The notes below the pieces were generated by a model. It was not told the origin of the DNA. It made no database searches and saw only the letters and a list, made by a program, of their open reading frames with translations. 64,000 bases of DNA from a virus. Position 1 is the stretch's first letter; each line of letters starts with the position of its first letter. The stretch spans positions 186,001 through 250,000 of IMG/VR virus record IMGVR_UViG_3300023174_005338; one strand, 5' to 3'. Shown here in pieces: positions 1 through 64,000 of the stretch. The position numbers and the translations under genes are program-made.

Positions 1-2
1 AA

Positions 3-701
3 GATATCTGGCCTGTAATGCAGGATCAGTACCGGGCCAACGACAATGATCACTCATTGAATATCTATGCTGTGCTAGATGCTATCAACAAGCACAGTCG
101 TCCTGAAGAGATTCTCATGGGTGATGCTGGCAGTATCAGCTACGCAGGTCCTGTTGCGCTGAATGCCAAGCCGGGTCAACGTTTTATTTTCAGTCCAGCA
201 CAGGCAGACATGGGCTGGGCACTGCCTGCCGCAATTGGTGCCAGCATGGCCAGCAGTCAACCTATCATCAGCATCATAGGTGATGGCAGTTTTATGAGCA
301 ATATCCAAGAACTTGCCACAGTCAAGCAACACGAACTCAATATCAAATTTGTCATACTCAACAACGCAGGTTATTTGAGTATCAAAAATACACAAACAAA
401 ATATTTCAACGGTCGTGTGCATGGTACCAGCTCAGAAACTGGTCTGTGGTTTCCTGATTTTATGAACGTTGCTTCTGCATTTGGTATGAGCTATGTTGAC
501 ATGAGGTCGGCATCCGACCTGGACCGGTTTCCAGAAATCCTTGCCATGACAGGGCCTTGCATCATTGATTGCCGTTGCCACACGGATCAAGAAATTCTGC
601 CAGCCCAGGCATTAAAGGATGGCAAGCAAGCAGGCCTGCACGACATGACTCCATTCATTAGTGACCAAGAACTGGCTCGAGAAATGATTGTTAAAATTTA
701 A
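3..701 (+). CDS. Thiamine-pyrophosphate enzyme, C-terminal domain (5' truncated by window)
   Basis: The frame is open from the left edge, so the N-terminus lies outside the window. The visible part has the TPP-binding signature GDG (codons from base 279), 24 residues, then NN (base 360), as in the C-terminal domain of acetolactate synthase and related 2-oxoacid decarboxylases; the stretch QADMGWALPAAIGA before it is also typical. These enzymes bind TPP and Mg2+ and act on pyruvate-like substrates. Its followers are an FkbM methyltransferase and a sugar epimerase, so it may belong to a surface-sugar or phosphonate-type pathway rather than branched-chain amino acid synthesis. Substrate cannot be told without the N-terminal part. 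Confidence 0.85.
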   Translation, partial: DIWPVMQDQYRANDNDHSLNIYAVLDAINKHSRPEEILMGDAGSISYAGPVALNAKPGQRFIFSPAQADMGWALPAAIGASMASSQPIISIIGDGSFMSNIQELATVKQHELNIKFVILNNAGYLSIKNTQTKYFNGRVHGTSSETGLWFPDFMNVASAFGMSYVDMRSASDLDRFPEILAMTGPCIIDCRCHTDQEILPAQALKDGKQAGLHDMTPFISDQELAREMIVKI

Positions 702-707
702 AACACC

Positions 708-1382
708 ATGTCATACCAAAAGATTCCTGGATTAGAAAACTTGGTTGAATTAAGAGACAGTTCACGGTACCCAGAATTAAAAAATCTGTGGTGGCCTCAA
801 TATGATCAGAGCATGTGGAGTTATATGCACAAGCACCGTATCGCGCCAGAATTTTTTGATCAGCTGATGACGCATGTCACTGGCACTGGTGTCGTGGTAC
901 AAGCTGGTGGCAACTGTGGACAGTATGTACGACAGTTTAGTCAACGATTTGACACTGTGTATACATTTGAACCAGATCCAACAAATTTTTTGTGTTTGAC
1001 TTTGAACTGCGGCGACAATGTGATAAAAACACAGGCCTGTGTAGGCAATGAAAGAAAATTTGTAAACACGAGCAAAGGCCATGATTCGGGCGCAATTCAC
1101 GTAAGCGGCCCAGGTAACTTATACACAGTGATCATTGATGACATGGATCTGCCGGCCTGTGATCTCATACAGTTGGACATTGAAGGTTACGAATATTTTG
1201 CCTTGTTGGGAGCTCGACGTACCATTGAACGATATCATCCTTTGCTCATGTTAGAATGGTGTGCGCCTTGGGCCAAGAGATATGGCGTGAGTTTTGAACA
1301 ATTTGAGAAATTGTTGGGCGATCTCGGCTACCGCCAAATTTTGACCAACATGACTGATTGCATTTACAAATACCAACCATGA
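708..1382 (+). CDS. FkbM-family SAM-dependent methyltransferase
   Basis: The 224 aa protein has class I methyltransferase features: a glycine-rich SAM loop (VVVQAGGNCGQY, residues 62-73), the acidic TFEPDP end of strand 2 (86-91), and LIQLDIEGYE (153-162), the FkbM-family signature equivalent to K-I-D-V-E-G. FkbM enzymes O-methylate sugars or polyketides. It starts 6 bases after the TPP gene and its stop overlaps the ATG of the epimerase gene (ATGA), so the three are co-translated. A role in methylating a glycan is inferred from context; the acceptor is unknown. Confidence 0.85.
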   Translation: MSYQKIPGLENLVELRDSSRYPELKNLWWPQYDQSMWSYMHKHRIAPEFFDQLMTHVTGTGVVVQAGGNCGQYVRQFSQRFDTVYTFEPDPTNFLCLTLNCGDNVIKTQACVGNERKFVNTSKGHDSGAIHVSGPGNLYTVIIDDMDLPACDLIQLDIEGYEYFALLGARRTIERYHPLLMLEWCAPWAKRYGVSFEQFEKLLGDLGYRQILTNMTDCIYKYQP

Positions 1383-2317
1383 AAACAGCATTGATTACCG
1401 GAGCCAATGGATTCATTGGTCACTACTTAGTAGAAGAATTCGCCAAAGATCACAGTGTGATCTGCGTGGTACGACCAGGCTCCACCAATATGGAACGGAT
1501 CAATCACTTGCAGGATCGTGTCACTGTGATTGAGCACGACATCAAAAATCCTTGTAGACACTTGCCAGCGGCGGATATTATATTGCATGCTGGTGCCAAC
1601 CCCAGTTCGGCCGACAGCCTAAGTGATCCCACAGCATCTGTCATGGACAATGTGCTGGGTACGTTGAACCTGTTGGAACATGCACGTCATACCGGAGTTG
1701 AAAGATTTGTTTATTATAGCAGTGCCGAAGTGTTTGGTCCCATATCCATTGGACACGACAGTCAACCAACTGATGCCTACAACAGCAACAGTCCTTATGC
1801 GGCTGGCAAAGCCGCCGGAGAAGAACTGTGCCTGGCCTATGCCAATTCGTTCAATGTCCCTGCCAGCATCATACACATCAACAATACCTTTGGGCCACGT
1901 TGCCAAAGCAATCGCTTGCCGGTGATCATTGTACGCAAATTACTCAACAATGAAACCTTGGACATACACGTGGGTCCCAGCCAATTGATTGGTGGCCGCC
2001 GTTGGTTCTACGCCGGCGATGTGGCCAGCCACACTCGATTTATCCTAAAGACCCAATCCGCCCGTTGTGAAAAATGGAACAGTGCCGGCAACAAGTTTAT
2101 CAACAATCTTGAATTTGCCCAACACATTGCCCAAATAATGGGCCGCGAACTACAGTATCGTTTGATTCCAGTTGATCGTCCTGGGCATGACTTGTGTTTC
2201 AGTGTGGATCCTGGAAAATTATATGAACTAGGCTGGCAAGCACCCAATACCCATGAACAACGGTTAACCCAAACGGTTGAATGGTATATAAACAATCCCA
2301 AATGGCTCTTACGATAA
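1379..2317 (+). CDS. NAD-dependent epimerase/dehydratase (extended SDR)
   Basis: The protein (312 aa from the ATG overlapping the upstream stop) begins with the Rossmann NAD motif GANGFIG (residues 8-14) and has the SDR catalytic set: Ser-Ser near 114 and Y140-x3-K144 (YAAGK). An in-frame upstream start exists but would place seven residues before MKTALITG, inside the methyltransferase gene; the ATGA overlap favours 1379. Extended SDRs of this type epimerise or dehydrate nucleotide-activated sugars. A second, clearly different epimerase lies at 34840. Confidence 0.88.
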   Translation: MKTALITGANGFIGHYLVEEFAKDHSVICVVRPGSTNMERINHLQDRVTVIEHDIKNPCRHLPAADIILHAGANPSSADSLSDPTASVMDNVLGTLNLLEHARHTGVERFVYYSSAEVFGPISIGHDSQPTDAYNSNSPYAAGKAAGEELCLAYANSFNVPASIIHINNTFGPRCQSNRLPVIIVRKLLNNETLDIHVGPSQLIGGRRWFYAGDVASHTRFILKTQSARCEKWNSAGNKFINNLEFAQHIAQIMGRELQYRLIPVDRPGHDLCFSVDPGKLYELGWQAPNTHEQRLTQTVEWYINNPKWLLR

Positions 2318-2347
2318 TTGACAAACAGTAGAAAATTACTGTATAAT
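2318..2347 (+). promoter_or_regulatory. Sigma70-type promoter, TTGACA-N18-TATAAT
   Basis: TTGACA at 2318-2323 and TATAAT at 2342-2347 are separated by 18 bases. The ATG of the next gene lies only 5 bases after the -10 box, so transcription would start at about the start codon and the mRNA would be leaderless or nearly so. The same arrangement recurs at 16387, 34133 and (minus strand) 55928. Confidence 0.75.
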
Positions 2348-2352
2348 AGTAT

Positions 2353-2883
2353 ATGAAGAAAATATATTATACTTGGTCGGATATTGAAAGTCAAACACAA
2401 GAAATCCTACGACAGATCCATTTAGACGCCTGGCGCCCGGACTATGTTGTAGGACTCACCCGCGGCGGACTTGTTCCAGCCAACCTGATCAGCCAGTATC
2501 TTGAGTGTAGAATGGAAACACTCAAGGTCAGTTTGCGTGATGGCGCAGAGCAGGAAAGCAACTTGTGGATGGCCGAAGATGCGTTTGGATGGCCCAAAGA
2601 AGCCAGCGGTGTCAGTGAAGAAAGCAAAAAGAACATATTGATTGTAGATGACATCAACGATTCAGGTGCTACACTCAACTGGATTCGCGATGATTGGATG
2701 AGTAGTTGTTTTGCTACCAGTCCGGTGTGGGATGAGATATGGGGTCACAATGTGCGTGTGGCTGTGTTGGTTGACAACGAATCAAGCAAGAATGAAATTC
2801 CTGTGAGCTACAGCGCAGTTGATCTAAATAAAGCTGAAGAAGATTGTTGGATTGTTTTTCCTTGGGAAGATTGGTGGAAATGA
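2353..2883 (+). CDS. Phosphoribosyltransferase-like protein
   Basis: The 176 aa protein carries the type I phosphoribosyltransferase PRPP loop ILIVDDINDSGATL, in the form D-D-I-N-D-S-G, and an upstream VVGLTRGGLVPA strand-loop with the Arg-Gly-Gly typical of the fold. Such domains transfer phosphoribose from PRPP to a base or act as regulators; the base is not evident here. There is no ribosome-binding site; the start sits just after a TATAAT box. The following gene starts in its stop codon (ATGA). Confidence 0.8.
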   Translation: MKKIYYTWSDIESQTQEILRQIHLDAWRPDYVVGLTRGGLVPANLISQYLECRMETLKVSLRDGAEQESNLWMAEDAFGWPKEASGVSEESKKNILIVDDINDSGATLNWIRDDWMSSCFATSPVWDEIWGHNVRVAVLVDNESSKNEIPVSYSAVDLNKAEEDCWIVFPWEDWWK

Positions 2884-3074
2884 AGATACATTATAGAAAA
2901 CCTACGTTGTTAGAACAAATGACAGACGCTATTCGTGACACCAAAAAACCCATTGATTATTTTGAGTTGTCAGATGAAGAGCTTAACGCCAATTACAGCA
3001 ATTTTGATAGGACTATAAAAGATAAAGTTATACACTATTCATACAAGGGTGTTCCGGTAAAGGTTAAAGAATGA
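2880..3074 (+). CDS. Small hypothetical protein, 64 aa
   Basis: I do not recognise this protein. It starts with ATGA overlapping the phosphoribosyltransferase stop and ends overlapping the start of the QueE-like gene, so it is translationally coupled on both sides. It is charged, with an acidic middle (FELSDEELNANY) and a basic C-terminus (YKGVPVKVKE), and has no membrane segment. The coupling to queE is the only functional hint. Confidence 0.7.
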   Translation: MKIHYRKPTLLEQMTDAIRDTKKPIDYFELSDEELNANYSNFDRTIKDKVIHYSYKGVPVKVKE

Positions 3075-3946
3075 AAATAAAAGTCAGTGAAATATTTTAT
3101 AGTCTACAAGGCGAAGGTCGCTTTGTGGGTGTTCCCAGTGTGTTTTTACGGACCTATGGTTGCAACTTTACCTGTGCAGGATTTGGATGCAAGTCAGGAG
3201 AAAAGTCAACAGGTGCCGACGATGTGGCCGAAGTTGTGCATTTATATAACCGGTTTGAAGAACTGCCCTTGGTAGAAACCGGGTGTGATTCCTACGCAAG
3301 TTGGCATCCGGCATTCAAACATTTGAGCCCTACACAGACCACAGAAGAGTTGGTAGAACGCATGTTGGCACTGACTCCCAACAACATGTGGCAACAGAAC
3401 AATGGCAACGACGTGCATCTTGTGATCACAGGTGGAGAACCTTTGCTGGGATGGCAACGTGCCTATGCAGAACTGCTGAGCCATCCTAGGATGGCAGACT
3501 TGAAAAACATCACATTTGAAACTAACGGCACACAGGAACTACACAAGGACTTCCGTCACTTCTTGTTGGATTGGACATTAAATCCTAAATTAGGAAAGAA
3601 AGGTCCATCGGCCTTGACGTTCAGTGTAAGTGCTAAACTTTCAGCATCGGGTGAGTCATGGGAAGATGCCATCTGTCCAGACATTGTGATGAGCTATGCC
3701 GACATCGGACACACTTATCTAAAGTTTGTTGTGGAAACCGATGAGCATATTGTGGAGGCCATACGTGCCACGGATGCATATCGCCGTGCAGGATTTACTG
3801 GTGCAATCTATTTGATGCCACAGGGCGGAGTTGTTGAGCCATATGATAAAAATAAAAAACGCATAGCAGACATCTGCTGTCAGCAGGGCTGGAACTACAG
3901 TCCTAGATTGCATGTGGATCTCTGGGGCAACGGCTGGGGCAAATGA
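3071..3946 (+). CDS. queE: QueE-like radical SAM enzyme (7-carboxy-7-deazaguanine synthase family)
   Basis: The N-terminus KVSEIFYSLQGEG is the QueE hallmark, and ITGGEPLL (SAM-contacting GGE) and an ETNGT strand follow. QueE converts 6-carboxytetrahydropterin to 7-carboxy-7-deazaguanine on the way to preQ0, used for queuosine tRNA or for phage DNA modification. The cysteine motif is unusual: CNFTCAGFGC has spacing Cx3Cx4C instead of Cx3Cx2C, and another candidate ligand lies in the insertion TGCDSYASWHP about 40 residues later. At 291 aa it is longer than compact QueE (about 210-225 aa). No QueC or QueD is visible in the window, so a pathway partner must come from elsewhere in the phage or from the host. 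Confidence 0.82.
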   Translation: MKIKVSEIFYSLQGEGRFVGVPSVFLRTYGCNFTCAGFGCKSGEKSTGADDVAEVVHLYNRFEELPLVETGCDSYASWHPAFKHLSPTQTTEELVERMLALTPNNMWQQNNGNDVHLVITGGEPLLGWQRAYAELLSHPRMADLKNITFETNGTQELHKDFRHFLLDWTLNPKLGKKGPSALTFSVSAKLSASGESWEDAICPDIVMSYADIGHTYLKFVVETDEHIVEAIRATDAYRRAGFTGAIYLMPQGGVVEPYDKNKKRIADICCQQGWNYSPRLHVDLWGNGWGK

Positions 3947-4176
3947 GTCCAATACCAGAACGTGTCAATCGCCCCGATGGTGCATTCTACATGCGTGCTG
4001 AGTGGAAACTGTGTAGGGTGGTATGGCCCAAGACCTGTGAGATCACAGGACGTAGACTATGGCCCGGAACCATGGCCTATCGTGGCATTGCTACCTGGAC
4101 CGGTCCGGGGGAACCTGTTTTAGAAGAACACTGGCATGATCGTCAGGAACATTTAATGTGGCAACTAAAGGAATAA
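3943..4176 (+). CDS. Hypothetical protein, 77 aa
   Basis: It starts in the stop of the queE-like gene (ATGA) and ends 3 bases before nadE. It is rich in Trp and Arg (WKLCRVVWPKTCEITGRRLW) and has no membrane segment. I do not recognise the family. Position between queE and nadE and tight spacing indicate one transcript. Confidence 0.65.
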   Translation: MSPIPERVNRPDGAFYMRAEWKLCRVVWPKTCEITGRRLWPGTMAYRGIATWTGPGEPVLEEHWHDRQEHLMWQLKE

Positions 4177-4179
4177 ACT

Positions 4180-4935
4180 ATGAAACAACTTGCAAATCAA
4201 ATCGCAGAATGGATCAAGAACTATGCCAACAATGCTGGCATCCAGTCATTGGTGGTGGGTATATCGGGCGGAATTGACAGTGCTGTGGTCAGCGCACTGT
4301 GCGCCCGAACAGGGTTGAACACCGTGGCAGTGACCATGCCCATACGCCAACGTCCGGATCTACACGATCTCAGCATGCGCCAAGGTGCCTGGTTGGCACA
4401 ACACTTTGACAATGTACGGCATGAAATCATTGATTTGACTTCGACCTTTGATGAGTTTGAACAGCGTCTTGCCTCCTATGCTAATTTGTTGGGCATGGCC
4501 AACAGTCGCAGTCGACTGCGCATGGTTACCTTGTATCAAATTGCCCAAAGTGTTAATGGCATTGTAGTGGGCACAGGCAACAAGGTAGAAGACTTTGGTG
4601 TGGGATTTTATACTAAGTACGGCGACGGTGGCGTGGATATCAGTCCCATTGGTGACCTGCTCAAAACCGAAGTTTGGGATTTGGGCCGTGAGTTAGGTAT
4701 CCTGCAAGACATCATTGATGCGGCGCCCACAGATGGACTGTGGGATGATGGACGCACTGATCAAGATCAATTGGGTGGACTGACCTATGCTGAACTTGAG
4801 CTGGCCATGGCCCAAGACGAAGGTAGTAAACTGGTCAAAAATGGGCTGGAACTAGAACGCTTGCAAAAGTATCAAGCCTTGCGTGCTCGTAGCCTACACA
4901 AAATGCAACCTATTCCGGTGTTCAAAAAATCTTAG
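4180..4935 (+). CDS. nadE: NAD+ synthetase, ammonia-dependent
   Basis: The 251 aa protein has the PP-loop ATP motif SGGIDS at 29-34, GTGNKVEDFGVGF (131-143) and the run GGVDISPIGDLLKTEVW (150-166), all diagnostic of NadE. It adenylates and amidates deamido-NAD+ to NAD+ in the cytoplasm. There is no glutaminase domain, so ammonia is the expected nitrogen donor. The start follows AAAGGA by a normal spacing. In a phage such an enzyme could hold up NAD+ supply during infection or against NAD+-depleting defences; that role is an inference. Confidence 0.93.
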   Translation: MKQLANQIAEWIKNYANNAGIQSLVVGISGGIDSAVVSALCARTGLNTVAVTMPIRQRPDLHDLSMRQGAWLAQHFDNVRHEIIDLTSTFDEFEQRLASYANLLGMANSRSRLRMVTLYQIAQSVNGIVVGTGNKVEDFGVGFYTKYGDGGVDISPIGDLLKTEVWDLGRELGILQDIIDAAPTDGLWDDGRTDQDQLGGLTYAELELAMAQDEGSKLVKNGLELERLQKYQALRARSLHKMQPIPVFKKS

Positions 4936-4985
4936 TCTGTGCTGATTCTCCAGATAAATTAGTGACATACTGATCAAAGGAAACC

Positions 4986-6224
4986 ATGGCAAAAATTGGA
5001 TTTGTAGGAATTGGAAAATTAGGGTTGGACTGTGCAGAAGTCTTTGCAGAAAAACACGAAGTACGCGGTTACGACATTCACCCACGCACCAGCGATAGTG
5101 TAAAAGTATGCGGCATTGAAGAATTAGTCAAAGAAAGTGAGTGGATTTTTATTGCTGTGCCTACTCCGCATGCTGAAGGCTACGATGGCAGTGTTCCAAG
5201 CAGTCACATGACTCCCCGAGACTTTGGTCACGATGCTGTTATTGATGCCATTAATAAAGTCAATCAATTTGCTACTACATCTAAAAAAGTCGTGTTGATT
5301 AGTACAGTATTGCCGGGAACGACTCGCAACAAGTTTGTTCCTTTGTTGGATTCCAAACACGAGTTTGTTTACAATCCTTATTTGATCGCCATGGGTTCGG
5401 TCAAGTGGGACATGGTCAATCCAGAAATGATCATGCTGGGCACTGAAGATGGTAACCTAACCGGCGTTGCCAGTGAACTTCACGACCTGTATGAAACCAT
5501 CATGCAGAACAATCCACGCTACGAAGTTGGCACCTGGGACGAGTGTGAAGCCATAAAGATTTTTTACAACACATTTATCAGTGCCAAAGTTGGCCTGGTC
5601 AATATGATCCAGGACTTTGCTATGAAGATTGGCAATATCAATGTGGATGTTGTGACCAATGCCCTGGCTCGCAGCACCATGCGTATCATGGGTCCTAAAT
5701 ACATGACAGCAGGCATGGGCGATGCAGGTGCTTGCCATCCCAGAGACAACATTGCTCTGCGTTGGTTAGCAACGGAATACAACATTGGCTATGACCTGTT
5801 TGACACAGTGATGCATGCTCGTGAAATCCAAGCACGAAATTTGGCCTTGTTCTTGGTCGAGCAGGCCGAGAAACACAACTTGCCTATTGTGATCCACGGC
5901 AAGGCCTACAAGCCTGACGTTGAATATTGTATCGGTAGCTATAGCACATTAGTTGGATTTTATGTAGCCGAAGCCGGTCATCGTTGTTATTATGTGGATC
6001 CCTTGGCCGATGACACAACCGATGTGGTCAATGATTTTGATCAGCCAGCAGTGTTTCTATGGGCACACAATCGCAAGATCACGTATGAATACACCGGTAA
6101 CACACCTGACACGCAACCGTACTGCAAAATTGAATCCGGCAGTGTTATAGTTGATCCGTGGCGTAAATTACCTGTTGACATGCCGGACATAACTGTGGTG
6201 CACTACGGCAATACTAGATTCTAA
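4986..6224 (+). CDS. UDP-glucose/GDP-mannose dehydrogenase family protein
   Basis: The 412 aa protein has an N-terminal Rossmann motif (GFVGIGKLG), a conserved STVLPGT segment, the catalytic cysteine in the motif DAGACHPRDN (C250, equivalent to GGxCFPKD), and GKAYKPDVEYCIGS near the C-terminal domain. This family oxidises the C6 hydroxyl of a nucleotide sugar to the acid with two NAD+. Upstream AAAGGA gives the start. Placement next to NAD+ synthetase is notable because the reaction consumes NAD+. The C-terminal domain looks diverged, so the exact sugar is open. Confidence 0.88.
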   Translation: MAKIGFVGIGKLGLDCAEVFAEKHEVRGYDIHPRTSDSVKVCGIEELVKESEWIFIAVPTPHAEGYDGSVPSSHMTPRDFGHDAVIDAINKVNQFATTSKKVVLISTVLPGTTRNKFVPLLDSKHEFVYNPYLIAMGSVKWDMVNPEMIMLGTEDGNLTGVASELHDLYETIMQNNPRYEVGTWDECEAIKIFYNTFISAKVGLVNMIQDFAMKIGNINVDVVTNALARSTMRIMGPKYMTAGMGDAGACHPRDNIALRWLATEYNIGYDLFDTVMHAREIQARNLALFLVEQAEKHNLPIVIHGKAYKPDVEYCIGSYSTLVGFYVAEAGHRCYYVDPLADDTTDVVNDFDQPAVFLWAHNRKITYEYTGNTPDTQPYCKIESGSVIVDPWRKLPVDMPDITVVHYGNTRF

Positions 6225-6235
6225 CAAGGATACTC

Positions 6236-6625
6236 ATGGGACTATTTGATCGTTTTTTAAAGAAGAAAAAACCTGAGACCAAGGCCGAGCCAAGGCCTAA
6301 AAAAGTAGAAAAGACAGAAAAAGAACTGGCCAACGAACGTGGCGAACCTTGGGTGACTGTGATCAGTATGGACGTGGATCCCGACAACATGCAGGCCGGA
6401 TCATTTGAGCTAGACTGGAATGACAAATTTGTGGCCAACCTGGTGCGTGCAGGTTACCAGATGAATGCCAAAGATACTGACAGTGACATCGTAGATCGTT
6501 GGTTTACTGCTGTGTGTCGTAACATAGTGTTGGAAACCCATGAGCAGTACGAAGCCATGAATCCCGAACGCGATCGTGTGGTCAAAACTCGCAACCTTGG
6601 AGATGGCAGATCTGAAGTGTCATGA
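6236..6625 (+). CDS. Conserved phage-type hypothetical protein, 129 aa
   Basis: The N-terminus is strongly basic (RFLKKKKPETKAEPRPKK), followed by GEPWVTVISMDVDPDNM, FELDWNDKFVANLVRAGYQ and VDRWFTAVCRNIVLET. From memory, similar small proteins occur in T4-like marine phages, with no known function; this was not checked by search. It has a good AAGGA site and overlaps the next gene by 4 bases. Confidence 0.72.
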   Translation: MGLFDRFLKKKKPETKAEPRPKKVEKTEKELANERGEPWVTVISMDVDPDNMQAGSFELDWNDKFVANLVRAGYQMNAKDTDSDIVDRWFTAVCRNIVLETHEQYEAMNPERDRVVKTRNLGDGRSEVS

Positions 6626-7251
6626 CGTTATATGTCAATGGTGACAGTCACAGTCACGGAATGCATTTAAATCCTCATGAAAAATTTTCCAACATCGTGG
6701 CAAAAGAAATTGGATTCAGTGTTACAAATGCCGCTCATATTGGTGCAAGCAACGCTAGTATATTGCGTATCACCCAGGAATATATTGCAAGTGGAGCAAG
6801 TCCTGATTTTATACTGATTGGATGGACCACGTGGGAACGCGAAGAATGGTGTTATCAAAATCGGTACTACAATGTCAATAGTTCCGGACACGATCAATTA
6901 CCAACTGAGCTACAAGATTTATATAAAAAATGGGTGATAGAACAAACAGCAGAAACGTTGAATGTGAAGTCATTGTATTGGCACAATGAGATTTACAAAC
7001 TACATCAAGAACTCACAGAAAAAAATATCAAACATTTATTTTTTAATTGTATGTATAATTTTTTCCAACCCAATAATCAGCACGACTGGGGGACAACTTT
7101 TATTGGACCATACGATAATGATTCTAGTTATTACTGGTATCTACGCAATCAAGGATATGTCAGCGACAAATGGTATCATTTTGGATCTGACGGCCATGCC
7201 GCGTGGGCCCGTAAATTGATTAACTATATTAAAGAACACAATATTATATGA
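6622..7251 (+). CDS. SGNH/GDSL-type hydrolase-like protein (copy 1)
   Basis: The N-terminus TLYVNGDSHSHG contains the GDS block with the nucleophile Ser; GASNASI resembles the block III Asn region and HFGSDGHAAWA near the C-terminus supplies the Asp-x-x-His pair. The family includes esterases that remove or add acyl groups on glycans. It is followed at once by a clear paralogue (7248), sharing TWEREEW, DWGT-x-(F/Y)IGPYD and WHFG-x-DGH. A role in trimming surface polysaccharide is inferred from the family. Confidence 0.75.
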   Translation: MTLYVNGDSHSHGMHLNPHEKFSNIVAKEIGFSVTNAAHIGASNASILRITQEYIASGASPDFILIGWTTWEREEWCYQNRYYNVNSSGHDQLPTELQDLYKKWVIEQTAETLNVKSLYWHNEIYKLHQELTEKNIKHLFFNCMYNFFQPNNQHDWGTTFIGPYDNDSSYYWYLRNQGYVSDKWYHFGSDGHAAWARKLINYIKEHNII

Positions 7252-7952
7252 TGTTATATGTCAATGGTGACAGCCACACCGCTGGTGCCGAAGCCGTAAA
7301 TCCACATGCCTTTGCCCAAGACGATCCTGCATTATTTTATCTAGGGCGTAGTCCACATCCGGCCAATCTGGCTGTAAGCTGGGGGAAAATGGTAAGTCTT
7401 TCTCTAAGATCTGGATTTCGTTGCGACGCCGAAAGTGCCAGTAGCAACACCAGAATTATACGCACCACCCGAGACTGGTTAAACAGTGGCGGGCAGGATC
7501 ACCCAGATCAACTGATCATTATACAGTGGAGCACTTGGGAACGCGAAGAATGGTTGTACGACGGAATCTATTATCAAGTGGGGGCCAGCGGCACAGATCA
7601 TGTACCACAAGCTCTGCAAGAAAGATATCGCAACTATGTAATTGGCATTGATTGGCAACAAAAAATCCTTGAAGCACACAATGAAATTTGGAAATTTCAC
7701 CAGGAACTAAATGATCTGGGTGTTCACCATATTTTCTTTAATGGCAATAACAATTTTGATTGTATCACTGATTGTCGTGACTGGGGAACAAGTTATATTG
7801 GGCCCTATGATGCCAAAATGACCTATGATGCTATCATACGTAGCCAAAAAATAGGCACAGTTGCGCCCAATTCATGGCATTTTGGCAAGGACGGGCATAG
7901 CTATTTTCACCGTTTTATGTTACAATATATTATTGCAAACAAATTCATCTAA
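7248..7952 (+). CDS. SGNH/GDSL-type hydrolase-like protein (copy 2)
   Basis: This is a tandem paralogue of the previous gene: VNGDSHTAG at the N-terminus (Ser nucleophile), ASSNTRIIR for the Asn block, STWEREEW in the middle, and SWHFGKDGHSYF for the catalytic Asp/His. It has a longer insertion after the first block than copy 1. The ATG overlaps the upstream stop. Tandem duplication followed by divergence suggests two related substrates. Confidence 0.75.
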   Translation: MMLYVNGDSHTAGAEAVNPHAFAQDDPALFYLGRSPHPANLAVSWGKMVSLSLRSGFRCDAESASSNTRIIRTTRDWLNSGGQDHPDQLIIIQWSTWEREEWLYDGIYYQVGASGTDHVPQALQERYRNYVIGIDWQQKILEAHNEIWKFHQELNDLGVHHIFFNGNNNFDCITDCRDWGTSYIGPYDAKMTYDAIIRSQKIGTVAPNSWHFGKDGHSYFHRFMLQYIIANKFI

Positions 7953-7961
7953 GGTGGTGCT

Positions 7962-8972
7962 ATGCGGTATGTGCTGATTGACACAGCAAACATGTTCTTC
8001 CGTGCCAGACATGGTGCTTTTAGAGCCAGTGATACCTGGGAAAAAGTGGGTTTCGCCCTGCATGTGACCTTGATGGCTGCCAACAAAATGGCCCGGCGTT
8101 TTGAAGCTGATCACATGGTATTTGCCTTGGAAGGTCGCTCGTGGCGCAAGGACCTGTACAAACTCTACAAAAACAACCGCGCTGTGGCCCGTGCCGCACT
8201 CACAGAAGCCGAAGTTGAAGAGGACAAGATGTTCTGGGAAACCTATGATAATCTGACTAAATACTTGAGTGAGAAAACCAACTGTAGCGTGATTCGTTGT
8301 GCTACAGCCGAAGGCGACGACGTCATAGCTCGCTGGATCGCATTACATCCCCAAGACGAACATGTTATAGTCAGCAGTGACACTGACTTTGTTCAGCTAG
8401 TGGCACCCAACGTCAAGCAGTACAACGGAATCACCGACGAATTAATTACCACGGAAGGAATCTTCGATGCCAAAGGCAAAGCGGTTATCGATAAGAAAAC
8501 TAAAGAACCTAAGTCAACGCCGAACCCAGAATGGCTACTCTTTGAAAAGTGTATGCGAGGAGATAGCTCGGATAACGTGTTCTCAGCGTATCCCGGTGTC
8601 AGAACTAAGGGCACTAAGAACAAGGTTGGACTCCAGGAAGCGTTTGCGGACAAAGACAAAAAAGGTTACAACTGGAACAACATGATGTTGCAACGCTGGT
8701 TAGATCCCGACGGTGTGGAACACCGTGTGTTGGACGATTATGAACGCAATCGAACCTTGATTGATTTGACAGCGCAACCTGCAGACATCAAGGCTCTAGT
8801 GGATGCGGCCATACGTGAACAGATCAGCCACAAGGATGTGGGTCAGGTGGGAGTGCGATTCATGCAGTTTTGTGGCAAGTATGAACTGAACAAATGTTCG
8901 GAATCAGCCGACAGCTTTGGTCGCTGGATGAATGAAACATACAAAGGAGTGCTCAATGAAGCTAATAGCTAA
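7962..8972 (+). CDS. rnh: T4 RNase H-like 5'-3' exonuclease / flap nuclease
   Basis: The 336 aa protein starts MRYVLIDTANMFFRARHG and has the acidic metal ligands of the FEN/T4 RNase H family: D7, the FALEGRSWRK region, EGDDVIARW and SSDTDFVQL, then a helix-hairpin-helix-like region around MRGDSSDN. In T4 this enzyme removes RNA primers from lagging-strand fragments. RBS AAGGTGG precedes the ATG. Together with the following small genes it resembles the replication side of T4-like genomes. Confidence 0.9.
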   Translation: MRYVLIDTANMFFRARHGAFRASDTWEKVGFALHVTLMAANKMARRFEADHMVFALEGRSWRKDLYKLYKNNRAVARAALTEAEVEEDKMFWETYDNLTKYLSEKTNCSVIRCATAEGDDVIARWIALHPQDEHVIVSSDTDFVQLVAPNVKQYNGITDELITTEGIFDAKGKAVIDKKTKEPKSTPNPEWLLFEKCMRGDSSDNVFSAYPGVRTKGTKNKVGLQEAFADKDKKGYNWNNMMLQRWLDPDGVEHRVLDDYERNRTLIDLTAQPADIKALVDAAIREQISHKDVGQVGVRFMQFCGKYELNKCSESADSFGRWMNETYKGVLNEANS

Positions 8973-9423
8973 ACCCGTGATAGACAAACAGTTTTGGATC
9001 TTGCAAGAAAACAATCGCAAGGTAGGCAATGTGGAAGCCTGTGCCGGAGGATATCAAGTCCGGCTCAACAATCAAGTGGAGCAATTTAAAACTATTAAAA
9101 TGGCAGCTCAACGAATCAACATACAGTTTGAATCTGCTGTAAAATTATCCAAACCCAAGGCCACCGTGGACCAGGTGCATGGATATCCAGTCAGCGGTCG
9201 AGTTTATAATCCCATGTGGGATGTCACTCGGCAGTTGCCAGTGTACACCAAGACAGCCAAGAGCAAGAGTTGGTTTGCCGCCGGATGGTATCGTGTGCGC
9301 AAAGGAAAAACCTGGCGCACCGTGATGTGCCCAAAATTGATCGTGATACAACGTTATCCTTATCAAGGACCATTTATGACTCAGGAGGCGTCCAATGACC
9401 ATGCACTTACAGAAGTTCGTTGA
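8956..9423 (+). CDS. Conserved phage-type hypothetical protein, 155 aa
   Basis: The start at 8956 follows AAAGGAG and overlaps the exonuclease end by 17 bases. Visible blocks are KPVIDKQFWIL, RKVGNVEACAGGYQVRLN, VYNPMWDVTRQLPVYTK and SKSWFAAGWYRV. To my memory this is a common uncharacterised protein of T4-like marine phages; no function is known to me. It is basic and has no membrane segment. Confidence 0.78.
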   Translation: MKLIAKPVIDKQFWILQENNRKVGNVEACAGGYQVRLNNQVEQFKTIKMAAQRINIQFESAVKLSKPKATVDQVHGYPVSGRVYNPMWDVTRQLPVYTKTAKSKSWFAAGWYRVRKGKTWRTVMCPKLIVIQRYPYQGPFMTQEASNDHALTEVR

Positions 9424-9604
9424 TCGTGTGCGTGGTCACGAAGCCCGCGGATCTCGAGACTTTGTGATGACCATGAACGAAGCCAAGGATCTACATGCCG
9501 ACATCACGCGACTACTAATCAACCTACAGACCCTACAAGAACAGGCAATAAAAACCAACAATAACGAGGTGGTACAGGTGGAAATAGGCGGCGGCCAGTT
9601 CTAA
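9395..9604 (+). CDS. Small helical hypothetical protein, 69 aa
   Basis: It overlaps the preceding gene by 29 bases. The C-terminal half looks like one amphipathic helix or coiled coil (DITRLLINLQTLQEQAIK) with a GGGQF tail. Small coiled-coil proteins in this position are common in T4-like phages. No function can be assigned. Confidence 0.68.
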   Translation: MTMHLQKFVDRVRGHEARGSRDFVMTMNEAKDLHADITRLLINLQTLQEQAIKTNNNEVVQVEIGGGQF

Positions 9605-9622
9605 AATATACCTATATTTTGC

Positions 9623-9630
9623 CATAAATA
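9623..9630 (+). promoter_or_regulatory. T4-late-type box CATAAATA
   Basis: CATAAATA lies 17 bases upstream of the ATG at 9648 and before a TAGGAG ribosome site. It differs from the T4 late consensus TATAAATA at one base. Similar boxes recur before several genes in this window. Confidence 0.5.
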
Positions 9631-9647
9631 AATGTAGGAGTTTATTG

Positions 9648-9935
9648 ATGAGCCGACCCAAACCCACTGTGTTAATTGAAGTAACAAACAAGAGTACCTA
9701 CAAGACCGAGCAAGTGTTGGCTTCAGAAGGTGTGTGGGCCGTGTTCTACGACAACAAGCCCATCAATCTCAAAACATTCAATCTCCTAGTGCAGTATCCT
9801 GGACCCAAATACAAAAAGGTCAGTTTTTCAAATCCCGGTCATGCCAGAAATCTTGCCAAGAAACTCAACACACAGTTTAAAACCGATCGGTTCACGGTGG
9901 TGTTGCTTCGTACCGGTGACCAGGTATATCCTTGA
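9648..9935 (+). CDS. Hypothetical protein, 95 aa
   Basis: The ATG at 9648 follows TAGGAG and a late-type box; an adjacent TTG at 9645 is less likely. The sequence (PTVLIEVTNKSTYKTEQVL, VWAVFYDNKPINLKT) suggests a small mixed alpha/beta protein, basic in charge. The next gene begins right at its end. Family not recognised. Confidence 0.72.
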   Translation: MSRPKPTVLIEVTNKSTYKTEQVLASEGVWAVFYDNKPINLKTFNLLVQYPGPKYKKVSFSNPGHARNLAKKLNTQFKTDRFTVVLLRTGDQVYP

Positions 9936-9936
9936 T

Positions 9937-10308
9937 GTGCGTGACAAAAAGAAACTCACCGAAGAGCTGATAAAGCAACTGGATCCCGACCTGGGCGTCA
10001 CAGTCAAACAAGCCATGCAAACCTGGTGGTTCAACATAAGAAAAAACGGTGGTATGAGATTGACTGGGCCTGGTTACACAGTGTTCACAGAACAATTGGA
10101 TCTGGCACGCTACGAGTGGCCAATCCAGGATCCTCTGGCATTCAATCAACACATGATCCTGGATTTAGATAGGAAAATGCAGATGCCTTACTATATTTCA
10201 GCCACCAAAGGCATACCCAAAAAAATTGTGTTGTTTGGCAGCAAAGAAGCTGTCATGGTCAATCTCTATGGCAACCTACAACAATTTCTTGACAATTATA
10301 ACCCTTAG
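9937..10308 (+). CDS. Conserved phage-type hypothetical protein, 123 aa (GTG start)
   Basis: The open frame runs far into the upstream gene, but protein-like sequence begins around RDKKKLTEELIKQLDPDLG, so the GTG at 9937, two bases after the upstream stop, is the best start. Blocks QTWWFNIRKNGGMRL, GYTVFTEQLDLARYEW and FGSKEAVMVNLYGNL match a small protein I remember as widespread in T4-like marine phages. Function unknown. Confidence 0.75.
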   Translation: MRDKKKLTEELIKQLDPDLGVTVKQAMQTWWFNIRKNGGMRLTGPGYTVFTEQLDLARYEWPIQDPLAFNQHMILDLDRKMQMPYYISATKGIPKKIVLFGSKEAVMVNLYGNLQQFLDNYNP

Positions 10309-10317
10309 TGTTATAAT
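10289..10317 (+). promoter_or_regulatory. Sigma70-type promoter TTGACA-N17-TATAAT for tRNA
   Basis: Both hexamers are perfect with a 17-base spacer (10289-10294 and 10312-10317). The predicted start is within a few bases of the mature 5' end of the tRNA at 10326, so little or no 5' trimming would be needed. The -35 box lies inside the end of the preceding gene. Confidence 0.85.
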
Positions 10318-10325
10318 AAATTATT

Positions 10326-10413
10326 GGGCCGGACGCCGTATTGGTTGCAGGCAGCGGACTCATAATCCGCCTCAGAAATGACACTGTGGGTTCAAATCCC
10401 TCCCGGCCCACCA
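10326..10413 (+). tRNA. Class II tRNA with CAU anticodon (Leu-like body)
   Basis: Perfect 7-bp acceptor stem (GGGCCGG/CCGGCCC), discriminator A, encoded CCA. D stem GCC/GGC, anticodon stem GCGGA/TCCGC with loop CTCATAA giving anticodon CAU at 10361-10363, then a long variable region of about 15 bases and a T arm with one T-T mismatch. A long variable arm belongs to Leu, Ser and Tyr tRNAs; A73 fits Leu. A CAU anticodon would normally mean Met or lysidine-modified Ile. Charging identity is therefore uncertain. Confidence 0.88.
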
Positions 10414-10427
10414 GTTAAAAGATAAAT

Positions 10428-10610
10428 ATGATGATCGTGGAACAGCAAAAGAAGCCGCCCGTGGAACGTTACTACTACTCCGAAGACGAGTGGAGCAGGC
10501 TGGGCTGTGGTCCATTGCCGCCCGAACGAGATCGTGCCAGGCAGTTAGAAAATGTAGTGTCTCAAGGCAATCCCCGGATTGACGGCAAAAACATAAAAGG
10601 CTACAATTAA
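10428..10610 (+). CDS. Hypothetical protein, 60 aa
   Basis: Start at either of two adjacent ATGs (10428, 10431), 15 bases after the tRNA; GATAAATA overlaps the start region. The protein is polar, with YYYSEDEWSRLGCGPLPPERD and a Gly/Asn-rich end. No recognised family. It opens a run of very small genes leading to the tmRNA. Confidence 0.6.
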   Translation: MMIVEQQKKPPVERYYYSEDEWSRLGCGPLPPERDRARQLENVVSQGNPRIDGKNIKGYN

Positions 10611-10611
10611 C

Positions 10612-10677
10612 ATGTGGTTGATATTTTTTGCCTTTATGGCCATAGTCATTTGTTATGGCATCATGTGGTTAAACTAA
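10612..10677 (+). CDS. Tiny hydrophobic membrane peptide, 21 aa
   Basis: It starts one base after the previous stop and consists almost wholly of one predicted membrane span (WLIFFAFMAIVICYGIMWL) with an Asn at the end. AAAGG lies about 13 bases upstream. Such micro-membrane peptides in phages can be holin-like or membrane-protein modulators, but no function can be stated. Two further peptides of the same size follow. Confidence 0.5.
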   Translation: MWLIFFAFMAIVICYGIMWLN

Positions 10678-10696
10678 CATCTGGACGAACAATGAA

Positions 10697-10765
10697 ATGG
10701 AACAAGATTACAGTTTTGCCATTGGTGTAGTTGTGGTAGCTGTTATGTTCTTATTGATTTTATAG
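10697..10765 (+). CDS. Tiny hydrophobic membrane peptide, 22 aa
   Basis: Short acidic N-terminus (MEQDYS) followed by a membrane span (FAIGVVVVAVMFLLIL) that runs to the stop. An ATG 5 bases upstream in another frame gives only a 12 aa peptide, so 10697 is preferred. The ribosome site is weak. Same layout as its neighbours. Confidence 0.45.
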   Translation: MEQDYSFAIGVVVVAVMFLLIL

Positions 10766-10768
10766 TTT

Positions 10769-10787
10769 CCACGTTCTTAAAACGTGG
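10769..10787 (+). other. Stem-loop CCACGTT-5-AACGTGG
   Basis: Seven perfect base pairs around a 5-base loop, with no T run after it, so it is not a classical terminator. It sits between two tiny membrane-peptide genes and may protect or separate transcripts. Confidence 0.45.
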
Positions 10788-10814
10788 TGGTAGGACGGGC
10801 CGCAGGAGACAAGC

Positions 10815-10880
10815 ATGGAAGAATTTCAAAAACGGACATTGATTCTGGTGTTGTTGGCTTTCCATGCCATGACTATGTAG
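10815..10880 (+). CDS. Tiny hydrophobic peptide, 21 aa
   Basis: A clear AGGAG lies 6 bases upstream of the ATG, which supports translation. The charged start MEEFQKRT is followed by LILVLLAFHAMTM, a short membrane-like segment. It ends 6 bases before the -35 box of the tmRNA promoter. Third in a row of micro-peptides. Confidence 0.55.
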   Translation: MEEFQKRTLILVLLAFHAMTM

Positions 10881-10886
10881 AATTGG

Positions 10887-10915
10887 TTGACACATAAATA
10901 GGTGTGTCGTATAAT
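10887..10915 (+). promoter_or_regulatory. tmRNA promoter, TTGACA-N17-TATAAT with embedded CATAAATA
   Basis: Perfect sigma70 hexamers at 10887-10892 and 10910-10915 with a 17-base spacer. The spacer itself begins with CATAAATA (10893-10900), a T4-late-like box. Start of transcription is expected near 10922. Confidence 0.85.
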
Positions 10916-10921
10916 AACGAT

Positions 10922-11177
10922 ATTGTTGTAATTCCTTCCAAGTGAAGGCGCTGTGGACCTGGGTGCAACTCCCAGCATCTCCACCCAAGTGTATTGTCTA
11001 GTATGTTTGGGCGGGGATGAATTAGGATCGACATGGTGAGCTAGTGCGGACGGCAACAGGCAAGGCGAAGGACCTAATCCTAGCAACTCTATTAAATGCA
11101 AACGCATCTAATGACGAGACCTTTGCCTTAGCGGCATGATCTCCGGGGCAACTATGCCTTGTGACCCAAACTAGTTC
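10922..11177 (+). ncRNA. ssrA: Permuted (two-piece) tmRNA
   Basis: The acceptor piece comes first: T arm CTGGG-TGCAACT-CCCAG (10959-10975), then CATCTCC (10976-10982) and A-C-C. After an intervening segment the coding piece starts with GGGGATG (11013-11019), which pairs with CATCTCC over 7 bp (one G-U), followed by GGATCGAC, close to the canonical GGATTCGAC. The tag frame at 11098-11139 reads ANASNDETFALAA and stop, ending in the protease signal ALAA. tmRNA with SmpB rescues stalled ribosomes. The gene order (3' acceptor part before 5' part) is the permuted form known from alphaproteobacteria, some cyanobacteria and betaproteobacteria. The 5' and 3' limits and the internal excision sites are estimates. 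Confidence 0.9.
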
Positions 11178-11178
11178 A

Positions 11179-11206
11179 AAAAAAGCGACAGAAATGTCGC
11201 TTTTTT
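11179..11206 (+). terminator. Rho-independent terminator of tmRNA
   Basis: A-tract, GCGACA (11185-11190), GAAA tetraloop, TGTCGC (11195-11200), then six T. Perfect stem with extra A-T pairs below. Confidence 0.95.
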
Positions 11207-11227
11207 GTTGACCTATGTCTACAATTA

Positions 11228-11234
11228 CTAAATA
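11228..11234 (+). promoter_or_regulatory. Late-type box CTAAATA before porin
   Basis: CTAAATA lies 47 bases before the porin ATG, just after the tmRNA terminator. A small hairpin (TGAGA-AATC-TCTCA) lies in the 5' leader. A TTGACC 13 bases upstream of CTAAATA could add a weak sigma70-type -35. Confidence 0.45.
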
Positions 11235-11281
11235 CTGGGTTGAGAAATCTCTCAGCATTCTTTTAAAAGGAAAATTCAAGC

Positions 11282-12403
11282 ATGAAAAAACTACTAGCAA
11301 CTATGTTGTTATCTCTTGGCGTAGCCACTTTGGCTCAAGCTCAGAGTTCAGTTACCATTTATGGTATCTTGGATGTGGGTTTCAGTGATAGAAATCTCAA
11401 AGGTTCTCCAGCAACAGCCACAAACACTCTCAACTCCAATCAGATTGGATCCAGCTACGAAACCGCTAGCCGTCTTGGTTTTCGAGGCACAGAGGATTTG
11501 GGCGGCGGCACTTCTGCATTCTTTACCATTGAAACTGGCCTGACACCAACCAGCTCCACAGTAAGCACATTCAATAATCGTCAAACATTTATTGGTCTTG
11601 GACAAAAAGGACTGGGTAATGTAGCCGTTGGTACACAGTATGGTCCAATCCACAAGGCTGTTGGTGTAACTGATCCAGGCCAGTACAACGGAGTTATTGG
11701 TTCGGTGATCTATCCAGCTGCTGGCACCGACGGTGGCCAAGCAAGTGTTGATGCGGCCTACACGATTCGTTTCGCGAATAGCGTGACAGCAACCATGGAT
11801 CGTCGTGCAGGCTTCAGTGCCAACGCGATCTACTCGCTCAACAACCAAGACAGCACCAAAACAGGTGCAACTACTGGTGGCACAGTCAACAACAACGCCT
11901 ATGGTCTTGGTGCTGACTACCTCATGGGTAAATTGTATGCTACCTTAGCATATCAAAGTGTCAAAAGCATCAACGACACATCAGCCACTGCCAGTGTTAG
12001 CTCGGCATTTGTTGGTACCAACACCACAGACAGCCAGCTTTATGCAGGTGCCACATATGATTTGGCCAAGGTCAAATTGTTTGCAGGTTACACTGATCGC
12101 AAGATCCAGAGCAATTTGAACAGCAATGCTAGTTTGAATCGTACAGCACAGCAGATTGGTGTACGTGGTTTCGTTACCAAGAAAGTTGAAGGTTGGGCTT
12201 CTGTGGGCAACGGCAAGTACAATGCATTTGGTACAAACCAAGCCACAGCCAACTTCACAGCTTACCAAGTTGGTAGCAACTACTGGATGAGCAAGCGCAC
12301 GAACTTGTATGCTATCGTAGGTAGCACACAAACTTCAAGCACAAGCCAAACCGGCGCACTCAGTGGCAACCAGTATGCCTTAGGCATGCGTCACACATTC
12401 TGA
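11282..12403 (+). CDS. Outer-membrane general porin (Burkholderiales type)
   Basis: The 373 aa protein has a classic signal peptide (MKKLLATMLLSLGVATLAQA, cleavage after AQA), mature start QSSVTIYGILDVGF typical of Gram-negative porins of betaproteobacteria, the RLGFRGTEDLGGG block, a Gly-rich constriction-loop region and a C-terminal phenylalanine (MRHTF) used by the BAM assembly machinery. It forms trimeric diffusion pores in the outer membrane. RBS AAAAGGAAA. It is a stand-alone unit between the tmRNA terminator and its own terminator. A phage-borne porin could change host permeability or block receptor use by other phages (lambdoid phage porin genes are a precedent); that role is inference. 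Confidence 0.93.
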   Translation: MKKLLATMLLSLGVATLAQAQSSVTIYGILDVGFSDRNLKGSPATATNTLNSNQIGSSYETASRLGFRGTEDLGGGTSAFFTIETGLTPTSSTVSTFNNRQTFIGLGQKGLGNVAVGTQYGPIHKAVGVTDPGQYNGVIGSVIYPAAGTDGGQASVDAAYTIRFANSVTATMDRRAGFSANAIYSLNNQDSTKTGATTGGTVNNNAYGLGADYLMGKLYATLAYQSVKSINDTSATASVSSAFVGTNTTDSQLYAGATYDLAKVKLFAGYTDRKIQSNLNSNASLNRTAQQIGVRGFVTKKVEGWASVGNGKYNAFGTNQATANFTAYQVGSNYWMSKRTNLYAIVGSTQTSSTSQTGALSGNQYALGMRHTF

Positions 12404-12422
12404 TAGTTGGATCATTAGGAAT

Positions 12423-12448
12423 AAAAAAGCTCCCGAAGGAGCTTTTTT
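12423..12448 (+). terminator. Rho-independent terminator after porin
   Basis: AAAAAAGCTCC, CGAA loop, GGAGCTTTTTT: perfect stem with T run, 19 bases after the porin stop. Confidence 0.95.
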
Positions 12449-12465
12449 ATTTGATAAGTATTTGC

Positions 12466-13311
12466 ATGATTGATATTGTTACTGTAGTATTCAATGAAGA
12501 ATTACCTATTCTTGAAGTGCAGGCACAAAGTATAGAATTATATTGTCAAAATCTTGGCATCAAAAATATCTATGTAGTAGTGAATGATCATGATCCAGTG
12601 GCTGATCAAATCTATAAAGACTGGTGGGGCCAACTAAAAGATTGTGTGCAAATAGTACCCAGATCCCAATTTGGTTGCCGATTTGTAGACAATGGCTGGG
12701 TCAGTCAGCAGGCATTGAAGTTGTTGGGAGCCTCCCTAAGTCAAAATTCCTGGAGTCTGATTTTGGATGCAAAAACAATCATAACCGATCAAGTTTACCC
12801 AGATATTTTTGTAGAGGACAACAACAAACTGCGATTGAAAACACACAAGGTGTTGCCGGTGTTTTTGCCGTCGGCAAAAATTGCAGGAGAATTGTTTGGT
12901 ATTGAGGTTGAGAGTGTTCCAGAGCCCAGCGGCGTTCCATTTATATTCCACAACTCCACAGTTAGAGAACTTGTTGATCTGGTAAGTCAACTTACCGGGG
13001 AGAAGTTTGCAGAATGGTTTCAAGATCAGGGCATTTTGACCGAATTTATACTGTACGGTGCTTACGTTCAATACAAACACGGCGCCCTTGATCAGATTTA
13101 TACAGGAACTAATCAAAAAAAATTATCTGGAAACATTTGCCATTCCGAAATCAAGCTGTTTGATCAAAAACTACAACAATCAAATACACTAACTCCGCTG
13201 ACCATCGGAGTGCATAGGCGAGCGTGGGCACAGTTGACTAAACAACAAAAAAAATCTTACGTGGATTATTTGCTTAGTCGCAATATCAGCAAGGCACAGA
13301 TATTGTTATGA
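12466..13311 (+). CDS. Glycosyltransferase-like protein (DUF6492-like)
   Basis: The ATG at 12466 gives MIDIVTVVFNEELPILEVQAQS, resembling the start of GT-A-like DUF6492 proteins; SLILDAKTII in the middle occupies the place of a DxD-type metal motif, and GVPFIFHNSTVRELVDL follows. 281 aa. It begins a four-gene overlapping set with a PIG-L deacetylase and two SGNH-like proteins, a coherent glycan-modification group. The family call is from memory of its motifs and should be treated as tentative. Confidence 0.65.
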   Translation: MIDIVTVVFNEELPILEVQAQSIELYCQNLGIKNIYVVVNDHDPVADQIYKDWWGQLKDCVQIVPRSQFGCRFVDNGWVSQQALKLLGASLSQNSWSLILDAKTIITDQVYPDIFVEDNNKLRLKTHKVLPVFLPSAKIAGELFGIEVESVPEPSGVPFIFHNSTVRELVDLVSQLTGEKFAEWFQDQGILTEFILYGAYVQYKHGALDQIYTGTNQKKLSGNICHSEIKLFDQKLQQSNTLTPLTIGVHRRAWAQLTKQQKKSYVDYLLSRNISKAQILL

Positions 13312-13826
13312 AAGCCTTGGTCATGGTGGCACATCCTGACGACTGTGTGATATTTGCCTACAGTTTCATACACAACCATCCCGACTATGAGTGGACCATA
13401 TGTTACCTTACCTACTGTGAGTGGGAACCACGAGCACAAGAATTTCGACAGTTTTGGAATCTCAGAAACATACCAACAATATTCCTGGGCTATCGAGATG
13501 ATTATAGAGATATCGAAAATAAAAAAATCAGCTTTGATGAAGCACAGGCTCGCAAAGAAATCAACAATATTATTTTGAATTATGATTTGATACTCACCCA
13601 TGATGAACACGGTGACTACGGACATTTACATCATGTTTTTGTCAATCAGGCCACAGCAGAACATCCATACCGTATGACTTTTGCAGGGCCCGGACAGGGC
13701 ACTGTTAAATACTCAGTGGAACCAGGTGCCTACAGTCTAGATGAATTGCCCTTGCACAGAGATGTAATTGCTGGATTTCATTCAAACACACATACCAACG
13801 AATACAACACATGCAAAAACACCTAA
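13308..13826 (+). CDS. PIG-L/LmbE-family deacetylase
   Basis: The zinc-site motif AHPDD stands at residues 8-12, and HDEHGDYGHLHH supplies the later histidines, as in PIG-L N-acetylglucosaminyl deacetylases (LmbE superfamily). 172 aa, shorter than many family members but with both motifs. It removes N-acetyl groups from sugar substrates with a bound zinc. ATGA overlap with the glycosyltransferase-like gene and a 16-base overlap with the next gene. Confidence 0.85.
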   Translation: MKALVMVAHPDDCVIFAYSFIHNHPDYEWTICYLTYCEWEPRAQEFRQFWNLRNIPTIFLGYRDDYRDIENKKISFDEAQARKEINNIILNYDLILTHDEHGDYGHLHHVFVNQATAEHPYRMTFAGPGQGTVKYSVEPGAYSLDELPLHRDVIAGFHSNTHTNEYNTCKNT

Positions 13827-14626
13827 TGGTAGCAGGCTGTAGTTACAGCGCACCCAGTCAAAGTCTTCCTGGCACCAGCTGGAGTGAAGTGCTGGCCGAG
13901 CGTCTGGGTTGGCGGTTGACCAACTTGGCTCGTCAAGGATGCAGCAACGGAGGAATCCGAATACAGATAGAGGAAATACGCCGGCAACGTCCAGACTTTG
14001 CCATAGTGACTCCTACCTTTTGGGATCGCATGGAGATACCTGCACATGGTGCCGCTTATGACTGGGACAAATCACAGACTCACAACCAAAATTCACTGCA
14101 AGATCATCTTCAAGATCGCACCATTGGTAATGGATACAACAAAGATGCTGGCATCCGAAATGTTAATTATGGCACAAAACCCAGCAACATGATCTGTGAA
14201 ACTATTTTCACACTGTCGCAAAATGGATCACATCCATATCGTTTGGGATTAATTCCGCGTGAGACTCAAACAGCAGTCAAACATTACATAGATCAACTGT
14301 ATGACAGCAACTGGAAAAAACAACAAGACGAATGGATCATGGTCGAGGGCGTGTTACAAATGTATTTTGATGGCTTGGCATTTTTTGTACAGCCCAGTCT
14401 GCTATGGCCATGGAATCCCAACAATGTCACGCAGTGGCGTCAAGCGTTCCCCAGCGTGTTGCCCGATCGATATATCATGCTCAATGAGCCAGAAAGTGTA
14501 TTGCCGCTAACTGGTAACAACACATTCACTGACCAGGATCCTGGATACCACGGCAGTCCTCGCAGTCAAGAGCTCATAGCTGAAAATTGGCATAGACGCA
14601 TAACCCAGGATCATGGCATACAATAA
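13811..14626 (+). CDS. SGNH-like protein with GCS block (copy 3)
   Basis: N-terminal VAGCSYSAP is in the place of the GDS block, with Cys replacing Asp before the Ser; RQGCSNGGIRIQIEEIRRQ matches the Asn-containing block, and DPGYHGSPRSQELIAENWH gives a late His. 271 aa. I recall similar proteins in cyanophage genomes without known function. It may be an esterase or an inactive relative. Overlaps both neighbours. Confidence 0.65.
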   Translation: MQKHLMVAGCSYSAPSQSLPGTSWSEVLAERLGWRLTNLARQGCSNGGIRIQIEEIRRQRPDFAIVTPTFWDRMEIPAHGAAYDWDKSQTHNQNSLQDHLQDRTIGNGYNKDAGIRNVNYGTKPSNMICETIFTLSQNGSHPYRLGLIPRETQTAVKHYIDQLYDSNWKKQQDEWIMVEGVLQMYFDGLAFFVQPSLLWPWNPNNVTQWRQAFPSVLPDRYIMLNEPESVLPLTGNNTFTDQDPGYHGSPRSQELIAENWHRRITQDHGIQ

Positions 14627-15332
14627 CCTTGTGGTCAATGGTTGCAGTTACATGCAGGCCTATGCCCAGGGCGGCGGGCATCAAGACCTAGCGCAACGCC
14701 TGAATATTCCCGAGTCTCAAAGTTTGGCCATTGGTGGCAGTGCAAATACCAGAATAATGCGTACTGTTCTAAAACACAGTTATCTGGCCAATGAACCTAC
14801 ATTTTATGTCTTGGGAATGACCTTTCTGAGTCGTCTCGAAGTTCCGATTCTCAAAGATTTGTCAGACTTTGAAGGGCGATGGATCAACCCACAGAATCAA
14901 GAATTCAAAGATCGTTGGGAACACCACTGGACTGATCAAGACAGCAAGCTCTTTGTTGAAATCAAACTAAAAACAGAAGTGTACAGCATACTGGATCGAC
15001 TAGAAGATTTACAATATCGAATGTTATCCTTGGTTCGCGATCTTCGCAGTAGAGGACATGGGGTTATCATATATCAACAGGCCGATAATCTTTATCAAGA
15101 ATTTTTGGATAGTTCTAAAATGGCACCGATTGCAACATCCCCAGAAATCGTTCTCGGGTATCGCTGGCGAGCTGTGGCATGGCAGTCAGAAAATGGTGTA
15201 CCACCAATGGATTATGGCACTAACCCTCCACACAATGTACCAGCAGACATGCATCACCCAGCACCAGGACATCATCAAAAACTAAATGAGTTTTTGACTA
15301 ATTACATATCTGATCAAGGCTTGTTAAAATAA
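14613..15332 (+). CDS. SGNH-like protein with GCS block (copy 4)
   Basis: VVNGCSYMQAYAQGGGHQD at the start, IGGSANTRIMRTVLKHSY as the Asn block, and DMHHPAPGHHQKLNEFL at the end as a possible catalytic Asp/His region. 239 aa. More similar to copy 3 than to copies 1-2 in having GCS rather than GDS. Ends directly against the convergent radical SAM gene, with no terminator visible between them. Confidence 0.62.
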   Translation: MAYNNLVVNGCSYMQAYAQGGGHQDLAQRLNIPESQSLAIGGSANTRIMRTVLKHSYLANEPTFYVLGMTFLSRLEVPILKDLSDFEGRWINPQNQEFKDRWEHHWTDQDSKLFVEIKLKTEVYSILDRLEDLQYRMLSLVRDLRSRGHGVIIYQQADNLYQEFLDSSKMAPIATSPEIVLGYRWRAVAWQSENGVPPMDYGTNPPHNVPADMHHPAPGHHQKLNEFLTNYISDQGLLK

Positions 15333-16340
15333 TCAGCGACCGCCGCAACTGTTCACACATCCATATAATCGACCTTCGGCTATGCTATTTTTTGCCCAGG
15401 TCGCCTCTACACTGTTAAACCAAGCAACACAATGTTCAAGATCGTATTCTAATGCATTATTTTCCTTGATCAAGGGCAACAACTGTTGGTTACCTGGATG
15501 TGTCATTTGTCCTGGATAGAATCCCAAAAAGCAACAAGGATAAACTGACCCGTCGGCAGCTATGTATATTTCTTTCAAACGCTTGTGGTGACAAGTCAGT
15601 TGTAAAGGCATGGTATCTTTGTCAGATTTAATTGTGCGGGGATCAAACCACGTGATATGACTCTCCAGGAGATCTTTGACCGGTGGCGGATTTTGCCGCT
15701 CATGATCAGTGTAAGGTTGTCCTAACCAATGACTGAATTCTCCGGTGCGAGCGTACACTGGTCCACGATTGCGTCCTTCATCAATGTTTTCAAATCCAGC
15801 GAATCCCAAGTCCAGAGACAATTTCTTACAGGCCGCTTCCTGATGGCGATTGTGATCAAATGGAATAAATCTCCAGACAGCGTGGCCACCGGCTGCAATA
15901 AAAGCCTGAGCATTTGCAATCACAGTGTGCCAATTGGTGTCTTGTCTGTACACATCGTGCGTGTCAGCCAGACCGTCCAGGGCAAATCCAATCCGCACAC
16001 CAGGCCTGGCCAAGGAAGCCCACCATTCTGGAGTGCGCATGCTGCCGTTGGAGTTGATATACACCGGCACACCCTGATCGCAGAGATAGTGTACAATTTC
16101 ATGAGCATCATGTGCCAGACCAAAATCTCCCAAATTACCATTGAAGCTGATACCTCTACTGAGTTGTTGTAAAAAATCTGGTTTCAATATGTGCTTGATG
16201 TTGTCCAAGGTCAACTCGGTCACAGGATACCCACCATTGTAATCGTATCCGCGATAGTTTCTCATGCACATGGGGCAACGAGCATTACAACGGGTGGTCA
16301 ATTCTATTTGAATCTGACAAATGTCAGCGAGTTCGAGCAT
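15333..16340 (-). CDS. Radical SAM/SPASM protein
   Basis: From the ATG at 16340 the protein (335 aa) begins [20 protein letters not shown] and has the radical SAM cluster motif CNARCPMC (C18, C22, C25). The C-terminal part has further cysteines ([22 protein letters not shown] and CVNSCGG), matching a SPASM domain with auxiliary iron-sulphur clusters. SPASM enzymes modify peptides or carbohydrates. The start lies 5 bases downstream of a TATAAATA box on this strand, and no ribosome site is seen. It differs from the five radical SAM proteins at 45-52.6 kb, which carry their extra cysteines N-terminally. Confidence 0.85.
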
Positions 16341-16345
16341 AGAGA

Positions 16346-16353
16346 TATTTATA
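16346..16353 (-). promoter_or_regulatory. T4-late-type box TATAAATA for radical SAM gene
   Basis: A perfect TATAAATA on the minus strand, 5 bases before the ATG at 16340. Transcription from such a box would give a leaderless message. Confidence 0.6.
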
Positions 16354-16363
16354 AAATGGGTGG

Positions 16364-16392
16364 TTGACAAGGTATAAATACCTGTTTATAAT
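16364..16392 (+). promoter_or_regulatory. Sigma70-type promoter TTGACA-N17-TATAAT with embedded TATAAATA
   Basis: Perfect hexamers at 16364-16369 and 16387-16392. The spacer contains TATAAATA (16373-16380), so a T4-late-type box is nested in a sigma70-type promoter, as in the tmRNA promoter. The next ATG is 6 bases after the -10 box. Confidence 0.8.
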
Positions 16393-16398
16393 ACTATT

Positions 16399-16497
16399 AT
16401 GTTGAATCGCACTGTGACCCATCTCGTACCACAGCCCAATTTCAGCGGGAGTGTCGTACTATGGACAATTTGCGAAGAATGGGATTCAGGGTATTGA
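16399..16497 (+). CDS. Possible leaderless leader peptide, 32 aa
   Basis: An open frame begins at the expected transcription start and ends with TGA at 16495-16497, inside the 5' arm of a long hairpin. The peptide has two Trp late in its length (VVLWTICEEWDSGY). No homologue is known to me. Its position suggests a translated leader that could control the folding of the RNA below; it may also be a chance frame in a non-coding RNA. Confidence 0.35.
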   Translation: MLNRTVTHLVPQPNFSGSVVLWTICEEWDSGY

Positions 16498-16527
16498 ATA
16501 GTATAAAACATCATACGATATTCGAAA

Positions 16528-16558
16528 CCCTGGAACTCGACACTCCGGGGTTTTTTAT
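16528..16558 (+). terminator. Rho-independent terminator (conditional)
   Basis: CCCTGGA, 9-base loop, TCCGGGG (one G-U pair), then TTTTTTATTTT. It lies 20 bases before the ATG of the 57 aa gene. Confidence 0.75.
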
Positions 16559-16577
16559 TTTATAGAGAAAGGATAAC

Positions 16578-16751
16578 ATGTCGATTGATTACACAAAATT
16601 AAACGATCAAATTGTGAAACAGGCTTGGGACTACAACACAGCTTTTTTGAATCAAAAGCAGGTAGAAAAACTGTTTCAGAACAAGATTGATCGTGCGGCC
16701 GCAATGATTCGGGCTCGCGAGCAATTTGAAAAGTTAAACGAGGAAAATTAA
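16578..16751 (+). CDS. Small hypothetical protein, 57 aa
   Basis: ATG at 16578 follows GAGAAAGGA. The protein is polar and probably helical (KLNDQIVKQAWDYN, VEKLFQNKIDRAAAMIRARE). No family recognised. It would be expressed only if transcription passes the conditional terminator just upstream. Confidence 0.65.
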   Translation: MSIDYTKLNDQIVKQAWDYNTAFLNQKQVEKLFQNKIDRAAAMIRAREQFEKLNEEN

Positions 16752-16763
16752 TCGCTTGAGTGG

Positions 16764-16792
16764 TTGCAGGCAACGAGGGCCTGTGTTACACT
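16764..16792 (+). promoter_or_regulatory. Sigma70-like promoter TTGCAG-N17-TACACT
   Basis: Near-consensus hexamers with a 17-base spacer, 12 bases after the end of the 57 aa gene. A TATAAC shifted by 5 bases (16792-16797) is an alternative -10. It would start the RNA listed next. A perfect GTTGC-AG-GCAAC inverted repeat overlaps the -35. Confidence 0.5.
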
Positions 16793-16798
16793 ATAACT

Positions 16799-16932
16799 AA
16801 CACAAACGGGCGGGCACTAGGATGGAGTTCTTATTGTAGAACAAAAAATCAGTGTATAGTAAAGCACATTGGATGGACTAAGAGAAAGTTTGCCGACGGG
16901 CAATGTAGGTTCAACTCCGTCACCCGCAACCA
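16799..16932 (+). ncRNA. Candidate structured RNA with tRNA-like 3' end
   Basis: GCGGG (16810-16814) can pair with CCCGC (16923-16927), closing about 118 bases. Inside are hairpins GTTCT/AGAAC, and TTGCC-GACG-GGCAA. The 3' end has a T-arm-like GGTTCAACTCC and ends CGCAACCA. It does not fold as a normal tRNA: the T stem has two mismatches, there is no recognisable D arm or 7-base anticodon loop, and the length is wrong. It may be a degenerate or unusual tRNA-like RNA. Confidence 0.4.
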
Positions 16933-16933
16933 A

Positions 16934-17095
16934 TTATGATCTAGGACGGCAGGTGGCAAAGGCTGTCACAGCAGGGTCACGGAAGTTGAGGCCGTTGCTG
17001 AGTTGTTGACATATGGCAGCAGTGGACACTGGTTGTTCCAGTCGACGGACGAGGTCGCCGTTGAAGTAAACAAATAAGGTTAAAATGTATTCCAT
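16934..17095 (-). CDS. Small hypothetical protein, 53 aa
   Basis: A minus-strand frame from ATG 17095, preceded by AGGAG at good spacing, to TAA at 16934. The start MEYILTLFVYFNGDLVRRLE resembles a compact alpha/beta protein; the end is FRDPAVTAFATCRPRS. It ends one base beside the 3' end of the tRNA-like RNA on the other strand. No family recognised. Confidence 0.55.
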   Translation of the reverse strand: MEYILTLFVYFNGDLVRRLEQPVSTAAICQQLSNGLNFRDPAVTAFATCRPRS

Positions 17096-17118
17096 GTGTA
17101 TAACTCCTAGTAATATAT

Positions 17119-17137
17119 ATCACATTGTATATGTGAT
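17119..17137. promoter_or_regulatory. Inverted repeat ATCACAT-5-ATGTGAT, possible operator
   Basis: Seven-base perfect arms around TGTAT, in the divergent space between the 53 aa minus-strand gene and the methyltransferase. Size and symmetry fit a helix-turn-helix dimer site or an RNA hairpin. The rest of 17096-17226 is AT-rich and holds no gene. Confidence 0.4.
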
Positions 17138-17226
17138 TTTTGTAGGGATGCTATACATTTTTGTTATAAGTTTATGTCATGACAAAATATTTTTTTGAAA
17201 AATCATCCTTATAAGTAAATTTATAT

Positions 17227-18219
17227 ATGATACCTAAAAATTTAGACTTTGCCGCTGCACAACAGTTATGGATTTCTAAACTGAATCTTGATCCCAACGA
17301 TCTAAAATCAATCGAAATGCAATTACCGCATCCAAAATATGCTGATTTAATTTTAAACAGTCTGCAGTTTAAATCAACCAGACACGGTGAAAAATACCAA
17401 CTCGATTCGTATGCCAAGATCAAAGATCAGAGCTGGCCTGACTGCCATAGTTATCAGGATTTGTTGAAACTACCACCTCACATAATCGAAGAGTGTAGAC
17501 AGGTGCACGGTTTTGATTTTTCCATCTACGGAGAAGACCATATAGACCAAGAAAGATGGGACAAATTTCAAAATGGTCTTTGGCCTGTGTGGGAATTAGT
17601 GAGATACAAACATGTGATATTGGATCTCAAAAAATATTTCAAAGAAAAAATTGTTTTAGATTTTGCTGCACATGGTGGAATTATAAGTCTAATGGCACTG
17701 AAGATGGGAGCAAAGTTTGTACACTGTACCAATGTTCGAGACGAATATGTGAGTTTGGCTCAAAAAATGCTCGGTCTCTCTGAGTACAAAAAACAGTTTA
17801 AAACTTTTAGAGCAGACATACACGACTATGAGCACAATAAAAAAATTTGCAACGGAATAGATACCGTGTTGTTATACGGCATAATGTACCATGTCCACGA
17901 TCACTGCCAGATACTTGACAGTATAACTGCCGCTGGGCCAGATACCATTATAATTGACACTTTAGTTGATAATTCTATCATCAACAGCGACAAGGCCGTG
18001 GTCACGTGGTCAACAGAGTCTGCGGAAAATGTATGGAATGGATGGTTTGAAAATCAGCAAATTATTACCAATGGGGCACCAAATTTTGCATGGTTTAAAC
18101 TGTATCTATCACAAAAAAATTATCAACCGGTTCATTATGACAAATATTATTCTGCCAGTGTGGACACGTTGTCAGTACCTGATGCACAAAGATCAATAAT
18201 GGTCTTTGAAAGAGTGTAG
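17227..18219 (+). CDS. SAM-dependent methyltransferase, CmoB-like fold
   Basis: 330 aa. The middle has a class I methyltransferase SAM loop (IVLDFAAHGGIISLMALKMG), an acidic/Asn turn (CTNVRDEYV), and VLLYGIMYHVHDHCQIL, which resembles the G-V-L-Y-H region of CmoB and DUF1698 methyltransferases. The first 150 residues are specific to this protein. The substrate may be RNA, a sugar or a small molecule; the tRNA cluster that follows makes tRNA worth testing but is not proof. AT-rich 5' region, no clear ribosome site. Confidence 0.68.
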   Translation: MIPKNLDFAAAQQLWISKLNLDPNDLKSIEMQLPHPKYADLILNSLQFKSTRHGEKYQLDSYAKIKDQSWPDCHSYQDLLKLPPHIIEECRQVHGFDFSIYGEDHIDQERWDKFQNGLWPVWELVRYKHVILDLKKYFKEKIVLDFAAHGGIISLMALKMGAKFVHCTNVRDEYVSLAQKMLGLSEYKKQFKTFRADIHDYEHNKKICNGIDTVLLYGIMYHVHDHCQILDSITAAGPDTIIIDTLVDNSIINSDKAVVTWSTESAENVWNGWFENQQIITNGAPNFAWFKLYLSQKNYQPVHYDKYYSASVDTLSVPDAQRSIMVFERV

Positions 18220-18246
18220 TTCCTAATTAAAATTCAAATATTATCT

Positions 18247-18324
18247 GGTGGGGTGGCCGAGGGGTCCAAGGCAAGTGACTGCAAATCTCTACAACCGTTG
18301 GTTCGAATCCAACCCTCACCTCCA
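18247..18324 (+). tRNA. tRNA-Cys (GCA)
   Basis: Acceptor GGTGGGG/CCTCACC (one G-U), discriminator U as in bacterial tRNA-Cys, encoded CCA, T arm GTTGG-TTCGAAT-CCAAC, anticodon loop CTGCAAA giving GCA. The anticodon stem has one T-T mismatch. Confidence 0.9.
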
Positions 18325-18326
18325 AG

Positions 18327-18403
18327 TCCGGAGTAGTTCCAATTGGCAGAACAGCGGTCTCCAAATCCGCGTGTTGGCGGTTCGAATCCGTCCTCCGGTG
18401 CCA
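18327..18403 (+). tRNA. tRNA-Trp (CCA)
   Basis: Closely follows the bacterial tRNA-Trp pattern (TAGTTCCAATTGGCAGAACA, loop CTCCAAA, GTGTTGG), discriminator G, encoded CCA. The first acceptor pair is T-T and the closing anticodon-stem pair is T-T, slight decay that may still allow function. It is 2 bases from tRNA-Cys. Confidence 0.88.
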
Positions 18404-18431
18404 ATTTATTTAGAAAAGAAAGGAGGCACGT

Positions 18432-19043
18432 ATGCCAGCAGTATTTTTAGTCAGCGACACGCACTTTGGTCACGCAGGTGTATGTCGCTTCACACGTAAC
18501 GATGGTGTGACCAAACTAAGACCATGGGACGATCCAGCGGAAATGGACGAAGCCATGGTAGCAGCCTGGAACGAGCGTGTGCGTCCTAACGACAAGGTCT
18601 ATCACCTGGGCGATGTGGTTATCAACCGCAAGAGTTTACCTATCATGAATAGACTCAACGGTGACAAGGTTCTTATCCGTGGCAATCACGATATCTTCAA
18701 GGACGAGGACTATACACCTTACTTCCGTAGCCTGCGTGGATACCATGTCATGAACGGCATGATCCTTAGCCATATTCCGGTTCATGCAGAGAGTCTGGGT
18801 CGTTTTGGAGTAAACATCCACGGTCACTTGCACGCTAATCGTGTCAAGCGGGCTCGTGGTGTTGATGCCCGCACAGGAGAAGTGTTGTACAGCGATGAGA
18901 TTGATCCACGGTATCACAATGTTAGTGTAGAACAACTTCCAGATTTTGCTCCGATCCTGTTTGAAGATGTGCTCAAACGCATCCGAGAAGAGGGTGGTAC
19001 AATAGGTTTCAAGAACGGCAACGGAACCACACAAGCGACCTAG
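18432..19043 (+). CDS. Metallophosphoesterase
   Basis: 203 aa with the full calcineurin-like motif set: DTHFGH (residues 9-14), GDVV, GNHD, a His in SHIPVH, and GHLH. These coordinate two metal ions and hydrolyse phosphoesters. Proteins of this size in phages act on nucleotides, RNA ends or cyclic phosphates; the substrate is unknown. RBS AAAGGAGG. It lies between tRNA genes, which could hint at RNA repair but does not show it. Confidence 0.88.
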   Translation: MPAVFLVSDTHFGHAGVCRFTRNDGVTKLRPWDDPAEMDEAMVAAWNERVRPNDKVYHLGDVVINRKSLPIMNRLNGDKVLIRGNHDIFKDEDYTPYFRSLRGYHVMNGMILSHIPVHAESLGRFGVNIHGHLHANRVKRARGVDARTGEVLYSDEIDPRYHNVSVEQLPDFAPILFEDVLKRIREEGGTIGFKNGNGTTQAT

Positions 19044-19050
19044 CAGTTCG

Positions 19051-19130
19051 ACCCCGGTGGCGCAATTTTTGGTAGACGCACTCTCCTCAGAAGGGAGCTG
19101 TTGAAGGTTCGAATCCTTCCCGGGGTACCA
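19051..19130 (+). tRNA. tRNA with CAG anticodon (Leu), short variable loop
   Basis: Acceptor ACCCCGG/CCGGGGT, discriminator A, encoded CCA, D arm GCG/CGC with GGTAGA, anticodon stem CTCTC/GGGAG with loop CTCAGAA (anticodon CAG), T arm GAAGG/CCTTC. The variable region is only 5 bases (CTGTT), whereas bacterial tRNA-Leu is normally class II with a long variable arm. Identity by anticodon is Leu. Confidence 0.88.
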
Positions 19131-19159
19131 TTGACATCCGCAGTGTTTTGTAGTATAAT
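19131..19159 (+). promoter_or_regulatory. Sigma70-type promoter TTGACA-N17-TATAAT
   Basis: Perfect hexamers (19131-19136, 19154-19159) starting at the base after the tRNA CCA. It precedes the omega-like gene, which has AAGGAG and a normal leader. Confidence 0.85.
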
Positions 19160-19180
19160 TGTTGTTTACAAGGAGAAGCC

Positions 19181-19402
19181 ATGAGTGTAAGAATCGAAAG
19201 TCGCAGCAGTGAAATTGATACCGAACGCTGTGTAACCAATGCCGGAGGTCGTTATGATTTGGTTATTGCAGCAGCTCAACGCTTGAGAGAAATGAAACGC
19301 CGTGCCCGAGAAACCAACTCTTGGGTCACGCCCATTGATGCACTCAAAGAAGTACAGAGTGGAACTTTTAACATGACTGATTATTTGATAAAGGTAAAAT
19401 AA
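19181..19402 (+). CDS. rpoZ-like: RNA polymerase omega subunit-like protein
   Basis: 73 aa. The core GRYDLVIAAAQRLREMKRR matches the conserved omega signature (N-R-F-D-L-V-x-x-A-x-R-A-R-Q), preceded by a Cys/Val segment and followed by VTPIDALKEVQSGTFNMTDYL, equivalent to the I-A-L-x-E-I-x-x-G segment. Bacterial omega (about 90 aa in E. coli) binds beta-prime and stabilises RNA polymerase; here the tail is shorter. A phage omega could redirect host polymerase, an inference. Own sigma70 promoter. Confidence 0.78.
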   Translation: MSVRIESRSSEIDTERCVTNAGGRYDLVIAAAQRLREMKRRARETNSWVTPIDALKEVQSGTFNMTDYLIKVK

Positions 19403-19403
19403 C

Positions 19404-19562
19404 ATGGCACAACGTCAAAGTGCAGGTGAACTGAGTCGTACCATTGCCGGACAGTGGTCAAAAAGTGAAAAGCGTTCGGCCGCCAGTAGAAGCATCACAG
19501 AAGCCAACAAGAAGGCACATCAAGCTCTCAAAAAAATTGCTCAACAACAACGAATAACCTAA
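19404..19562 (+). CDS. Small basic hypothetical protein, 52 aa
   Basis: Starts 1 base after the omega-like stop. Very rich in Lys, Arg, Ser, Ala (SKSEKRSAASRS, ANKKAHQALKKIAQQQRIT) and probably helical. No family recognised; nucleic-acid binding is possible from charge. Immediately followed by tRNA-Glu. Confidence 0.62.
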   Translation: MAQRQSAGELSRTIAGQWSKSEKRSAASRSITEANKKAHQALKKIAQQQRIT

Positions 19563-19566
19563 TACC

Positions 19567-19641
19567 GCACCCTTCGTCTATCGGTTAGGACACGCCCCTT
19601 TCACGGGCGGAAGAGGAGTTCGATTCTCCTAGGGTGTACCA
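19567..19641 (+). tRNA. tRNA-Glu (TTC)
   Basis: Acceptor GCACCCT/AGGGTGT (one G-U), anticodon stem CGCCC/GGGCG with loop CTTTCAC (anticodon UUC), T arm GAGGA-GTTCGATTC-style with CTCCT, encoded ACCA. Confidence 0.92.
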
Positions 19642-19697
19642 AATATTTTATCAGTGATTATGCAAAATAAGTAAACATATCAATCAGGATCACAATC

Positions 19698-19898
19698 ATG
19701 GCAAAATCTCTACAACGCAAAAAACCTGGCTACACCAAAGCTGGTAATGTAAAAATTGTTAGTCTCAATGGCCGACAATTGACCAAGTTACTGGACAGCA
19801 CCAGTAAACCCAAAATCAAGGCAAAGATTCAACGTCGCATCACTGCTTTGGGTTATGTGGCGCCCGTAGTCGAAGAAGCAGTAGCGACTGCAGAGTAA
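19698..19898 (+). CDS. Small basic hypothetical protein, 66 aa
   Basis: MAKSLQRKKPGYTKAGNVKI followed by a Lys/Arg-rich helix-like stretch (TSKPKIKAKIQRRITALGY) and an acidic Ala/Glu tail. Charge resembles ribosome-associated or nucleoid proteins, but no family is recognised. Lies between tRNA-Glu and tRNA-Thr. Confidence 0.62.
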   Translation: MAKSLQRKKPGYTKAGNVKIVSLNGRQLTKLLDSTSKPKIKAKIQRRITALGYVAPVVEEAVATAE

Positions 19899-19906
19899 AT
19901 TTCTGG

Positions 19907-19977
19907 GCCCTTTTAATATAATGGTAATATGCTAGATTTGTAATCTTGACATGGGAGTTCGATTCTCTCAAAGGGCA
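19907..19977 (+). tRNA. tRNA-Thr (TGT), no encoded CCA
   Basis: Acceptor GCCCTTT/AAAGGGC, D arm ATAT-AATGGTA-ATAT, anticodon loop TTTGTAA (UGU), T arm GGGAG/CTCTC around TTCGATT, discriminator A then TAC, so CCA must be added. The anticodon stem has one mismatch. A 7-base D loop is short. Confidence 0.78.
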
Positions 19978-19997
19978 TACTATTCCGAGGACACACA

Positions 19998-20162
19998 ATG
20001 AGCAAAATGAGTGACGTATTAAAACAGGCCTTGGCCAAAAAACAAGGTACACATCACCTCGAGGGCGATGACGCTCCTCAAGTGGAACGTAAAACAGCCA
20101 AACAGCGAGCGCCCGTGATTGGCAAAAAACCGCCCACAAGAAGTGCCGGGCGTGGACGTTGA
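19998..20162 (+). CDS. Small basic hypothetical protein, 54 aa
   Basis: ATG at 19998 after a weak CCGAGG. Sequence is basic and likely disordered in the second half (ERKTAKQRAPVIGKKPPTRS, ending GRGR). No family recognised. It is the third small basic protein in the tRNA cluster. Confidence 0.6.
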   Translation: MSKMSDVLKQALAKKQGTHHLEGDDAPQVERKTAKQRAPVIGKKPPTRSAGRGR

Positions 20163-20186
20163 TACAAATGTTTCAAAATTCAATAC

Positions 20187-21329
20187 ATGTTCACGCTAGA
20201 TCACTGTGATTTAACACCGGACAAATTTGGATATTATTTGGTTGGCAACGCAAAGACCTATAGTAAACTAGAAGCGTTGGAAATACAAAAAGTAACCGGC
20301 GACTTTCCCCAGTGGAATTTCAACAATGAAATTTATCAAATCCAGGACTGGACACAAGAGCCCAGCACCACGCTTTGGGAACTTTACAAACAACGTGCAG
20401 TGCAAATAAGAAATTCATATGACTATGTGGTTTTATTTTACAGCGGGGGCAGTGACAGCCAAAACATGCTCAGCGCCTGGATGGCCAGTGGTTTAAAAAT
20501 TGATGAAATTGCCACTCAATGGAATGTTGCTGGAACTGGAAGCAGATCAACTTTTTGGAATGGAGAAGTAGATCGAGTGGCTTTGCCCTGGATCCAACAA
20601 TTAAAAAATCAAGGCTTGGAATTTAATTTTCGCTTGCTGGATATTAGTGCAGATACTCAAAATGTCATTGAGTTTCATGCACATGATTATGCCTATCATG
20701 CCAATACCGCTCTAAGTCCCAACAACTACGCCAAAAACATGTGGCGACATCAGATTACCGAATACAGACAAATCATAGAGTCTGGAAAAAAACTGTGTTT
20801 TGTATGGGGCAGTGAAAAACCGTTTTTGCTTTGGGATGGTCGACACTACTGTGTGTTCCAAGACATCATTGACAATTGTGTGAATCCCTACACTCAGCGT
20901 CAATATCACCAAGGCTGGTACGATGAACTGTTTTATTGGGCTCCTGAACTGCCACAAATTGTGATAAAACAAGTTCATGTATTAAAAAATTTTTGCCAGA
21001 CTAACTTGGATCCTGCAAACTTTCAGGACACGTTTACAAGACATGGATATAATCCACACATTAAAAAATGGCTACGAGAAGATGTTGTTAAAACTCTACT
21101 GTATCCTTACTGGGATACTTCGACTTATGTGGATGGCAAACCTCCCTCGATGGTGTTAAGTTGGAGAGACAATTGGTTGTTTGTCAGCACACAGGGACAG
21201 CAATATCGTGACTATTTACAAAGTCTTAAACAACAATTAGATTTGACCTGGTTGAATGATGTTGATCACATCAGCAAAGGTTTAAAAAATTGTATCTCAC
21301 CCCATTACTATTTAGAGGAAAAAAAATGA
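20187..21329 (+). CDS. PP-loop ATPase-like protein (copy 1)
   Basis: 380 aa. The motif YSGGSDSQNML near residue 90 is an N-type ATP pyrophosphatase PP-loop (SGGxDS), as in QueC, asparagine synthase and tRNA-modifying enzymes; these adenylate a substrate. Just before it, TLWELYKQRAVQIRNSY matches TLNDLYRDRAWQLRQKY in the minus-strand protein at 24928, so the two are paralogues. The rest (ENPYTQRQYHQGWYDELFYW-type region) is unfamiliar. It overlaps the next gene by ATGA, giving a tie to a periplasmic binding protein. Confidence 0.72.
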   Translation: MFTLDHCDLTPDKFGYYLVGNAKTYSKLEALEIQKVTGDFPQWNFNNEIYQIQDWTQEPSTTLWELYKQRAVQIRNSYDYVVLFYSGGSDSQNMLSAWMASGLKIDEIATQWNVAGTGSRSTFWNGEVDRVALPWIQQLKNQGLEFNFRLLDISADTQNVIEFHAHDYAYHANTALSPNNYAKNMWRHQITEYRQIIESGKKLCFVWGSEKPFLLWDGRHYCVFQDIIDNCVNPYTQRQYHQGWYDELFYWAPELPQIVIKQVHVLKNFCQTNLDPANFQDTFTRHGYNPHIKKWLREDVVKTLLYPYWDTSTYVDGKPPSMVLSWRDNWLFVSTQGQQYRDYLQSLKQQLDLTWLNDVDHISKGLKNCISPHYYLEEKK

Positions 21330-22264
21330 ATATACTACGCGGTTTAATTTTATCATTGATCTTGTTTGCCACCGGTGTGCATGCAGATAAAAAGAATATC
21401 ACAGTGACTCTGCCATTTCCAGCCGGCGGCGCCACAGATCGAGTTTGGCGAGTATTGGATTCCAAGCTCACTGAGCAATTGCAAAGTCACGGTATCAAGC
21501 TACAGACAGAATACAGGGTCGGAGCCGGGGGCGGCATAGCCGGCACACATGTGGCCACTGCACCGGTTGGTGAAACACGTTTGCTGTTCACAAGTGCTAG
21601 TCTAATGATAGCACCCAGCTCAAATGACAATATAAATTATCGACCCAACGATTTTACAATGTTGGGATATTTTGGAAGTTTGCCAATGATGGTAGTAGTT
21701 CCAGCTGCTGGGCCAAAAAACATCAAGGAATTACAACAACTGTGTCGGACTAGGCCTATAATGTATGGGTCAGCTGGTGTTGGATCAACTGTGCATTTGG
21801 TTTCAGAAGAATTTTTAAAGTCTATCAACTGTTCTGCCACCCATGTGCCTTATAAAGGTGCCCCTGCAGCCATGCCTGATCTTGTGTCAGCACGCCTGGA
21901 TTTTGTAGTTGACTGGATTTCCAGCCCGACCATGAGCTTGGTCGAACAGAATCGACTCAATGTTGTTTTGATATTAGGACAAAACAGACTTAAACAATTT
22001 CCTCAGGTGCCAACTGCTGGGCAGGCAGGTTTAAAATTAGAGGCTCTAAATAATTGGCAGGTATTTGTAGCAAACAGCACAGCTGATACCAAGGAAATTG
22101 AAATCATACGTCGAGCCGTGCAACGAGTCATGCGCGATCCAGACAATCTAAAACTATTTACAGATCTAGGACTGGAAGGTGCAGGTAATACAGTTGATGA
22201 AAATTTTTTGTTTGACAACTATCAATATTATCAAAAAATCATTAAAAAATACAACTTAAAGTAA
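21326..22264 (+). CDS. Bug/TctC-family periplasmic solute-binding protein (copy 1)
   Basis: Start at 21326 (GAGGAA upstream) gives a signal peptide MNILRGLILSLILFATGVHA, cleaved before DKK. Mature features of the Bug/TctC family: TVTLPFPAGGATDRVWR, GAGGGIAGTHVA, YGSAGVGSTVHL, VPYKGAPAAMPDLVSARLD. These proteins bind carboxylates and related small molecules and work with tripartite tricarboxylate transporters, whose membrane subunits are not in the window. The family is hugely expanded in Burkholderiales, so host origin is likely. 312 aa, full length. Confidence 0.92.
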   Translation: MNILRGLILSLILFATGVHADKKNITVTLPFPAGGATDRVWRVLDSKLTEQLQSHGIKLQTEYRVGAGGGIAGTHVATAPVGETRLLFTSASLMIAPSSNDNINYRPNDFTMLGYFGSLPMMVVVPAAGPKNIKELQQLCRTRPIMYGSAGVGSTVHLVSEEFLKSINCSATHVPYKGAPAAMPDLVSARLDFVVDWISSPTMSLVEQNRLNVVLILGQNRLKQFPQVPTAGQAGLKLEALNNWQVFVANSTADTKEIEIIRRAVQRVMRDPDNLKLFTDLGLEGAGNTVDENFLFDNYQYYQKIIKKYNLK

Positions 22265-22300
22265 TCGAATACTTGGTATGCAACTTGTTTTGTTTATGTC

Positions 22301-22343
22301 GCAATCATTGTCAATGATTGCACTAATCAACGCATTTGATTAG
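22301..22343. repeat. Two consecutive perfect inverted repeats
   Basis: GCAATCATT-GTC-AATGATTGC (22301-22321), then CTAATCA-ACGCATT-TGATTAG (22323-22343). No T run follows. They fill the space between the TctC-like gene and the late-type box, and may insulate the downstream gene or bind a regulator. Confidence 0.6.
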
Positions 22344-22348
22344 ATTGG

Positions 22349-22356
22349 TATAAATA
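22349..22356 (+). promoter_or_regulatory. T4-late-type box TATAAATA
   Basis: Perfect match to the T4 late promoter consensus, followed by a 60-base leader containing GCTGAC-TTTC-GTCAGC and AAGGAGAT before the ATG at 22419. Confidence 0.65.
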
Positions 22357-22418
22357 CTTGATAAAATTGCTGACTTTCGTCAGCCGATGACACGTTCATA
22401 CAAATCAAGGAGATAAAA

Positions 22419-23366
22419 ATGACCGATAAACTTAAACTTCGTTGGGTTTTAGCACACGTACCTTACGATCTATTCCTGCGCAGTGCAGCAGCCTTTGCTA
22501 AAAAAGCTCACGAAATCAGTAATGGTCAAATTGAAATTGAGATCATGGGTCTTGAACAATACGAACAACGATACAACAACAATCAACCCGTCAACAAATA
22601 TGAAGTGTTGAATCTGGTTGATCAGGGTGTTATTGAAATGAGTCAGATGTACAATGCACAACTGGGTGCGATCAATCATGATCTACGTGCTTTGGACATG
22701 CCTTATCTGTTTGAAAATCACGAACATGCACGCCGTGTGCTTGACGGAGATATCGGACTCGACATGCTACAAGGTCTTTCCAAAAACAGCAACGTTAGAG
22801 GATTGGCATTTACATATTCAGGTGGATTCCGCATGATGGTGGCCAATGAGCCCTTGGAATCAGTGAATGACATTTCTGGACAACGAGTTCGCGTGGGACT
22901 CACACCAGTGGCTTCTGACACTTTCCGTTTGCTGGGTGCAGATCCAGTGGCCATGGGTGTGCATGCTGTAGCTGATGCCTTGAGAGACAATCAAGTGGAT
23001 ATTGGTGAAAATACCTGGGCTAGATTTTTCCGATCTGGTGTGTCGCACTATGCCACCCACGTGGCCAACACACGTCACAGCCTGTTCCTGACTGCAATTA
23101 TAATTAACAAAAACGTCTGGAATGGATTCACTGCCGAAACACAGGCCATGCTACAAGCAGCAGCATTACAAGCAGCCGAAGAAGAGCGCCAAGAAAGTTT
23201 AGCAGACAATGACGCAGTCATGGCCAAATGCCAAGAAGTCGGCATCAAGGTCTGGGACTGGAGTGATGAGCAATGTGCAGAAATGAAAGCAATCACAGCA
23301 CCTGTGTATGAAAAATACAAGGATCAGTTTTCAACCAACCTTATTGACAAAATCAAACAGTCATAA
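22419..23366 (+). CDS. TRAP-type (DctP family) solute-binding protein lacking a signal peptide
   Basis: 315 aa. Blocks typical of DctP: KLRWVLAHVPYDLFLRSAAA at the N-terminus, LRALDMPYLFENHEHARRVL, LAFTYSGGFRMMVAN, ISGQRVRVGLTPVASDTFRL and an IGENTWARFF region. In TRAP systems such proteins bind organic acids in the periplasm. Here the mature domain begins five residues after the ATG and a strong AAGGAGAT fixes the start, so there is no export signal; the protein should stay in the cytoplasm or in the virion. No TRAP membrane subunit is present. Function therefore probably differs from uptake. Confidence 0.87.
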   Translation: MTDKLKLRWVLAHVPYDLFLRSAAAFAKKAHEISNGQIEIEIMGLEQYEQRYNNNQPVNKYEVLNLVDQGVIEMSQMYNAQLGAINHDLRALDMPYLFENHEHARRVLDGDIGLDMLQGLSKNSNVRGLAFTYSGGFRMMVANEPLESVNDISGQRVRVGLTPVASDTFRLLGADPVAMGVHAVADALRDNQVDIGENTWARFFRSGVSHYATHVANTRHSLFLTAIIINKNVWNGFTAETQAMLQAAALQAAEEERQESLADNDAVMAKCQEVGIKVWDWSDEQCAEMKAITAPVYEKYKDQFSTNLIDKIKQS

Positions 23367-23370
23367 CACA

Positions 23371-23391
23371 CTCGAGCGCAATGCGCTCGAG
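23371..23391. terminator. Hairpin CTCGAGCGC-AAT-GCGCTCGAG between convergent genes
   Basis: Nine perfect GC-rich pairs between the converging DctP-like and 2OG-oxygenase genes. There is no T run on the exit side in either direction, so termination would be weak or Rho-assisted; transcript protection is equally likely. Confidence 0.5.
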
Positions 23392-23392
23392 A

Positions 23393-23965
23393 TCAAAAAA
23401 GGTTTTTGATCTTATCTGGAAGTTGTACAAAACTGATCTGTAGATTGATTCTTGGACTGACAAGATTTTCGGTGCTGTGCAACACCTGCCCGTTCAACAG
23501 ATACCAGGTATTTGCCGGAACTCGGATCGAATCTATCAAAGTTAGATCCGAGTATCGACCTCGGGCCAGTCCATCCTCTCTCACAACAGGGTGATTTTTT
23601 TCCTGCCAAAAACAAACTTCTGCATCTGGGCCCCCGTTGGTGATAGGAAATATCAACACATAATTCCTAACCTTGTCGGTATGTGCACCGGTGCTGGAAA
23701 TATCAGGAGCACCATCGCAGTACATGACAGTTGTGAATAACATGTCATTGCATATGTGTTGGCGCATCCAGGATTCACAGTCACGGGGTGGCACACGACA
23801 CATGTTGCGTCGGGCTGGTCCGTTGCATCCACGCCAGTCTTCCAAAATTCTTATTCCTGTGTATCCCATGTTGTGTTCTTGTGGAATGTTGCTTGTATCG
23901 ATTTGATCCAACAAGGTTTTTGGAGGTACAGGAAGACCAGGTAAAAGTTTGTAATTCCATGTCAT
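23393..23965 (-). CDS. 2OG-Fe(II) oxygenase-like protein
   Basis: 190 aa. GAHTDKVRNYVLIFPI gives the His-x-Asp of the iron facial triad, and LHSTENLVSPRINLQISF gives the distal His and the Arg that binds 2-oxoglutarate. The double-stranded beta-helix enzymes of this class hydroxylate amino acids, peptides or bases. A second member lies at 41873. It starts divergently from the nitronate-monooxygenase-like gene. Confidence 0.7.
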   Translation of the reverse strand: MTWNYKLLPGLPVPPKTLLDQIDTSNIPQEHNMGYTGIRILEDWRGCNGPARRNMCRVPPRDCESWMRQHICNDMLFTTVMYCDGAPDISSTGAHTDKVRNYVLIFPITNGGPDAEVCFWQEKNHPVVREDGLARGRYSDLTLIDSIRVPANTWYLLNGQVLHSTENLVSPRINLQISFVQLPDKIKNLF

Positions 23966-23993
23966 GCAATTACTTATGGCGGGTCACCGGTCA

Positions 23994-24000
23994 CTAAATA
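23994..24000 (+). promoter_or_regulatory. Late-type box CTAAATA
   Basis: CTAAATA, 23 bases before the ATG at 24024. The same heptamer precedes the porin (11228) and the second TctC-like gene (26290). Confidence 0.5.
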
Positions 24001-24023
24001 TCACACATTTTACAAAATCTTTG

Positions 24024-24920
24024 ATGTCTTTTTTCAAATCCACTTATCCCATCATGTGCGCTGTAATGAACGGTGCAAGTGATATATCACTGGCCAAAGC
24101 AGTTGCACGGGCTGGAGCCACTCCCAGTTTGATGTTGTGGATACGTGATGCTCATGGTAACAAAAACTACCAATTGCTAGACCGAACCCTGGATGAATTT
24201 AAGACAGCCACCGGACACTGTGACTTGGTACTGGGTTTAATTTTTGATGATTTGTTAGATTACAACATGGTCAAATTGGTCAATGATTATCAAGTGGGGT
24301 ATGTGGAATTTTTGTCAGACCTGGTGGCACCAGAAGAGATCATGAAAGATCCCAAGGCTACCATACTGATGAAAAAAGCAAAAAAAACAACCAAAATACT
24401 GTGCAGAGTGTCGGATCACAATCAAATGTGCTGGTTTGCCGATGCATATTGTGCCAAAGGTTCAGATGGGGCAGGGTTTGGCGGCAAACTCACAGTTGAA
24501 CAGATGTTTGTCAAACAAAAAAATTTTACTCCAGACATACCTGTAATTCCATATGGTGGTATAGGTCTGGCAGAACACGTCAAACATTACACTGACCTAG
24601 GCGCACCAGGCGTGGCTGTTGGTACCTTGTTGGCGGCCAGTCAAGAAAGTTGTGTGAGTGCCCAAATCAAAGAGGCCATGATCAAAGCCACCAGTGAAGA
24701 TCTCTATAGATTCCCTGACACCGGACAACGAGCTCTGATTCTGGGCTCTTTGTCTGAAATCAACAAGGACACTCGACACTGGAACAAATTAGACAGCCTA
24801 AAAGCTGGCATCCACGGTGATGGAACCCAAGGCTTGATTTATGCTGGTCAAAGCATTGACTATGTTACAAAAATACGTACCGTGGAAGATATAGTTAAAG
24901 ATTTAGCGAAACTTGTATAA
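24024..24920 (+). CDS. Nitronate monooxygenase-like flavoprotein
   Basis: 298 aa from the ATG at 24024; an upstream in-frame start would overlap the divergent gene. TIM-barrel features of the nitronate monooxygenase/2-nitropropane dioxygenase family: YPIMCAVMNGASDISLAKAV, KGSDGAGFGGK, IPVIPYGGIGLAEHVKHY, GAPGVAVGTLLAAS and a C-terminal QGLIYAGQSIDYV. These FMN enzymes oxidise alkyl nitronates or propionate-3-nitronate. Rare in phages to my knowledge; it may detoxify or supply a modified acyl group. Confidence 0.82.
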   Translation: MSFFKSTYPIMCAVMNGASDISLAKAVARAGATPSLMLWIRDAHGNKNYQLLDRTLDEFKTATGHCDLVLGLIFDDLLDYNMVKLVNDYQVGYVEFLSDLVAPEEIMKDPKATILMKKAKKTTKILCRVSDHNQMCWFADAYCAKGSDGAGFGGKLTVEQMFVKQKNFTPDIPVIPYGGIGLAEHVKHYTDLGAPGVAVGTLLAASQESCVSAQIKEAMIKATSEDLYRFPDTGQRALILGSLSEINKDTRHWNKLDSLKAGIHGDGTQGLIYAGQSIDYVTKIRTVEDIVKDLAKLV

Positions 24921-24927
24921 AACCAAG

Positions 24928-26229
24928 TCAACAAGACCAATGGTCGGTGGCAATCAAATCACTGGCACTGAATATTTTTCCGTTTATTGTGGTAATTTTG
25001 CTGGGTGGCATGGTCTGACCATGTAATTTTCCTACAGTGTACATCGGAGATTGATATCTAAGATATTGCCCAATGTCTCCATTACGGGCCTTGACAAAAA
25101 ACTTGGGATTTATCAGGGCCTGATGTGCATTTATGGCATGTTGCCAAGGCTTCAAATATTCCTGTGCATGTGGGTCAGAATGAAACCAATGGAACCATTC
25201 GGGACTATGGTGTGTGTTGGTTTGTTTATGAACCTGGAATGTTTTATGATCGTAACTGGGATACAACACAGCTTTTTTCAAGCGACGGGTTGTTTCGGAA
25301 CTTTCTTTTCTGATTTGGTTGACAGTATTTTTATGTGTCTCCCAACAGGCAAATGCTTTTCTGAAATGTGGATATTGATTGAGAAACAACAACAATGCCT
25401 GGGCTTGTTCACGAACTATCTCTGGCATGTCCGGAGTCCAATAAAAAAATTCTATGTTACGAGCCCATCCATCTGGCATGACATCACTTTTGCTGCCAGC
25501 ATTGGCGGCCATGTCATCAAAATACACACACAGCCAATCGTCGATGATTTTTACAAAAGGAGTATCAACTGCCAAAATTCCAGCCACACTGCCGTGTTGA
25601 TCTGTGCGTTGCCTTAACACTTGATCTAGAGCACGCCAACGTTGAATTACACTGTAGCTGTGTTTTTCTGCAATGAGTATGGTATCGTCGTGGCATTCGT
25701 TTTCTTCCAACTCAGACAAAACGTCACAGATAGTGACCTTGACTCTTGGATAGTTTTGTTGCAACCAGCGTAGCTTGGGCTCAATGGCAAAATCCCATTC
25801 ACTGGACATGTTTTGTGGCCGGGTGTCTTTGCTGGGATTATAACGACCTTTGAGACGACTGTGAGGCCATAGAATCACCACTTCATCCAGATGTATATTG
25901 TTCAATAAAAAGCTGTGCAGTACGGTCGTGCTGTCGCCGCCGCCGGACCAGGCCAGACAAAGCCATTTGTATTTTTGCCGCAGTTGCCAGGCGCGGTCTC
26001 GATAAAGATCATTCAGAGTCCGACCATTGGTCTGCATCCAATTGATTTTGTCATAGGTTGATCTGTTGAAATTCCAACTGATGTCCTGGCCGGTTCTGGT
26101 GGCTTCTTGCATGGCATACACTTTATGATTGAACGCTCGTTGGCCCACTTGGTAGTATCCATTCTTGGCAAAAAAAGATAAGCTAGCTGCGGTATCTGCC
26201 ACCACTGGCAAAGAAAATGATTCAGTCAT
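24928..26229 (-). CDS. PP-loop ATPase-like protein (copy 2)
   Basis: 433 aa from the ATG at 26229. AWSGGGDSTTVLHSFLL is the PP-loop; TLNDLYRDRAWQLRQKY before it and LDEVVILWP after it parallel the protein at 20187, as does YWTPDMPEIVREQAQ against YWAPELPQIVIKQVH further down. So the two form a paralogous pair of unknown ATP-dependent ligases or pyrophosphatases. A GTAAATA box lies 8 bases before this ATG. It converges with the nitronate-monooxygenase-like gene with 7 bases between. Confidence 0.72.
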   Translation of the reverse strand: MTESFSLPVVADTAASLSFFAKNGYYQVGQRAFNHKVYAMQEATRTGQDISWNFNRSTYDKINWMQTNGRTLNDLYRDRAWQLRQKYKWLCLAWSGGGDSTTVLHSFLLNNIHLDEVVILWPHSRLKGRYNPSKDTRPQNMSSEWDFAIEPKLRWLQQNYPRVKVTICDVLSELEENECHDDTILIAEKHSYSVIQRWRALDQVLRQRTDQHGSVAGILAVDTPFVKIIDDWLCVYFDDMAANAGSKSDVMPDGWARNIEFFYWTPDMPEIVREQAQALLLFLNQYPHFRKAFACWETHKNTVNQIRKESSETTRRLKKAVLYPSYDHKTFQVHKQTNTHHSPEWFHWFHSDPHAQEYLKPWQHAINAHQALINPKFFVKARNGDIGQYLRYQSPMYTVGKLHGQTMPPSKITTINGKIFSASDLIATDHWSC

Positions 26230-26237
26230 ACTGCATT

Positions 26238-26244
26238 TATTTAC
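26238..26244 (-). promoter_or_regulatory. Late-type box GTAAATA (minus strand)
   Basis: GTAAATA on the minus strand, 8 bases from the ATG at 26229. Forms a divergent pair with CTAAATA at 26290. Confidence 0.4.
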
Positions 26245-26289
26245 AGGCATCTGCATTTGTCTAAAAATAAACAGTGGTCATGACTCAAA

Positions 26290-26296
26290 CTAAATA
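26290..26296 (+). promoter_or_regulatory. Late-type box CTAAATA
   Basis: CTAAATA, 23 bases before the ATG at 26320; identical spacing to the box at 23994 and its gene. Confidence 0.5.
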
Positions 26297-26319
26297 TAGG
26301 TCTATCAGTTGGAAATCAT

Positions 26320-27210
26320 ATGAACATTATACGTGCAATATTGACAACTTTCCTTTGTTGGACTACTGTGGCCACGGCACAACCCAAATTAGAAATAGTT
26401 GTGCCTAATCCTCCTGGAGGAACCACGGATCAAGTGGCACGGCACATACAGTCTATTTTGTCTAGTCACACTGACAGATCTGTCATAGTTGTCAATAAAC
26501 CCGGTGCTTTTGGTAAAATAGCCATGGACTATGTGACCAGCAACTCGACCAAAAAAGACATGATACTGATAATCAGCACAGGAACTTTTGTACAGTCTGT
26601 GATAGACAGTAACAATGACTTGAAGAATTTTTATGTGGTAGCTCCTGTGATGACAACTCAAAGTGTGTTGGTGACTACCACAACATCTAATATCCGCAAC
26701 TGGAAAGAATTCTTGGCGCGAGCACGCAATGAACCTCTCAGTTGTGGTGTCAGCAACGGTGCTTCTAATCTGGCCGCTCAATACCTAATAAAAAAATTAA
26801 ACTTGCCCAATGTAGAAATTATTCCATTCAGTGGCAGCACAGGGGTCAATACATCTTTGCTTGGTAACCATATACAATGCGCCTTTGATACTTTGACTAC
26901 CCTGCAACCGCTGATTCAAGATGGAAAACTCTCCATATTGGCCACCATGGCCAACAAACCTCCCAAGCAATATCCCAATTTGCTATCAATCGAACAGAAT
27001 GTCCCTGGGTTTGATTTCCAAAACTGGTACGCCGTGGCTGTACATGATAAATCGTCAACAGAATTCATGAACTGGTATAGATTGGTCATGCCACAACTGC
27101 TCCAAGGAATTTCTAGTTTTGATGGAGTTTATGCAACACGCCCTCGGGCAGATTGGATCTCTGATCAAACTCAATTTGTTAACACCATGCTACAATACAA
27201 CAAAAAATAG
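26320..27210 (+). CDS. Bug/TctC-family periplasmic solute-binding protein (copy 2)
   Basis: 296 aa with signal peptide MNIIRAILTTFLCWTTVATA cleaved near AQ-PK. Family blocks: LEIVVPNPPGGTTDQVARHI, VNKPGAFGKIAMDYV, CGVSNGASNLAAQYLIKK, IIPFSGSTGVNTSLLGNHIQ. It is clearly diverged from copy 1 and so probably has another ligand. No transporter genes are near. Product goes to the periplasm of the infected cell. Confidence 0.9.
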   Translation: MNIIRAILTTFLCWTTVATAQPKLEIVVPNPPGGTTDQVARHIQSILSSHTDRSVIVVNKPGAFGKIAMDYVTSNSTKKDMILIISTGTFVQSVIDSNNDLKNFYVVAPVMTTQSVLVTTTTSNIRNWKEFLARARNEPLSCGVSNGASNLAAQYLIKKLNLPNVEIIPFSGSTGVNTSLLGNHIQCAFDTLTTLQPLIQDGKLSILATMANKPPKQYPNLLSIEQNVPGFDFQNWYAVAVHDKSSTEFMNWYRLVMPQLLQGISSFDGVYATRPRADWISDQTQFVNTMLQYNKK

Positions 27211-27236
27211 CTGTTGCTTTTACGCCACATATTAGG

Positions 27237-27265
27237 TTGACCAGCAATGCCTGTTTTGTTACAAT
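27237..27265 (+). promoter_or_regulatory. Sigma70-type promoter TTGACC-N17-TACAAT
   Basis: Hexamers at 27237-27242 and 27260-27265, 17-base spacer; leads to the MoxR gene with an AAGGA site. The VWA gene has a matching TTGACC promoter at 31279. Confidence 0.75.
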
Positions 27266-27322
27266 ATACTTTATTGAACATAATTCAATAAATTATTTTA
27301 ACTTAAAAACAAGGACACAGCC

Positions 27323-28408
27323 ATGTCAGATACAAGAACCGTAACATCGGTGCAGGCTCGCAAAAGTCTTCTCCGAGCATTCAGCAAAAAACGCCCACTC
27401 TTTTTGTGGGGGCCTCCTGGCATCGGTAAAAGTGAATTGGTAGCAGACATTGCCCAAGAACTTGGTGGTTACATGATCGACCTCCGACTTGGTCAGATGG
27501 AGCCCACTGATATCCGTGGTATTCCGTTTTACAACAAAGATTCTGGCAAAATGGACTGGGCTGAACCGGTAGATCTTCCTACCAAAGAATTTGCCAGCCA
27601 GTATCCCATCGTGGTGCTATTCTTGGACGAGATGAATAGTGCCGCACCAAGTGTGCAAGCCGCGGCCTATCAGTTGATTCTTAATCGTCGCTGTGGCAAA
27701 TACTTCTTGCCTGACAATGTGGTCATGGTGGCTGCAGGTAATCGTGAAAGCGACAAAGGTGTGACCTATCGTATGCCCACGCCCTTGGCCAATCGTTTCA
27801 TACACCAAGAAATGCGTGTGGACTTTGCGAGTTATCAAGAGTGGGCAGTCAACAACAACATCCACAAAGACGTGGTTGGTTATTTGAGTTTTGCCAAGCA
27901 GGACTTGTATGACTTTGATCCCAAATCAGCCAGCCGTGCCTTTGCAACACCAAGGTCATGGACATTCGTAAGTGAATTGCTTGAAGATGAAGATGGCGAT
28001 GATGACACTATCATGAACTTGATTGCAGGTACTGTGGGCGAAGGTCTTGCTGTGAAGTTCATGGCACACCGCAAGGTTGCTGGACGCATGCCCAAGCCCG
28101 AAGATATCTTGAGTGGCAAAGAGAAAGATCTCAATGTCAAAGAAGTAAGTGCCATGTACAGCCTGGTCATCAGTATGTGCTACGAACTCAAAGGTGCTAT
28201 TGAACGCAAGGTGCCGGACAAACAGTTCCATGAAATGGCCGACCACTTCTTCAAGTACATGATGCAGAACTTTGAGACCGAGCTTGTGGTCATGGGTGCC
28301 CGTATTGCACTTACCACCTACAACTTACCGTTCCAGCCTACCAAGCTCAAGAATTTTGATGAGTTCCACAACCGCTTCGGCAAGTATATTTTGCAAGCTT
28401 CGGCCTAG
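27323..28408 (+). CDS. MoxR-family AAA+ ATPase
   Basis: 361 aa. Walker A GPPGIGKSEL (residues 30-39), Walker B VVLFLDEMNSA (97-107), sensor-like AAGNRESD and TPLANRFIH (arginine finger region). MoxR ATPases act as chaperones with VWA-domain partners, inserting metals or assembling complexes. The partner is the protein at 31337, which has a related promoter but is separated by eight small genes and a 243 aa gene. Confidence 0.9.
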   Translation: MSDTRTVTSVQARKSLLRAFSKKRPLFLWGPPGIGKSELVADIAQELGGYMIDLRLGQMEPTDIRGIPFYNKDSGKMDWAEPVDLPTKEFASQYPIVVLFLDEMNSAAPSVQAAAYQLILNRRCGKYFLPDNVVMVAAGNRESDKGVTYRMPTPLANRFIHQEMRVDFASYQEWAVNNNIHKDVVGYLSFAKQDLYDFDPKSASRAFATPRSWTFVSELLEDEDGDDDTIMNLIAGTVGEGLAVKFMAHRKVAGRMPKPEDILSGKEKDLNVKEVSAMYSLVISMCYELKGAIERKVPDKQFHEMADHFFKYMMQNFETELVVMGARIALTTYNLPFQPTKLKNFDEFHNRFGKYILQASA

Positions 28409-28418
28409 AGATAGGCCC

Positions 28419-28459
28419 GGAAGGCTGTGGTTCAACAAGGCTGTGTCCTACAGCCTTCC
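28419..28459 (+). terminator. Long hairpin after MoxR gene
   Basis: GGAAGGCTGT pairs with ACAGCCTTCC (10 bp) around a 21-base loop; only a short T-rich stretch follows. A weak terminator or processing site between the MoxR gene and the small-gene array. Confidence 0.5.
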
Positions 28460-28477
28460 ATCTTTGATTGACTGCAT

Positions 28478-28822
28478 ATGAACTATACTGTTACCCGACT
28501 GGATCGTAGATACGCTTACTGGGAGGAATTCAACTACATGATTGAGTTCCATAAAAATCGTGAGTGGGGCATGGGCACAGGTGTGCTAGACTTTGACCGT
28601 GCCAGAAAGTGGTTCAATGAGACCTACGGTTGGAGCCAGGAAGTAGACACCCGTAGAGAAATGGTTGCCAGCAAGGTGCGCTTGAACATAGACATACACG
28701 ATTTCAGTTATCTCAACACCGACTGGGCTTGGAGTTGTAGATATCAAGAATACAGGATCTATGTGAGCGATTCGGCCTTGACCATGTTTGAATTAAAGTG
28801 GAGACAGCATGCGCCTGCCTGA
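28478..28822 (+). CDS. Small-gene array member 1, 114 aa
   Basis: First of a chain of overlapping small genes. Rich in Tyr, Trp and Arg; C-terminus SDSALTMFELKWRQ carries the ending shared by its neighbours (acidic, two residues, hydrophobic-F-x-L-K-W). No known domain. No clear ribosome site at the ATG; it begins 18 bases after the hairpin that follows the MoxR gene. Confidence 0.68.
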   Translation: MNYTVTRLDRRYAYWEEFNYMIEFHKNREWGMGTGVLDFDRARKWFNETYGWSQEVDTRREMVASKVRLNIDIHDFSYLNTDWAWSCRYQEYRIYVSDSALTMFELKWRQHAPA

Positions 28823-29024
28823 TCCAGACTGGCCTTACATCTGCTACACCAGCCACCCTTGGCCCGAAGTGCAGGATTGGTGTGAGGCCAACGTTGGTGT
28901 GTTTGATCAGGATTGGTACAAGCTGGGCGAAGATATTATGGCCAGCATGATGACAGATTACAAAAGCACCTACATGTTCCGTGACGAGCATCATGCTGTG
29001 CTGTTCCAGTTAAGGTGGACATGA
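28809..29024 (+). CDS. Small-gene array member 2, 71 aa
   Basis: Overlaps member 1 by 14 bases. Begins MRLPDPDWPYICYTSHPWP and ends FRDEHHAVLFQLRWT, the array ending in its clearest form. Small, aromatic-rich; function unknown. Confidence 0.7.
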   Translation: MRLPDPDWPYICYTSHPWPEVQDWCEANVGVFDQDWYKLGEDIMASMMTDYKSTYMFRDEHHAVLFQLRWT

Positions 29025-29233
29025 TCAGAGTATTGGTCAAAAACGCCCAACAAGCCATGGATCTCAAACAGCGGGTGCTGGATGCTGGCTTGATTTTGCA
29101 TGAAGATTTTACCTGGGAATATAGACCTGACCCTTATGACGGCTACGACGACAGCTCACATGCACACCCTGAAGTCAGATTCATATTCCGCGATCCTGCA
29201 CAGGAAACTTTTTTTAGGATGCGATTTGAATGA
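29021..29233 (+). CDS. Small-gene array member 3, 70 aa
   Basis: ATG at 29021 overlaps the previous stop (ATGA). N-terminus IRVLVKNAQQAMDLKQRVL looks like a beta-alpha unit; C-terminus FRDPAQETFFRMRFE is the array ending. Function unknown. Confidence 0.7.
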   Translation: MIRVLVKNAQQAMDLKQRVLDAGLILHEDFTWEYRPDPYDGYDDSSHAHPEVRFIFRDPAQETFFRMRFE

Positions 29234-29460
29234 TCCAGTTAGATCTATGGCCTCCGCCGCCATGGACCGAGGTTGTGGTCACTTGGGAGACCATGTTGCA
29301 CAATGCTGATCGGGTACCCAATAACATTACTGAGTGGTGTTATAGACATCCTGGGCACGGACGTTGGCACCTGCATGGGTTCCAGAGTACCGAAGGATTT
29401 GCTTTTAGATTTGAAGATGCTCGCGATGCTACCATATTTAGATTGTTCTGGGTTCGATGA
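29230..29460 (+). CDS. Small-gene array member 4, 76 aa
   Basis: ATGA-coupled to member 3. Contains WCYRHPGHGRWHLHGFQ and ends FEDARDATIFRLFWVR, with the shared acidic-x-x-x-A-F-x-L pattern. Function unknown. Confidence 0.7.
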   Translation: MIQLDLWPPPPWTEVVVTWETMLHNADRVPNNITEWCYRHPGHGRWHLHGFQSTEGFAFRFEDARDATIFRLFWVR

Positions 29461-29738
29461 ACTACTATTACGAACTTGACGAACGCACAAAAAAAGCCAA
29501 CTTAGAACAGTGGCACTTGTGGTGCATGCCCAACTGCTCGCCGGCTGAAGGTGGACGTATGTGTTTTAAAACACACGATGACTTTGTTGCCAACAGCCGT
29601 AGAGTCTGGTTGGAAAATGCCAATGGAGTTTACTTGGTCAAGCCGGTCTGGGGTATATACCGAGGGCAAGTAGATGATCGTGAGTTTACCATGATCAAAC
29701 TGCGTGCCCGGACCATAAAGTGGTGGGAAGATGAGTAA
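29457..29738 (+). CDS. Small-gene array member 5, 93 aa
   Basis: ATGA-coupled to member 4. Starts MNYYYELDERTKKANLEQWH; the end DREFTMIKLRARTIKWWEDE has the ending motif followed by an extra tail. Function unknown. Confidence 0.66.
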   Translation: MNYYYELDERTKKANLEQWHLWCMPNCSPAEGGRMCFKTHDDFVANSRRVWLENANGVYLVKPVWGIYRGQVDDREFTMIKLRARTIKWWEDE

Positions 29739-30006
29739 AGACGAATACTATGCCAACACAGCCGCAAGATTGGACACTATCATAGGTGGAGACACCAGCC
29801 ATTATCAAAGGTTGATCCGAGTCAAAGCCGAATACGATGAGTTGGCTAGAGAGGTGCCAGTGGGTCAGGGATTCCTGACCTTTTATGACTATGTGAAAGA
29901 ATACTACGGAGTCAAACTCATGTTCGAAGGCGATGATTTGAAACTGGCCTACACTGTGATAGACGACAAAAAGTACACTGTGTTTCTACTAAAGTTCAAT
30001 AAATGA
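29731..30006 (+). CDS. Small-gene array member 6, 91 aa
   Basis: Overlaps member 5 by 8 bases. Helical N-terminal half, then VKLMFEGDDLKLAYTVIDDK and the ending YTVFLLKFNK. Function unknown. Confidence 0.66.
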   Translation: MSKDEYYANTAARLDTIIGGDTSHYQRLIRVKAEYDELAREVPVGQGFLTFYDYVKEYYGVKLMFEGDDLKLAYTVIDDKKYTVFLLKFNK

Positions 30007-30212
30007 TCAACTGGGCCTACATTGTTGCCAGATTGGTTGGTGCTATTGGTTCATGGATAGAAGCCAGCAATCTAAGAAACCGTTGTTTCAAAATGGCCGA
30101 GGAAGCTGAAATCATGATGACAGCCTTGGAAGACATAGAACGCATGAGCAAGGAAGATCGAATAAAACAGTATGCTCGCAGAGCCATTGACACTGTGCGA
30201 GGCTTGCCATGA
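30003..30212 (+). CDS. Small-gene array member 7, 69 aa, membrane-associated
   Basis: ATGA-coupled. Unlike the others it lacks the F-x-L-R-W ending; an amphipathic or membrane-associated N-terminus (INWAYIVARLVGAIGSWIEA) is followed by a charged helix (MAEEAEIMMTALEDIERM). Function unknown. Confidence 0.65.
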   Translation: MINWAYIVARLVGAIGSWIEASNLRNRCFKMAEEAEIMMTALEDIERMSKEDRIKQYARRAIDTVRGLP

Positions 30213-30529
30213 AGGTCACCGTCAAACCTGGCTTGATCATATTCCACAATCCCAAGGATTGGGAACCCATACAGTATCAACTAGGCCGTGATCACGGAAC
30301 CCGTGTGTTGATCAGTTATGTGTGCCGACGAGAGCTAGGATTTACCGTTCGCAGACACAAGGCTTGGGTGCCTTGGAGCGAAAAATACAGCAATGACGAA
30401 AATGTTTTTCTTGCTAGTATTGATCGGAATTTGTCTAATCGTTATACTCATCAGGTAGAAATACACTTAGATTTCTATGATCACGCTCAACAGACCTGGT
30501 TTGTGTTAAAATATCTCAACGCTCAATAA
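30209..30529 (+). CDS. Small-gene array member 8, 106 aa
   Basis: ATGA-coupled. Basic, with VCRRELGFTVRRHKAWVPW and the array ending YDHAQQTWFVLKYLNAQ. Last member of the tight chain; a possible distant relative is at 34613. Confidence 0.68.
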   Translation: MKVTVKPGLIIFHNPKDWEPIQYQLGRDHGTRVLISYVCRRELGFTVRRHKAWVPWSEKYSNDENVFLASIDRNLSNRYTHQVEIHLDFYDHAQQTWFVLKYLNAQ

Positions 30530-30550
30530 TATTTTAAAATTAAAAAACTT

Positions 30551-31282
30551 ATGACTTTCAAACATCGTATTGTTAATAGCAAAATCTTGGTTGAATATCC
30601 GCATGGTGCGGGAGGTGCATTTTTATCGCGTGTGTTGGCATGTTGCACCACAAATTTACCATGGAAACCTGGCCCGATAAATTTCCATAATTTGACTTAT
30701 AAAGTCAACAATGCTCATTGGTATGATGATCGGGCCAACAATATTATCAGTATCAACGATAGCCGGGCAAAATATAATTTTTGGATCTATTATTTTAGAA
30801 AACGTGTGGTTCATGAACTCATACATTATAGATATCAGCAACAGAGATGGATCAAATGTCCATATGCAGATGTAACTGCCAGAGAAGACGGATTGTGGTT
30901 ATTGAATCAGTGTAGATTTATCATGCAATATCAAACTAACCAACCTTGGAAAATTAGTTGGATAGAAATGTTGGAAAATCCCGCCAACAGTTGGAAAACC
31001 ATTCAAAATTTTTTAGAATCAAACAATCAACCCAACCATTGGAACATTGATCAATGGAACTCAGCGGTCGATGATTATCGAAAAACATTAAGCAAAGTAG
31101 TAATAAATCAACATCATGCGAGATGGCAAATCTGGGCCGCTGCTGTTTTGCAGGAACAAGGAATGATTCCCGATTTTGATTTGGTTGATAATTTTAGAAA
31201 GGTTGAATTTGTAAATTGGATCGACGGGCACAGTAACAAACTAGTTGAGTACACAAAACAAAGCCTATGGACACCAGGTTGA
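30551..31282 (+). CDS. Hypothetical protein, sulfotransferase-like P-loop possible, 243 aa
   Basis: N-terminal ILVEYPHGAGGAFLSRVLA has the form of a nucleotide- or PAPS-binding loop (x-x-G-x-G-G-x-F), and WIEMLENPANSWKTIQNFL near the C-terminus resembles the helical end of sulfotransferases. No lysine is in the loop, so the call is weak. AT-rich leader, no clear ribosome site. Confidence 0.6.
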   Translation: MTFKHRIVNSKILVEYPHGAGGAFLSRVLACCTTNLPWKPGPINFHNLTYKVNNAHWYDDRANNIISINDSRAKYNFWIYYFRKRVVHELIHYRYQQQRWIKCPYADVTAREDGLWLLNQCRFIMQYQTNQPWKISWIEMLENPANSWKTIQNFLESNNQPNHWNIDQWNSAVDDYRKTLSKVVINQHHARWQIWAAAVLQEQGMIPDFDLVDNFRKVEFVNWIDGHSNKLVEYTKQSLWTPG

Positions 31283-31307
31283 CCAATAAATCCGTTTTTG
31301 CTATAAT
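31279..31307 (+). promoter_or_regulatory. Sigma70-type promoter TTGACC-N17-TATAAT
   Basis: Hexamers at 31279-31284 and 31302-31307. A 29-base leader with AGGAG leads to the VWA gene. The -35 overlaps the end of the preceding gene. Confidence 0.82.
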
Positions 31308-31336
31308 ATTATATACAGTGAAAAAATAGGAGCAGT

Positions 31337-32629
31337 ATGAGCACAGCCAGCACCACACAAAACAAAAAAGAAGCCGACAAGTTCAAAGATCTGATTGGAC
31401 CCATGGATCCCAAACTGGATCGTGAAGTGCGTGAAAAACTGATCACAGCCAGGGTGGGCTTGCTACTCCGTGCCAGCTTTTTTGGTAACTTGGCCACCCG
31501 TTTAAAGTTGGTCAATGCTGACGAATGGTGTGGTACCGCGGCCACAGACGGGCGTCATTTCTATTACAATAGTCGTTTCATCGACATGCTCAAGCCCAAA
31601 GAAATTGAATTCTTGTTTGGACATGAGGTCTTGCATTGTGTGTATGATCACTTTGGTCGACGTGGTGACCGTGATCCCATGCTGTTCAACGTGGCCAATG
31701 ACTATGCTGTCAACGGCGACTTGAAAAAACATCGTGTGGGCGAGTTCATCACTTCAGTACCTTGCTTGTATGATTCAAAATATGAAGGCAAGAGTTCAGA
31801 AGAAATCTATGATGACCTGTATGAAAACGCTGAAAAGATCAACGTGTCAGATCTCATTGACAAGCTCTTGGATGATCATTTAGATGGCGAAGGTGATTCA
31901 GACAGTGATGAAGATGGTGACGAAAAAGATGGCCGGGGTAAGAAGCCCAAACTTAGTGCAGAAGAGCGTCAAAAGATAAAGGACGAGATCAAAGAAGCTG
32001 TGCTATCAGCGGCTGCGGCGTCGGATGGTGCTGGCAACTTGCCTGCAGGTGTAAAACGTCTTATACAGGACATGACTGCACCCAAGATGAACTGGCGTGA
32101 ATTGCTTCGCATGCAGTTGGAATCCACAATTAAATCTGACTTTACTTGGATGCGAGCCAGTCGACGTGGTTGGCACATGGATGCTGTCATGCCCGGTATG
32201 AAGAACGACGAGCTGATCGATATTGCCATTGGCATCGATGCATCGGGTAGTATTGACGAGCGCATGCTCAAGGATTTTTTGAGTGAAACCCAGGGCATCA
32301 TGGACCAGTTCCAGAGCTACAAGATCCATATCTTTACCTTTGATACTCGAGTGTATAATCCAGCACAATACAACAGTGATAACCTGGACAGCATCTGCGA
32401 TTATGAAGTCAAAGGTGGCGGCGGTACAGACTTTGACGCTATCTATAACTATTTGAAAGAAGAACAGATCGAGCCCAAGCGCCTGGTCGTGTTCACAGAC
32501 GGTTACCCATTTGGATCCTGGGGTGACGAAAACTATGCTGACACAGTGTGGATCATACACGGTAATACTACTGTGGTTCCGCCCTGGGGTCAGCATGCTT
32601 ACTATGAAAAGGAAAAAGCACATGCTTGA
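31337..32629 (+). CDS. DUF2201-type metallopeptidase-like/VWA domain protein
   Basis: 430 aa. N-terminal domain with HEVLH (residues 96-100), an HExxH-type zinc motif, in FLFGHEVLHCVYDH; an acidic Asp/Glu-rich linker (about 185-210); C-terminal VWA-like domain with the metal-site motif GIDASGS and later VVFTDGYPF. This N-peptidase/C-VWA architecture pairs with MoxR ATPases in many bacteria and large phages. The likely job is remodelling of a protein complex by the pair. Confidence 0.88.
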   Translation: MSTASTTQNKKEADKFKDLIGPMDPKLDREVREKLITARVGLLLRASFFGNLATRLKLVNADEWCGTAATDGRHFYYNSRFIDMLKPKEIEFLFGHEVLHCVYDHFGRRGDRDPMLFNVANDYAVNGDLKKHRVGEFITSVPCLYDSKYEGKSSEEIYDDLYENAEKINVSDLIDKLLDDHLDGEGDSDSDEDGDEKDGRGKKPKLSAEERQKIKDEIKEAVLSAAAASDGAGNLPAGVKRLIQDMTAPKMNWRELLRMQLESTIKSDFTWMRASRRGWHMDAVMPGMKNDELIDIAIGIDASGSIDERMLKDFLSETQGIMDQFQSYKIHIFTFDTRVYNPAQYNSDNLDSICDYEVKGGGGTDFDAIYNYLKEEQIEPKRLVVFTDGYPFGSWGDENYADTVWIIHGNTTVVPPWGQHAYYEKEKAHA

Positions 32630-32792
32630 ACGTTTTAGACATTGGTATTTGACCAACGCAGTAGAAATCACTTGGTTTATCATTGGTGCCATGATCATGA
32701 GTGGCTTGATCTACTTTGGCCAAGAGCAGTACGTAAATGCGGTACTTTGTTGGTTCATAGCCGCGGCCAACTTCTGGTTCCGCAACAAATAA
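32622..32792 (+). CDS. Small membrane protein, 56 aa
   Basis: ATG at 32622 inside the end of the VWA gene, with AAGGA upstream. Two hydrophobic segments (ITWFIIGAMIMSGLIYFG and VNAVLCWFIAAANFWF) fit two membrane spans. An ATG at 32604 would add six basic residues. Function unknown; coupled to the VWA gene. Confidence 0.66.
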   Translation: MLERFRHWYLTNAVEITWFIIGAMIMSGLIYFGQEQYVNAVLCWFIAAANFWFRNK

Positions 32793-32808
32793 GCCAGTCA
32801 GTTTAGCC

Positions 32809-32836
32809 AAAACACCCCACTTTGGGGTGTTTTTTT
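32809..32836 (+). terminator. Rho-independent terminator
   Basis: AAAACACCCCA, 3-base loop, TGGGGTGTTTT with a run of T after it. Ends the VWA transcript. Confidence 0.95.
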
Positions 32837-32869
32837 ACGGCAAGAATAAATCAGGCCTTGATGCCCGTC

Positions 32870-32876
32870 GTAAATA
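32870..32876 (+). promoter_or_regulatory. Late-type box GTAAATA
   Basis: GTAAATA just after the terminator, 5 bases before the ATG at 32882. No ribosome site lies between, so a leaderless message is predicted. Confidence 0.45.
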
Positions 32877-32881
32877 TCAGC

Positions 32882-33091
32882 ATGGACAATACACAAATTA
32901 CAATCGCAGATCTTGACACCATAAAAAATATCATTGATCTGGCCTGCACACGAGGTGCATTTCGTGGTGCAGAAATCAGTCAAGTGGGTGCTGTATACGA
33001 CAAGCTCTCATTATTTTTAGAAGCAGTAATAGCTCAAGCAAAAGAGCAAGAAACCAGCAACAACGCTGTCAGCCAACCTCAAGGAGAATAA
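32882..33091 (+). CDS. Hypothetical protein, 69 aa
   Basis: Start at 32882 (an upstream in-frame start would lie in the terminator). ITIADLDTIKNIIDLACTRG and VGAVYDKLSLFLEAVIAQAK look helical; Gln/Asn-rich tail. Of a kind seen upstream of structural genes in T4-like phages by my memory; function unknown. Confidence 0.68.
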   Translation: MDNTQITIADLDTIKNIIDLACTRGAFRGAEISQVGAVYDKLSLFLEAVIAQAKEQETSNNAVSQPQGE

Positions 33092-33092
33092 T

Positions 33093-33815
33093 ATGGCATT
33101 TATGAAACACGTAGGCAAACATGGAGACCGCAGGGTATGCATCCTGTTCCGACAGGTTCCTGGTGAGGATCACATGGCCTTGATCATTTATCCAGAAACT
33201 CTACAAGCACACTGGCAACAGGCCATTCAGGCTGTGGTAGAAAGTGATATAGCACAGCAGGCTGAAGAATTAGCCGATGCCCTGCACCGTAATTTCTTGC
33301 CAGATGGTCGACCAATACTCGAAACCCTGCATCAAGAACGCATGATCAAGAAAGTTCGTACCAGTGACATCATTGTTACTCCCACAGCCCAAAGTAAAAT
33401 TCGTCTGGATGAACTCAACAAGATGCTTAACGAAATGAAACTGGGTGAAGCAGCCATCAAGAAAATGGCCGACAACGATGCCAGTCGCGGCATGGTAGCA
33501 CCCGAAGTCAAACGCAAAGCCGAAGCCGAATACAAAGCCAGCCAGGCACAATCACAGGCCGTGCCCAAGTTTCAAGCCTCACAGGATGGTGCACTCAGTG
33601 ATAGAGACATTGCTGCCAACATGGTGTTTCAGGCCAAAAAAATGGAGATCGAAGCCAAGTCCATGATTGCTGAAGCCGCACGCATGAAAAAAGATGCACA
33701 GCGCATGGATCCCAATGTGGTGGCCAAAGAAGCACCAGCCCCTGCTGCAAAAGCTGATACCAGCAAGCGCGGCCGTCCCTCTAAGACCAAGGCGGCGGCG
33801 GATGCAACACAATGA
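33093..33815 (+). CDS. Conserved phage-type protein, 240 aa
   Basis: FMKHVGKHGDRRVCILFRQV, GEDHMALIIYPETL and LADALHRNFLPDGR form a conserved N-terminal part that I recall from T4-like marine phages; the middle is a long charged helix (KRKAEAEYKASQAQSQA) and the C-terminus an Ala/Lys-rich tail. Function unknown. It starts 1 base after the previous stop. Confidence 0.75.
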   Translation: MAFMKHVGKHGDRRVCILFRQVPGEDHMALIIYPETLQAHWQQAIQAVVESDIAQQAEELADALHRNFLPDGRPILETLHQERMIKKVRTSDIIVTPTAQSKIRLDELNKMLNEMKLGEAAIKKMADNDASRGMVAPEVKRKAEAEYKASQAQSQAVPKFQASQDGALSDRDIAANMVFQAKKMEIEAKSMIAEAARMKKDAQRMDPNVVAKEAPAPAAKADTSKRGRPSKTKAAADATQ

Positions 33816-34104
33816 TGATTTTTTAACACATTGGGAACGAATAGTAGCCGAAGTAAACAAAACCGACGTTCCCCTTGAATGCATTAAAAAAGTTGTTGTA
33901 AAACTAGCAGGCAACCGCCAAAAAACCATAAATGTTCATACCTTGTTAAAGCAAGGTCTAGATCTGTCTGAAGTAGAAAGCATGTTGACAAGATTTTTCA
34001 ATGAAAACGATCATGAAATCCGTGATGTAGACTTTGTGGTGGATGTCACAGCAGTGGCTGATCTTGTCCAGCCCGAAACCGACAAGTTGTTGGGCAAGCT
34101 CTAA
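33802..34104 (+). CDS. Conserved phage-type protein, 100 aa
   Basis: ATG at 33802 overlaps the previous gene by 14 bases; longer in-frame starts would lie deep inside it and give low-complexity sequence. Acidic, with FLTHWERIVAEVNKTDVPLE, GNRQKTINVHTLLKQGLDL and VADLVQPETDKLLGKL. I recall relatives in T4-like marine phages. Function unknown. Confidence 0.72.
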   Translation: MQHNDDFLTHWERIVAEVNKTDVPLECIKKVVVKLAGNRQKTINVHTLLKQGLDLSEVESMLTRFFNENDHEIRDVDFVVDVTAVADLVQPETDKLLGKL

Positions 34105-34109
34105 ATCTG

Positions 34110-34138
34110 TTGCAATAATTCAACGACTATGTTATAAT
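34110..34138 (+). promoter_or_regulatory. Sigma70-type promoter TTGCAA-N17-TATAAT
   Basis: Hexamers at 34110-34115 and 34133-34138, 17-base spacer; the ATG of the next gene is 6 bases after the -10 box. Confidence 0.75.
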
Positions 34139-34144
34139 AGTGTT

Positions 34145-34612
34145 ATGATATTCAATCATATTCGTAAACTCAAAGAAGACGGCAAGAAGATTGGCATCAC
34201 ATTTTCAACATTTGATATGTTGCATGCCGGTCACATTGCCATGTTGGCCGAGGCCAAGAATCATTGCGATTATCTAATTGCCGGCTTACAAACAGATCCC
34301 ACAATTGATCGTCCAAACACCAAAAACAAACCTGTACAAAGTATTGTAGAGCGTCAAATACAATTGGCAGCCTGTCGATATGTTGACGAGGTAGTAGTGT
34401 ATCAAACAGAACAGGATCTAGTGGACCTATTGCTAATACTTCCATTGGATGTTCGTGTGCTTGGTGTTGAATATCAAGACAAAGAATACACTGGTAAAAA
34501 GGAAGGCGCAGTTCGAGGCATTGTTCCAATTTTTAACGGTCGAGATCATTCATTCTCTAGTTCAGGTCTACGGCAACGTGTGGTGTCGGCCGAAGCCCAC
34601 AAGAAGAAGTAA
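34145..34612 (+). CDS. Cytidylyltransferase-like nucleotidyltransferase
   Basis: 155 aa from ATG 34145. GITFSTFDMLHAGHIAML has the HxGH motif (HAGH) of the TagD/RfaE-type cytidylyltransferase fold, and the C-terminal FSSSGLRQRV resembles the I-S-T-T-x-I-I motif. Members activate phospho-alcohols or sugars with CTP/ATP, as for glycerol-3-phosphate or heptose. No ribosome site; start just after TATAAT. Next gene abuts its stop. Confidence 0.85.
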   Translation: MIFNHIRKLKEDGKKIGITFSTFDMLHAGHIAMLAEAKNHCDYLIAGLQTDPTIDRPNTKNKPVQSIVERQIQLAACRYVDEVVVYQTEQDLVDLLLILPLDVRVLGVEYQDKEYTGKKEGAVRGIVPIFNGRDHSFSSSGLRQRVVSAEAHKKK

Positions 34613-34867
34613 GTGCAACGAATAAACTTCCATTCCTTTGGCATGGGCGATGTGGAGGATCCAGAATTGTATGCGGCATTGCCCTTGGGCGAGTTCATGG
34701 AAACTGAAAAAGGTCAATGGATCCGAGCGAACTGTGCGGATCCACAATACATTATCCGTCCTGACCCAAACACATATGGTACCCGTGTGATTGTGTATGG
34801 TGAGGTAGAGGACAGATCAGCAACGGAGTATTATTTACGATGGAACAAAATAGAACAATCCTGGTAA
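34613..34867 (+). CDS. Small protein with F-x-L-R-W-like ending, 84 aa (GTG start)
   Basis: GTG at 34613 directly follows the cytidylyltransferase stop; MQRINFHSFGMGDVEDPELY at the N-terminus is familiar to me from T4-like marine phages, supporting GTG over the ATG at 34643. The C-terminal ATEYYLRWNK resembles the array endings at 28.5-30.5 kb. Overlaps the epimerase start by 28 bases. Confidence 0.72.
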   Translation: MQRINFHSFGMGDVEDPELYAALPLGEFMETEKGQWIRANCADPQYIIRPDPNTYGTRVIVYGEVEDRSATEYYLRWNKIEQSW

Positions 34868-35817
34868 CAGGTGGCCTGGGTCTTATTGGGCACAATGTAG
34901 TAGCACAATTAGAACAACAAGGTCATCACGTGATCATTACCGATACCAAAACCAACTATGGAATTATTCCGCCGGCGGAGTTAGATTATCTCCTAACCGA
35001 ACGCCGTAAAAAAATAATCACAGATAGAATTTACAGCATAGACATTGCCGATCATGAAGGAATCAATTGGTTGATACGCACTCATCGCCCAGATACCGTA
35101 GTACATTTGGCCAGCTTTCCTCGACAAAAAGTTGTCAACGCAGACCCTCAATGGGGTAGTCGTACCATGAGCGAAGGACTGCTAAATTTATTAGAAGCTT
35201 CCAAAGCACACAATGTCTGCAAATTTGTTTACATCAGCAGTAGCATGGTCTACGGGGATTTTGCAGATGACGTCACAGAAGATGCCCAATGCCGACCACA
35301 GGGGCAGTATGGTATTATGAAACTGGCCGGCGAATGGCTTGTGCGAGATTACACACGTCGTACCAACATGTCACACATCATAATAAGGCCCAGTGCGGTG
35401 TATGGTCCATTGGATGTAGAGGATCGTGTGATTTCAAAATTCTTATTGACCGCCATGCGTGGTGGCGTTGTCAAGGTCAACGGCGCAACAGAAACCCTGG
35501 ATTTTACCTATGTAGATGATGCTGCCAAAGGTATAGTTGCCGCTACATTACTTGATGTTGTCAACAAAACATACAACATCACAAAAAGTCATTCACGTAG
35601 CTTGCTTGAAGCTGCCAAGTTGGCCGTCAAAATTGTTGGCAAAGGTATCATACAGATTCAAGACAAGGACGAAGATTTTCCTAGTCGTGGTGCATTAAAT
35701 ATACAAGCGGCGCAACAAGATCTTGGGTTTGATCCCCAAGTGGATGTAGAAGAAGGGTTTCAAAACTACTATGAATGGCTTAAACATTCCGTTTACTGGT
35801 CTCAAAAAACAGTATAA
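34840..35817 (+). CDS. NAD-dependent epimerase/dehydratase (second)
   Basis: 325 aa. VTGGLGLIGHNVV is the NAD loop, YISSSMVYG the Ser region and Y-G-I-M-K (QYGIMKLAGE) the catalytic Tyr-x3-Lys. Nucleotide-sugar 4-epimerase or 4,6-dehydratase-type activity expected. It feeds naturally into the DegT aminotransferase that overlaps it by 47 bases: keto-sugar formation then transamination. Confidence 0.88.
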   Translation: MEQNRTILVTGGLGLIGHNVVAQLEQQGHHVIITDTKTNYGIIPPAELDYLLTERRKKIITDRIYSIDIADHEGINWLIRTHRPDTVVHLASFPRQKVVNADPQWGSRTMSEGLLNLLEASKAHNVCKFVYISSSMVYGDFADDVTEDAQCRPQGQYGIMKLAGEWLVRDYTRRTNMSHIIIRPSAVYGPLDVEDRVISKFLLTAMRGGVVKVNGATETLDFTYVDDAAKGIVAATLLDVVNKTYNITKSHSRSLLEAAKLAVKIVGKGIIQIQDKDEDFPSRGALNIQAAQQDLGFDPQVDVEEGFQNYYEWLKHSVYWSQKTV

Positions 35818-36847
35818 CAATCTAAGAACTGAAATCCTAGATGTAACCGATGCTGTGCTTAGGTCAGGCGATCTCATGAACGGCAACTATACCTTAGAGT
35901 TTGAAAACTGGTTGGCCAAAAAAAATCATGTAAAGTATGCTGTGACAGTGCATTCTGGCACACATGCCCTGGAAGCTATCGCTGAATACTATGCCACACA
36001 GACCTATATGCCTAGACCACCGCGTGTGTTAGTGCCGGCCATGACTTATGTGGCCACAGCCAATGCTTTCCTAAGAGCAGGATGGACCATGACCATAATA
36101 GACACCGACTATCATGGACTCATGGATCATAAAAAGATCGACAATACAGAAAGTTATCAAGCCATAGTAGCCGTTGGCCTGTACGGAGCCGCAGTACCCC
36201 GACACGAATACTTGAACAATCGCAGCGTGGTCATAGAAGACGGTGCCCAACACTGGCTGGCCAGCGACAGTCATCGAATAGGCAACAGTTGTGCCATCAG
36301 TTTTGATCCCATGAAGAATTTAAACAGTTATGGCAATGGTGGTGCTGTGGTCACCGATGACATAGACTTGCTGGAGTTTGTGCGTGAATGGCGCAATAAT
36401 TCTAAACCACATCATCAAACAACCGGTACCAACAGCCGCATGAGTGAGATAGATTGTGCGCAGATGATGGTCAAAACAAGGCACATAGATGCCTGGCAAC
36501 TGCGTCGTGGAGAAATAGTCAAGTATTGGATGGATCGCTTGCGAGGTACCGCAGCTCGCACTCTCATAGACAACAACAACTACGGCACGCATGCCTATCA
36601 CAAGTTTGTGATTGAGGTGTCCAACCGCGACACAGTGCAAAGGAATCTTGATCTGCGAAAGATAGAAACTCGCATACACTACCGCGAGCCTTTGCATGAA
36701 TTGCCGGCCTATGCAGAGTTTCCAGGACCTGACATGCTGAGTGCGGCCAGCAGTCTTGCACGCAGGGCACTAAGCCTGCCTCTTTATCCAGAACTTACAG
36801 ATCTGGAAGTGGACTACATTATTGATTCGTTAACAGATTGCGTTTGA
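35771..36847 (+). CDS. DegT/DnrJ/EryC1-family sugar aminotransferase
   Basis: 358 aa. N-terminus IPFTGLKKQYNNLRTEI is typical of the family; HSGTHALEAIAEYY binds cofactor phosphate, IEDGAQHW holds the Asp-Gly-Ala-Gln that contacts PLP, and SFDPMKNLNSYGNGGAVVTD carries the PLP lysine. It transfers an amino group to a keto-sugar nucleotide. The start is 47 bases inside the epimerase gene; the N-terminal family match supports this. Its end overlaps the minus-strand gene 36819 by 29 bases. Confidence 0.9.
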   Translation: MNGLNIPFTGLKKQYNNLRTEILDVTDAVLRSGDLMNGNYTLEFENWLAKKNHVKYAVTVHSGTHALEAIAEYYATQTYMPRPPRVLVPAMTYVATANAFLRAGWTMTIIDTDYHGLMDHKKIDNTESYQAIVAVGLYGAAVPRHEYLNNRSVVIEDGAQHWLASDSHRIGNSCAISFDPMKNLNSYGNGGAVVTDDIDLLEFVREWRNNSKPHHQTTGTNSRMSEIDCAQMMVKTRHIDAWQLRRGEIVKYWMDRLRGTAARTLIDNNNYGTHAYHKFVIEVSNRDTVQRNLDLRKIETRIHYREPLHELPAYAEFPGPDMLSAASSLARRALSLPLYPELTDLEVDYIIDSLTDCV

Positions 36848-38621
36848 TCAGGGCATAAGTGGCCAACCAGTCCCAGTCGTAGCTTTTGCGTAGTTGTTCC
36901 AAGTCTCCGTTGACTTCTTTGTAGTATTCTACTGCGTCCTCGGCGCCCCATTGGCTCCATTCTGAGTTTATTACAGTCTCGGGCACGGGTCCAAGCCAGC
37001 GATCCAATCTATATTTGCTTTCCACATCAGTTTGGCCACACAGCTTCACACACTCGCGAAATGCTGTGCGCCAGGCCATCCAGCGAGTTGAAGCATATTC
37101 AGCTGTGCCAGAAAGTATAGGAACAACTTCATGAGCACTATCCAAGGTAAAATCCAATCCTCGACCTAAATTGTTTAACACCAGTTTTTTATTGTATGCT
37201 ATCATGGCTTGGTGTCCATAGGTCAATCCATTTACAGGATTATGTGCATGGAAGATATAGTGTTTGGGTTCTTGTAATCTATCTGGTTGCCATGACCAAT
37301 CAAACTCTGGGTTGACTTGTAGCTTGGCAAACACAGCAAAGAACCAAGGTGTAGTACTGAGTTCTGCTGCAGCATGATATGCAGCCACACGTCCTGTGAC
37401 TCCTCGACTGACAGTCACACGATTATCTCGGCTGGCCGTTGCCAAAGACAATGCACGCAAGTTTTCCAAGGCATTGGGTTCACCATTTTCTATAAACACT
37501 ATATCAATTGGCTGTTCATCGTGCAGGTGTCTCTGTGTGCGATCTATATAGGAATAATCATAGAGTTGTGTTTTGATATAAGGCACCGCTGTCTTGGGAA
37601 CAATAACTTGGCTTGCTCCTGCACTAAGCGGCACAACGGTCTTGGTTTTTTCTCGCCACAATGGCACTGTAGGAACCTGTGAGACTGGTTCAGTGGCAAA
37701 CACTGCCAAGGGCCCGGCCCAAGAAATAGTTTTGACAGCTTCAACATGTGTATCATGATTGTGTAGTATCACTGGCAAAGGCCGGCGTGGAACTGATGTG
37801 CCAACAAAATTCAGGTCATACCAATCCAACAGTTCAAACTGACCTATGCGTTGGCGGAAGCTGGGCACATGCATGTAGAACGTGTCGCCGAACTTTTCAC
37901 CATCGCTGGCGAACACATGGAGCATGGTGCTTTGCCAAAATTCTGGATGCCAGCTAAAATCAAATCCACGGTAATCACACACACTACTAACAATCCAAAC
38001 ATATTCATGTTCAACTGTGTTAGCTATACGAGTTAATACATCTTTATAATTATCAAAATACCTAACAGTCTTGATAGCATTGGCAACTTGTCCAGCATTG
38101 CCATCCATGTGATCTATTTCTATGATGGGCGTGACTCCTTGTTTGGCACTGCCTCGTATCTGATCCACAAACTTGAGATCCGGACCTCCGTTGAAGTATT
38201 GTGGACCACCGGTGCGTTGATGTTGTGTACCAAATTGATAAGTGTAGGGCGGATCTGTGGGATCAGGATGCCATGACCAATCAAAACTTTCCACGTCAAA
38301 TCCTGCAGGTATGGTCCAGCTGGGTAAATCGTAATAGCGAGTTAGTTGTTTTTCAGTTCTATAGTGTGTTTCTGTGTAGTCACGTTTAGGCACTAGATAT
38401 GTACCTGAGTCTTTTTGCCATTGACTGGCCCAGGCATGACGTTGATGTGCTTGCCAGGGCACTGGTTCCCAAAGAAAATCAAAGCCAGTGTAGTCAGTTA
38501 AATAGTTGACCCACCAAAAATATCTAGTCCTACAGAGTTGTTGTGCATGTTCAAGGTTGTCAGCCTGCTGTTCATGTGCAAACAAGTTGGGTCGAATTCC
38601 AGAATAAAATACGTCAAACAT
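36819..38621 (-). CDS. Large glycosyltransferase-like protein with internal repeats, 600 aa
   Basis: Four copies of a module with F-D-(F/W)-(S/L)-W-x-P are visible (GFDFLWEPVPW, ESFDWSWHPDP, GFDFSWHPEFW, EFDWSWQPDR), each followed by aromatic-rich sequence. The C-terminal third (HNPVNGLTYGHQAM and WMAWRTAFRECVKLC) resembles the protein at 52631 (NHVNGLMYGNGGL, FHAWRAGFREGVKMC), which looks like a GT-A glycosyltransferase. Function is inferred only from that similarity and the neighbours. Its ATG shares bases with the divergent gene at 38620. Confidence 0.72.
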   Translation of the reverse strand: MFDVFYSGIRPNLFAHEQQADNLEHAQQLCRTRYFWWVNYLTDYTGFDFLWEPVPWQAHQRHAWASQWQKDSGTYLVPKRDYTETHYRTEKQLTRYYDLPSWTIPAGFDVESFDWSWHPDPTDPPYTYQFGTQHQRTGGPQYFNGGPDLKFVDQIRGSAKQGVTPIIEIDHMDGNAGQVANAIKTVRYFDNYKDVLTRIANTVEHEYVWIVSSVCDYRGFDFSWHPEFWQSTMLHVFASDGEKFGDTFYMHVPSFRQRIGQFELLDWYDLNFVGTSVPRRPLPVILHNHDTHVEAVKTISWAGPLAVFATEPVSQVPTVPLWREKTKTVVPLSAGASQVIVPKTAVPYIKTQLYDYSYIDRTQRHLHDEQPIDIVFIENGEPNALENLRALSLATASRDNRVTVSRGVTGRVAAYHAAAELSTTPWFFAVFAKLQVNPEFDWSWQPDRLQEPKHYIFHAHNPVNGLTYGHQAMIAYNKKLVLNNLGRGLDFTLDSAHEVVPILSGTAEYASTRWMAWRTAFRECVKLCGQTDVESKYRLDRWLGPVPETVINSEWSQWGAEDAVEYYKEVNGDLEQLRKSYDWDWLATYALIKRNLLTNQ

Positions 38622-39723
38622 GATTAGAATAGATGAGATTTACAACCATACATTTTGGCCTTGGCTTGAAAAAAATAGGCCAGGAACCAGAATGTTTTTT
38701 TGTGATCCACCGGGCCATACCGATCCTGAACATTTATTTAATCTAGGCCATGATGATGTCATAGAAACTGACTATGTGTTTTTTCACGATCAAGAACCGG
38801 TGGACGTTGATTTATATAGCCAGTTGTTTGATGACGTATTACGTAGAAACTCAGACGTATGGTGGCCAAACAAACCCATACCATTTGGGCACGTAATAGT
38901 GAGCGAGCGCGGTGATAGTGTAAAAAAACTATGTGACACATATGAATGGACCAGTCATTATTATTTTTACCATGGGTGGGCATGCTTAGATTGGTTCCGT
39001 GGTTATGATCGAACATTTTTAATTCCTCGCGCTCAATATAGAAATCCCATTCAAACGTTTATGAGTCCAAATCGCATTGTGGCCGGTAAAAGAGATCATC
39101 GTGTGTTGTTTCTTTACCATGTGTTCAAGCAAGGGCTGGCACATAATCATATCAGCGCACCCAGAATATGTCAATATGAAAATGTAGATATAACAAGTAT
39201 AGCACAAAAGTACGACAATGTATACCAGGACATTGCCACAGTTTTTGATCAAGCACAATTGCCCAGACTATTTGCCGGAGAAGAAACACAACAAATGACC
39301 AGTTGCTGGTTGGGAAACTTCGCCGAAGCACAGGACAGCCTGGTGTACGTGCCTACGGAAACAGTGTATTTTGGTCGTAGAACACACCTCACTGAAAAAA
39401 CATTCAAGGCCATTGCCCTGGAGATGCCGTTTGTGTTGGTGGCACCTGCTGGCAGTCTTGAATACATGCGTGAATACGGATTCCAAACCTTTGCTGGTAT
39501 CTTGGACGAAAGCTATGACGAAGAAACCGATGACCTTCGACGGGTAGAACGGGTAGTAAAACTTTTGAAAGATCTGGACGATCTCAGTGTACGTGAGCGA
39601 CAACAGATACATCAAGCCTGCTTGCCCCGAGTAGAACACAACTACAATCATTTTTATCGCAGTGGATTTAGCGACATACTGTGGAGTGAATTGATCAACA
39701 TGTTAAATGGCCTACCAGTTTAA
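38620..39723 (+). CDS. Glycosyltransferase-like protein with L-T-E-K-T-F motif (copy 1)
   Basis: 367 aa. The C-terminal block HLTEKTFKAIALEMPFVLVA, then GSLEYMREYGFQTFAGILDESYDEE-type sequence, is shared with the proteins at 39707 and 50163. The T-E-K motif with a following hydrophobic segment recalls GT10-type (fucosyltransferase) sugar-nucleotide binding. ATG shares CATG with the minus-strand gene, so no promoter fits between them. Confidence 0.7.
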   Translation: MIRIDEIYNHTFWPWLEKNRPGTRMFFCDPPGHTDPEHLFNLGHDDVIETDYVFFHDQEPVDVDLYSQLFDDVLRRNSDVWWPNKPIPFGHVIVSERGDSVKKLCDTYEWTSHYYFYHGWACLDWFRGYDRTFLIPRAQYRNPIQTFMSPNRIVAGKRDHRVLFLYHVFKQGLAHNHISAPRICQYENVDITSIAQKYDNVYQDIATVFDQAQLPRLFAGEETQQMTSCWLGNFAEAQDSLVYVPTETVYFGRRTHLTEKTFKAIALEMPFVLVAPAGSLEYMREYGFQTFAGILDESYDEETDDLRRVERVVKLLKDLDDLSVRERQQIHQACLPRVEHNYNHFYRSGFSDILWSELINMLNGLPV

Positions 39724-40897
39724 TTTTGCTGCTGATACCGTGTCGAGAAGCAAGGCTTATCCGGCCTTGGCCAAATGGTCCGCGCAACCTTATACCGCAG
39801 AGTGGCGTCAATTCCGTTATCACTGGCCTTACACTGTGCCCTGCGAACTGCACGAACATTGTGCCACCCATGATTTTTCTCATCACATTCACACTGTAGA
39901 GAATTGCTCTGGTGCAAAAAATTTCTATACCGTTGGCTTGGGATTCTTTGATTTCAATATTGATTATTTTTCTTTGATTCCCGATCAAGTGTTTGAACGT
40001 GGTATCACTGTGGTCTTTTACTATCACGAAGGAGACAATCCCTATCGCATAAAACATCGCCTGGATCGACTGTGTGCCAGCCATGGGCTAGATCTCAAAT
40101 GCTATCGTTTTGTATCAGGTAACACCGCTGCCGATCAAATAGAAAACTTTGCCTGGTTTCCAGATCATGAGTTATTATACTGGCATCGCAATCAATCAGT
40201 GCCTGCTACACCCATTCACTTTGACCCCAGACCTTATTGGTTTACCATATTGAATCGCACTCACAAATGGTGGCGTGCCACAGTCATGGCTGATTTACAG
40301 CGTGCCGGCATGTTAGATGTGAGCCAATGGAGTTACAACACTGACATAACTGTAGGTGACGATGCCGCAGACAATCCCATAGAAGTAGATGTGTTGGGCC
40401 TACGTGACGATGTGTCACAATTCCTTAAACGTGGACCTTATGCCTGCGACAACTTCACTGCTGATCAACACAATGATCATCATTTGCACGTGAATCGGTA
40501 TTACACAGACAGCTACTGCCATGTTGCAATAGAAACACACTTTGATACCGATCAGTCGGGCGGTGCTTTTCTCACAGAAAAAACATTCAAACCCATCAAA
40601 CATGGCCAACCTTTTGTGATAGTTGGTGCGGCTGGCAGTTTACAGGCCCTGCGAGATCTGGGTTATCGTACATTTGATCATGTGATTGATCCCAGTTATG
40701 ATTTGGAAACTGACAACACTCGACGTTGGCAAAAAATCTTGACCACAATACAGTACATACAAGCACAAGATCCAGATCAGTGGTTTCAACAATGTGCCAA
40801 CGACATCCAACACAATCAACGACATTTTTTAAGTTCAAAATACGACAGATTAAATACCTTATATGATAAACTCCTACACCAGCTGGCAACCACTTGA
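39707..40897 (+). CDS. Glycosyltransferase-like protein with L-T-E-K-T-F motif (copy 2)
   Basis: 396 aa, overlapping copy 1 by 17 bases. FLTEKTFKPIKHGQPFVIVG and GYRTFDHVIDPSYDLETDN match the shared C-terminal block; the N-terminal half is different from copy 1 and rich in His and Tyr. Likely a GT-B-like transferase, by the same reasoning as copy 1. Confidence 0.7.
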   Translation: MAYQFNFAADTVSRSKAYPALAKWSAQPYTAEWRQFRYHWPYTVPCELHEHCATHDFSHHIHTVENCSGAKNFYTVGLGFFDFNIDYFSLIPDQVFERGITVVFYYHEGDNPYRIKHRLDRLCASHGLDLKCYRFVSGNTAADQIENFAWFPDHELLYWHRNQSVPATPIHFDPRPYWFTILNRTHKWWRATVMADLQRAGMLDVSQWSYNTDITVGDDAADNPIEVDVLGLRDDVSQFLKRGPYACDNFTADQHNDHHLHVNRYYTDSYCHVAIETHFDTDQSGGAFLTEKTFKPIKHGQPFVIVGAAGSLQALRDLGYRTFDHVIDPSYDLETDNTRRWQKILTTIQYIQAQDPDQWFQQCANDIQHNQRHFLSSKYDRLNTLYDKLLHQLATT

Positions 40898-41882
40898 AGA
40901 AGTCATAGTGGGTCGTGCCTACAGCCCTGACTACTTTGACTTTATTGACAATGCCCAAGTTCGCTGTCAATTACAGCAGATCCTGGCTGAAACCCAAGAG
41001 GACCTTGACAATCTCCAAAGGACCATAGAACAATACGGAGCCCGTGTGCGTAGACCAAATCTACCACCAAAAGATCAGTTTATATGGTTTCAGACTGAAG
41101 GTGGAGGTGCTCCGTTGCCTCCGCTGACACCAAGAGATTGGCAAATTAGTCTGGGGCAAAAACTCTTGCGTGTGCTCAACATGCCTGAGCTGGATGACAT
41201 CTGTAATGACTATTCTGATCAGGTTGTAAACCCACACAAAAAACGTTGGGATCCTGAGTGCTTACTCAATGGTGCCAGTGCAAGTTGTATTGTGCGTGTA
41301 GGACGTGATGTGTTTTTTGACAACAGCGATTTTCTACGACCAGAACAAACAGCCTGGATAGTAGAAAATTGTCTAGGACCTGAATACAGAATACACGAAG
41401 CTGTCACCGACGGTCATGGTGATGCTGTGTTTGCTATTTTGAAACCTGGTGTGATATTAAGCAGTAAACATGACATGCACCTAAACTTGGCACAAGATTT
41501 TCCAGGTTGGGAAGTATTAAAGATCTGGGATAGCAGCATCTGGGCCGCCATGGAAGTGGGCAAGTTCAAATACGAAGAGTCGCCAGGAGCATGGTATGTG
41601 CAGGGACAGACGCCCACACCCGAGTTCACGCAATTTGTTGATACCTACCTAAACAAGTGGACTGGCTTTGTGGCCGAAACTGTGTTTGATGTCAACTGCC
41701 TGGTGCTGGATGAAGAAAATGTGATATTCAGTGCCTACAACAAACAGGTTTTTGATTTCTGCAAGCAACACAGGATCAATCCCATAATCGCAGAATTGCG
41801 TCATAGTTATTTTTGGGATGGTGGTATAAGTTGTTGCACCCAAGATCTACGTCGTCGCGGTGGTCTTGAGACTTATTTGTAA
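40863..41882 (+). CDS. Amidinotransferase-family protein
   Basis: 339 aa. WQPLEEVIVGRA at the N-terminus, DGHGDAVFAILKPGVILSS with the catalytic-type His, and RHSYFWDGGISCCTQDLRRR with the active-site Cys are the landmarks of glycine/inosamine-type amidinotransferases (guanidine-modifying pentein fold). Such enzymes move an amidino group from arginine to an amine; together with the sugar aminotransferase upstream, an amino-sugar acceptor is plausible but unproven. Overlaps copy 2 by 35 bases and the convergent gene by 10. Confidence 0.86.
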   Translation: MINSYTSWQPLEEVIVGRAYSPDYFDFIDNAQVRCQLQQILAETQEDLDNLQRTIEQYGARVRRPNLPPKDQFIWFQTEGGGAPLPPLTPRDWQISLGQKLLRVLNMPELDDICNDYSDQVVNPHKKRWDPECLLNGASASCIVRVGRDVFFDNSDFLRPEQTAWIVENCLGPEYRIHEAVTDGHGDAVFAILKPGVILSSKHDMHLNLAQDFPGWEVLKIWDSSIWAAMEVGKFKYEESPGAWYVQGQTPTPEFTQFVDTYLNKWTGFVAETVFDVNCLVLDEENVIFSAYNKQVFDFCKQHRINPIIAELRHSYFWDGGISCCTQDLRRRGGLETYL

Positions 41883-42412
41883 AAATAAAAATAACTGCTG
41901 AGTCTGTAGGCGTCTGCTGGCACAGGATTAAACATACCATGCCATTGTAAGGGCTGGCTACCGTCAGGATCAAGATGATTCAACATGATGTAGCCTGAAT
42001 TGGGCACACTGTCAAATTGATGTTTCAAACTATTTGTGTTTTTAAAATGATAAAACCCAGTTCCGTACTGGTCACTGGGCATTATCCAATATAGTTGCAT
42101 GGCATTAGGTAAATGCCCGTCGGTGTGCATGCTACAAGTAAATCCAGGTTCGTCCAACCACCAGTGCCCGTGGCAGGATTGAAATTCAGTGCCCAGGCTC
42201 TGATTGATTGTTGGCAAACACTTTTCTATGTATCGATTGACTTGTCTGACTCGTGAGTCATCATTTGTAATTTTTCTACGGGGCCAATTTTCTTGAAGAT
42301 TTTCTTTTTGCCAAGGCAGTTCAGTCCATTGTATTACTAAAATTTCATTCAATTGCTCTTGGGGCAACAGATCACTCACATGCCATAAACGATGATCAAT
42401 TTGTTCAATCAT
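41873..42412 (-). CDS. 2OG-Fe(II) oxygenase-like protein (second)
   Basis: ATG at 42412 overlaps the carbamoyltransferase stop (ATGA). SMHTDGHLPNAMQLYWIM gives His-x-Asp, and LQWHGMFNPVPADAYRLSSY the distal His and Arg, as in the DSBH oxygenase fold. 179 aa. Last gene of the long minus-strand operon; it might hydroxylate the product of that operon. Confidence 0.74.
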   Translation of the reverse strand: MIEQIDHRLWHVSDLLPQEQLNEILVIQWTELPWQKENLQENWPRRKITNDDSRVRQVNRYIEKCLPTINQSLGTEFQSCHGHWWLDEPGFTCSMHTDGHLPNAMQLYWIMPSDQYGTGFYHFKNTNSLKHQFDSVPNSGYIMLNHLDPDGSQPLQWHGMFNPVPADAYRLSSYFYFYK

Positions 42413-43878
42413 CAACTGAAAACCTTAACTCCATACTTTTGTTCAAATCTATCAGCGTCAGCACGATCGTTGATCATAGGCTCGCCTCTAATGTTGAGAC
42501 TGGTATTCAGCAACATGGGACATCCAGTGGCTTCATACCAGGCCTCTAAGAGCGATCTAATGCCTGAGCCGTCAGACGCAACAGTCTGTACTCGGCTAGT
42601 GTTATCCACATGACAGATAGCAGGGTATAGGTCAGGACGGCGGCAATTTGCGACTGACTGCATATAAGGACTGCTATGCCAACCGCGGGGCATATGAAAA
42701 AGTTCATGCACATGCTCTGCCAGGACAACCGGCGCAAACGGTCTAAACTTTTGCCTACGTTTGATCTCATTGACTTGATCCTTTATATCTGATCCTCGGG
42801 GATCGGCGAGGAGACTTCGATTTCCAAGGGCTCGGGGTCCAAATTCTGCTCGACCACTAGCGACACCGACGATTCTATCACTTTGTAAATGATCAACGAG
42901 GGCATCAACAGGATACGTTCCTGAGATTGCATGGCCAAGGAACGCATTCCGCCAGTGGAGGCGTCTTCCATGGGCCAGTGCGGCAGCACCAAGGCTGTTG
43001 CCAGCATCGCCAGGACAAGGCATGATCCAAATGTTTTCAAAATATTCACCGAGTTTTCTATTAGCAAGACAGTTCAAAGCCACGCCGCCCTGATAGACTA
43101 GATTAGAACTCCAGCCAAATTCTTGGGCACGACGCATAACACTATATATCAATTCTTCTGTTAAAACCTGGGCACTTGCGGCAATATCTTCGTTGGATGC
43201 AGACCGCAACCAGTCAGGCTCAATGCCTATGTGTAGATTGTCTTCCAGCAAGGCCCGGCATTCTTCAACGTAACATGGCTGTCCGTAGGCACTCATGCCC
43301 ATGGTGATGTATTCTTCATCTAGGGGGTGTAGGCCAATGCGCTGAGTAATCGCACTATAAAACAGCCCGATGCTCCTGGGATAAGTTTGGCTCCAAAGTT
43401 TCTTATAACATGCTCGATTTGTTGCGTTATATTCTGCTCCCCATATCGAGATGGTATCAAACTCGCCTATGGCATCTACGATCACACAAGTGGCACGATC
43501 GTAGGGGCTGGTTTGAAAACCTGCAGCCGCATGGCACAGGTGATGACTGTAAGTTTTTATCTGTCCGGGCGGATGTTGCAACCATGAGCCCAATTGATTC
43601 TTTAATATCTGCTTGACAGTCACATTGGACCAATCTATACCTTGTCCTGACACAAAATTACGTGCTTGTTTTAACCAAGGACGTTCATAATATGCAATGG
43701 TGTCTATGTCGTATTCACAGAATTCTGTCAATAATTCTGGACAAAGATTGGCATCGTTTTTCTTTTTTGAATATCGTTCGCTGTGACCGGCAAATACAAT
43801 TTCACCGTCGCTGCGTATGAGCGTGGCAGCTGCGTCATGAAATCCAGCACTGAGTCCCAGTGTGTACTGATGCTTCAT
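42412..43878 (-). CDS. NodU/TobZ-type carbamoyltransferase
   Basis: 488 aa, family full length is about 550-600, so slightly compact. N-terminal GLSAGFHDAAATLI and HHLCHAAAGFQ (metal and carbamoyl-adenylate site), VYQGGVALNCLANRKL, and a C-terminal YrdC-like part with AEFGPRALGNRSLLADPR and FRPFAPVV. The enzyme makes carbamoyl-adenylate from carbamoyl phosphate and ATP and transfers the carbamoyl group to a hydroxyl of a sugar or metabolite. In this operon the acceptor is likely a glycan (inference). Confidence 0.93.
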   Translation of the reverse strand: MKHQYTLGLSAGFHDAAATLIRSDGEIVFAGHSERYSKKKNDANLCPELLTEFCEYDIDTIAYYERPWLKQARNFVSGQGIDWSNVTVKQILKNQLGSWLQHPPGQIKTYSHHLCHAAAGFQTSPYDRATCVIVDAIGEFDTISIWGAEYNATNRACYKKLWSQTYPRSIGLFYSAITQRIGLHPLDEEYITMGMSAYGQPCYVEECRALLEDNLHIGIEPDWLRSASNEDIAASAQVLTEELIYSVMRRAQEFGWSSNLVYQGGVALNCLANRKLGEYFENIWIMPCPGDAGNSLGAAALAHGRRLHWRNAFLGHAISGTYPVDALVDHLQSDRIVGVASGRAEFGPRALGNRSLLADPRGSDIKDQVNEIKRRQKFRPFAPVVLAEHVHELFHMPRGWHSSPYMQSVANCRRPDLYPAICHVDNTSRVQTVASDGSGIRSLLEAWYEATGCPMLLNTSLNIRGEPMINDRADADRFEQKYGVKVFS

Positions 43879-43976
43879 TTGTAAATAAACGGGTCTCGTT
43901 TGCGAAGTTCTTTTAATTTTTTACGATAACGAATTTCTAATTTGATACGATCGATTAAGATTTTTATCCAAGACAT
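43875..43976 (-). CDS. Very small basic protein, 33 aa
   Basis: Coupled on both sides: its ATG lies inside the end of the upstream gene (43964) and its TGA overlaps the ATG of the carbamoyltransferase. Sequence is almost all Lys/Arg/Ile/Leu (IKILIDRIKLEIRYRKKLKE), ending RDPFIYK, an amphipathic basic helix. I recall similar tiny proteins in T4-like phages. Without it there would be an 85-base gap in an otherwise gapless operon. Confidence 0.6.
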   Translation of the reverse strand: MSWIKILIDRIKLEIRYRKKLKELRKRDPFIYK

Positions 43977-45019
43977 TTGATTTGTTTCTCCATGTAATCG
44001 GTGTCACTCCAGTCATATTCATACTCATCACCGGCTGTGCTGGTGCGTATGGCATGAACATTAAGATGTGTATTTAATTGATGCCAAATTTCACGATAAT
44101 CTTCTGTTCCAAAACTGCGAACAAGATCCACTTGCCCTACCTGTGGATGTCCAATGGTCAAACTCTTGTTGTTTGGGTCAATGCCATTGGCCGTTAGCCA
44201 TTCGCGGAATTCCTTTAACTGTCGGATCTGCCAGGGAAATTCACCCGGATTGTTGGCCCACTCTATGTCAAAGTCGCCCGCGGCCTCAGTCTGATTTTTG
44301 AGGCTGGTGGTTGTGAGTTCTCCTAGTCTTGAGTCACGTCCTTCGTCCTGGAACACTTCCCAGTGATGTTTGCCAACGGCTTTGTTCACACCCACATATA
44401 CTCCGCCCAGACTGCGATTGATTGTGTCAATCCCAAACAGTTCATAGTCTTCTGCATCCAACACGAATCTTGGAGCTGATAGCCAGCACATGAGTTGGCT
44501 GGGTCTTTGCCATTCAGGTGCTGTGTGTTTTTTGCGCCACGATAGCTGCCAGCTTTCAAACTCGTGACACAGGAGATTTAATTGTCTGATGTGCCAGCGT
44601 GTGGCGTTGTCGGCACGCCAGTAGTAATCGCTGATGTGTCCGCTGCTGCCTTGTAGATCTTCAAAGTATCTGTGCAGTTGATTGAAATGATCGTGATTGA
44701 CTCCGCCTCGATCATCCACACTGTTGATCATATCAAAGTGATCCGTTATATGATATCCTATGCTGGAATTGTTTATGGCCTGTATGCTGAGATTTATTTG
44801 TTCCAATAGATAAGGGCCATTTCTAGGACCGTCTGCAAATCCAAAAAAACAATAGTTCTTTTCCAAGTGATAATTATTTTGTAGAAGATTGTTCAAAGCG
44901 GCCAGCCATTTGCGACTGAGACTGTTGTCATACACGTTGACATACACACGCAACACATTGTCTGGCGTGCCTAGATCTAGCTCTACAACATCAAGCGGTA
45001 ATTGATTGGTACCAGTCAT
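43964..45019 (-). CDS. Hypothetical protein, 351 aa
   Basis: Not recognised. Rich in Trp, Asn and His; contains DRGGVNHDHFNQLHRYFEDL, SGHISDYYWRADNATRWHIR and GIDTINRSLGGVYVGVNKAV. No signal peptide or membrane segment. Overlaps the radical SAM gene upstream by 29 bases, so it probably works with that enzyme set. Confidence 0.75.
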   Translation of the reverse strand: MTGTNQLPLDVVELDLGTPDNVLRVYVNVYDNSLSRKWLAALNNLLQNNYHLEKNYCFFGFADGPRNGPYLLEQINLSIQAINNSSIGYHITDHFDMINSVDDRGGVNHDHFNQLHRYFEDLQGSSGHISDYYWRADNATRWHIRQLNLLCHEFESWQLSWRKKHTAPEWQRPSQLMCWLSAPRFVLDAEDYELFGIDTINRSLGGVYVGVNKAVGKHHWEVFQDEGRDSRLGELTTTSLKNQTEAAGDFDIEWANNPGEFPWQIRQLKEFREWLTANGIDPNNKSLTIGHPQVGQVDLVRSFGTEDYREIWHQLNTHLNVHAIRTSTAGDEYEYDWSDTDYMEKQIKCLG

Positions 45020-46298
45020 AGATATCCTGATTTGATCTTAGTATGTCGGCCATGGTATAGGAATCGCCACGTATTTGTTCTAATTTTAGCACACGACGTT
45101 TGCCTTTTGCAAGTTCTGCTTGCCATTGTTCAGGCCATTGTTCAGCGAATGTGGGTCGTTGTTTGAGTTGTAGCAACACATCTTGTAAGGCACCAGCAGG
45201 CAGTTTTGCTACCAGATTGTCTACGGTGCTGTCTAACAACGGTCTAGGCAAGGCCAAAGGACTCATAATGATATCGGGAGTAAAACTAAATATTACCTTG
45301 GCCAAGACATCCACTCCTAGCTCATCGGCTAGCTGTTGTATGTTTTCCACTTCAAACAGGCCAGGCAAGGTCAAAGTAAAGTCAATGCGCATTTGTCTGC
45401 GATGTCGAACATGTTCAAGGCCTTGTTTAAAGTTTACCAACCACCCATCGTAGGCCAGTCCTGTGCGGATGTATTCTCCTGTTTTTCCTGTTCCGTCGAG
45501 GCTGGCACAAATTTGCCAATCACGTAGATATACCAAGACATCACGGTAAAGATTACAACCACGCCAATACACGCGACTGAGATTAGTATTGTATCTTGCA
45601 TAAACATTTTTTGCATCTCCTAGTTCAATAATTCTGCGCATGTAGCGCCAGTGTTGTTCGTACATCAGTGGTTCGCCGCCCACCCAATAAACTTCTTCCA
45701 CACGATGTTGTTCCACAGCCAAGGCAAATTCAGCTTCAATCTGGCTGTCTTGATAGGCTGTGATTTGTTCGCGCACAGCGGGTTGCATCCAGGTGTTTTT
45801 GGGATTGCTCCAATCAATCATGTTGTGTTGACGTTGTTCGCTTTCCCACGCACTGGATAACATGTCTCCGCAAGTACGACATTTGAAATTACAAAGATTA
45901 CTGAATCTGTAATCCCAACTCACAGGTCGAACCCGGGTGAATCCATAGCGATCTGTAGACCTCATACATTCTTCATATTTGTGTTCAAACAATCGATTGA
46001 AATAATCTCTATATACATCAGTGTTCAATAACTTGTTGTTGCACACTTCGCATTCAGGCAATGTCTCGCCTTTCATCATTCTTAACCTCACGCTTCGCAT
46101 GTGAGGACTGTTCCAGTGTTCGTCTAGGCCAACCGGTTGATAGGTACCAGTGCCGGTGGCAGTGTCAATATACTGTTCAAAGTTTTGTGCAGGTTCTCTG
46201 CTGGCACAACACATGCGTCTTTCAGTTTGTGGACTAAGGTATGTGTGTGTCCATGGCGCCATGCACAAGGTTTCGGGTCTTTTAGCAGGGGCCGGCAT
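44991..46298 (-). CDS. Radical SAM protein, N-terminal auxiliary-Cys type (copy 1)
   Basis: 435 aa. N-terminal CMAPWTHTYLSP...MCC and a CEVC pair (residues 83-86) precede the radical SAM motif CNFKCRTC (C136, C140, C143); VGGEPLMYEQH supplies the SAM-binding GGE. So the additional iron-sulphur ligands, C-terminal in SPASM enzymes, lie before the core here. Radical SAM enzymes generate a 5'-deoxyadenosyl radical to modify peptides, sugars or other compounds. One of five tandem paralogues. Confidence 0.87.
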   Translation of the reverse strand: MPAPAKRPETLCMAPWTHTYLSPQTERRMCCASREPAQNFEQYIDTATGTGTYQPVGLDEHWNSPHMRSVRLRMMKGETLPECEVCNNKLLNTDVYRDYFNRLFEHKYEECMRSTDRYGFTRVRPVSWDYRFSNLCNFKCRTCGDMLSSAWESEQRQHNMIDWSNPKNTWMQPAVREQITAYQDSQIEAEFALAVEQHRVEEVYWVGGEPLMYEQHWRYMRRIIELGDAKNVYARYNTNLSRVYWRGCNLYRDVLVYLRDWQICASLDGTGKTGEYIRTGLAYDGWLVNFKQGLEHVRHRRQMRIDFTLTLPGLFEVENIQQLADELGVDVLAKVIFSFTPDIIMSPLALPRPLLDSTVDNLVAKLPAGALQDVLLQLKQRPTFAEQWPEQWQAELAKGKRRVLKLEQIRGDSYTMADILRSNQDIYDWYQSITA

Positions 46299-47499
46299 AT
46301 TCTATCAATTGTGCAAATTCGGGTTCCACGGTGGCAAGATTTTGTTGTCGTTTGCGATCAAGATCGGCCACTCGCATGCGCAGTATAAATCCATCTAAAC
46401 TGGCACCATTGTTCATAAAATCAACGATTTTGATAAATTCATCCTGATGTTGTTGACTGACCTGTGCCTGACCAAGTCTTTGTGTTACTGTTTGTTTGAC
46501 CGACTCGGGCAAGGTATTGATACTGAAATAGTAGGCTTCATGCATCATATTCCAATACACAAAATCAAATGACTGCGTATCGATCCACGTGGCCAGGTCT
46601 TCAAGATAGTACACATTGAACACATTCACGGTACTACATACTTGTAGTTGTATATTGCTATGGCGATCACGCATGAGCGCAAATTTGTTTATATTTTCTA
46701 CCACCTCTGACCATACGGCATTGGTGCGTTGATATTCAAATCTAGCACCCACGTCATCGATGCTGAAAGCTATTTCCACAGTTTTAAAATGTTGCCATAC
46801 GTGCTCGGCCTGCTCAGGATACTGTGTGCCGTTGGTATTGTAGTGTATTTCTATGTTGCGAGCTAGACCGCGATCCACCAGGCGTTGCAACAGGTCAAAG
46901 TGTTCTTGTATCATGAATGGTTCACCACCAGTAAACTCGATGTATCTGATCTGATCTGATACTTGTTCAATCTCCTGCCAGAATGTGGGATTCTCTCTGG
47001 GCCAGGCACCTGCCCGCAACATTTGATAGTGATGATTGCTTTTGCGATCTTCGTCAGGTCCTAGGTTGGCCAGTTCTTCTGTGGCAAAGGTGCTTGAGCT
47101 CCAGCTACCACAGATACGGCATTTAAGATTACATATATTGCCCAATTTTAAATCTAAAAACATCAAAGGTTCGGCATCTAATGTCCAGTCTGTCACAGGT
47201 AACATGTGCTTGAGTCTGTCCAAGGTGTGCATGCGTTTGCTAGTACGGCCTGCACGTTCTTCTCTCCAGCACTTGCGGCATGTTTGTGGTTGTTCACCAT
47301 CAATAAACTGTTGTCTTAATCTGCGCATACTATGGCTATTTTGTATGGTGGCAAACTTGGCAGTGGCCAGATTAAACTTTTCTCCTGAGTTATCTACTAT
47401 TTCTTCTTCGGCCAAGCAACAAGGTCTCACAGTGCCAACGGGACTGGTTTCCAAGCTGACCCAAGGCAACACACAAAATTTATTGTGAGGTATTTTCAT
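46282..47499 (-). CDS. Radical SAM protein, N-terminal auxiliary-Cys type (copy 2)
   Basis: 405 aa. FCVLPWVSLETSPVGTVRPC, CC at 27-28, CRKC at 74-77, then CNLKCRIC (C123, C127, C130) and EFTGGEPFMIQEH. Closest in layout to copies 1 and 3. Its start is ATGA-coupled to copy 3 and its end overlaps copy 1, so the enzymes are made together. Confidence 0.88.
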   Translation of the reverse strand: MKIPHNKFCVLPWVSLETSPVGTVRPCCLAEEEIVDNSGEKFNLATAKFATIQNSHSMRRLRQQFIDGEQPQTCRKCWREERAGRTSKRMHTLDRLKHMLPVTDWTLDAEPLMFLDLKLGNICNLKCRICGSWSSSTFATEELANLGPDEDRKSNHHYQMLRAGAWPRENPTFWQEIEQVSDQIRYIEFTGGEPFMIQEHFDLLQRLVDRGLARNIEIHYNTNGTQYPEQAEHVWQHFKTVEIAFSIDDVGARFEYQRTNAVWSEVVENINKFALMRDRHSNIQLQVCSTVNVFNVYYLEDLATWIDTQSFDFVYWNMMHEAYYFSINTLPESVKQTVTQRLGQAQVSQQHQDEFIKIVDFMNNGASLDGFILRMRVADLDRKRQQNLATVEPEFAQLIEYAGPC

Positions 47500-48848
47500 A
47501 ATTGTTTTAAAATTCTATGTTGTCTTCCGGCTGGTGCTCGAGTTGATTCTGGTCTATACTGCATGATCGCTTGCAATTCTGGAACCACATCAATCAATTG
47601 TTCATTGCGACACCAGTCAAGATCATCCACAGTGCGCCAAAAATCTGGCAGTAGATGTTGATTGTTCGTGGCCATCATGAACTCTATGGCTCCACGAAAT
47701 CCGCCCACAGCTCTTTGTATGGTATCAATAGGTTGGAGCCAGGCAATGTGATCTTCAAAATCCTGTTTGAATTGCTGTTTGATTTCTGGCGGCAACATGT
47801 CTATGCGATAGTTCTGAGGACCTTGCAGGATATTCAAGTTGAAATCCTTGGCCTCAATAAATCCTGATTCCACCATGTAGCGATGAAAACGAGTAAAGTT
47901 CCAGATGTTCATCATGCTAAGAGTAGGACTGATCATGAAATCTATGTGCGGACATTCTCTTTTGAGATCACGTATGTTTTGTTCTACTTTGTCCCAGTTG
48001 GTGCCTGATCTTATAACCTCAGCTCTGGCCCCCATGTCATCCAAGCTGGCAGCAACACAAACATTCGGAAAGTGTTTCCATAATTCTAACACACTTTCTC
48101 TTTTGTAGTTTAAATCATTGAGATTGGTATTGTAGATCAATCGCACATTGGTATTGCCTTTTTCAATCAGCAGTTTAAGAATGCGATTGTGTTCTTCCAT
48201 GATCAAAGGTTCGCCACCGGCAAAGTATATCTGTTCCAGGTGTGGAATGTGCTCTTGCATTTGTTCCCATACATCTTCTTCATGGCGCCCAGCAAAACTC
48301 ACACGTGGACGCAATTCTTTGCCCCAGAGTTTGACATCATCATCATACCACCGGCTGCTGAATATACTGCCACAACTGCGACATTTTAATTGACAGATGT
48401 TGCTGAATCTCACGTCCCAGTAGTGCAATTGAAAATCTGGGTAGGTTCCGTCGGGTAAGGTTTGATCTACACTGTCTATGAACTGTGCAAAGTTTTTGTT
48501 GCTGTTGTTACGCATGCTGGCAAAACCTGCGGCTTCTTGTTCATAGCAATCAGCACACTCTCGACAGGGCCGGTCATCCAACATGTTACGACGCATTTCA
48601 CGCATGGGCTCATCATTCCAAATTTCACGCATGGTCTTTTCTTTGAAGTTGCCCACTGGATGTTTGGCTACTCCCAAGCAACAAGGATAAGCACGACCGT
48701 CGGGCCAGGCATGCAAATGTATCCAAGGCAACATGCAGAACGAGTCCGAATCCATGAGTCGGTGACGTTGTTGTTCGGTAAGATCTTCTAGTTTGACGTA
48801 GCTGGGAACTCGGTCATTCCAGTTATATTTGCCTAATATTTTGCTCAT
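47496..48848 (-). CDS. Radical SAM protein, N-terminal auxiliary-Cys type (copy 3)
   Basis: 450 aa from ATG 48848, which overlaps the upstream stop. FCMLPWIHLHAWPDGRAYPC, CC, and CRECADCYEQE before the core motif CQLKCRSC (C152, C156, C159) and YFAGGEPLIMEEHNRI. The N-terminal block looks like a typical twitch/SPASM cluster site. Confidence 0.88.
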   Translation of the reverse strand: MSKILGKYNWNDRVPSYVKLEDLTEQQRHRLMDSDSFCMLPWIHLHAWPDGRAYPCCLGVAKHPVGNFKEKTMREIWNDEPMREMRRNMLDDRPCRECADCYEQEAAGFASMRNNSNKNFAQFIDSVDQTLPDGTYPDFQLHYWDVRFSNICQLKCRSCGSIFSSRWYDDDVKLWGKELRPRVSFAGRHEEDVWEQMQEHIPHLEQIYFAGGEPLIMEEHNRILKLLIEKGNTNVRLIYNTNLNDLNYKRESVLELWKHFPNVCVAASLDDMGARAEVIRSGTNWDKVEQNIRDLKRECPHIDFMISPTLSMMNIWNFTRFHRYMVESGFIEAKDFNLNILQGPQNYRIDMLPPEIKQQFKQDFEDHIAWLQPIDTIQRAVGGFRGAIEFMMATNNQHLLPDFWRTVDDLDWCRNEQLIDVVPELQAIMQYRPESTRAPAGRQHRILKQL

Positions 48849-50182
48849 AATGTATCGTACCATTCTTTCAGCACAGGAAATGTCTCCGTAAAGTTTTTGT
48901 TTCTACGCTGATCGTATTGTGTATAAAACTGTCGGAAATCGTTGAGTAGTTTAGGCATGTCAAAGGCTTCACTGTGTGGAGTTTTCACTTGGTCTAGGTA
49001 TGCTATCAATCGCTGAGTGTGATTGACCTCATGTTCGTGCATGTAATCTTGATTGCGATGTTTGTCTAACCACATGATCAAACGATTACGATAATATAAC
49101 TTCAAATGCTCAGGCAAGACCAATGAGCTTTGAAAACTAGGAAATCTTAGAATATTCAGGGTAAAGCTCACACGTTCACGCCCATAGACCTTTTTCAATC
49201 GCACCAATTGATCTAAAAACGTGTCCAGGCTGTCTAAACACAAGGCATTGATGGTGCACATGACATGAACAGCACGTATGTGATCATGCTCCAAGAGTTC
49301 TTGCGCATTGTGCATCCAAAGATCATAGTCTAGCCCGTCTCTGATGTATTCGGCCTGGGTGCCGTGGGCTTCATTGCTGGTATAAATTTCCAAGTGTGGT
49401 ATATCCTTTGTTTTTTCCACAAACTCCAACAACTTGAGACGATCCATGCCTAGATTTGAGTTGATGGCCAGGCGTGTGGAACTTTTGCCTTTGTTGGTCT
49501 TGAACCAGTCAATCAGCCGCCACAGTTCACCGCTCATGGTAGGCTCGCCGCCGGTTATGCGGAGTTCTTGTAAGGTCTTGTGTAGATCGGATTCCCACCA
49601 GGCAAAAAATGCATCAACATAGGGATTTGATTCGCCAAATCGATACACTTGAGCACTGTCATGTTCGTGTGTGAAATGATTACGACCATCGCTGACAAGA
49701 TTTGTATAGGCGCCGTTGTTTCGGATATCCTTGACCCAGGTGCTGCTGAAAGCAGGATTACAATAACTGCAAGCAAACTGGCAGGTGCGATCAAACGCTA
49801 TTTCAAGAGTACGTAGATTCACGTCGTCTTGTGGCGGCGTGGCAAATGCCTGATCAAGGGCCTCTAAGGGATATATTTTGCTTTTGTAAACACGGTCACT
49901 GACAGCATCCACTCCCATGTCTTCAATCTTCCAGCAGTACTCACAGCCAGGCGGACGTTCACCGGTCAGCATTTGCACACGGTCTTGTTTCTTTTGTTTG
50001 GTGTTGTGTATAGCACTGGGATTGGTCTTGATTTCTTCTCGATCAATGGCATGTGCCGGTGGATGATGGCAACTGGTAGTCTGTCCTGATCCCAACCATA
50101 TGGTAGCATTGTACCACTTGGCCGCACAGAAGCTGGCACTTTTAGTGTCCAGGACTTGTTGTTTAAACTCCAGATCGTTCAT
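48845..50182 (-). CDS. Radical SAM protein, N-terminal auxiliary-Cys type (copy 4)
   Basis: 445 aa from ATG 50182. N-terminal FCAAKWYNATIWLGSG, TSCHHPP and CEYCWKIED, then the core CQFACSYC (C134, C138, C141), RITGGEPTMSGELW. Copies 4 and 5 share CHHPP/CYHPP and HNT blocks and form a subgroup. Overlaps the glycosyltransferase-like gene by 20 bases. Confidence 0.88.
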   Translation of the reverse strand: MNDLEFKQQVLDTKSASFCAAKWYNATIWLGSGQTTSCHHPPAHAIDREEIKTNPSAIHNTKQKKQDRVQMLTGERPPGCEYCWKIEDMGVDAVSDRVYKSKIYPLEALDQAFATPPQDDVNLRTLEIAFDRTCQFACSYCNPAFSSTWVKDIRNNGAYTNLVSDGRNHFTHEHDSAQVYRFGESNPYVDAFFAWWESDLHKTLQELRITGGEPTMSGELWRLIDWFKTNKGKSSTRLAINSNLGMDRLKLLEFVEKTKDIPHLEIYTSNEAHGTQAEYIRDGLDYDLWMHNAQELLEHDHIRAVHVMCTINALCLDSLDTFLDQLVRLKKVYGRERVSFTLNILRFPSFQSSLVLPEHLKLYYRNRLIMWLDKHRNQDYMHEHEVNHTQRLIAYLDQVKTPHSEAFDMPKLLNDFRQFYTQYDQRRNKNFTETFPVLKEWYDTL

Positions 50183-51230
50183 TGATATATTGGGCAAACT
50201 GTTGTGGGAACTCTTTACGAACTTGCAGACGAAGTTCTGCCAAGCGTTGTTGATTGTATTTACATTTATCTTCTGCAGCCGTTATAAAACTTGATAAATC
50301 TTGCCGGCAAAGATCGTTGACCACGGTCACTATGCGGGCCAGGCGTTCTTGATTGTTGTCAATTTGATCAAATGATTCATCTATCACGTGACCAAAGGTT
50401 TGAAATCCTAACTTGTGTATATCACGATAGTAGCCTCGGTTGGCTACGGCTATCCACGGGTGTCCAATTGCTACTGGCTTCCATATCTTTTCTGTTCTAA
50501 AACTGTACGGATAATCAAATACAGTCTCAGTTACTAGGCTAAAGTAAGTGTCGAGATATGGCCTAGGATTAAGATATATTTCGCCCCAATCGTTGTTGAA
50601 CAATGCCGGTTTGGCATATCCTGACATAGACATGGTAGTATTTTGTTTGTAAAAATCAAATTCATAACAAGCGGGTAAAAGTTTGATATCACCTGCTGCC
50701 GAGTCCAAGTTGGTCCACAGAGCTTGATCCAACACGTTGGCCAGATTGTCTAACAACTGTCGACGATGACGCCGTCCACGACCATTCAGACACAAAAACT
50801 TGTAAGGTCGCGAATCTGACCATTGATCCTTGTACTGCTGTATGGCCAAGTAGTTCTCACTGTAGTCAAGAATCTTGGGCATGAAGTTTTCGTAGTAAAG
50901 ATAAGGTATATCCGATTGCATGTGCCCACCCGAGATGATCAAGATACGACCTTGCTGGACCAGTTCTTGTATGCCCAGGCCTTGTATTTGCCGGAGCATG
51001 GTGTCGCTGCCTTCGGCTGGATTGCCCAGTATGGGTAGTATGGTGCCTTGAGTGGCTAGGTCACGTATGCGATCAATGTTGGCGTTGAACTGTTGACGAC
51101 TGATAAGATAGATTGCTCCGGGTATCACCTTGTGCGTGGCAAAGTCATAGAAAGATTCATCTTGCCAGGCTCTGGTGAACTCCTTGACTTCACAACATTG
51201 ATCAACAACCAGCTTACGATTGCCGAGCAT
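50163..51230 (-). CDS. Glycosyltransferase-like protein with T-E-K motif (copy 3)
   Basis: 355 aa from ATG 51230. SFRTEKIWKPVAIGHPWIAV and GFQTFGHVIDESFDQIDNN match the C-terminal block of 38620 and 39707. It sits between radical SAM copies 4 and 5, overlapping both, which ties the radical chemistry to glycan transfer. Confidence 0.72.
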   Translation of the reverse strand: MLGNRKLVVDQCCEVKEFTRAWQDESFYDFATHKVIPGAIYLISRQQFNANIDRIRDLATQGTILPILGNPAEGSDTMLRQIQGLGIQELVQQGRILIISGGHMQSDIPYLYYENFMPKILDYSENYLAIQQYKDQWSDSRPYKFLCLNGRGRRHRRQLLDNLANVLDQALWTNLDSAAGDIKLLPACYEFDFYKQNTTMSMSGYAKPALFNNDWGEIYLNPRPYLDTYFSLVTETVFDYPYSFRTEKIWKPVAIGHPWIAVANRGYYRDIHKLGFQTFGHVIDESFDQIDNNQERLARIVTVVNDLCRQDLSSFITAAEDKCKYNQQRLAELRLQVRKEFPQQFAQYINERSGV

Positions 51231-52629
51231 GGTACTCACATTCCGCCCACCAGGCACTCATTTCAGGAAACACAGTCAAAAAATCAGTACCGTGCCTGCG
51301 ATCTGCTTCGTTAAAAAAGCGATAAAAGTCTGCTTTGTTTTGTTTTATATATGTGGGATCCAGTTGTTGGCCATCACGCATCCAGGCTATGTCACGATCT
51401 AGCCTAGCTATCTCATAATCTTTGAATCCTTGGAATCTGGTGGCTTCAGTTTCTGTTTGTCGTATCATCCAGGCCCAAAGATATTCTAACTGTTCTGCAT
51501 ACGACTCGGGCAAGATTTGCAGGCTCTGCCAGGCGGGTTGGCGCAACACCGGAGTATCAAACCATACTCGTTGATAAGTCTTGCTGTAAATTTTACGCAG
51601 ACCCAGTATGCCTGCAAACAAATTTGGAAGTCCAGTAACACTTAGATTGTTCATGGTCACGATAAATGTCACACTGTTACGACCAGGAATCTCAGTAAGG
51701 AACTGATTTACTCTGTCCCACAATAAATCAAAGTTCAGGCCGTGTCTGATGTATTCGGCCTGTGAACCAAAACTGTCAAGACTGACATACTGCATGAAGT
51801 GTTCAATCCGTTCGCCCTCACACAATTGTTTGACATAGCCTAGATACTTCTGCCAAGATTTTTCATCCACGCTGAAGTTTGATGTCACGTTCAAGTGTAA
51901 ATCTGGTTTGGGATTGTCCAACACATAGTCAAACACTCGATAGGTATTTCGATCTAGTAAAGGTTCACCACCGGTCATACGGAAGTGTTCCAGTTCTGGA
52001 TATAAGGTAGGCCACCACGCCCAAAACGCATCCACATAAGGGTTTTGTTCTCTTACTGGTATAGGACGATTACGCCCAACAAAGTGGCTAGGATCATTGT
52101 GGACAGTTGAAGTAGGATATCCACCATGGGTGTTAACTTCCTGCTGCCAGGTGCTCGAAAACTGCGGACTGCAATAGCTACAAGCAAGATTACAAGCATG
52201 ATTAAAATTGACTTCGACATAACTAGGGACAACATCTTCATCTCCGATTGAATTTACTACAACATCAAAGTCCTTGGCAGCCCAGGGCTCACCACTACGG
52301 TAGTGTCTATCTGATAATTTGTTGTTATCTTCCATTGCCCAACAATAGCCGCACTCGCTAGAGCGTTCTTGCCGTAACATTATCTTACGCTGTTCTTTTT
52401 TGTGCGGAGTATTATGTAACGCACTAGGATTGTCTGCTAATAGCTCTGCAGGAATAGGGTGCAGTGGAGGATGATAACAACTGTTGTTAAGCCCTGTGGG
52501 CAAGTGTAGGCTAACCTGTTTCCATTTGGCCAAGCAGAGTGCGGGGCCAAGATTCGCCTTCATGAACTCTGCATCGCCTAGGAATTTTGATTTAAAGTCG
52601 GTTACAACTTCATCGCCTTTGTTTTGCAA
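51214..52629 (-). CDS. Radical SAM protein, N-terminal auxiliary-Cys type (copy 5; TTG start)
   Basis: 471 aa. A TTG at 52629, right after the upstream stop and preceded by GAAGG, is the best start; the first in-frame ATG would cut 22 residues. CLAKWKQVSLHLPTG, SCYHPPLHP, CGYCWAMED, then the core CNLACSYC (C146, C150, C153) and RMTGGEPLLDRNTY. Closely resembles copy 4. Confidence 0.86.
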   Translation of the reverse strand: MQNKGDEVVTDFKSKFLGDAEFMKANLGPALCLAKWKQVSLHLPTGLNNSCYHPPLHPIPAELLADNPSALHNTPHKKEQRKIMLRQERSSECGYCWAMEDNNKLSDRHYRSGEPWAAKDFDVVVNSIGDEDVVPSYVEVNFNHACNLACSYCSPQFSSTWQQEVNTHGGYPTSTVHNDPSHFVGRNRPIPVREQNPYVDAFWAWWPTLYPELEHFRMTGGEPLLDRNTYRVFDYVLDNPKPDLHLNVTSNFSVDEKSWQKYLGYVKQLCEGERIEHFMQYVSLDSFGSQAEYIRHGLNFDLLWDRVNQFLTEIPGRNSVTFIVTMNNLSVTGLPNLFAGILGLRKIYSKTYQRVWFDTPVLRQPAWQSLQILPESYAEQLEYLWAWMIRQTETEATRFQGFKDYEIARLDRDIAWMRDGQQLDPTYIKQNKADFYRFFNEADRRHGTDFLTVFPEMSAWWAECEYHARQS

Positions 52630-52630
52630 T

Positions 52631-53560
52631 TTACCAACCTTCTTGCTGTCGTATTACATCAATTTCTCTAGTCATTACACCACGGTTGTGCCAATTGCTT
52701 CTGTAGTGTTGTTTGAAGAAAGCACTCTCTGGCGCCATGACATTGAGCATGGGTAGATCTAGTTGTGTAGCAAGATCTTCGGCCACACGTCCGGCCAATA
52801 TATCAGGATTGGTATCTTTGACTGTGTGCCAAAGTTGTTCTAGTTCTGCAAAGTCTTGTACTGCTCGATGATTCCATTGCGGAGTGATCATGGTCATGTA
52901 TGTGCCCATTCTTGCCCCAGCTATAGCCCAGGCACCGTGTTCCACATCACGTCCTATGTTGTGCCATATGGTTAAATGATCTAGATTACGTTGATGCACA
53001 CGTTCGCGGAATTCTGCTATTGTAGGCCTGGCACCTCGGTTTAGGCACATCTTGACTCCTTCACGGAAGCCGGCACGCCATGCATGAAATGCCGATCCAT
53101 TGGGATATGTTGTTGAATAACAATCATGCATGGCCCAATACAATGGATCAAAACAAAACTCTACTTCGGTTTCTGCTGTACCGTTGGTAGCTTCATGCGT
53201 TTTCATATTGTTGGCAAAGGTTCTAGTCCATGAACTTAGTCCACCGTTACCGTACATGAGTCCGTTGACATGATTACGAGCACGCCAACGAAACACGGCT
53301 TGCTCATATTCTGGAGTAGAGAACTTCAAAGTAAGATTAAAAAACTGTTGATTAGGAATATTATCCCCGTCAATAAGAATAAAACGTTCGGTGTCGCTGG
53401 CACCAGCAGCGGCCTTGTGTGCAGCATCACTGCCTTTGACTCCATCAACTCTGCGGGCCCAAGGAATCATGTTTTTGATTTTGACCCATGTTTCTTCTTT
53501 GTTGGGCTCGTCGTAGGTCAAGTATATGCAGTCTAAATCTGCTATGTCAACTGAGTTCAT
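52631..53560 (-). CDS. Glycosyltransferase-like protein, 309 aa
   Basis: LDCIYLTYDEPNKEETWVK at the start and FILIDGDNIPNQQFFNLTL with a D-G-D motif at the place of a GT-A DxD; NHVNGLMYGNGGLSSW and FHAWRAGFREGVKMC are shared with the C-terminal third of the 600 aa protein at 36819. So a sugar transferase using a nucleotide sugar and a metal is likely. Confidence 0.74.
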   Translation of the reverse strand: MNSVDIADLDCIYLTYDEPNKEETWVKIKNMIPWARRVDGVKGSDAAHKAAAGASDTERFILIDGDNIPNQQFFNLTLKFSTPEYEQAVFRWRARNHVNGLMYGNGGLSSWTRTFANNMKTHEATNGTAETEVEFCFDPLYWAMHDCYSTTYPNGSAFHAWRAGFREGVKMCLNRGARPTIAEFRERVHQRNLDHLTIWHNIGRDVEHGAWAIAGARMGTYMTMITPQWNHRAVQDFAELEQLWHTVKDTNPDILAGRVAEDLATQLDLPMLNVMAPESAFFKQHYRSNWHNRGVMTREIDVIRQQEGW

Positions 53561-53903
53561 GATTTACCGTGTTCCATTTCACATATGGTTGATCCAGATC
53601 GACTATTACGCACACATCGCGAGGATCGCATGTGGTTCCATTCAAGTCGCTGGGTTGTAATTTTTTAACAGTGATAACCGATTTGATATAGGTAAGTTTA
53701 CCATCGATTACCTTGACATTAAACGGCGCCAATGCATACGTTGACTGATCCACTTCTACGTAATTACCAGGCAATTCCTCCATGCTGTAGATTATAGGAG
53801 ATCCATCATCATTGTAATACAACCTATAGAATATGGGTTTAGGTTCCGGAATAGCTCTCAAGATCGCCCAAAATTCTTCTTCGGTTAATGGAGTGTCACT
53901 CAT
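53547..53903 (-). CDS. Hypothetical protein, 118 aa
   Basis: Acidic start (TPLTEEEFWAILRAIPEPKP), beta-rich middle (YYNDDGSPIIYSMEELPGNY) and CDPRDVCVIVDLDQPYVKW at the end. I recall similar proteins in T4-like marine phages; function unknown. Overlaps both neighbours. Confidence 0.72.
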   Translation of the reverse strand: MSDTPLTEEEFWAILRAIPEPKPIFYRLYYNDDGSPIIYSMEELPGNYVEVDQSTYALAPFNVKVIDGKLTYIKSVITVKKLQPSDLNGTTCDPRDVCVIVDLDQPYVKWNTVNHELS

Positions 53904-54159
53904 CTTTGGCCTTTTGAAGATTACGTTTTTCTTGGATAGTCAAATGATCTTTGACTGTTTTATTGTGTCTGGGATTTGAACACATGGGACAATTGGGAAC
54001 GCCACAGTCCATGGCATGATGTTTGGCCAAACGGTGTGGTTCCTCTACAACTTTGTTGACCATGCCGTGGCTTTTGGCAATCTTTAATTGTTTCTCGATA
54101 GCAGCATGGTCTTTGTGTAGCCGTTTGCTGTGTTTAAATTTGTCTTGGTCTTTGCTCAT
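53896..54159 (-). CDS. Small basic His/Cys-containing protein, 87 aa
   Basis: Lys/His-rich helix then CGVPNCPMCSNPRH, with three Cys and a His that could bind zinc, and a charged C-terminal helix (KDHLTIQEKRNLQKAKDE). Function unknown; perhaps nucleic-acid binding. Confidence 0.68.
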   Translation of the reverse strand: MSKDQDKFKHSKRLHKDHAAIEKQLKIAKSHGMVNKVVEEPHRLAKHHAMDCGVPNCPMCSNPRHNKTVKDHLTIQEKRNLQKAKDE

Positions 54160-54877
54160 TTGTCCACTCCTTGATGTGATAGTGCACCATGCCCCATTGA
54201 GACACAGTATTAATTCTAAATGGGTCGTTTTCCCATATTAGTTCTTTTGTCCAGTCGTCTCGTTGTATAGGATTGATATGGCGTTTCATGTGTACTATAG
54301 TTGGGCCTAATCCTGCGGGCAAGGTCACTCGTTCTGGACCCATGATGACAGCGGCCATGGCATATACTACGTCAGTTGTTGGCAACTCATCTGGAAATTT
54401 TAAAATCTTCTTGTAACTATCCCACTGTTCAAATATTTGTCGCACCAAATCAAAAAATTCTTTGGCAGTTGCACTGAGTCTCCAATAAGTGATGGCATTA
54501 TATACATCAGGCAACTGATTTTGATCAAAGATTTTTCTATACGATCTTGACTCGGCAGGTTGATCATAGAATGTTCTGGCGCCTTGACTCACAACCACAT
54601 CGCGATGCTCAAACAAAGTCCACCAGTGATCTATTGGACTGGCACAAATCATGTCCGCTTCTAGTTTAATAGTTTGCCTGTAAGGACTTATTGCAAAACA
54701 TTGCCAGTCATTGGCAAAGCCACCTTGATCACCATAGGGCAACATGTCTGCTGTGACAATGGTCACATTGGCCGCAGGATGGAGTTTGATAATACTGTCT
54801 TTGAGTTGTTTAGCACAGCGTTCGTATTCTGTGCCAATGGCTGGAATCACATAGCCACGTTCATGAGTGATTGGCAA
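54134..54877 (-). CDS. Glycosyltransferase-like protein, 247 aa (TTG start)
   Basis: TTG at 54877 is preceded by AGGAGA at 6 bases, a strong site, and no earlier ATG exists. RGYVIPAIGTEYERCAKQLK resembles the first strand of a GT8-like fold and IKLEADMICASP gives a D-M-x form at the metal-binding position. Paired with another transferase just upstream. Confidence 0.72.
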   Translation of the reverse strand: MPITHERGYVIPAIGTEYERCAKQLKDSIIKLHPAANVTIVTADMLPYGDQGGFANDWQCFAISPYRQTIKLEADMICASPIDHWWTLFEHRDVVVSQGARTFYDQPAESRSYRKIFDQNQLPDVYNAITYWRLSATAKEFFDLVRQIFEQWDSYKKILKFPDELPTTDVVYAMAAVIMGPERVTLPAGLGPTIVHMKRHINPIQRDDWTKELIWENDPFRINTVSQWGMVHYHIKEWTNEQRPRQI

Positions 54878-55616
54878 CGATGTCTCCTAATTGGCTCTTG
54901 CCCATGGCATGGAAATCTTGAGTCAGCTCAATCCACCGAGCACGTCCTTCGCTGTTTACAAAATCCACACGATACTGATCTTGTGATAATAGTGTAAGTT
55001 GGTGTTCGGGAGTCAGTGTAGCCAGTCGCCAAGGTATATCGGGATGATCTAGAGTGTGCCCATTTACGATCAGCAAGGCGATACTGAGTGCGTGATCGTT
55101 TCTGTATGTGGGTGTGTTATTTTTGTAAATGTTTCGGTAGTGAGTCCAATTGTCTCGTATCATGGCCATGGCGTCAAATATTAATTCTGCCTGGCGACAC
55201 TTGTTGAAGATCATGACAGTGGCCCACCACATGGGCATACGCACACCGCCAAAATAATTAAGGCCTTGAAAGTTGTTGCATCCAGTGACATCATAGGCCC
55301 AGCGGTGTGCTACAAAGTCTTGACCCGAATCTAACACACTGCGCAGTTGATCACTTGCAACCACATAGTCAGCATCCAACACCAGAGTACGGTCCCAGGG
55401 TGTGAGTCTGTACGCATCCATCCTATTGGTGTTGTGCCAGGCCACCGTGCCCACATCTGAGAAATGCCTTGACCCCGAATCTGTCCTGGAATCATCGGTT
55501 ACTATGTGTGTGGGTATGCCTAGATGTCGTTCTATGTTCTTGGCACTCCAACAGGCCATGGCCTTGTAATCAATCTGATCATTGTTGCGAGCAAATATCA
55601 ACGCACCTGTAGTCAT
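54861..55616 (-). CDS. Glycosyltransferase-like protein, 251 aa
   Basis: ALIFARNNDQIDYKAMACWS at the start and RTLVLDADYVVASDQLRSVL with D-A-D as the metal motif; GGVRMPMWWATVMIFNKC follows the GT8-like pattern. ATGA overlap with the first gene of the operon and a 17-base overlap with the next transferase. Confidence 0.75.
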   Translation of the reverse strand: MTTGALIFARNNDQIDYKAMACWSAKNIERHLGIPTHIVTDDSRTDSGSRHFSDVGTVAWHNTNRMDAYRLTPWDRTLVLDADYVVASDQLRSVLDSGQDFVAHRWAYDVTGCNNFQGLNYFGGVRMPMWWATVMIFNKCRQAELIFDAMAMIRDNWTHYRNIYKNNTPTYRNDHALSIALLIVNGHTLDHPDIPWRLATLTPEHQLTLLSQDQYRVDFVNSEGRARWIELTQDFHAMGKSQLGDIVANHS

Positions 55617-55921
55617 CTATTGCGATTGAGTTGTTCGTAATCCGTCAACCAGGCATTGAGTTGTTCTTGCCAGCGTTCTGTTGCCAGGTTCCATAGTTCC
55701 TTGGTATTGACCTTAACAGGATTTTTGTACAGGTCCATCAATACCACTTCCTTATCCATAACACAACAGTTCAAAGTAGAGAGCAGTTCTGGGCCAGCCT
55801 GCCACATGCCGCCAGCATGGGCAAAAGTCAGTTTAGCTTGATATTTTTCACGCAGGGTCTTCCTTGCGGCTTCGTGCTCAAATCTGGCGCGACTGTGAGC
55901 AATTAATTGGTCAGTATCCAT
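55613..55921 (-). CDS. Conserved phage-type protein, 102 aa
   Basis: First gene of the minus-strand operon. ARKTLREKYQAKLTFAHAGG, MWQAGPELLSTLNCC and WQEQLNAWLTDYEQLNRNR; I recall close relatives next to tail genes in T4-like marine phages, function unknown. The ATG is 6 bases after TATAAT, with no ribosome site. Confidence 0.76.
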   Translation of the reverse strand: MDTDQLIAHSRARFEHEAARKTLREKYQAKLTFAHAGGMWQAGPELLSTLNCCVMDKEVVLMDLYKNPVKVNTKELWNLATERWQEQLNAWLTDYEQLNRNR

Positions 55922-55927
55922 GCGTTT

Positions 55928-55955
55928 ATTATAACAGAAAAATTAGATAAAACAA
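55928..55955 (-). promoter_or_regulatory. Promoter TTGTTT-N16-TATAAT for the long minus-strand operon
   Basis: On the minus strand TATAAT (55928-55933) is 6 bases from the ATG at 55921; TTGTTT (55950-55955) is a modest -35. It lies right after the bidirectional terminator and is the only promoter seen for about 14 kb of overlapping genes. Confidence 0.65.
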
Positions 55956-55974
55956 AGCCCCTTGCGGGGCTTTT
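55954..55974. terminator. Bidirectional Rho-independent terminator
   Basis: GCCCC-TTGC-GGGGC with A-rich sequence on one side and TTTT on the other; on the minus strand it follows the tail gene at 55991 and is trailed by TTTGTTTT. Confidence 0.85.
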
Positions 55975-55990
55975 GGCTAAACAGTTTGGC

Positions 55991-57001
55991 TTAAGCTACA
56001 CTAGCTGCAATAGTGGGTGTGCCCCAGCTGTTGGACAGAAATGTTGTGCTGGGTGGTCGATATGTGACCAAGGTTGTTGGTGCCGTGCCGGTGATGGTGG
56101 TACTGGGGCTGTTGGTGGCTGTGCCGCCAGAAATATTGGCACTTGTTCCTGGACCAGTGGCGCCATCGTCTGTCCAGGTTGTGACTAGGGTCAACACGGT
56201 GCTACTTGTTGCTGTGGCCGTGGTGGTTATGGATTCTGGTTCATAAGGTGCTGCAGTTTGGTTGAGCTGGAATATGGTAATGGGTGAAGTGGTTAGGTTG
56301 TACCAGCCCGTGGTGGTGGCCAGTTGGGATTGGGTGCCACCAGTGCCACCAATCCTGGTGGTGCCAGTGTAGACCTGGCTGGCAATGGTTTGTGAAGCAC
56401 TATTGACACGACCTGACAAAAAGATTGATCCACAAAATCCAGCTAGAGCATTCCAATCGGCATCATGGTCTGTACCGGTACTGGATTTGCCATACTGTAT
56501 GCGTACCAGACCACCGGCGTTCCAGAAATATCTGGCCTGGGCTGCACTGGGGAATGTGATGGTATGAGTGAATGTTATGGTCCAGGCCGCTTGTCCTGAA
56601 CCAGTGGCTGTGGTTTTGCTGGTGGTGCCGGAAAATATTCCGTATTCTGTGCCACTTGCGGCTGCGTTGCCGCGACTAGCAGTAAGATTGAGTAGATCAG
56701 TGTTGAGTGCGGACAAGATGCTGATGGTGTTGCCAGCCACAGGAGCTGTGCGTGCAGTTATGGCCACACCAGTATGATTGCTTGCTGTGGCCAGATTGTT
56801 GACCAAGGTAGCCCATTGTGTGGCAGTTACTGTGTTGCCTGTTGAAGGATTGGCAACCACGGTCTGTCCCCAGCCGCGGTCTGTGGAACCCACATTCCAA
56901 AAGTCATTGAGATTGGCTATAGAGGTGCCGCCCGCGGATGTGGGTCCTACGAAACCGTTGTAGTCTGATGCTTGGATTAGTCCGCCTACTGAATATGTCA
57001 T
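55991..57001 (-). CDS. Tail fibre/virion surface protein, 336 aa
   Basis: Low-complexity Thr/Ser/Gly/Ala-rich beta protein (STTITGTAPTTLVTYRPPS, TATATSSTVLTLVTTW), typical of phage tail or fibre proteins. MTYSVGGLIQASDYNGFVG at the N-terminus and a WGQTVVANPSTG segment. RBS AGGAAA. Follows the 426 aa tail gene with 15 bases between. Confidence 0.78.
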   Translation of the reverse strand: MTYSVGGLIQASDYNGFVGPTSAGGTSIANLNDFWNVGSTDRGWGQTVVANPSTGNTVTATQWATLVNNLATASNHTGVAITARTAPVAGNTISILSALNTDLLNLTASRGNAAASGTEYGIFSGTTSKTTATGSGQAAWTITFTHTITFPSAAQARYFWNAGGLVRIQYGKSSTGTDHDADWNALAGFCGSIFLSGRVNSASQTIASQVYTGTTRIGGTGGTQSQLATTTGWYNLTTSPITIFQLNQTAAPYEPESITTTATATSSTVLTLVTTWTDDGATGPGTSANISGGTATNSPSTTITGTAPTTLVTYRPPSTTFLSNSWGTPTIAASVA

Positions 57002-57016
57002 TTTCTTTTTCCTAGT

Positions 57017-58297
57017 TTACTTTATGGTCACGATGGCTTCTACTGTGCCAATACCTGTGCTCAATTTATCTTGTAACGATCGGCCAATCACGTTGAACGC
57101 TGTAGCTTCACCAAGCTGTGCTGCGCGGGCTTGACCATTTCCAGCTGCAACCAATCTATCGCCTTTGCATACTTGACCTACAACTTTTACAGGAACTCGT
57201 CCAGTCATTGCAACTGGGGGATGTGTTTCGTCTGAGCCTGCTCCGCTGTTCATCAGGTATGCTGCTTGTGTACTTATGACTCCAAACACTTTTTCGCTTA
57301 AATCGTCGGTAACTAGGGTGATTTCTGCAGAACCGCCCAACTCTACCACAGTTCCTGCGTCGTAAAAAGTGTCGGCTTCAAAACGTTCGGCCATGTCGGC
57401 GTACTGGGCTGTGATTCTAGTGCCACTCACAAATCCATTAGCACCAAATATGGTCAGTGACGGTGTGATGTTACCAGCCACGTTGACACCAAGGTAAAGA
57501 TTACCACCTGCTGTTTGATTTCTAATGGTCACATCGGTACCGCTTACAGTGGCCCTAAGGTCGCTGTTGGCTCCTACGCTGAGCCCGGTGTTGTTCAACA
57601 CCGACAAGGTGCCAGTGGTTGATGTATTGGCGTCTGACCGCATGAATTGGCTGCTGGTTAAACTGTTCAGGGTCTGGGCATTTGTAGCAGTGCCCTGGAA
57701 CAAGGGAACCTGCGAGCCGATCAAAGTGCTGAGTGTGATGCCTGGACGTACTGTTGTGAAACCGCTGATGGCCACCTGTGGAGTAAACGTGGCATCCTTG
57801 CTGATGATACCCACTATGGCATCGTTGACAAAGAGTTCAACAACCACGTGGTCTACGCTGACGTTGTCGGTTATGGTGGCCACGATAGCACCCGAAGTAC
57901 CTTCACCGGCGCTGAACTGTGGACCTACCAACAGAAATGCGGAGCCGGTCCATACTTTTAATTGTTGGTTTACTGTATCATACCAAAGGTCGCCAGTTAC
58001 GTTGCTGGTTGGAGCAGATGATGATGCTGTGGCTGCTGAAATTGTTTTGAATGTGGTACCGTTGTAGACCTTGAGCAGGCTGTTGCCAGAATCCCACCAA
58101 AGTTGCCCTTCCAGGGGTGCACCCGGTGGCGTGGTGTTGCTACCGCTTTCTAACAGACGAATAAAGTCCTGGTTCAAAAACTCACCATAACCAGCATAAT
58201 TTTTACCAACCAGCACCATGGAACTGGCTGTGTTGATAGTACCGTCGGCTATGGTAGCGAATACTGTACCATCTGTTAGTGTGATTGTGTATGACAT
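57017..58297 (-). CDS. Tail fibre-like structural protein, 426 aa
   Basis: N-terminal SYTITLTDGTVFATIADGTI, VGKNYAGYGEFLNQDFIRLL, GQLWWDSGNSLLKVYNG and GDLWYDTVNQQLKVWTG form the module common to tail-fibre-like proteins of T4-like marine phages; the C-terminus has ADMAERFEADTFYDAGTVVE, resembling a peptidase-like or fibre C-terminal domain that other phage fibres also carry. GGAG ribosome site; CTAAATA 20 bases upstream. Confidence 0.85.
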   Translation of the reverse strand: MSYTITLTDGTVFATIADGTINTASSMVLVGKNYAGYGEFLNQDFIRLLESGSNTTPPGAPLEGQLWWDSGNSLLKVYNGTTFKTISAATASSSAPTSNVTGDLWYDTVNQQLKVWTGSAFLLVGPQFSAGEGTSGAIVATITDNVSVDHVVVELFVNDAIVGIISKDATFTPQVAISGFTTVRPGITLSTLIGSQVPLFQGTATNAQTLNSLTSSQFMRSDANTSTTGTLSVLNNTGLSVGANSDLRATVSGTDVTIRNQTAGGNLYLGVNVAGNITPSLTIFGANGFVSGTRITAQYADMAERFEADTFYDAGTVVELGGSAEITLVTDDLSEKVFGVISTQAAYLMNSGAGSDETHPPVAMTGRVPVKVVGQVCKGDRLVAAGNGQARAAQLGEATAFNVIGRSLQDKLSTGIGTVEAIVTIK

Positions 58298-58316
58298 TTA
58301 TTGCTCCGTGTTCAAG

Positions 58317-58323
58317 TATTTAG
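58317..58323 (-). promoter_or_regulatory. Late-type box CTAAATA
   Basis: Minus-strand CTAAATA, 19 bases before the ATG at 58297. A second box, CATAAATA, lies at 58342-58349 at the end of the preceding gene. Confidence 0.5.
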
Positions 58324-58344
58324 CGTTTCGTAATATGTTCATAT

Positions 58345-58953
58345 TTATGCGGCACTCAAGTTAGTCAAGGTTTGAATGCGCAGGGTATAATCTATCTGTA
58401 TCTGACGATTTAAGCTCTTTTGTACTGGGTGAAAAATCACATGCGTGATCAACAACAGATTACTTGCACTTCCGTTCCAGCACTGCAACCCCAGCTCGTC
58501 AAACACATATTCGCCGTTGAAATTGGTTGAATTGTCAAAGGCCTGTTGTCCTGCGGGTTCACCGTAGTCCAACAAACACGTGGTTATGATATCAGTGTAT
58601 ACTGCTCCAGAAGTGTGCACCACGGTCAAATAGTTGTTGGCTGGATCTGTGTTGGAGGCTGAATTGTCGTCGACCACTTTGCTGTAAGTTTCATTGTACA
58701 GGCTGGCATTTTGCCCAGTGGTGTTGGGTGGCAAATAAGTGATCACACCGGTGGGATCTACAGCGCTACCACCGTTGCCAAAGGCCATTTTGTAGATATA
58801 TCCGATATTTCTGTCAGCTAGAGTATTGGCCATGCAGATGCTGATATTTTCATAGTGTATGGCGTTCTTTTTGTCCACAAACACTTCACCTGAATGGGGA
58901 TCGTAGATTTTCAAAAAGCCTTGTACGTTGGTCAATGTAGGCGTTAGAATCAT
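58345..58953 (-). CDS. Virion structural protein, 202 aa
   Basis: VQGFLKIYDPHSGEVFVDKK and NAIHYENISICMANTLADR at the N-terminus, then beta-rich sequence with KMAFGNGGSAVDPTG and YVFDELGLQ. Similar to baseplate/tail-associated proteins I remember from T4-like marine phages. The first 30 residues repeat most of the small protein encoded just upstream. Confidence 0.8.
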   Translation of the reverse strand: MILTPTLTNVQGFLKIYDPHSGEVFVDKKNAIHYENISICMANTLADRNIGYIYKMAFGNGGSAVDPTGVITYLPPNTTGQNASLYNETYSKVVDDNSASNTDPANNYLTVVHTSGAVYTDIITTCLLDYGEPAGQQAFDNSTNFNGEYVFDELGLQCWNGSASNLLLITHVIFHPVQKSLNRQIQIDYTLRIQTLTNLSAA

Positions 58954-59099
58954 GCTCGTTTCTCCACAAAAACCTGTTGGGTAGCAGGATCAAATATTTT
59001 TACAAAACCCTGCACAGAAATGCTTCCAGTTTCGTTGGGACGCTTGGGAGCAGGTACTGGGTTTGTGTTGATTTGCTCGGTTGCTTTATTTTCATTCAT
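58950..59099 (-). CDS. Small structural-type protein, 49 aa (partial duplicate)
   Basis: From ATG 59099: Pro/Asn-rich start, then ISVQGFVKIFDPATQQVFVE, matching VQGFLKIYDPHSGEVFVD in the next gene. ATGA-coupled to it. A longer frame exists upstream but lies inside the neighbouring gene. GTAAATA is 4 bases before the ATG. Confidence 0.68.
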   Translation of the reverse strand: MNENKATEQINTNPVPAPKRPNETGSISVQGFVKIFDPATQQVFVEKRA

Positions 59100-59103
59100 G
59101 CTG

Positions 59104-59110
59104 TATTTAC
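59104..59110 (-). promoter_or_regulatory. Late-type box GTAAATA
   Basis: Minus-strand GTAAATA, 4 bases before the ATG at 59099, between the giant structural gene and the small duplicate gene. Same arrangement as at 32870. Confidence 0.45.
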
Positions 59111-59115
59111 CTTGA

Positions 59116-62100
59116 TTATAGGCCCCGTAAAAACCTTGCCGCCGCGGTGTTGGTAATCTGCAAGGGTTCACCATTGCTGGCGGTGCCAGCGCCGGGTGCG
59201 TACCAGGTAACACCGCGTCTGACCAGAATCAAAACTTCTACTCCAGAGTCGGGCGGTGTTTCAAAGGTTATTTCCACTGGATCTATTGCATCTATTGTGT
59301 AGGCAGCAACAACAATCACTGTCTCTGCAGATGGAGCCGTGGTAAAAGTCAACGTTGTGTTAACTATGGTATAATCAACATTGATGACTTGTAACCCTCC
59401 ATTTATGGTTACCACCGAATCAACCGTTGCCACAACTCCAGACAACGCAAAAATCTTTGTAGACCCGTCACCTATAAAGTGTTCTGACTGGCTGATTCCG
59501 CCAACAAACACCTGCAGAGCATCTGGTCTCAACGTGCTGTCTTCTTGATCAATGCTGACATCGCTGGCCACAAATGTGGTTGTTGTTCCGTCGCCGGTGA
59601 ATGTATTGCTATCAATATAGTTTTGATAGGCTTCTGGTAAAAGATTACCTCGTCCCAGATTGTAAACCGTGACTCCTAGCACGTGAGCTGTGATGGCCGT
59701 GCCTGCTGTACCACGCAACAGTCCACTGACGGTGTTGTTGCTTGTGTTTCTTTCACGATACATTATGCGCTCGGCATTGATTGTGATCACTCCCCAAACA
59801 TTGTTGGCGAAATCTGGTTCAGGCAAGGCCGTGGCATTGGCCACGTAGATAATGTCATCGGTGATGGTCACAGCGGCTGTTGTGGTTGTGGTAGTTTCTG
59901 GAGTGATACGATAGGTAGCTTGCACTCCACGCATGTCCTGGAATATACGGAAGGCCATGGCTTCCGGAACCACAGTATTGGTAAATTGTGTGATCATGAC
60001 CACATCGTTGACGTTGAGTATGCCCGATGTCAGAATTAATTCTGTTCCGTTGATCACAAATTGCTGATTGTTGAACAGTCGACTACCATTCAATGACACC
60101 CATAATCTGTCAGGATCCGTGATGATCACACCTAGATCCAAACTGTTGGTGGTTGTAGTATTACCTTGAGTATAGTCATAGCTGCCTGGATCTCCAGTGG
60201 TGTTGCCAACGTCAAAGTCCACACTGTCGTAGGGTTCATTGACTACAACGCCTGTGATTACTGGTCCCACAAAGCACTGGGTCAATATAGCTTGTTGCCG
60301 TGGGTCATTCCAGGTTGTCACAGCAATCACGTCACCTAGGCTGGGTTGTAGTCCACTGCCGGCATTGAATACCAGTTGATCACCGTTGACATAACACTGT
60401 ACATTAGTGGTCACATAGATCAGTATTTCAGATCCTATTGCTGGCTCGGTGGCAAATATCACTTCTCTGACTGTGCCGTCGTAGGGTTCCACCACAAAAT
60501 CTGTGCCCAGAGTTTGCGGTATGCTATTGATGTAGACCTTGACTTGATTGTCGGCAATGATGCTTTGATTGAATCCCAAACGATCGGGCAAGGTATAAGC
60601 AGTACTGCCATCGCCCACGTGGCGGATACCGCCGGCAGTTCTGGCACGCACTCCGTTTACTGTGACTATCAGGCATTCAGGATTGGTAAAAATCAAACTG
60701 TTGTCCAAGGTAAAACTGAGTCCAGATCCAATGGCGTTGATTATCTGTGTTTGTGGCGCACTCCAGCTGTAGTTGACCGGGATGTTGCCAACGGCCGTTA
60801 TGGTGGGAGCCAGCACGTACAGCGTGATGCTGTCGGTAAAGGTGTAGGTGGTGCCAAAGGTAACTGTGGTAGCAAATTGTCCAGTGGGTGCATAGGTATA
60901 GTTTGTGGTTATGACCCCATTGACAAAGATCACAAATTCTTGTATTTCTGGTGTAACACCGTCAATTTGATAATAAGCCACTGGCACAGTAACAGAGTTA
61001 CCTATGTCAGCACCATTGTAGACAGCCTTGTAAAGTTGATTGCCCCCGCCTATTTCATAGGCTGTGATCACTATGATATCACCAGCGTTTACATTTCCTC
61101 CAGGAATCATGTTCACAGTGCGATCCACATAGTTCACGGTGTAATCTGTGCCCAGATGTAGATCAATTTGTTGAGTTTGATTTGACACAAACACCAGTGC
61201 GGTATAAGGCTCCACACCTGCAAAACTCAAATTTGGTTCAGTTATATCCAAGGTATATTTGATCTGTGCAGAAGGAAATCCATGTCCCTGTTGCAACCAA
61301 TCGCTGCCAGGGCGTGTGTACACACGCAGATCCAGGGTGTCAAATTCGCTGCCGGGCACCAACTCTTCGGGGGCATGACTACTGTAAGGTCCAACGTAAA
61401 CTCCACCATCAACATTGATATCTGTGGCTCTGGTTCCTAGATACGGGTCCAGATATGCACTGCTGTAGGCCGCATCTAGAATGCCTGGATCATAGGTTGG
61501 ACGACCCACAGCATCAAATGAAATGTTGTCAAATGGATTGATGTCATAATTGCCCACATCAAATCCGGTGTTTTGATTGAAGTCCGGTGCATCAACCTGT
61601 ACTCCAGGGTAATCTACACCATCGATCAACAGTGGCAGACTCAGTCCTGGCATGTTGTCGGTGGGTGTGTAAAATCCCATGGTGCGATCCACTCCACTCA
61701 AACTGTCGGCCTGTACACGAGTCCACTGATCCAAATCAAAGTTTTTATAAAAATTAACCGGAATGTTGTTCAGGGTCGCCAGCGTGGCCTTGTTGAGTTC
61801 AATGACATTTCCATTGATTTCTGCAATTATGGTGTTGTCTGGAATGTTAAATCCGGTGACCAACAACCCTTGAACTAAACCGACTGGGGAAACCACTGTG
61901 ATGGAGAATGATCCTGCTGAGGCTGTGGCTGTGGTGGTCACAGGCGAATTTGTGATTGTTCCATTGGCTTGCCAAACTTGATCAAGATATCTGACCTGTG
62001 TTCCTTCAGCATAACTGGCCACTAGATATGACCACTCAACTATGTCACTGGCGTATTCATAACGATCATACCTGATCGTGGTTTTAATGCTTCTGACTAG

Positions 62101-64000
62101 ATTGTTGCCCATGACCGGTACCAAGCCATAGCCATAGTTGGCAGTGCTGTCGTTGGTGTCATTGACTGCTATGGACGGCGTGGTCAAATAACTGGTACCA
62201 GGTTGAGTCACTGTAACTGTGGCAATGGTTCCATTGGCTCGTAAAACTGCTGTGGCCTGTGCTCGCAGACCTGAATAGGTCAGAGTAGCAGTTCCATTGG
62301 CTAGACTTCCACTGGTAAATCTTGGTGCATTGGTTCCTGTGGTGCCAGCCACGGTCACAGTGTACAAATTGTTGCCATAAAACACCTGATCACCCAACGC
62401 AAGAGCAGTTGAAGCAGTCCATTCGTTGCCTATGGTTATGTAAGGCACAGCAGAATACGTGGTAGTGGTATCAATCACAGTGATGGCCTGCACACTCAGT
62501 CCGTAGTTGTTGAACCAATCACTCCAGGGTCTTTGCAACCAGATCTCTGCATCAGCCGAGGCATCACTGACAAATGATTGTGTCACACTGTTGCTGTAGT
62601 CATACGGTGTGAGTACGGGACTCACAAACTGCGGAATGTCCAATGTGGTATTAAAATAGGCCGGAACATCATAGTCAGTTAGAGCTCCTGCATACAGATC
62701 TATACCATCATATATGAGATTAAATTGAAGATTCTGCACATGATAAGGCTTGACTTCATTGAGATAGTCCAGCACAAAAGTCTGATTGTCTGGTTGGAAC
62801 AGCTCATAGGGCAGTAATCCGCGAATCACATGATCCACAGTGATATAACTGGTTTTGATCAACCATTCTGGAGCACCAAATTCACTGTAAATGAACTTGA
62901 ACAACAAGATCAAACTCTGATTGCGTTCGATCAACAAATCATCCACAAACAGTTCTTCATTGATGGCTCGAACGATATAGCGTGTTTCGGTATTGGGTGC
63001 CTGATCAAAATAATTGCCGTCAAATACCTGAGCGTCAAAACCGTAACCACCCAGAGCATAGTTCCACAAAGTTTCACTGAATTCTATGGTACCATCTTGC
63101 AAGACCACACGATCCCATCCAAGATCAGTGCGCAAGTAAATTTCAAATTTGCCTTGGCCGTTGGCAGTGACCTTGACACTGCTGCCTACTGGTGCTGTTT
63201 GCAAATTCAGTGTTTGCAGACCAGCGACATTGGCCACCGTGGCCACAGGCTGTATGCTGGAGTTGTAACCAGGCCGGTACCAGTCAATGTAGTTCCAGTA
63301 CAATGTGGTATCATAGGTCTGCACTTGCACCAGATCCAACACTCGTTGACCTGGCTGGGTGCCAGCGTTGACCTGATATATGGTCCAGCGACCATTTTGA
63401 CTGGCATCATTGGTCACTAGATATCTATAACCCAAGGGCACGACGTACAGATTTTGATAACTCAACACTTCAAGATTGGCCACTTCAAAATCCCAGGCAC
63501 CAGACACCGAGGATGGTATGGGTTCCTGAGAATTCAACAGATTAAAATTACGAGTTTCACTGATGGGAAACTGAGCCAACACTGTGTTGGCGCGACCTAG
63601 ATAGTTTTGCAATGCATTGAAACGATTTTCAAACATGCTCTGTCTAGGGCGGAATTGCACACCATACTGCATGCCTGGACTCAGCAGTGGATCTGGCACC
63701 ACAGCTCCAGTGGTAGTGGTTCCACTCAGACTGTCCAGTAATTTCCTATAGAGATTGGCATTCAAAAACGCATTGGGTTTGCCATCAGGAATAAACTCAT
63801 ATTCCTGGTGCACATCAGCTGTGCCTCCTTGAATCTGTCGATCATATTCCACATGCAAAATTGTGTTGTTGGCCGACAGCAAACTGCCAGCATTGTACAA
63901 GGCTATGGCATTGGCAGTCAAGGCTGCAATGTAAGGCAGACCGCTGCCGGCGGGATTTAAAATATAACTGGCAATGGCAGTGGTACTCAGTGTTTTTCTG
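59116..64000 (-). CDS. Giant virion structural protein, at least 1,627 aa (5' end outside window)
   Basis: The frame is open to the right edge: codons upstream of the first apparent start read S-Y-I-L-N-P-A-G-S-G-L-P, so the N-terminus is outside. The C-terminal 900 residues contain many copies of a beta module with a V-x-(V/I)-N-G motif, a D-Y-T strand and a G-x-x-V/I-x-I strand (VFVNGVITTNYTYAP, LIVTVNGVRARTAGG, LWVSLNGSRLFNNQQ, LQVFVGGISQSEHF). Probably a tail, baseplate or long-fibre protein as found in T4-like marine phages. No enzyme domain seen. Confidence 0.85.
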   Translation of the reverse strand, partial: RKTLSTTAIASYILNPAGSGLPYIAALTANAIALYNAGSLLSANNTILHVEYDRQIQGGTADVHQEYEFIPDGKPNAFLNANLYRKLLDSLSGTTTTGAVVPDPLLSPGMQYGVQFRPRQSMFENRFNALQNYLGRANTVLAQFPISETRNFNLLNSQEPIPSSVSGAWDFEVANLEVLSYQNLYVVPLGYRYLVTNDASQNGRWTIYQVNAGTQPGQRVLDLVQVQTYDTTLYWNYIDWYRPGYNSSIQPVATVANVAGLQTLNLQTAPVGSSVKVTANGQGKFEIYLRTDLGWDRVVLQDGTIEFSETLWNYALGGYGFDAQVFDGNYFDQAPNTETRYIVRAINEELFVDDLLIERNQSLILLFKFIYSEFGAPEWLIKTSYITVDHVIRGLLPYELFQPDNQTFVLDYLNEVKPYHVQNLQFNLIYDGIDLYAGALTDYDVPAYFNTTLDIPQFVSPVLTPYDYSNSVTQSFVSDASADAEIWLQRPWSDWFNNYGLSVQAITVIDTTTTYSAVPYITIGNEWTASTALALGDQVFYGNNLYTVTVAGTTGTNAPRFTSGSLANGTATLTYSGLRAQATAVLRANGTIATVTVTQPGTSYLTTPSIAVNDTNDSTANYGYGLVPVMGNNLVRSIKTTIRYDRYEYASDIVEWSYLVASYAEGTQVRYLDQVWQANGTITNSPVTTTATASAGSFSITVVSPVGLVQGLLVTGFNIPDNTIIAEINGNVIELNKATLATLNNIPVNFYKNFDLDQWTRVQADSLSGVDRTMGFYTPTDNMPGLSLPLLIDGVDYPGVQVDAPDFNQNTGFDVGNYDINPFDNISFDAVGRPTYDPGILDAAYSSAYLDPYLGTRATDINVDGGVYVGPYSSHAPEELVPGSEFDTLDLRVYTRPGSDWLQQGHGFPSAQIKYTLDITEPNLSFAGVEPYTALVFVSNQTQQIDLHLGTDYTVNYVDRTVNMIPGGNVNAGDIIVITAYEIGGGNQLYKAVYNGADIGNSVTVPVAYYQIDGVTPEIQEFVIFVNGVITTNYTYAPTGQFATTVTFGTTYTFTDSITLYVLAPTITAVGNIPVNYSWSAPQTQIINAIGSGLSFTLDNSLIFTNPECLIVTVNGVRARTAGGIRHVGDGSTAYTLPDRLGFNQSIIADNQVKVYINSIPQTLGTDFVVEPYDGTVREVIFATEPAIGSEILIYVTTNVQCYVNGDQLVFNAGSGLQPSLGDVIAVTTWNDPRQQAILTQCFVGPVITGVVVNEPYDSVDFDVGNTTGDPGSYDYTQGNTTTTNSLDLGVIITDPDRLWVSLNGSRLFNNQQFVINGTELILTSGILNVNDVVMITQFTNTVVPEAMAFRIFQDMRGVQATYRITPETTTTTTAAVTITDDIIYVANATALPEPDFANNVWGVITINAERIMYRERNTSNNTVSGLLRGTAGTAITAHVLGVTVYNLGRGNLLPEAYQNYIDSNTFTGDGTTTTFVASDVSIDQEDSTLRPDALQVFVGGISQSEHFIGDGSTKIFALSGVVATVDSVVTINGGLQVINVDYTIVNTTLTFTTAPSAETVIVVAAYTIDAIDPVEITFETPPDSGVEVLILVRRGVTWYAPGAGTASNGEPLQITNTAAARFLRGL

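Follow-up and report, generated by a model that had tools for sequence, protein, structure and literature searches.

Phage-encoded tmRNA genes, whose product releases stalled ribosomes, have been described from several groups. A tmRNA database holds 79 phage sequences (PMC11915505), and 53 of 133 unique phage tmRNA structures are two-piece, 50 of these from marine or aquatic phages; phage-borne permuted tmRNA is thus already reported (PMC9004378). The methylophage Melnitz and other phages with two-piece tmRNAs share with the gene considered here a phage location, the permuted order and a mostly aquatic setting (PMC9004378). However, Melnitz belongs to a different lineage and its tmRNA is described as alphaproteobacterial-type and linked to a glutamine riboswitch, whereas our gene comes from a PA5oct-like jumbo phage, is beta-type overall and has its own promoter and terminator, with no riboswitch above the Rfam gathering threshold within the window. 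Huge phages with both tmRNA and SmpB have been described (PMC7162821); ours is likewise a huge phage with translation-related RNA genes but its record and 14 relative records are without SmpB. The tmRNAs of mycobacteriophages (e.g. Bxz1) and of Bacillus phage G are phage ssrA genes too, from other hosts and another lineage (PMC4131195). With the families RF04321 and RF01850 our gene has in common the gene order, an acceptor stem with G3-U70, the T arm, the D-loop, the GUUGU/GCAAC helix, a tag frame and a predicted two-piece design.

What may be new are the swappable cassettes, the second tag and the coupled elbow states of the relatives; we found no description of the long tag or of cassette swapping in the open-licence literature, which lends novelty weak support. 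A giant bacterial virus carrying a complete tmRNA of its own, in a lineage with two tags, bears on the question of why phages carry tmRNA at all.

Architecture and predicted fold of the gene

The window, a 64,000-nucleotide stretch to which all coordinates below refer unless a contig is named, comprises bases 186001-250000 of a 337,119-bp IMG/VR virus record, and the gene, present there in single copy, is known from this one metagenome-assembled record. A search with cmscan gave a match to RF01850 (beta_tmRNA) at 10873-11206 on the + strand with 131.6 bits (E 7e-40, gathering score 84), the best-fitting model of the clan, and one to RF04321 (tmRNA_permuted) at 10924-11139 with 124.1 bits (gathering score 47). 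Independently, ARAGORN called a permuted tmRNA at 10894-11230 with the tag ANASNDETFALAA. These results bear out a preliminary description made from the letters of the window, which had recognized a permuted two-piece tmRNA and proposed covariance models as the check. The parts of the gene are as follows.

10887..10915, +, sigma-70-type promoter TTGACA-17-TATAAT, 12/12 consensus
10922..10985, +, acceptor piece (3' side of the tRNA-like domain, first in the gene), RF04321 match from 10924
10925..10929, +, GTTGT, closing the tRNA-like domain with GCAAC 11053-11057 (MFE fold, Rfam consensus structure)
10959..10975, +, T arm: CTGGG, loop TGCAACT, CCCAG (sequence; covariation in 39 distinct relatives)
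10976..10982, +, acceptor stem 3' strand CATCTCC, 7 bp with 11013-11019 including G3-U70 (covariation)
10986..11012, +, intervening segment, a hairpin on the acceptor stem (MFE fold of the precursor), removal expected
11013..11177, +, coding (mRNA-like) piece starting GGGGATG (Rfam match, fold), 3' end approximate
11020..11032, +, D-loop region AATTAGGATCGAC, A18-G19 state coupled to T-loop G55 (68/68 classified relatives)
11098..11139, +, tag frame ANASNDETFALAA and stop TGA (ARAGORN; relatives with ANASNDEVFALAA and ANAANDEVFALAA)
11178..11206, +, intrinsic terminator AAAAGCGACA-GAAA-TGTCGCTTTT and T run, 12-bp hairpin, -14.5 kcal/mol

The acceptor half lies 5' of the coding half, an order that rules out a one-piece or standard tmRNA, and the acceptor strands pair across the spacer. 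As anticipated for a permuted gene, the 7 bp of CATCTCC/GGGGATG form in the unconstrained MFE fold of 10922-11206, together with the T arm, the GUUGU/GCAAC helix and the hairpins of spacer and terminator, the 12-bp spacer hairpin stacking on the acceptor stem and the 12-bp terminator hairpin running into T's. When the two pieces are cofolded as separate molecules the computed binding energy of -11.1 kcal/mol is only modestly better than that with shuffled partners (-7.3 ± 3.2 kcal/mol; 16/200 equally low). The claim that the gene has its own promoter and terminator also holds up: the -35 (10887-10892) and -10 (10910-10915) boxes, 17 nt apart, form the sole 12/12 site in the 1.1 kb scanned. From the promoter position we place the 5' end of the acceptor piece near 10922. 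Its 3' end would be A73-C74-C75, so that the terminal A needs to be added. The tag frame ends in a hydrophobic C-terminus. Thus, the phage record contains an intact permuted tmRNA gene at 10922-11177.

The phage location, likewise part of the preliminary description, is supported by a Terminase_6N gene in the same record and by phage-type proteins in the window, including an exonuclease (phrog_107), an HNH endonuclease, a carbamoyltransferase and tail/virion families; QueE, an NAD synthetase and an ATPase are also encoded. Host contamination was rejected on the basis of the terminase, the phage proteins and syntenic relatives.

Covariation and coupled elbow states in relatives

Relatives were reached via the neighbouring exonuclease, the window-type tag and a second, long tag described below. 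In 39 distinct T-arm/acceptor sequences the 12 pairs contain 93 two-sided changed cells, compared with a shuffled mean of 25.7 (0/500 as high), and the signal collapses once partners are slid by one column. Only this pattern of two-sided change is informative, because full pairing in the 39 sequences, and in a set of 69, was demanded in their extraction; the acceptor helix appears in the MFE of 69/69 acceptor-plus-spacer stretches preselected in this way. Acceptor pairs 1-3, including G3-U70, are invariant in 39/39, the extraction having required that they begin GGG with C70 also acceptable; at pairs 4-7 the number of pair types is two to five. The alanine determinant G3-U70 is thus present in the window gene, and U70 in all 39 distinct relatives. 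Acceptor stems of relatives (GGGCCCG, GGGTCCG, GGGCCTG and others) depart from the usual GGGGNTG.

A tag-anchored search, with two T-loop types allowed, found a perfect 5+7 bp tRNA-like domain in 54 of 79 distinct upstream stretches, whereas shuffled stretches scored at best 7/12; many of the remaining stretches have a third T-loop type, GGC. A search of 14 long contigs of relatives, with lengths of up to 344 kb, gave an RF04321 match in every one; most had been fetched by tag pattern, and for two (L273 and L310) the exonuclease was the only bait. Both features whose loss in relatives was to count against the gene, the acceptor pairing and the tag frame, therefore persist, with compensatory changes.

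These data also bear on the idea that the gene is a passenger, i.e., a decaying remnant or attachment-site fragment of a host ssrA. While integration at tmRNA genes is frequent (PMC11915505) and in many relatives no tmRNA lies within 5 kb of the exonuclease, the gene is complete with promoter and terminator, its relatives show compensatory changes and there is no integrase-like match among ten flanking proteins scanned. We regard a passenger as exceedingly unlikely, and a prophage attachment remnant in particular was rejected since the gene is complete.

Spacer lengths range from 27 to 386 nt across relatives. The 386-nt spacer (L503, contig G498) contains a 122-codon reading frame between the tmRNA halves, preceded by AAGGAAG, with no confident Pfam match. 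A frame for an 86-residue CxxCxxCC (PF03692) protein occupies the spacer at ~3750-4010 of L265, a contig that stops before the coding piece, and at ~8835-8900 of L264 a spacer frame with AAGGAG encodes a 20-residue hydrophobic peptide. One 236-kb phage contig (G489) has two permuted tmRNAs, at 143658-143932 and 172862-173101 (L501 and L502), one with a long tag and the other apparently ending YALAA.

The D-loop of the window gene had been read as deviant, GGATCGAC being said to lack one T. The RF01850 alignment is gap-free at this position, and we have rejected a deletion. The 68 classified sequences all show one of two combinations of T-loop position 55 with D-loop position 18, namely T55/G18 in 37 of them and G55/A18 in 31, and the same two states are seen among distinct cassettes (20 and 19, respectively). 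The window gene has G55 and A18; the A-G D-loop always accompanies G55 and its unusual D-loop is therefore one of two coupled states that span two RNA pieces. Such exact coupling of 18 and 55 between two RNA pieces lets tRNA elbow pairing be tested on natural variants.

Lineage, origin and module exchange

The exonuclease of the lineage, which we take to be a freshwater one, is 54% identical to that of Pseudomonas phage PA5oct and 48% to that of Erwinia phage pEa_SNUABM_49; neither of these genomes was found to contain a permuted tmRNA. The tmRNA follows the exonuclease in approximately 14 of 40 loci with at least 3.3 kb of downstream sequence and lies elsewhere on the contig in at least 2 others, and hence is common in the lineage, yet not fixed in place.

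The preliminary description had suggested capture from a betaproteobacterial host. A recently captured, little modified host ssrA riding in the phage would account for beta_tmRNA being the best clan model, for the window gene and for most relatives tested, and for the porin-family gene, common in these bacteria, that adjoins it. However, the best long DNA matches among 399 bacterial genomes of the betaproteobacterial order reach only 68-69% identity over 147-181 nt, and the 131.6 bits of the window gene fall short of the 169-336 bits reached by cellular beta tmRNAs. Moreover, its D/T-loop pair is like that of the alphaproteobacterial genes examined, in which G55 is found; cellular beta genes examined have T55, and the A18/G55 state was not found there. 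Scanned with a TGC T-loop, genome contigs yielded for the most part standard tmRNAs from other phyla, and no close source. Given further that the gene is highly diversified inside the phage lineage, recent capture is not borne out and we consider it very unlikely. The gene looks like a member of an old, recombining phage lineage.

Comparison with individual relatives reveals the recombination. Relative to L254, the promoter and 5' arm are 99% identical, the cassette from T arm to D-loop 26%, the next block 100%, the tag 93% and the 3' hairpin 92%. With L308, in which the consensus promoter site is absent, successive blocks are 69%, 93%, 48%, 90% and 71% identical, the reverse of the L254 pattern, and mosaic blocks are seen against L335 and L272 as well. 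The promoter and 5' arm (10887-10957) are 93-94% identical in L335, L272 and L333, while the terminator hairpin is kept in relatives with its sequence replaced. Exchange takes in the T-arm/acceptor/spacer/D-loop block as a whole. In a permuted gene both acceptor strands form one continuous segment with the T arm, spacer and D-loop, which can be replaced together, and permutation may be the reason that swapping is common: the contiguous cassette suggests that a consequence of permutation is exchange of an entire folding unit by one recombination event.

Two tag types and the proposed role in ribosome rescue

The window phage has an ALAA-type tag, and the window-type form ANASNDE[TV]FALAA was found in 24 IMG/VR stretches. 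The long-type tag has 28-31 residues and ends in -AV (e.g. AKASTGEVTVSGKGVKFSARTVKAESFAV); it was found in about 86 IMG/VR stretches, on contigs of up to 344 kb, with no match in deposited phage genomes. A search of other proteins of the relatives' loci for its origin gave no convincing match. In the exonuclease-derived set, which is independent of tags, 8 loci have the long tag and 6 the short, and both types occur together with 5 of 40 distinct cassettes. Substitutions in the long-tag core (pS 0.246, pN 0.057, a ratio biased because the search pattern fixed part of the core) indicate that the tag is under purifying selection; the relation is reversed in the two other frames and a core serine codon alternates between TCN and AGT.

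Our reading, which we hold to be very probable, is that the jumbo phage has an intact permuted tmRNA gene, transcribed on its own, which would serve host-assisted ribosome rescue and which exchanges modules within its lineage. Transcription would start near 10922 and end at the terminator at 11206. The tRNA-like domain would form with its acceptor stem lengthened by the hairpin, as predicted in silico, and host tRNA-processing enzymes would excise the 27-nt spacer to leave acceptor and coding pieces joined by base pairing. Host alanyl-tRNA synthetase (via G3-U70), CCA-adding enzyme, SmpB and EF-Tu would then act on the RNA, and ribosomes stalled in infection would be rescued with A-ANASNDETFALAA, a ClpXP-type tag, appended. 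The modules exchanged would be the 5' arm, the T-arm/acceptor/spacer/D-loop cassette, the pseudoknot region, the tag and the terminator. Use during infection, also raised in the preliminary description, is plausible, and on this reading the gene would be expressed, its RNA matured in two pieces, charged and used for tagging, to the benefit of the phage.

As smpB (PF01668) was not found in the phage's own record or in the 14 relative contigs, the window tmRNA would depend on the host. That it would draw on a host pool of SmpB also fits a decoy or regulatory role, in which the RNA would titrate SmpB or compete with the host's tmRNA without itself rescuing ribosomes; mycobacteriophage DS6A has a molecule with the tRNA domain only for which such a role has been discussed (PMC4131195). 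A decoy would need no tag, however. The window gene has an intact tag frame, and that of long-tag relatives is under purifying selection, so that we view such a role as very unlikely and prefer ribosome rescue.

The -AV end of the long tag matters because, in E. coli, degradation is slower with tag variants that end in AAV than with LAA (PMC9382460). It is conceivable, and we put it forward tentatively, that the permuted order made the tmRNAs of the lineage interchangeable cassettes and that in many of them a phage-specific -AV tag replaced the ALAA degron, altering the fate of rescued proteins and turning host quality control to phage use. If so, rescued proteins bearing the -AV tag would meet slower, different or no proteolysis. 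Two very different tags at the same locus, on interchangeable backbones, allow a direct comparison of the role of the tag in infection.

Several minor observations concern the surroundings of the gene. Directly after the tmRNA lies a Gram-negative porin (11282-12403, +; Porin_4, E 2.4e-36) with a signal-peptide-like start; it has one IMG/VR relative, in L326 (84%), its nearest bacterial porins are 41-51% identical and deposited phage genomes gave no match. The gene after the tmRNA in L502 and L505 also starts like a secreted outer-membrane protein. Ahead of the porin start, at 11239-11274, a hairpin GTTGAGAAATCTCTCAGC is followed by ATTCTTTTAAAAGGAAA, and L254 and L505 have the same layout with stems altered yet still pairing. 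Very short hydrophobic reading frames lie between tRNA-Met and the tmRNA (10614-10766, +), comparable to frames upstream of the tmRNA in L260 and similar relatives. Farther away, a tRNA was detected by the Rfam model at 19051-19127 (+; 50.2 bits) without an ARAGORN listing, and the products of a minus-strand gene run at 42412-52629 include a Nol-like carbamoyltransferase and three or more radical SAM proteins.
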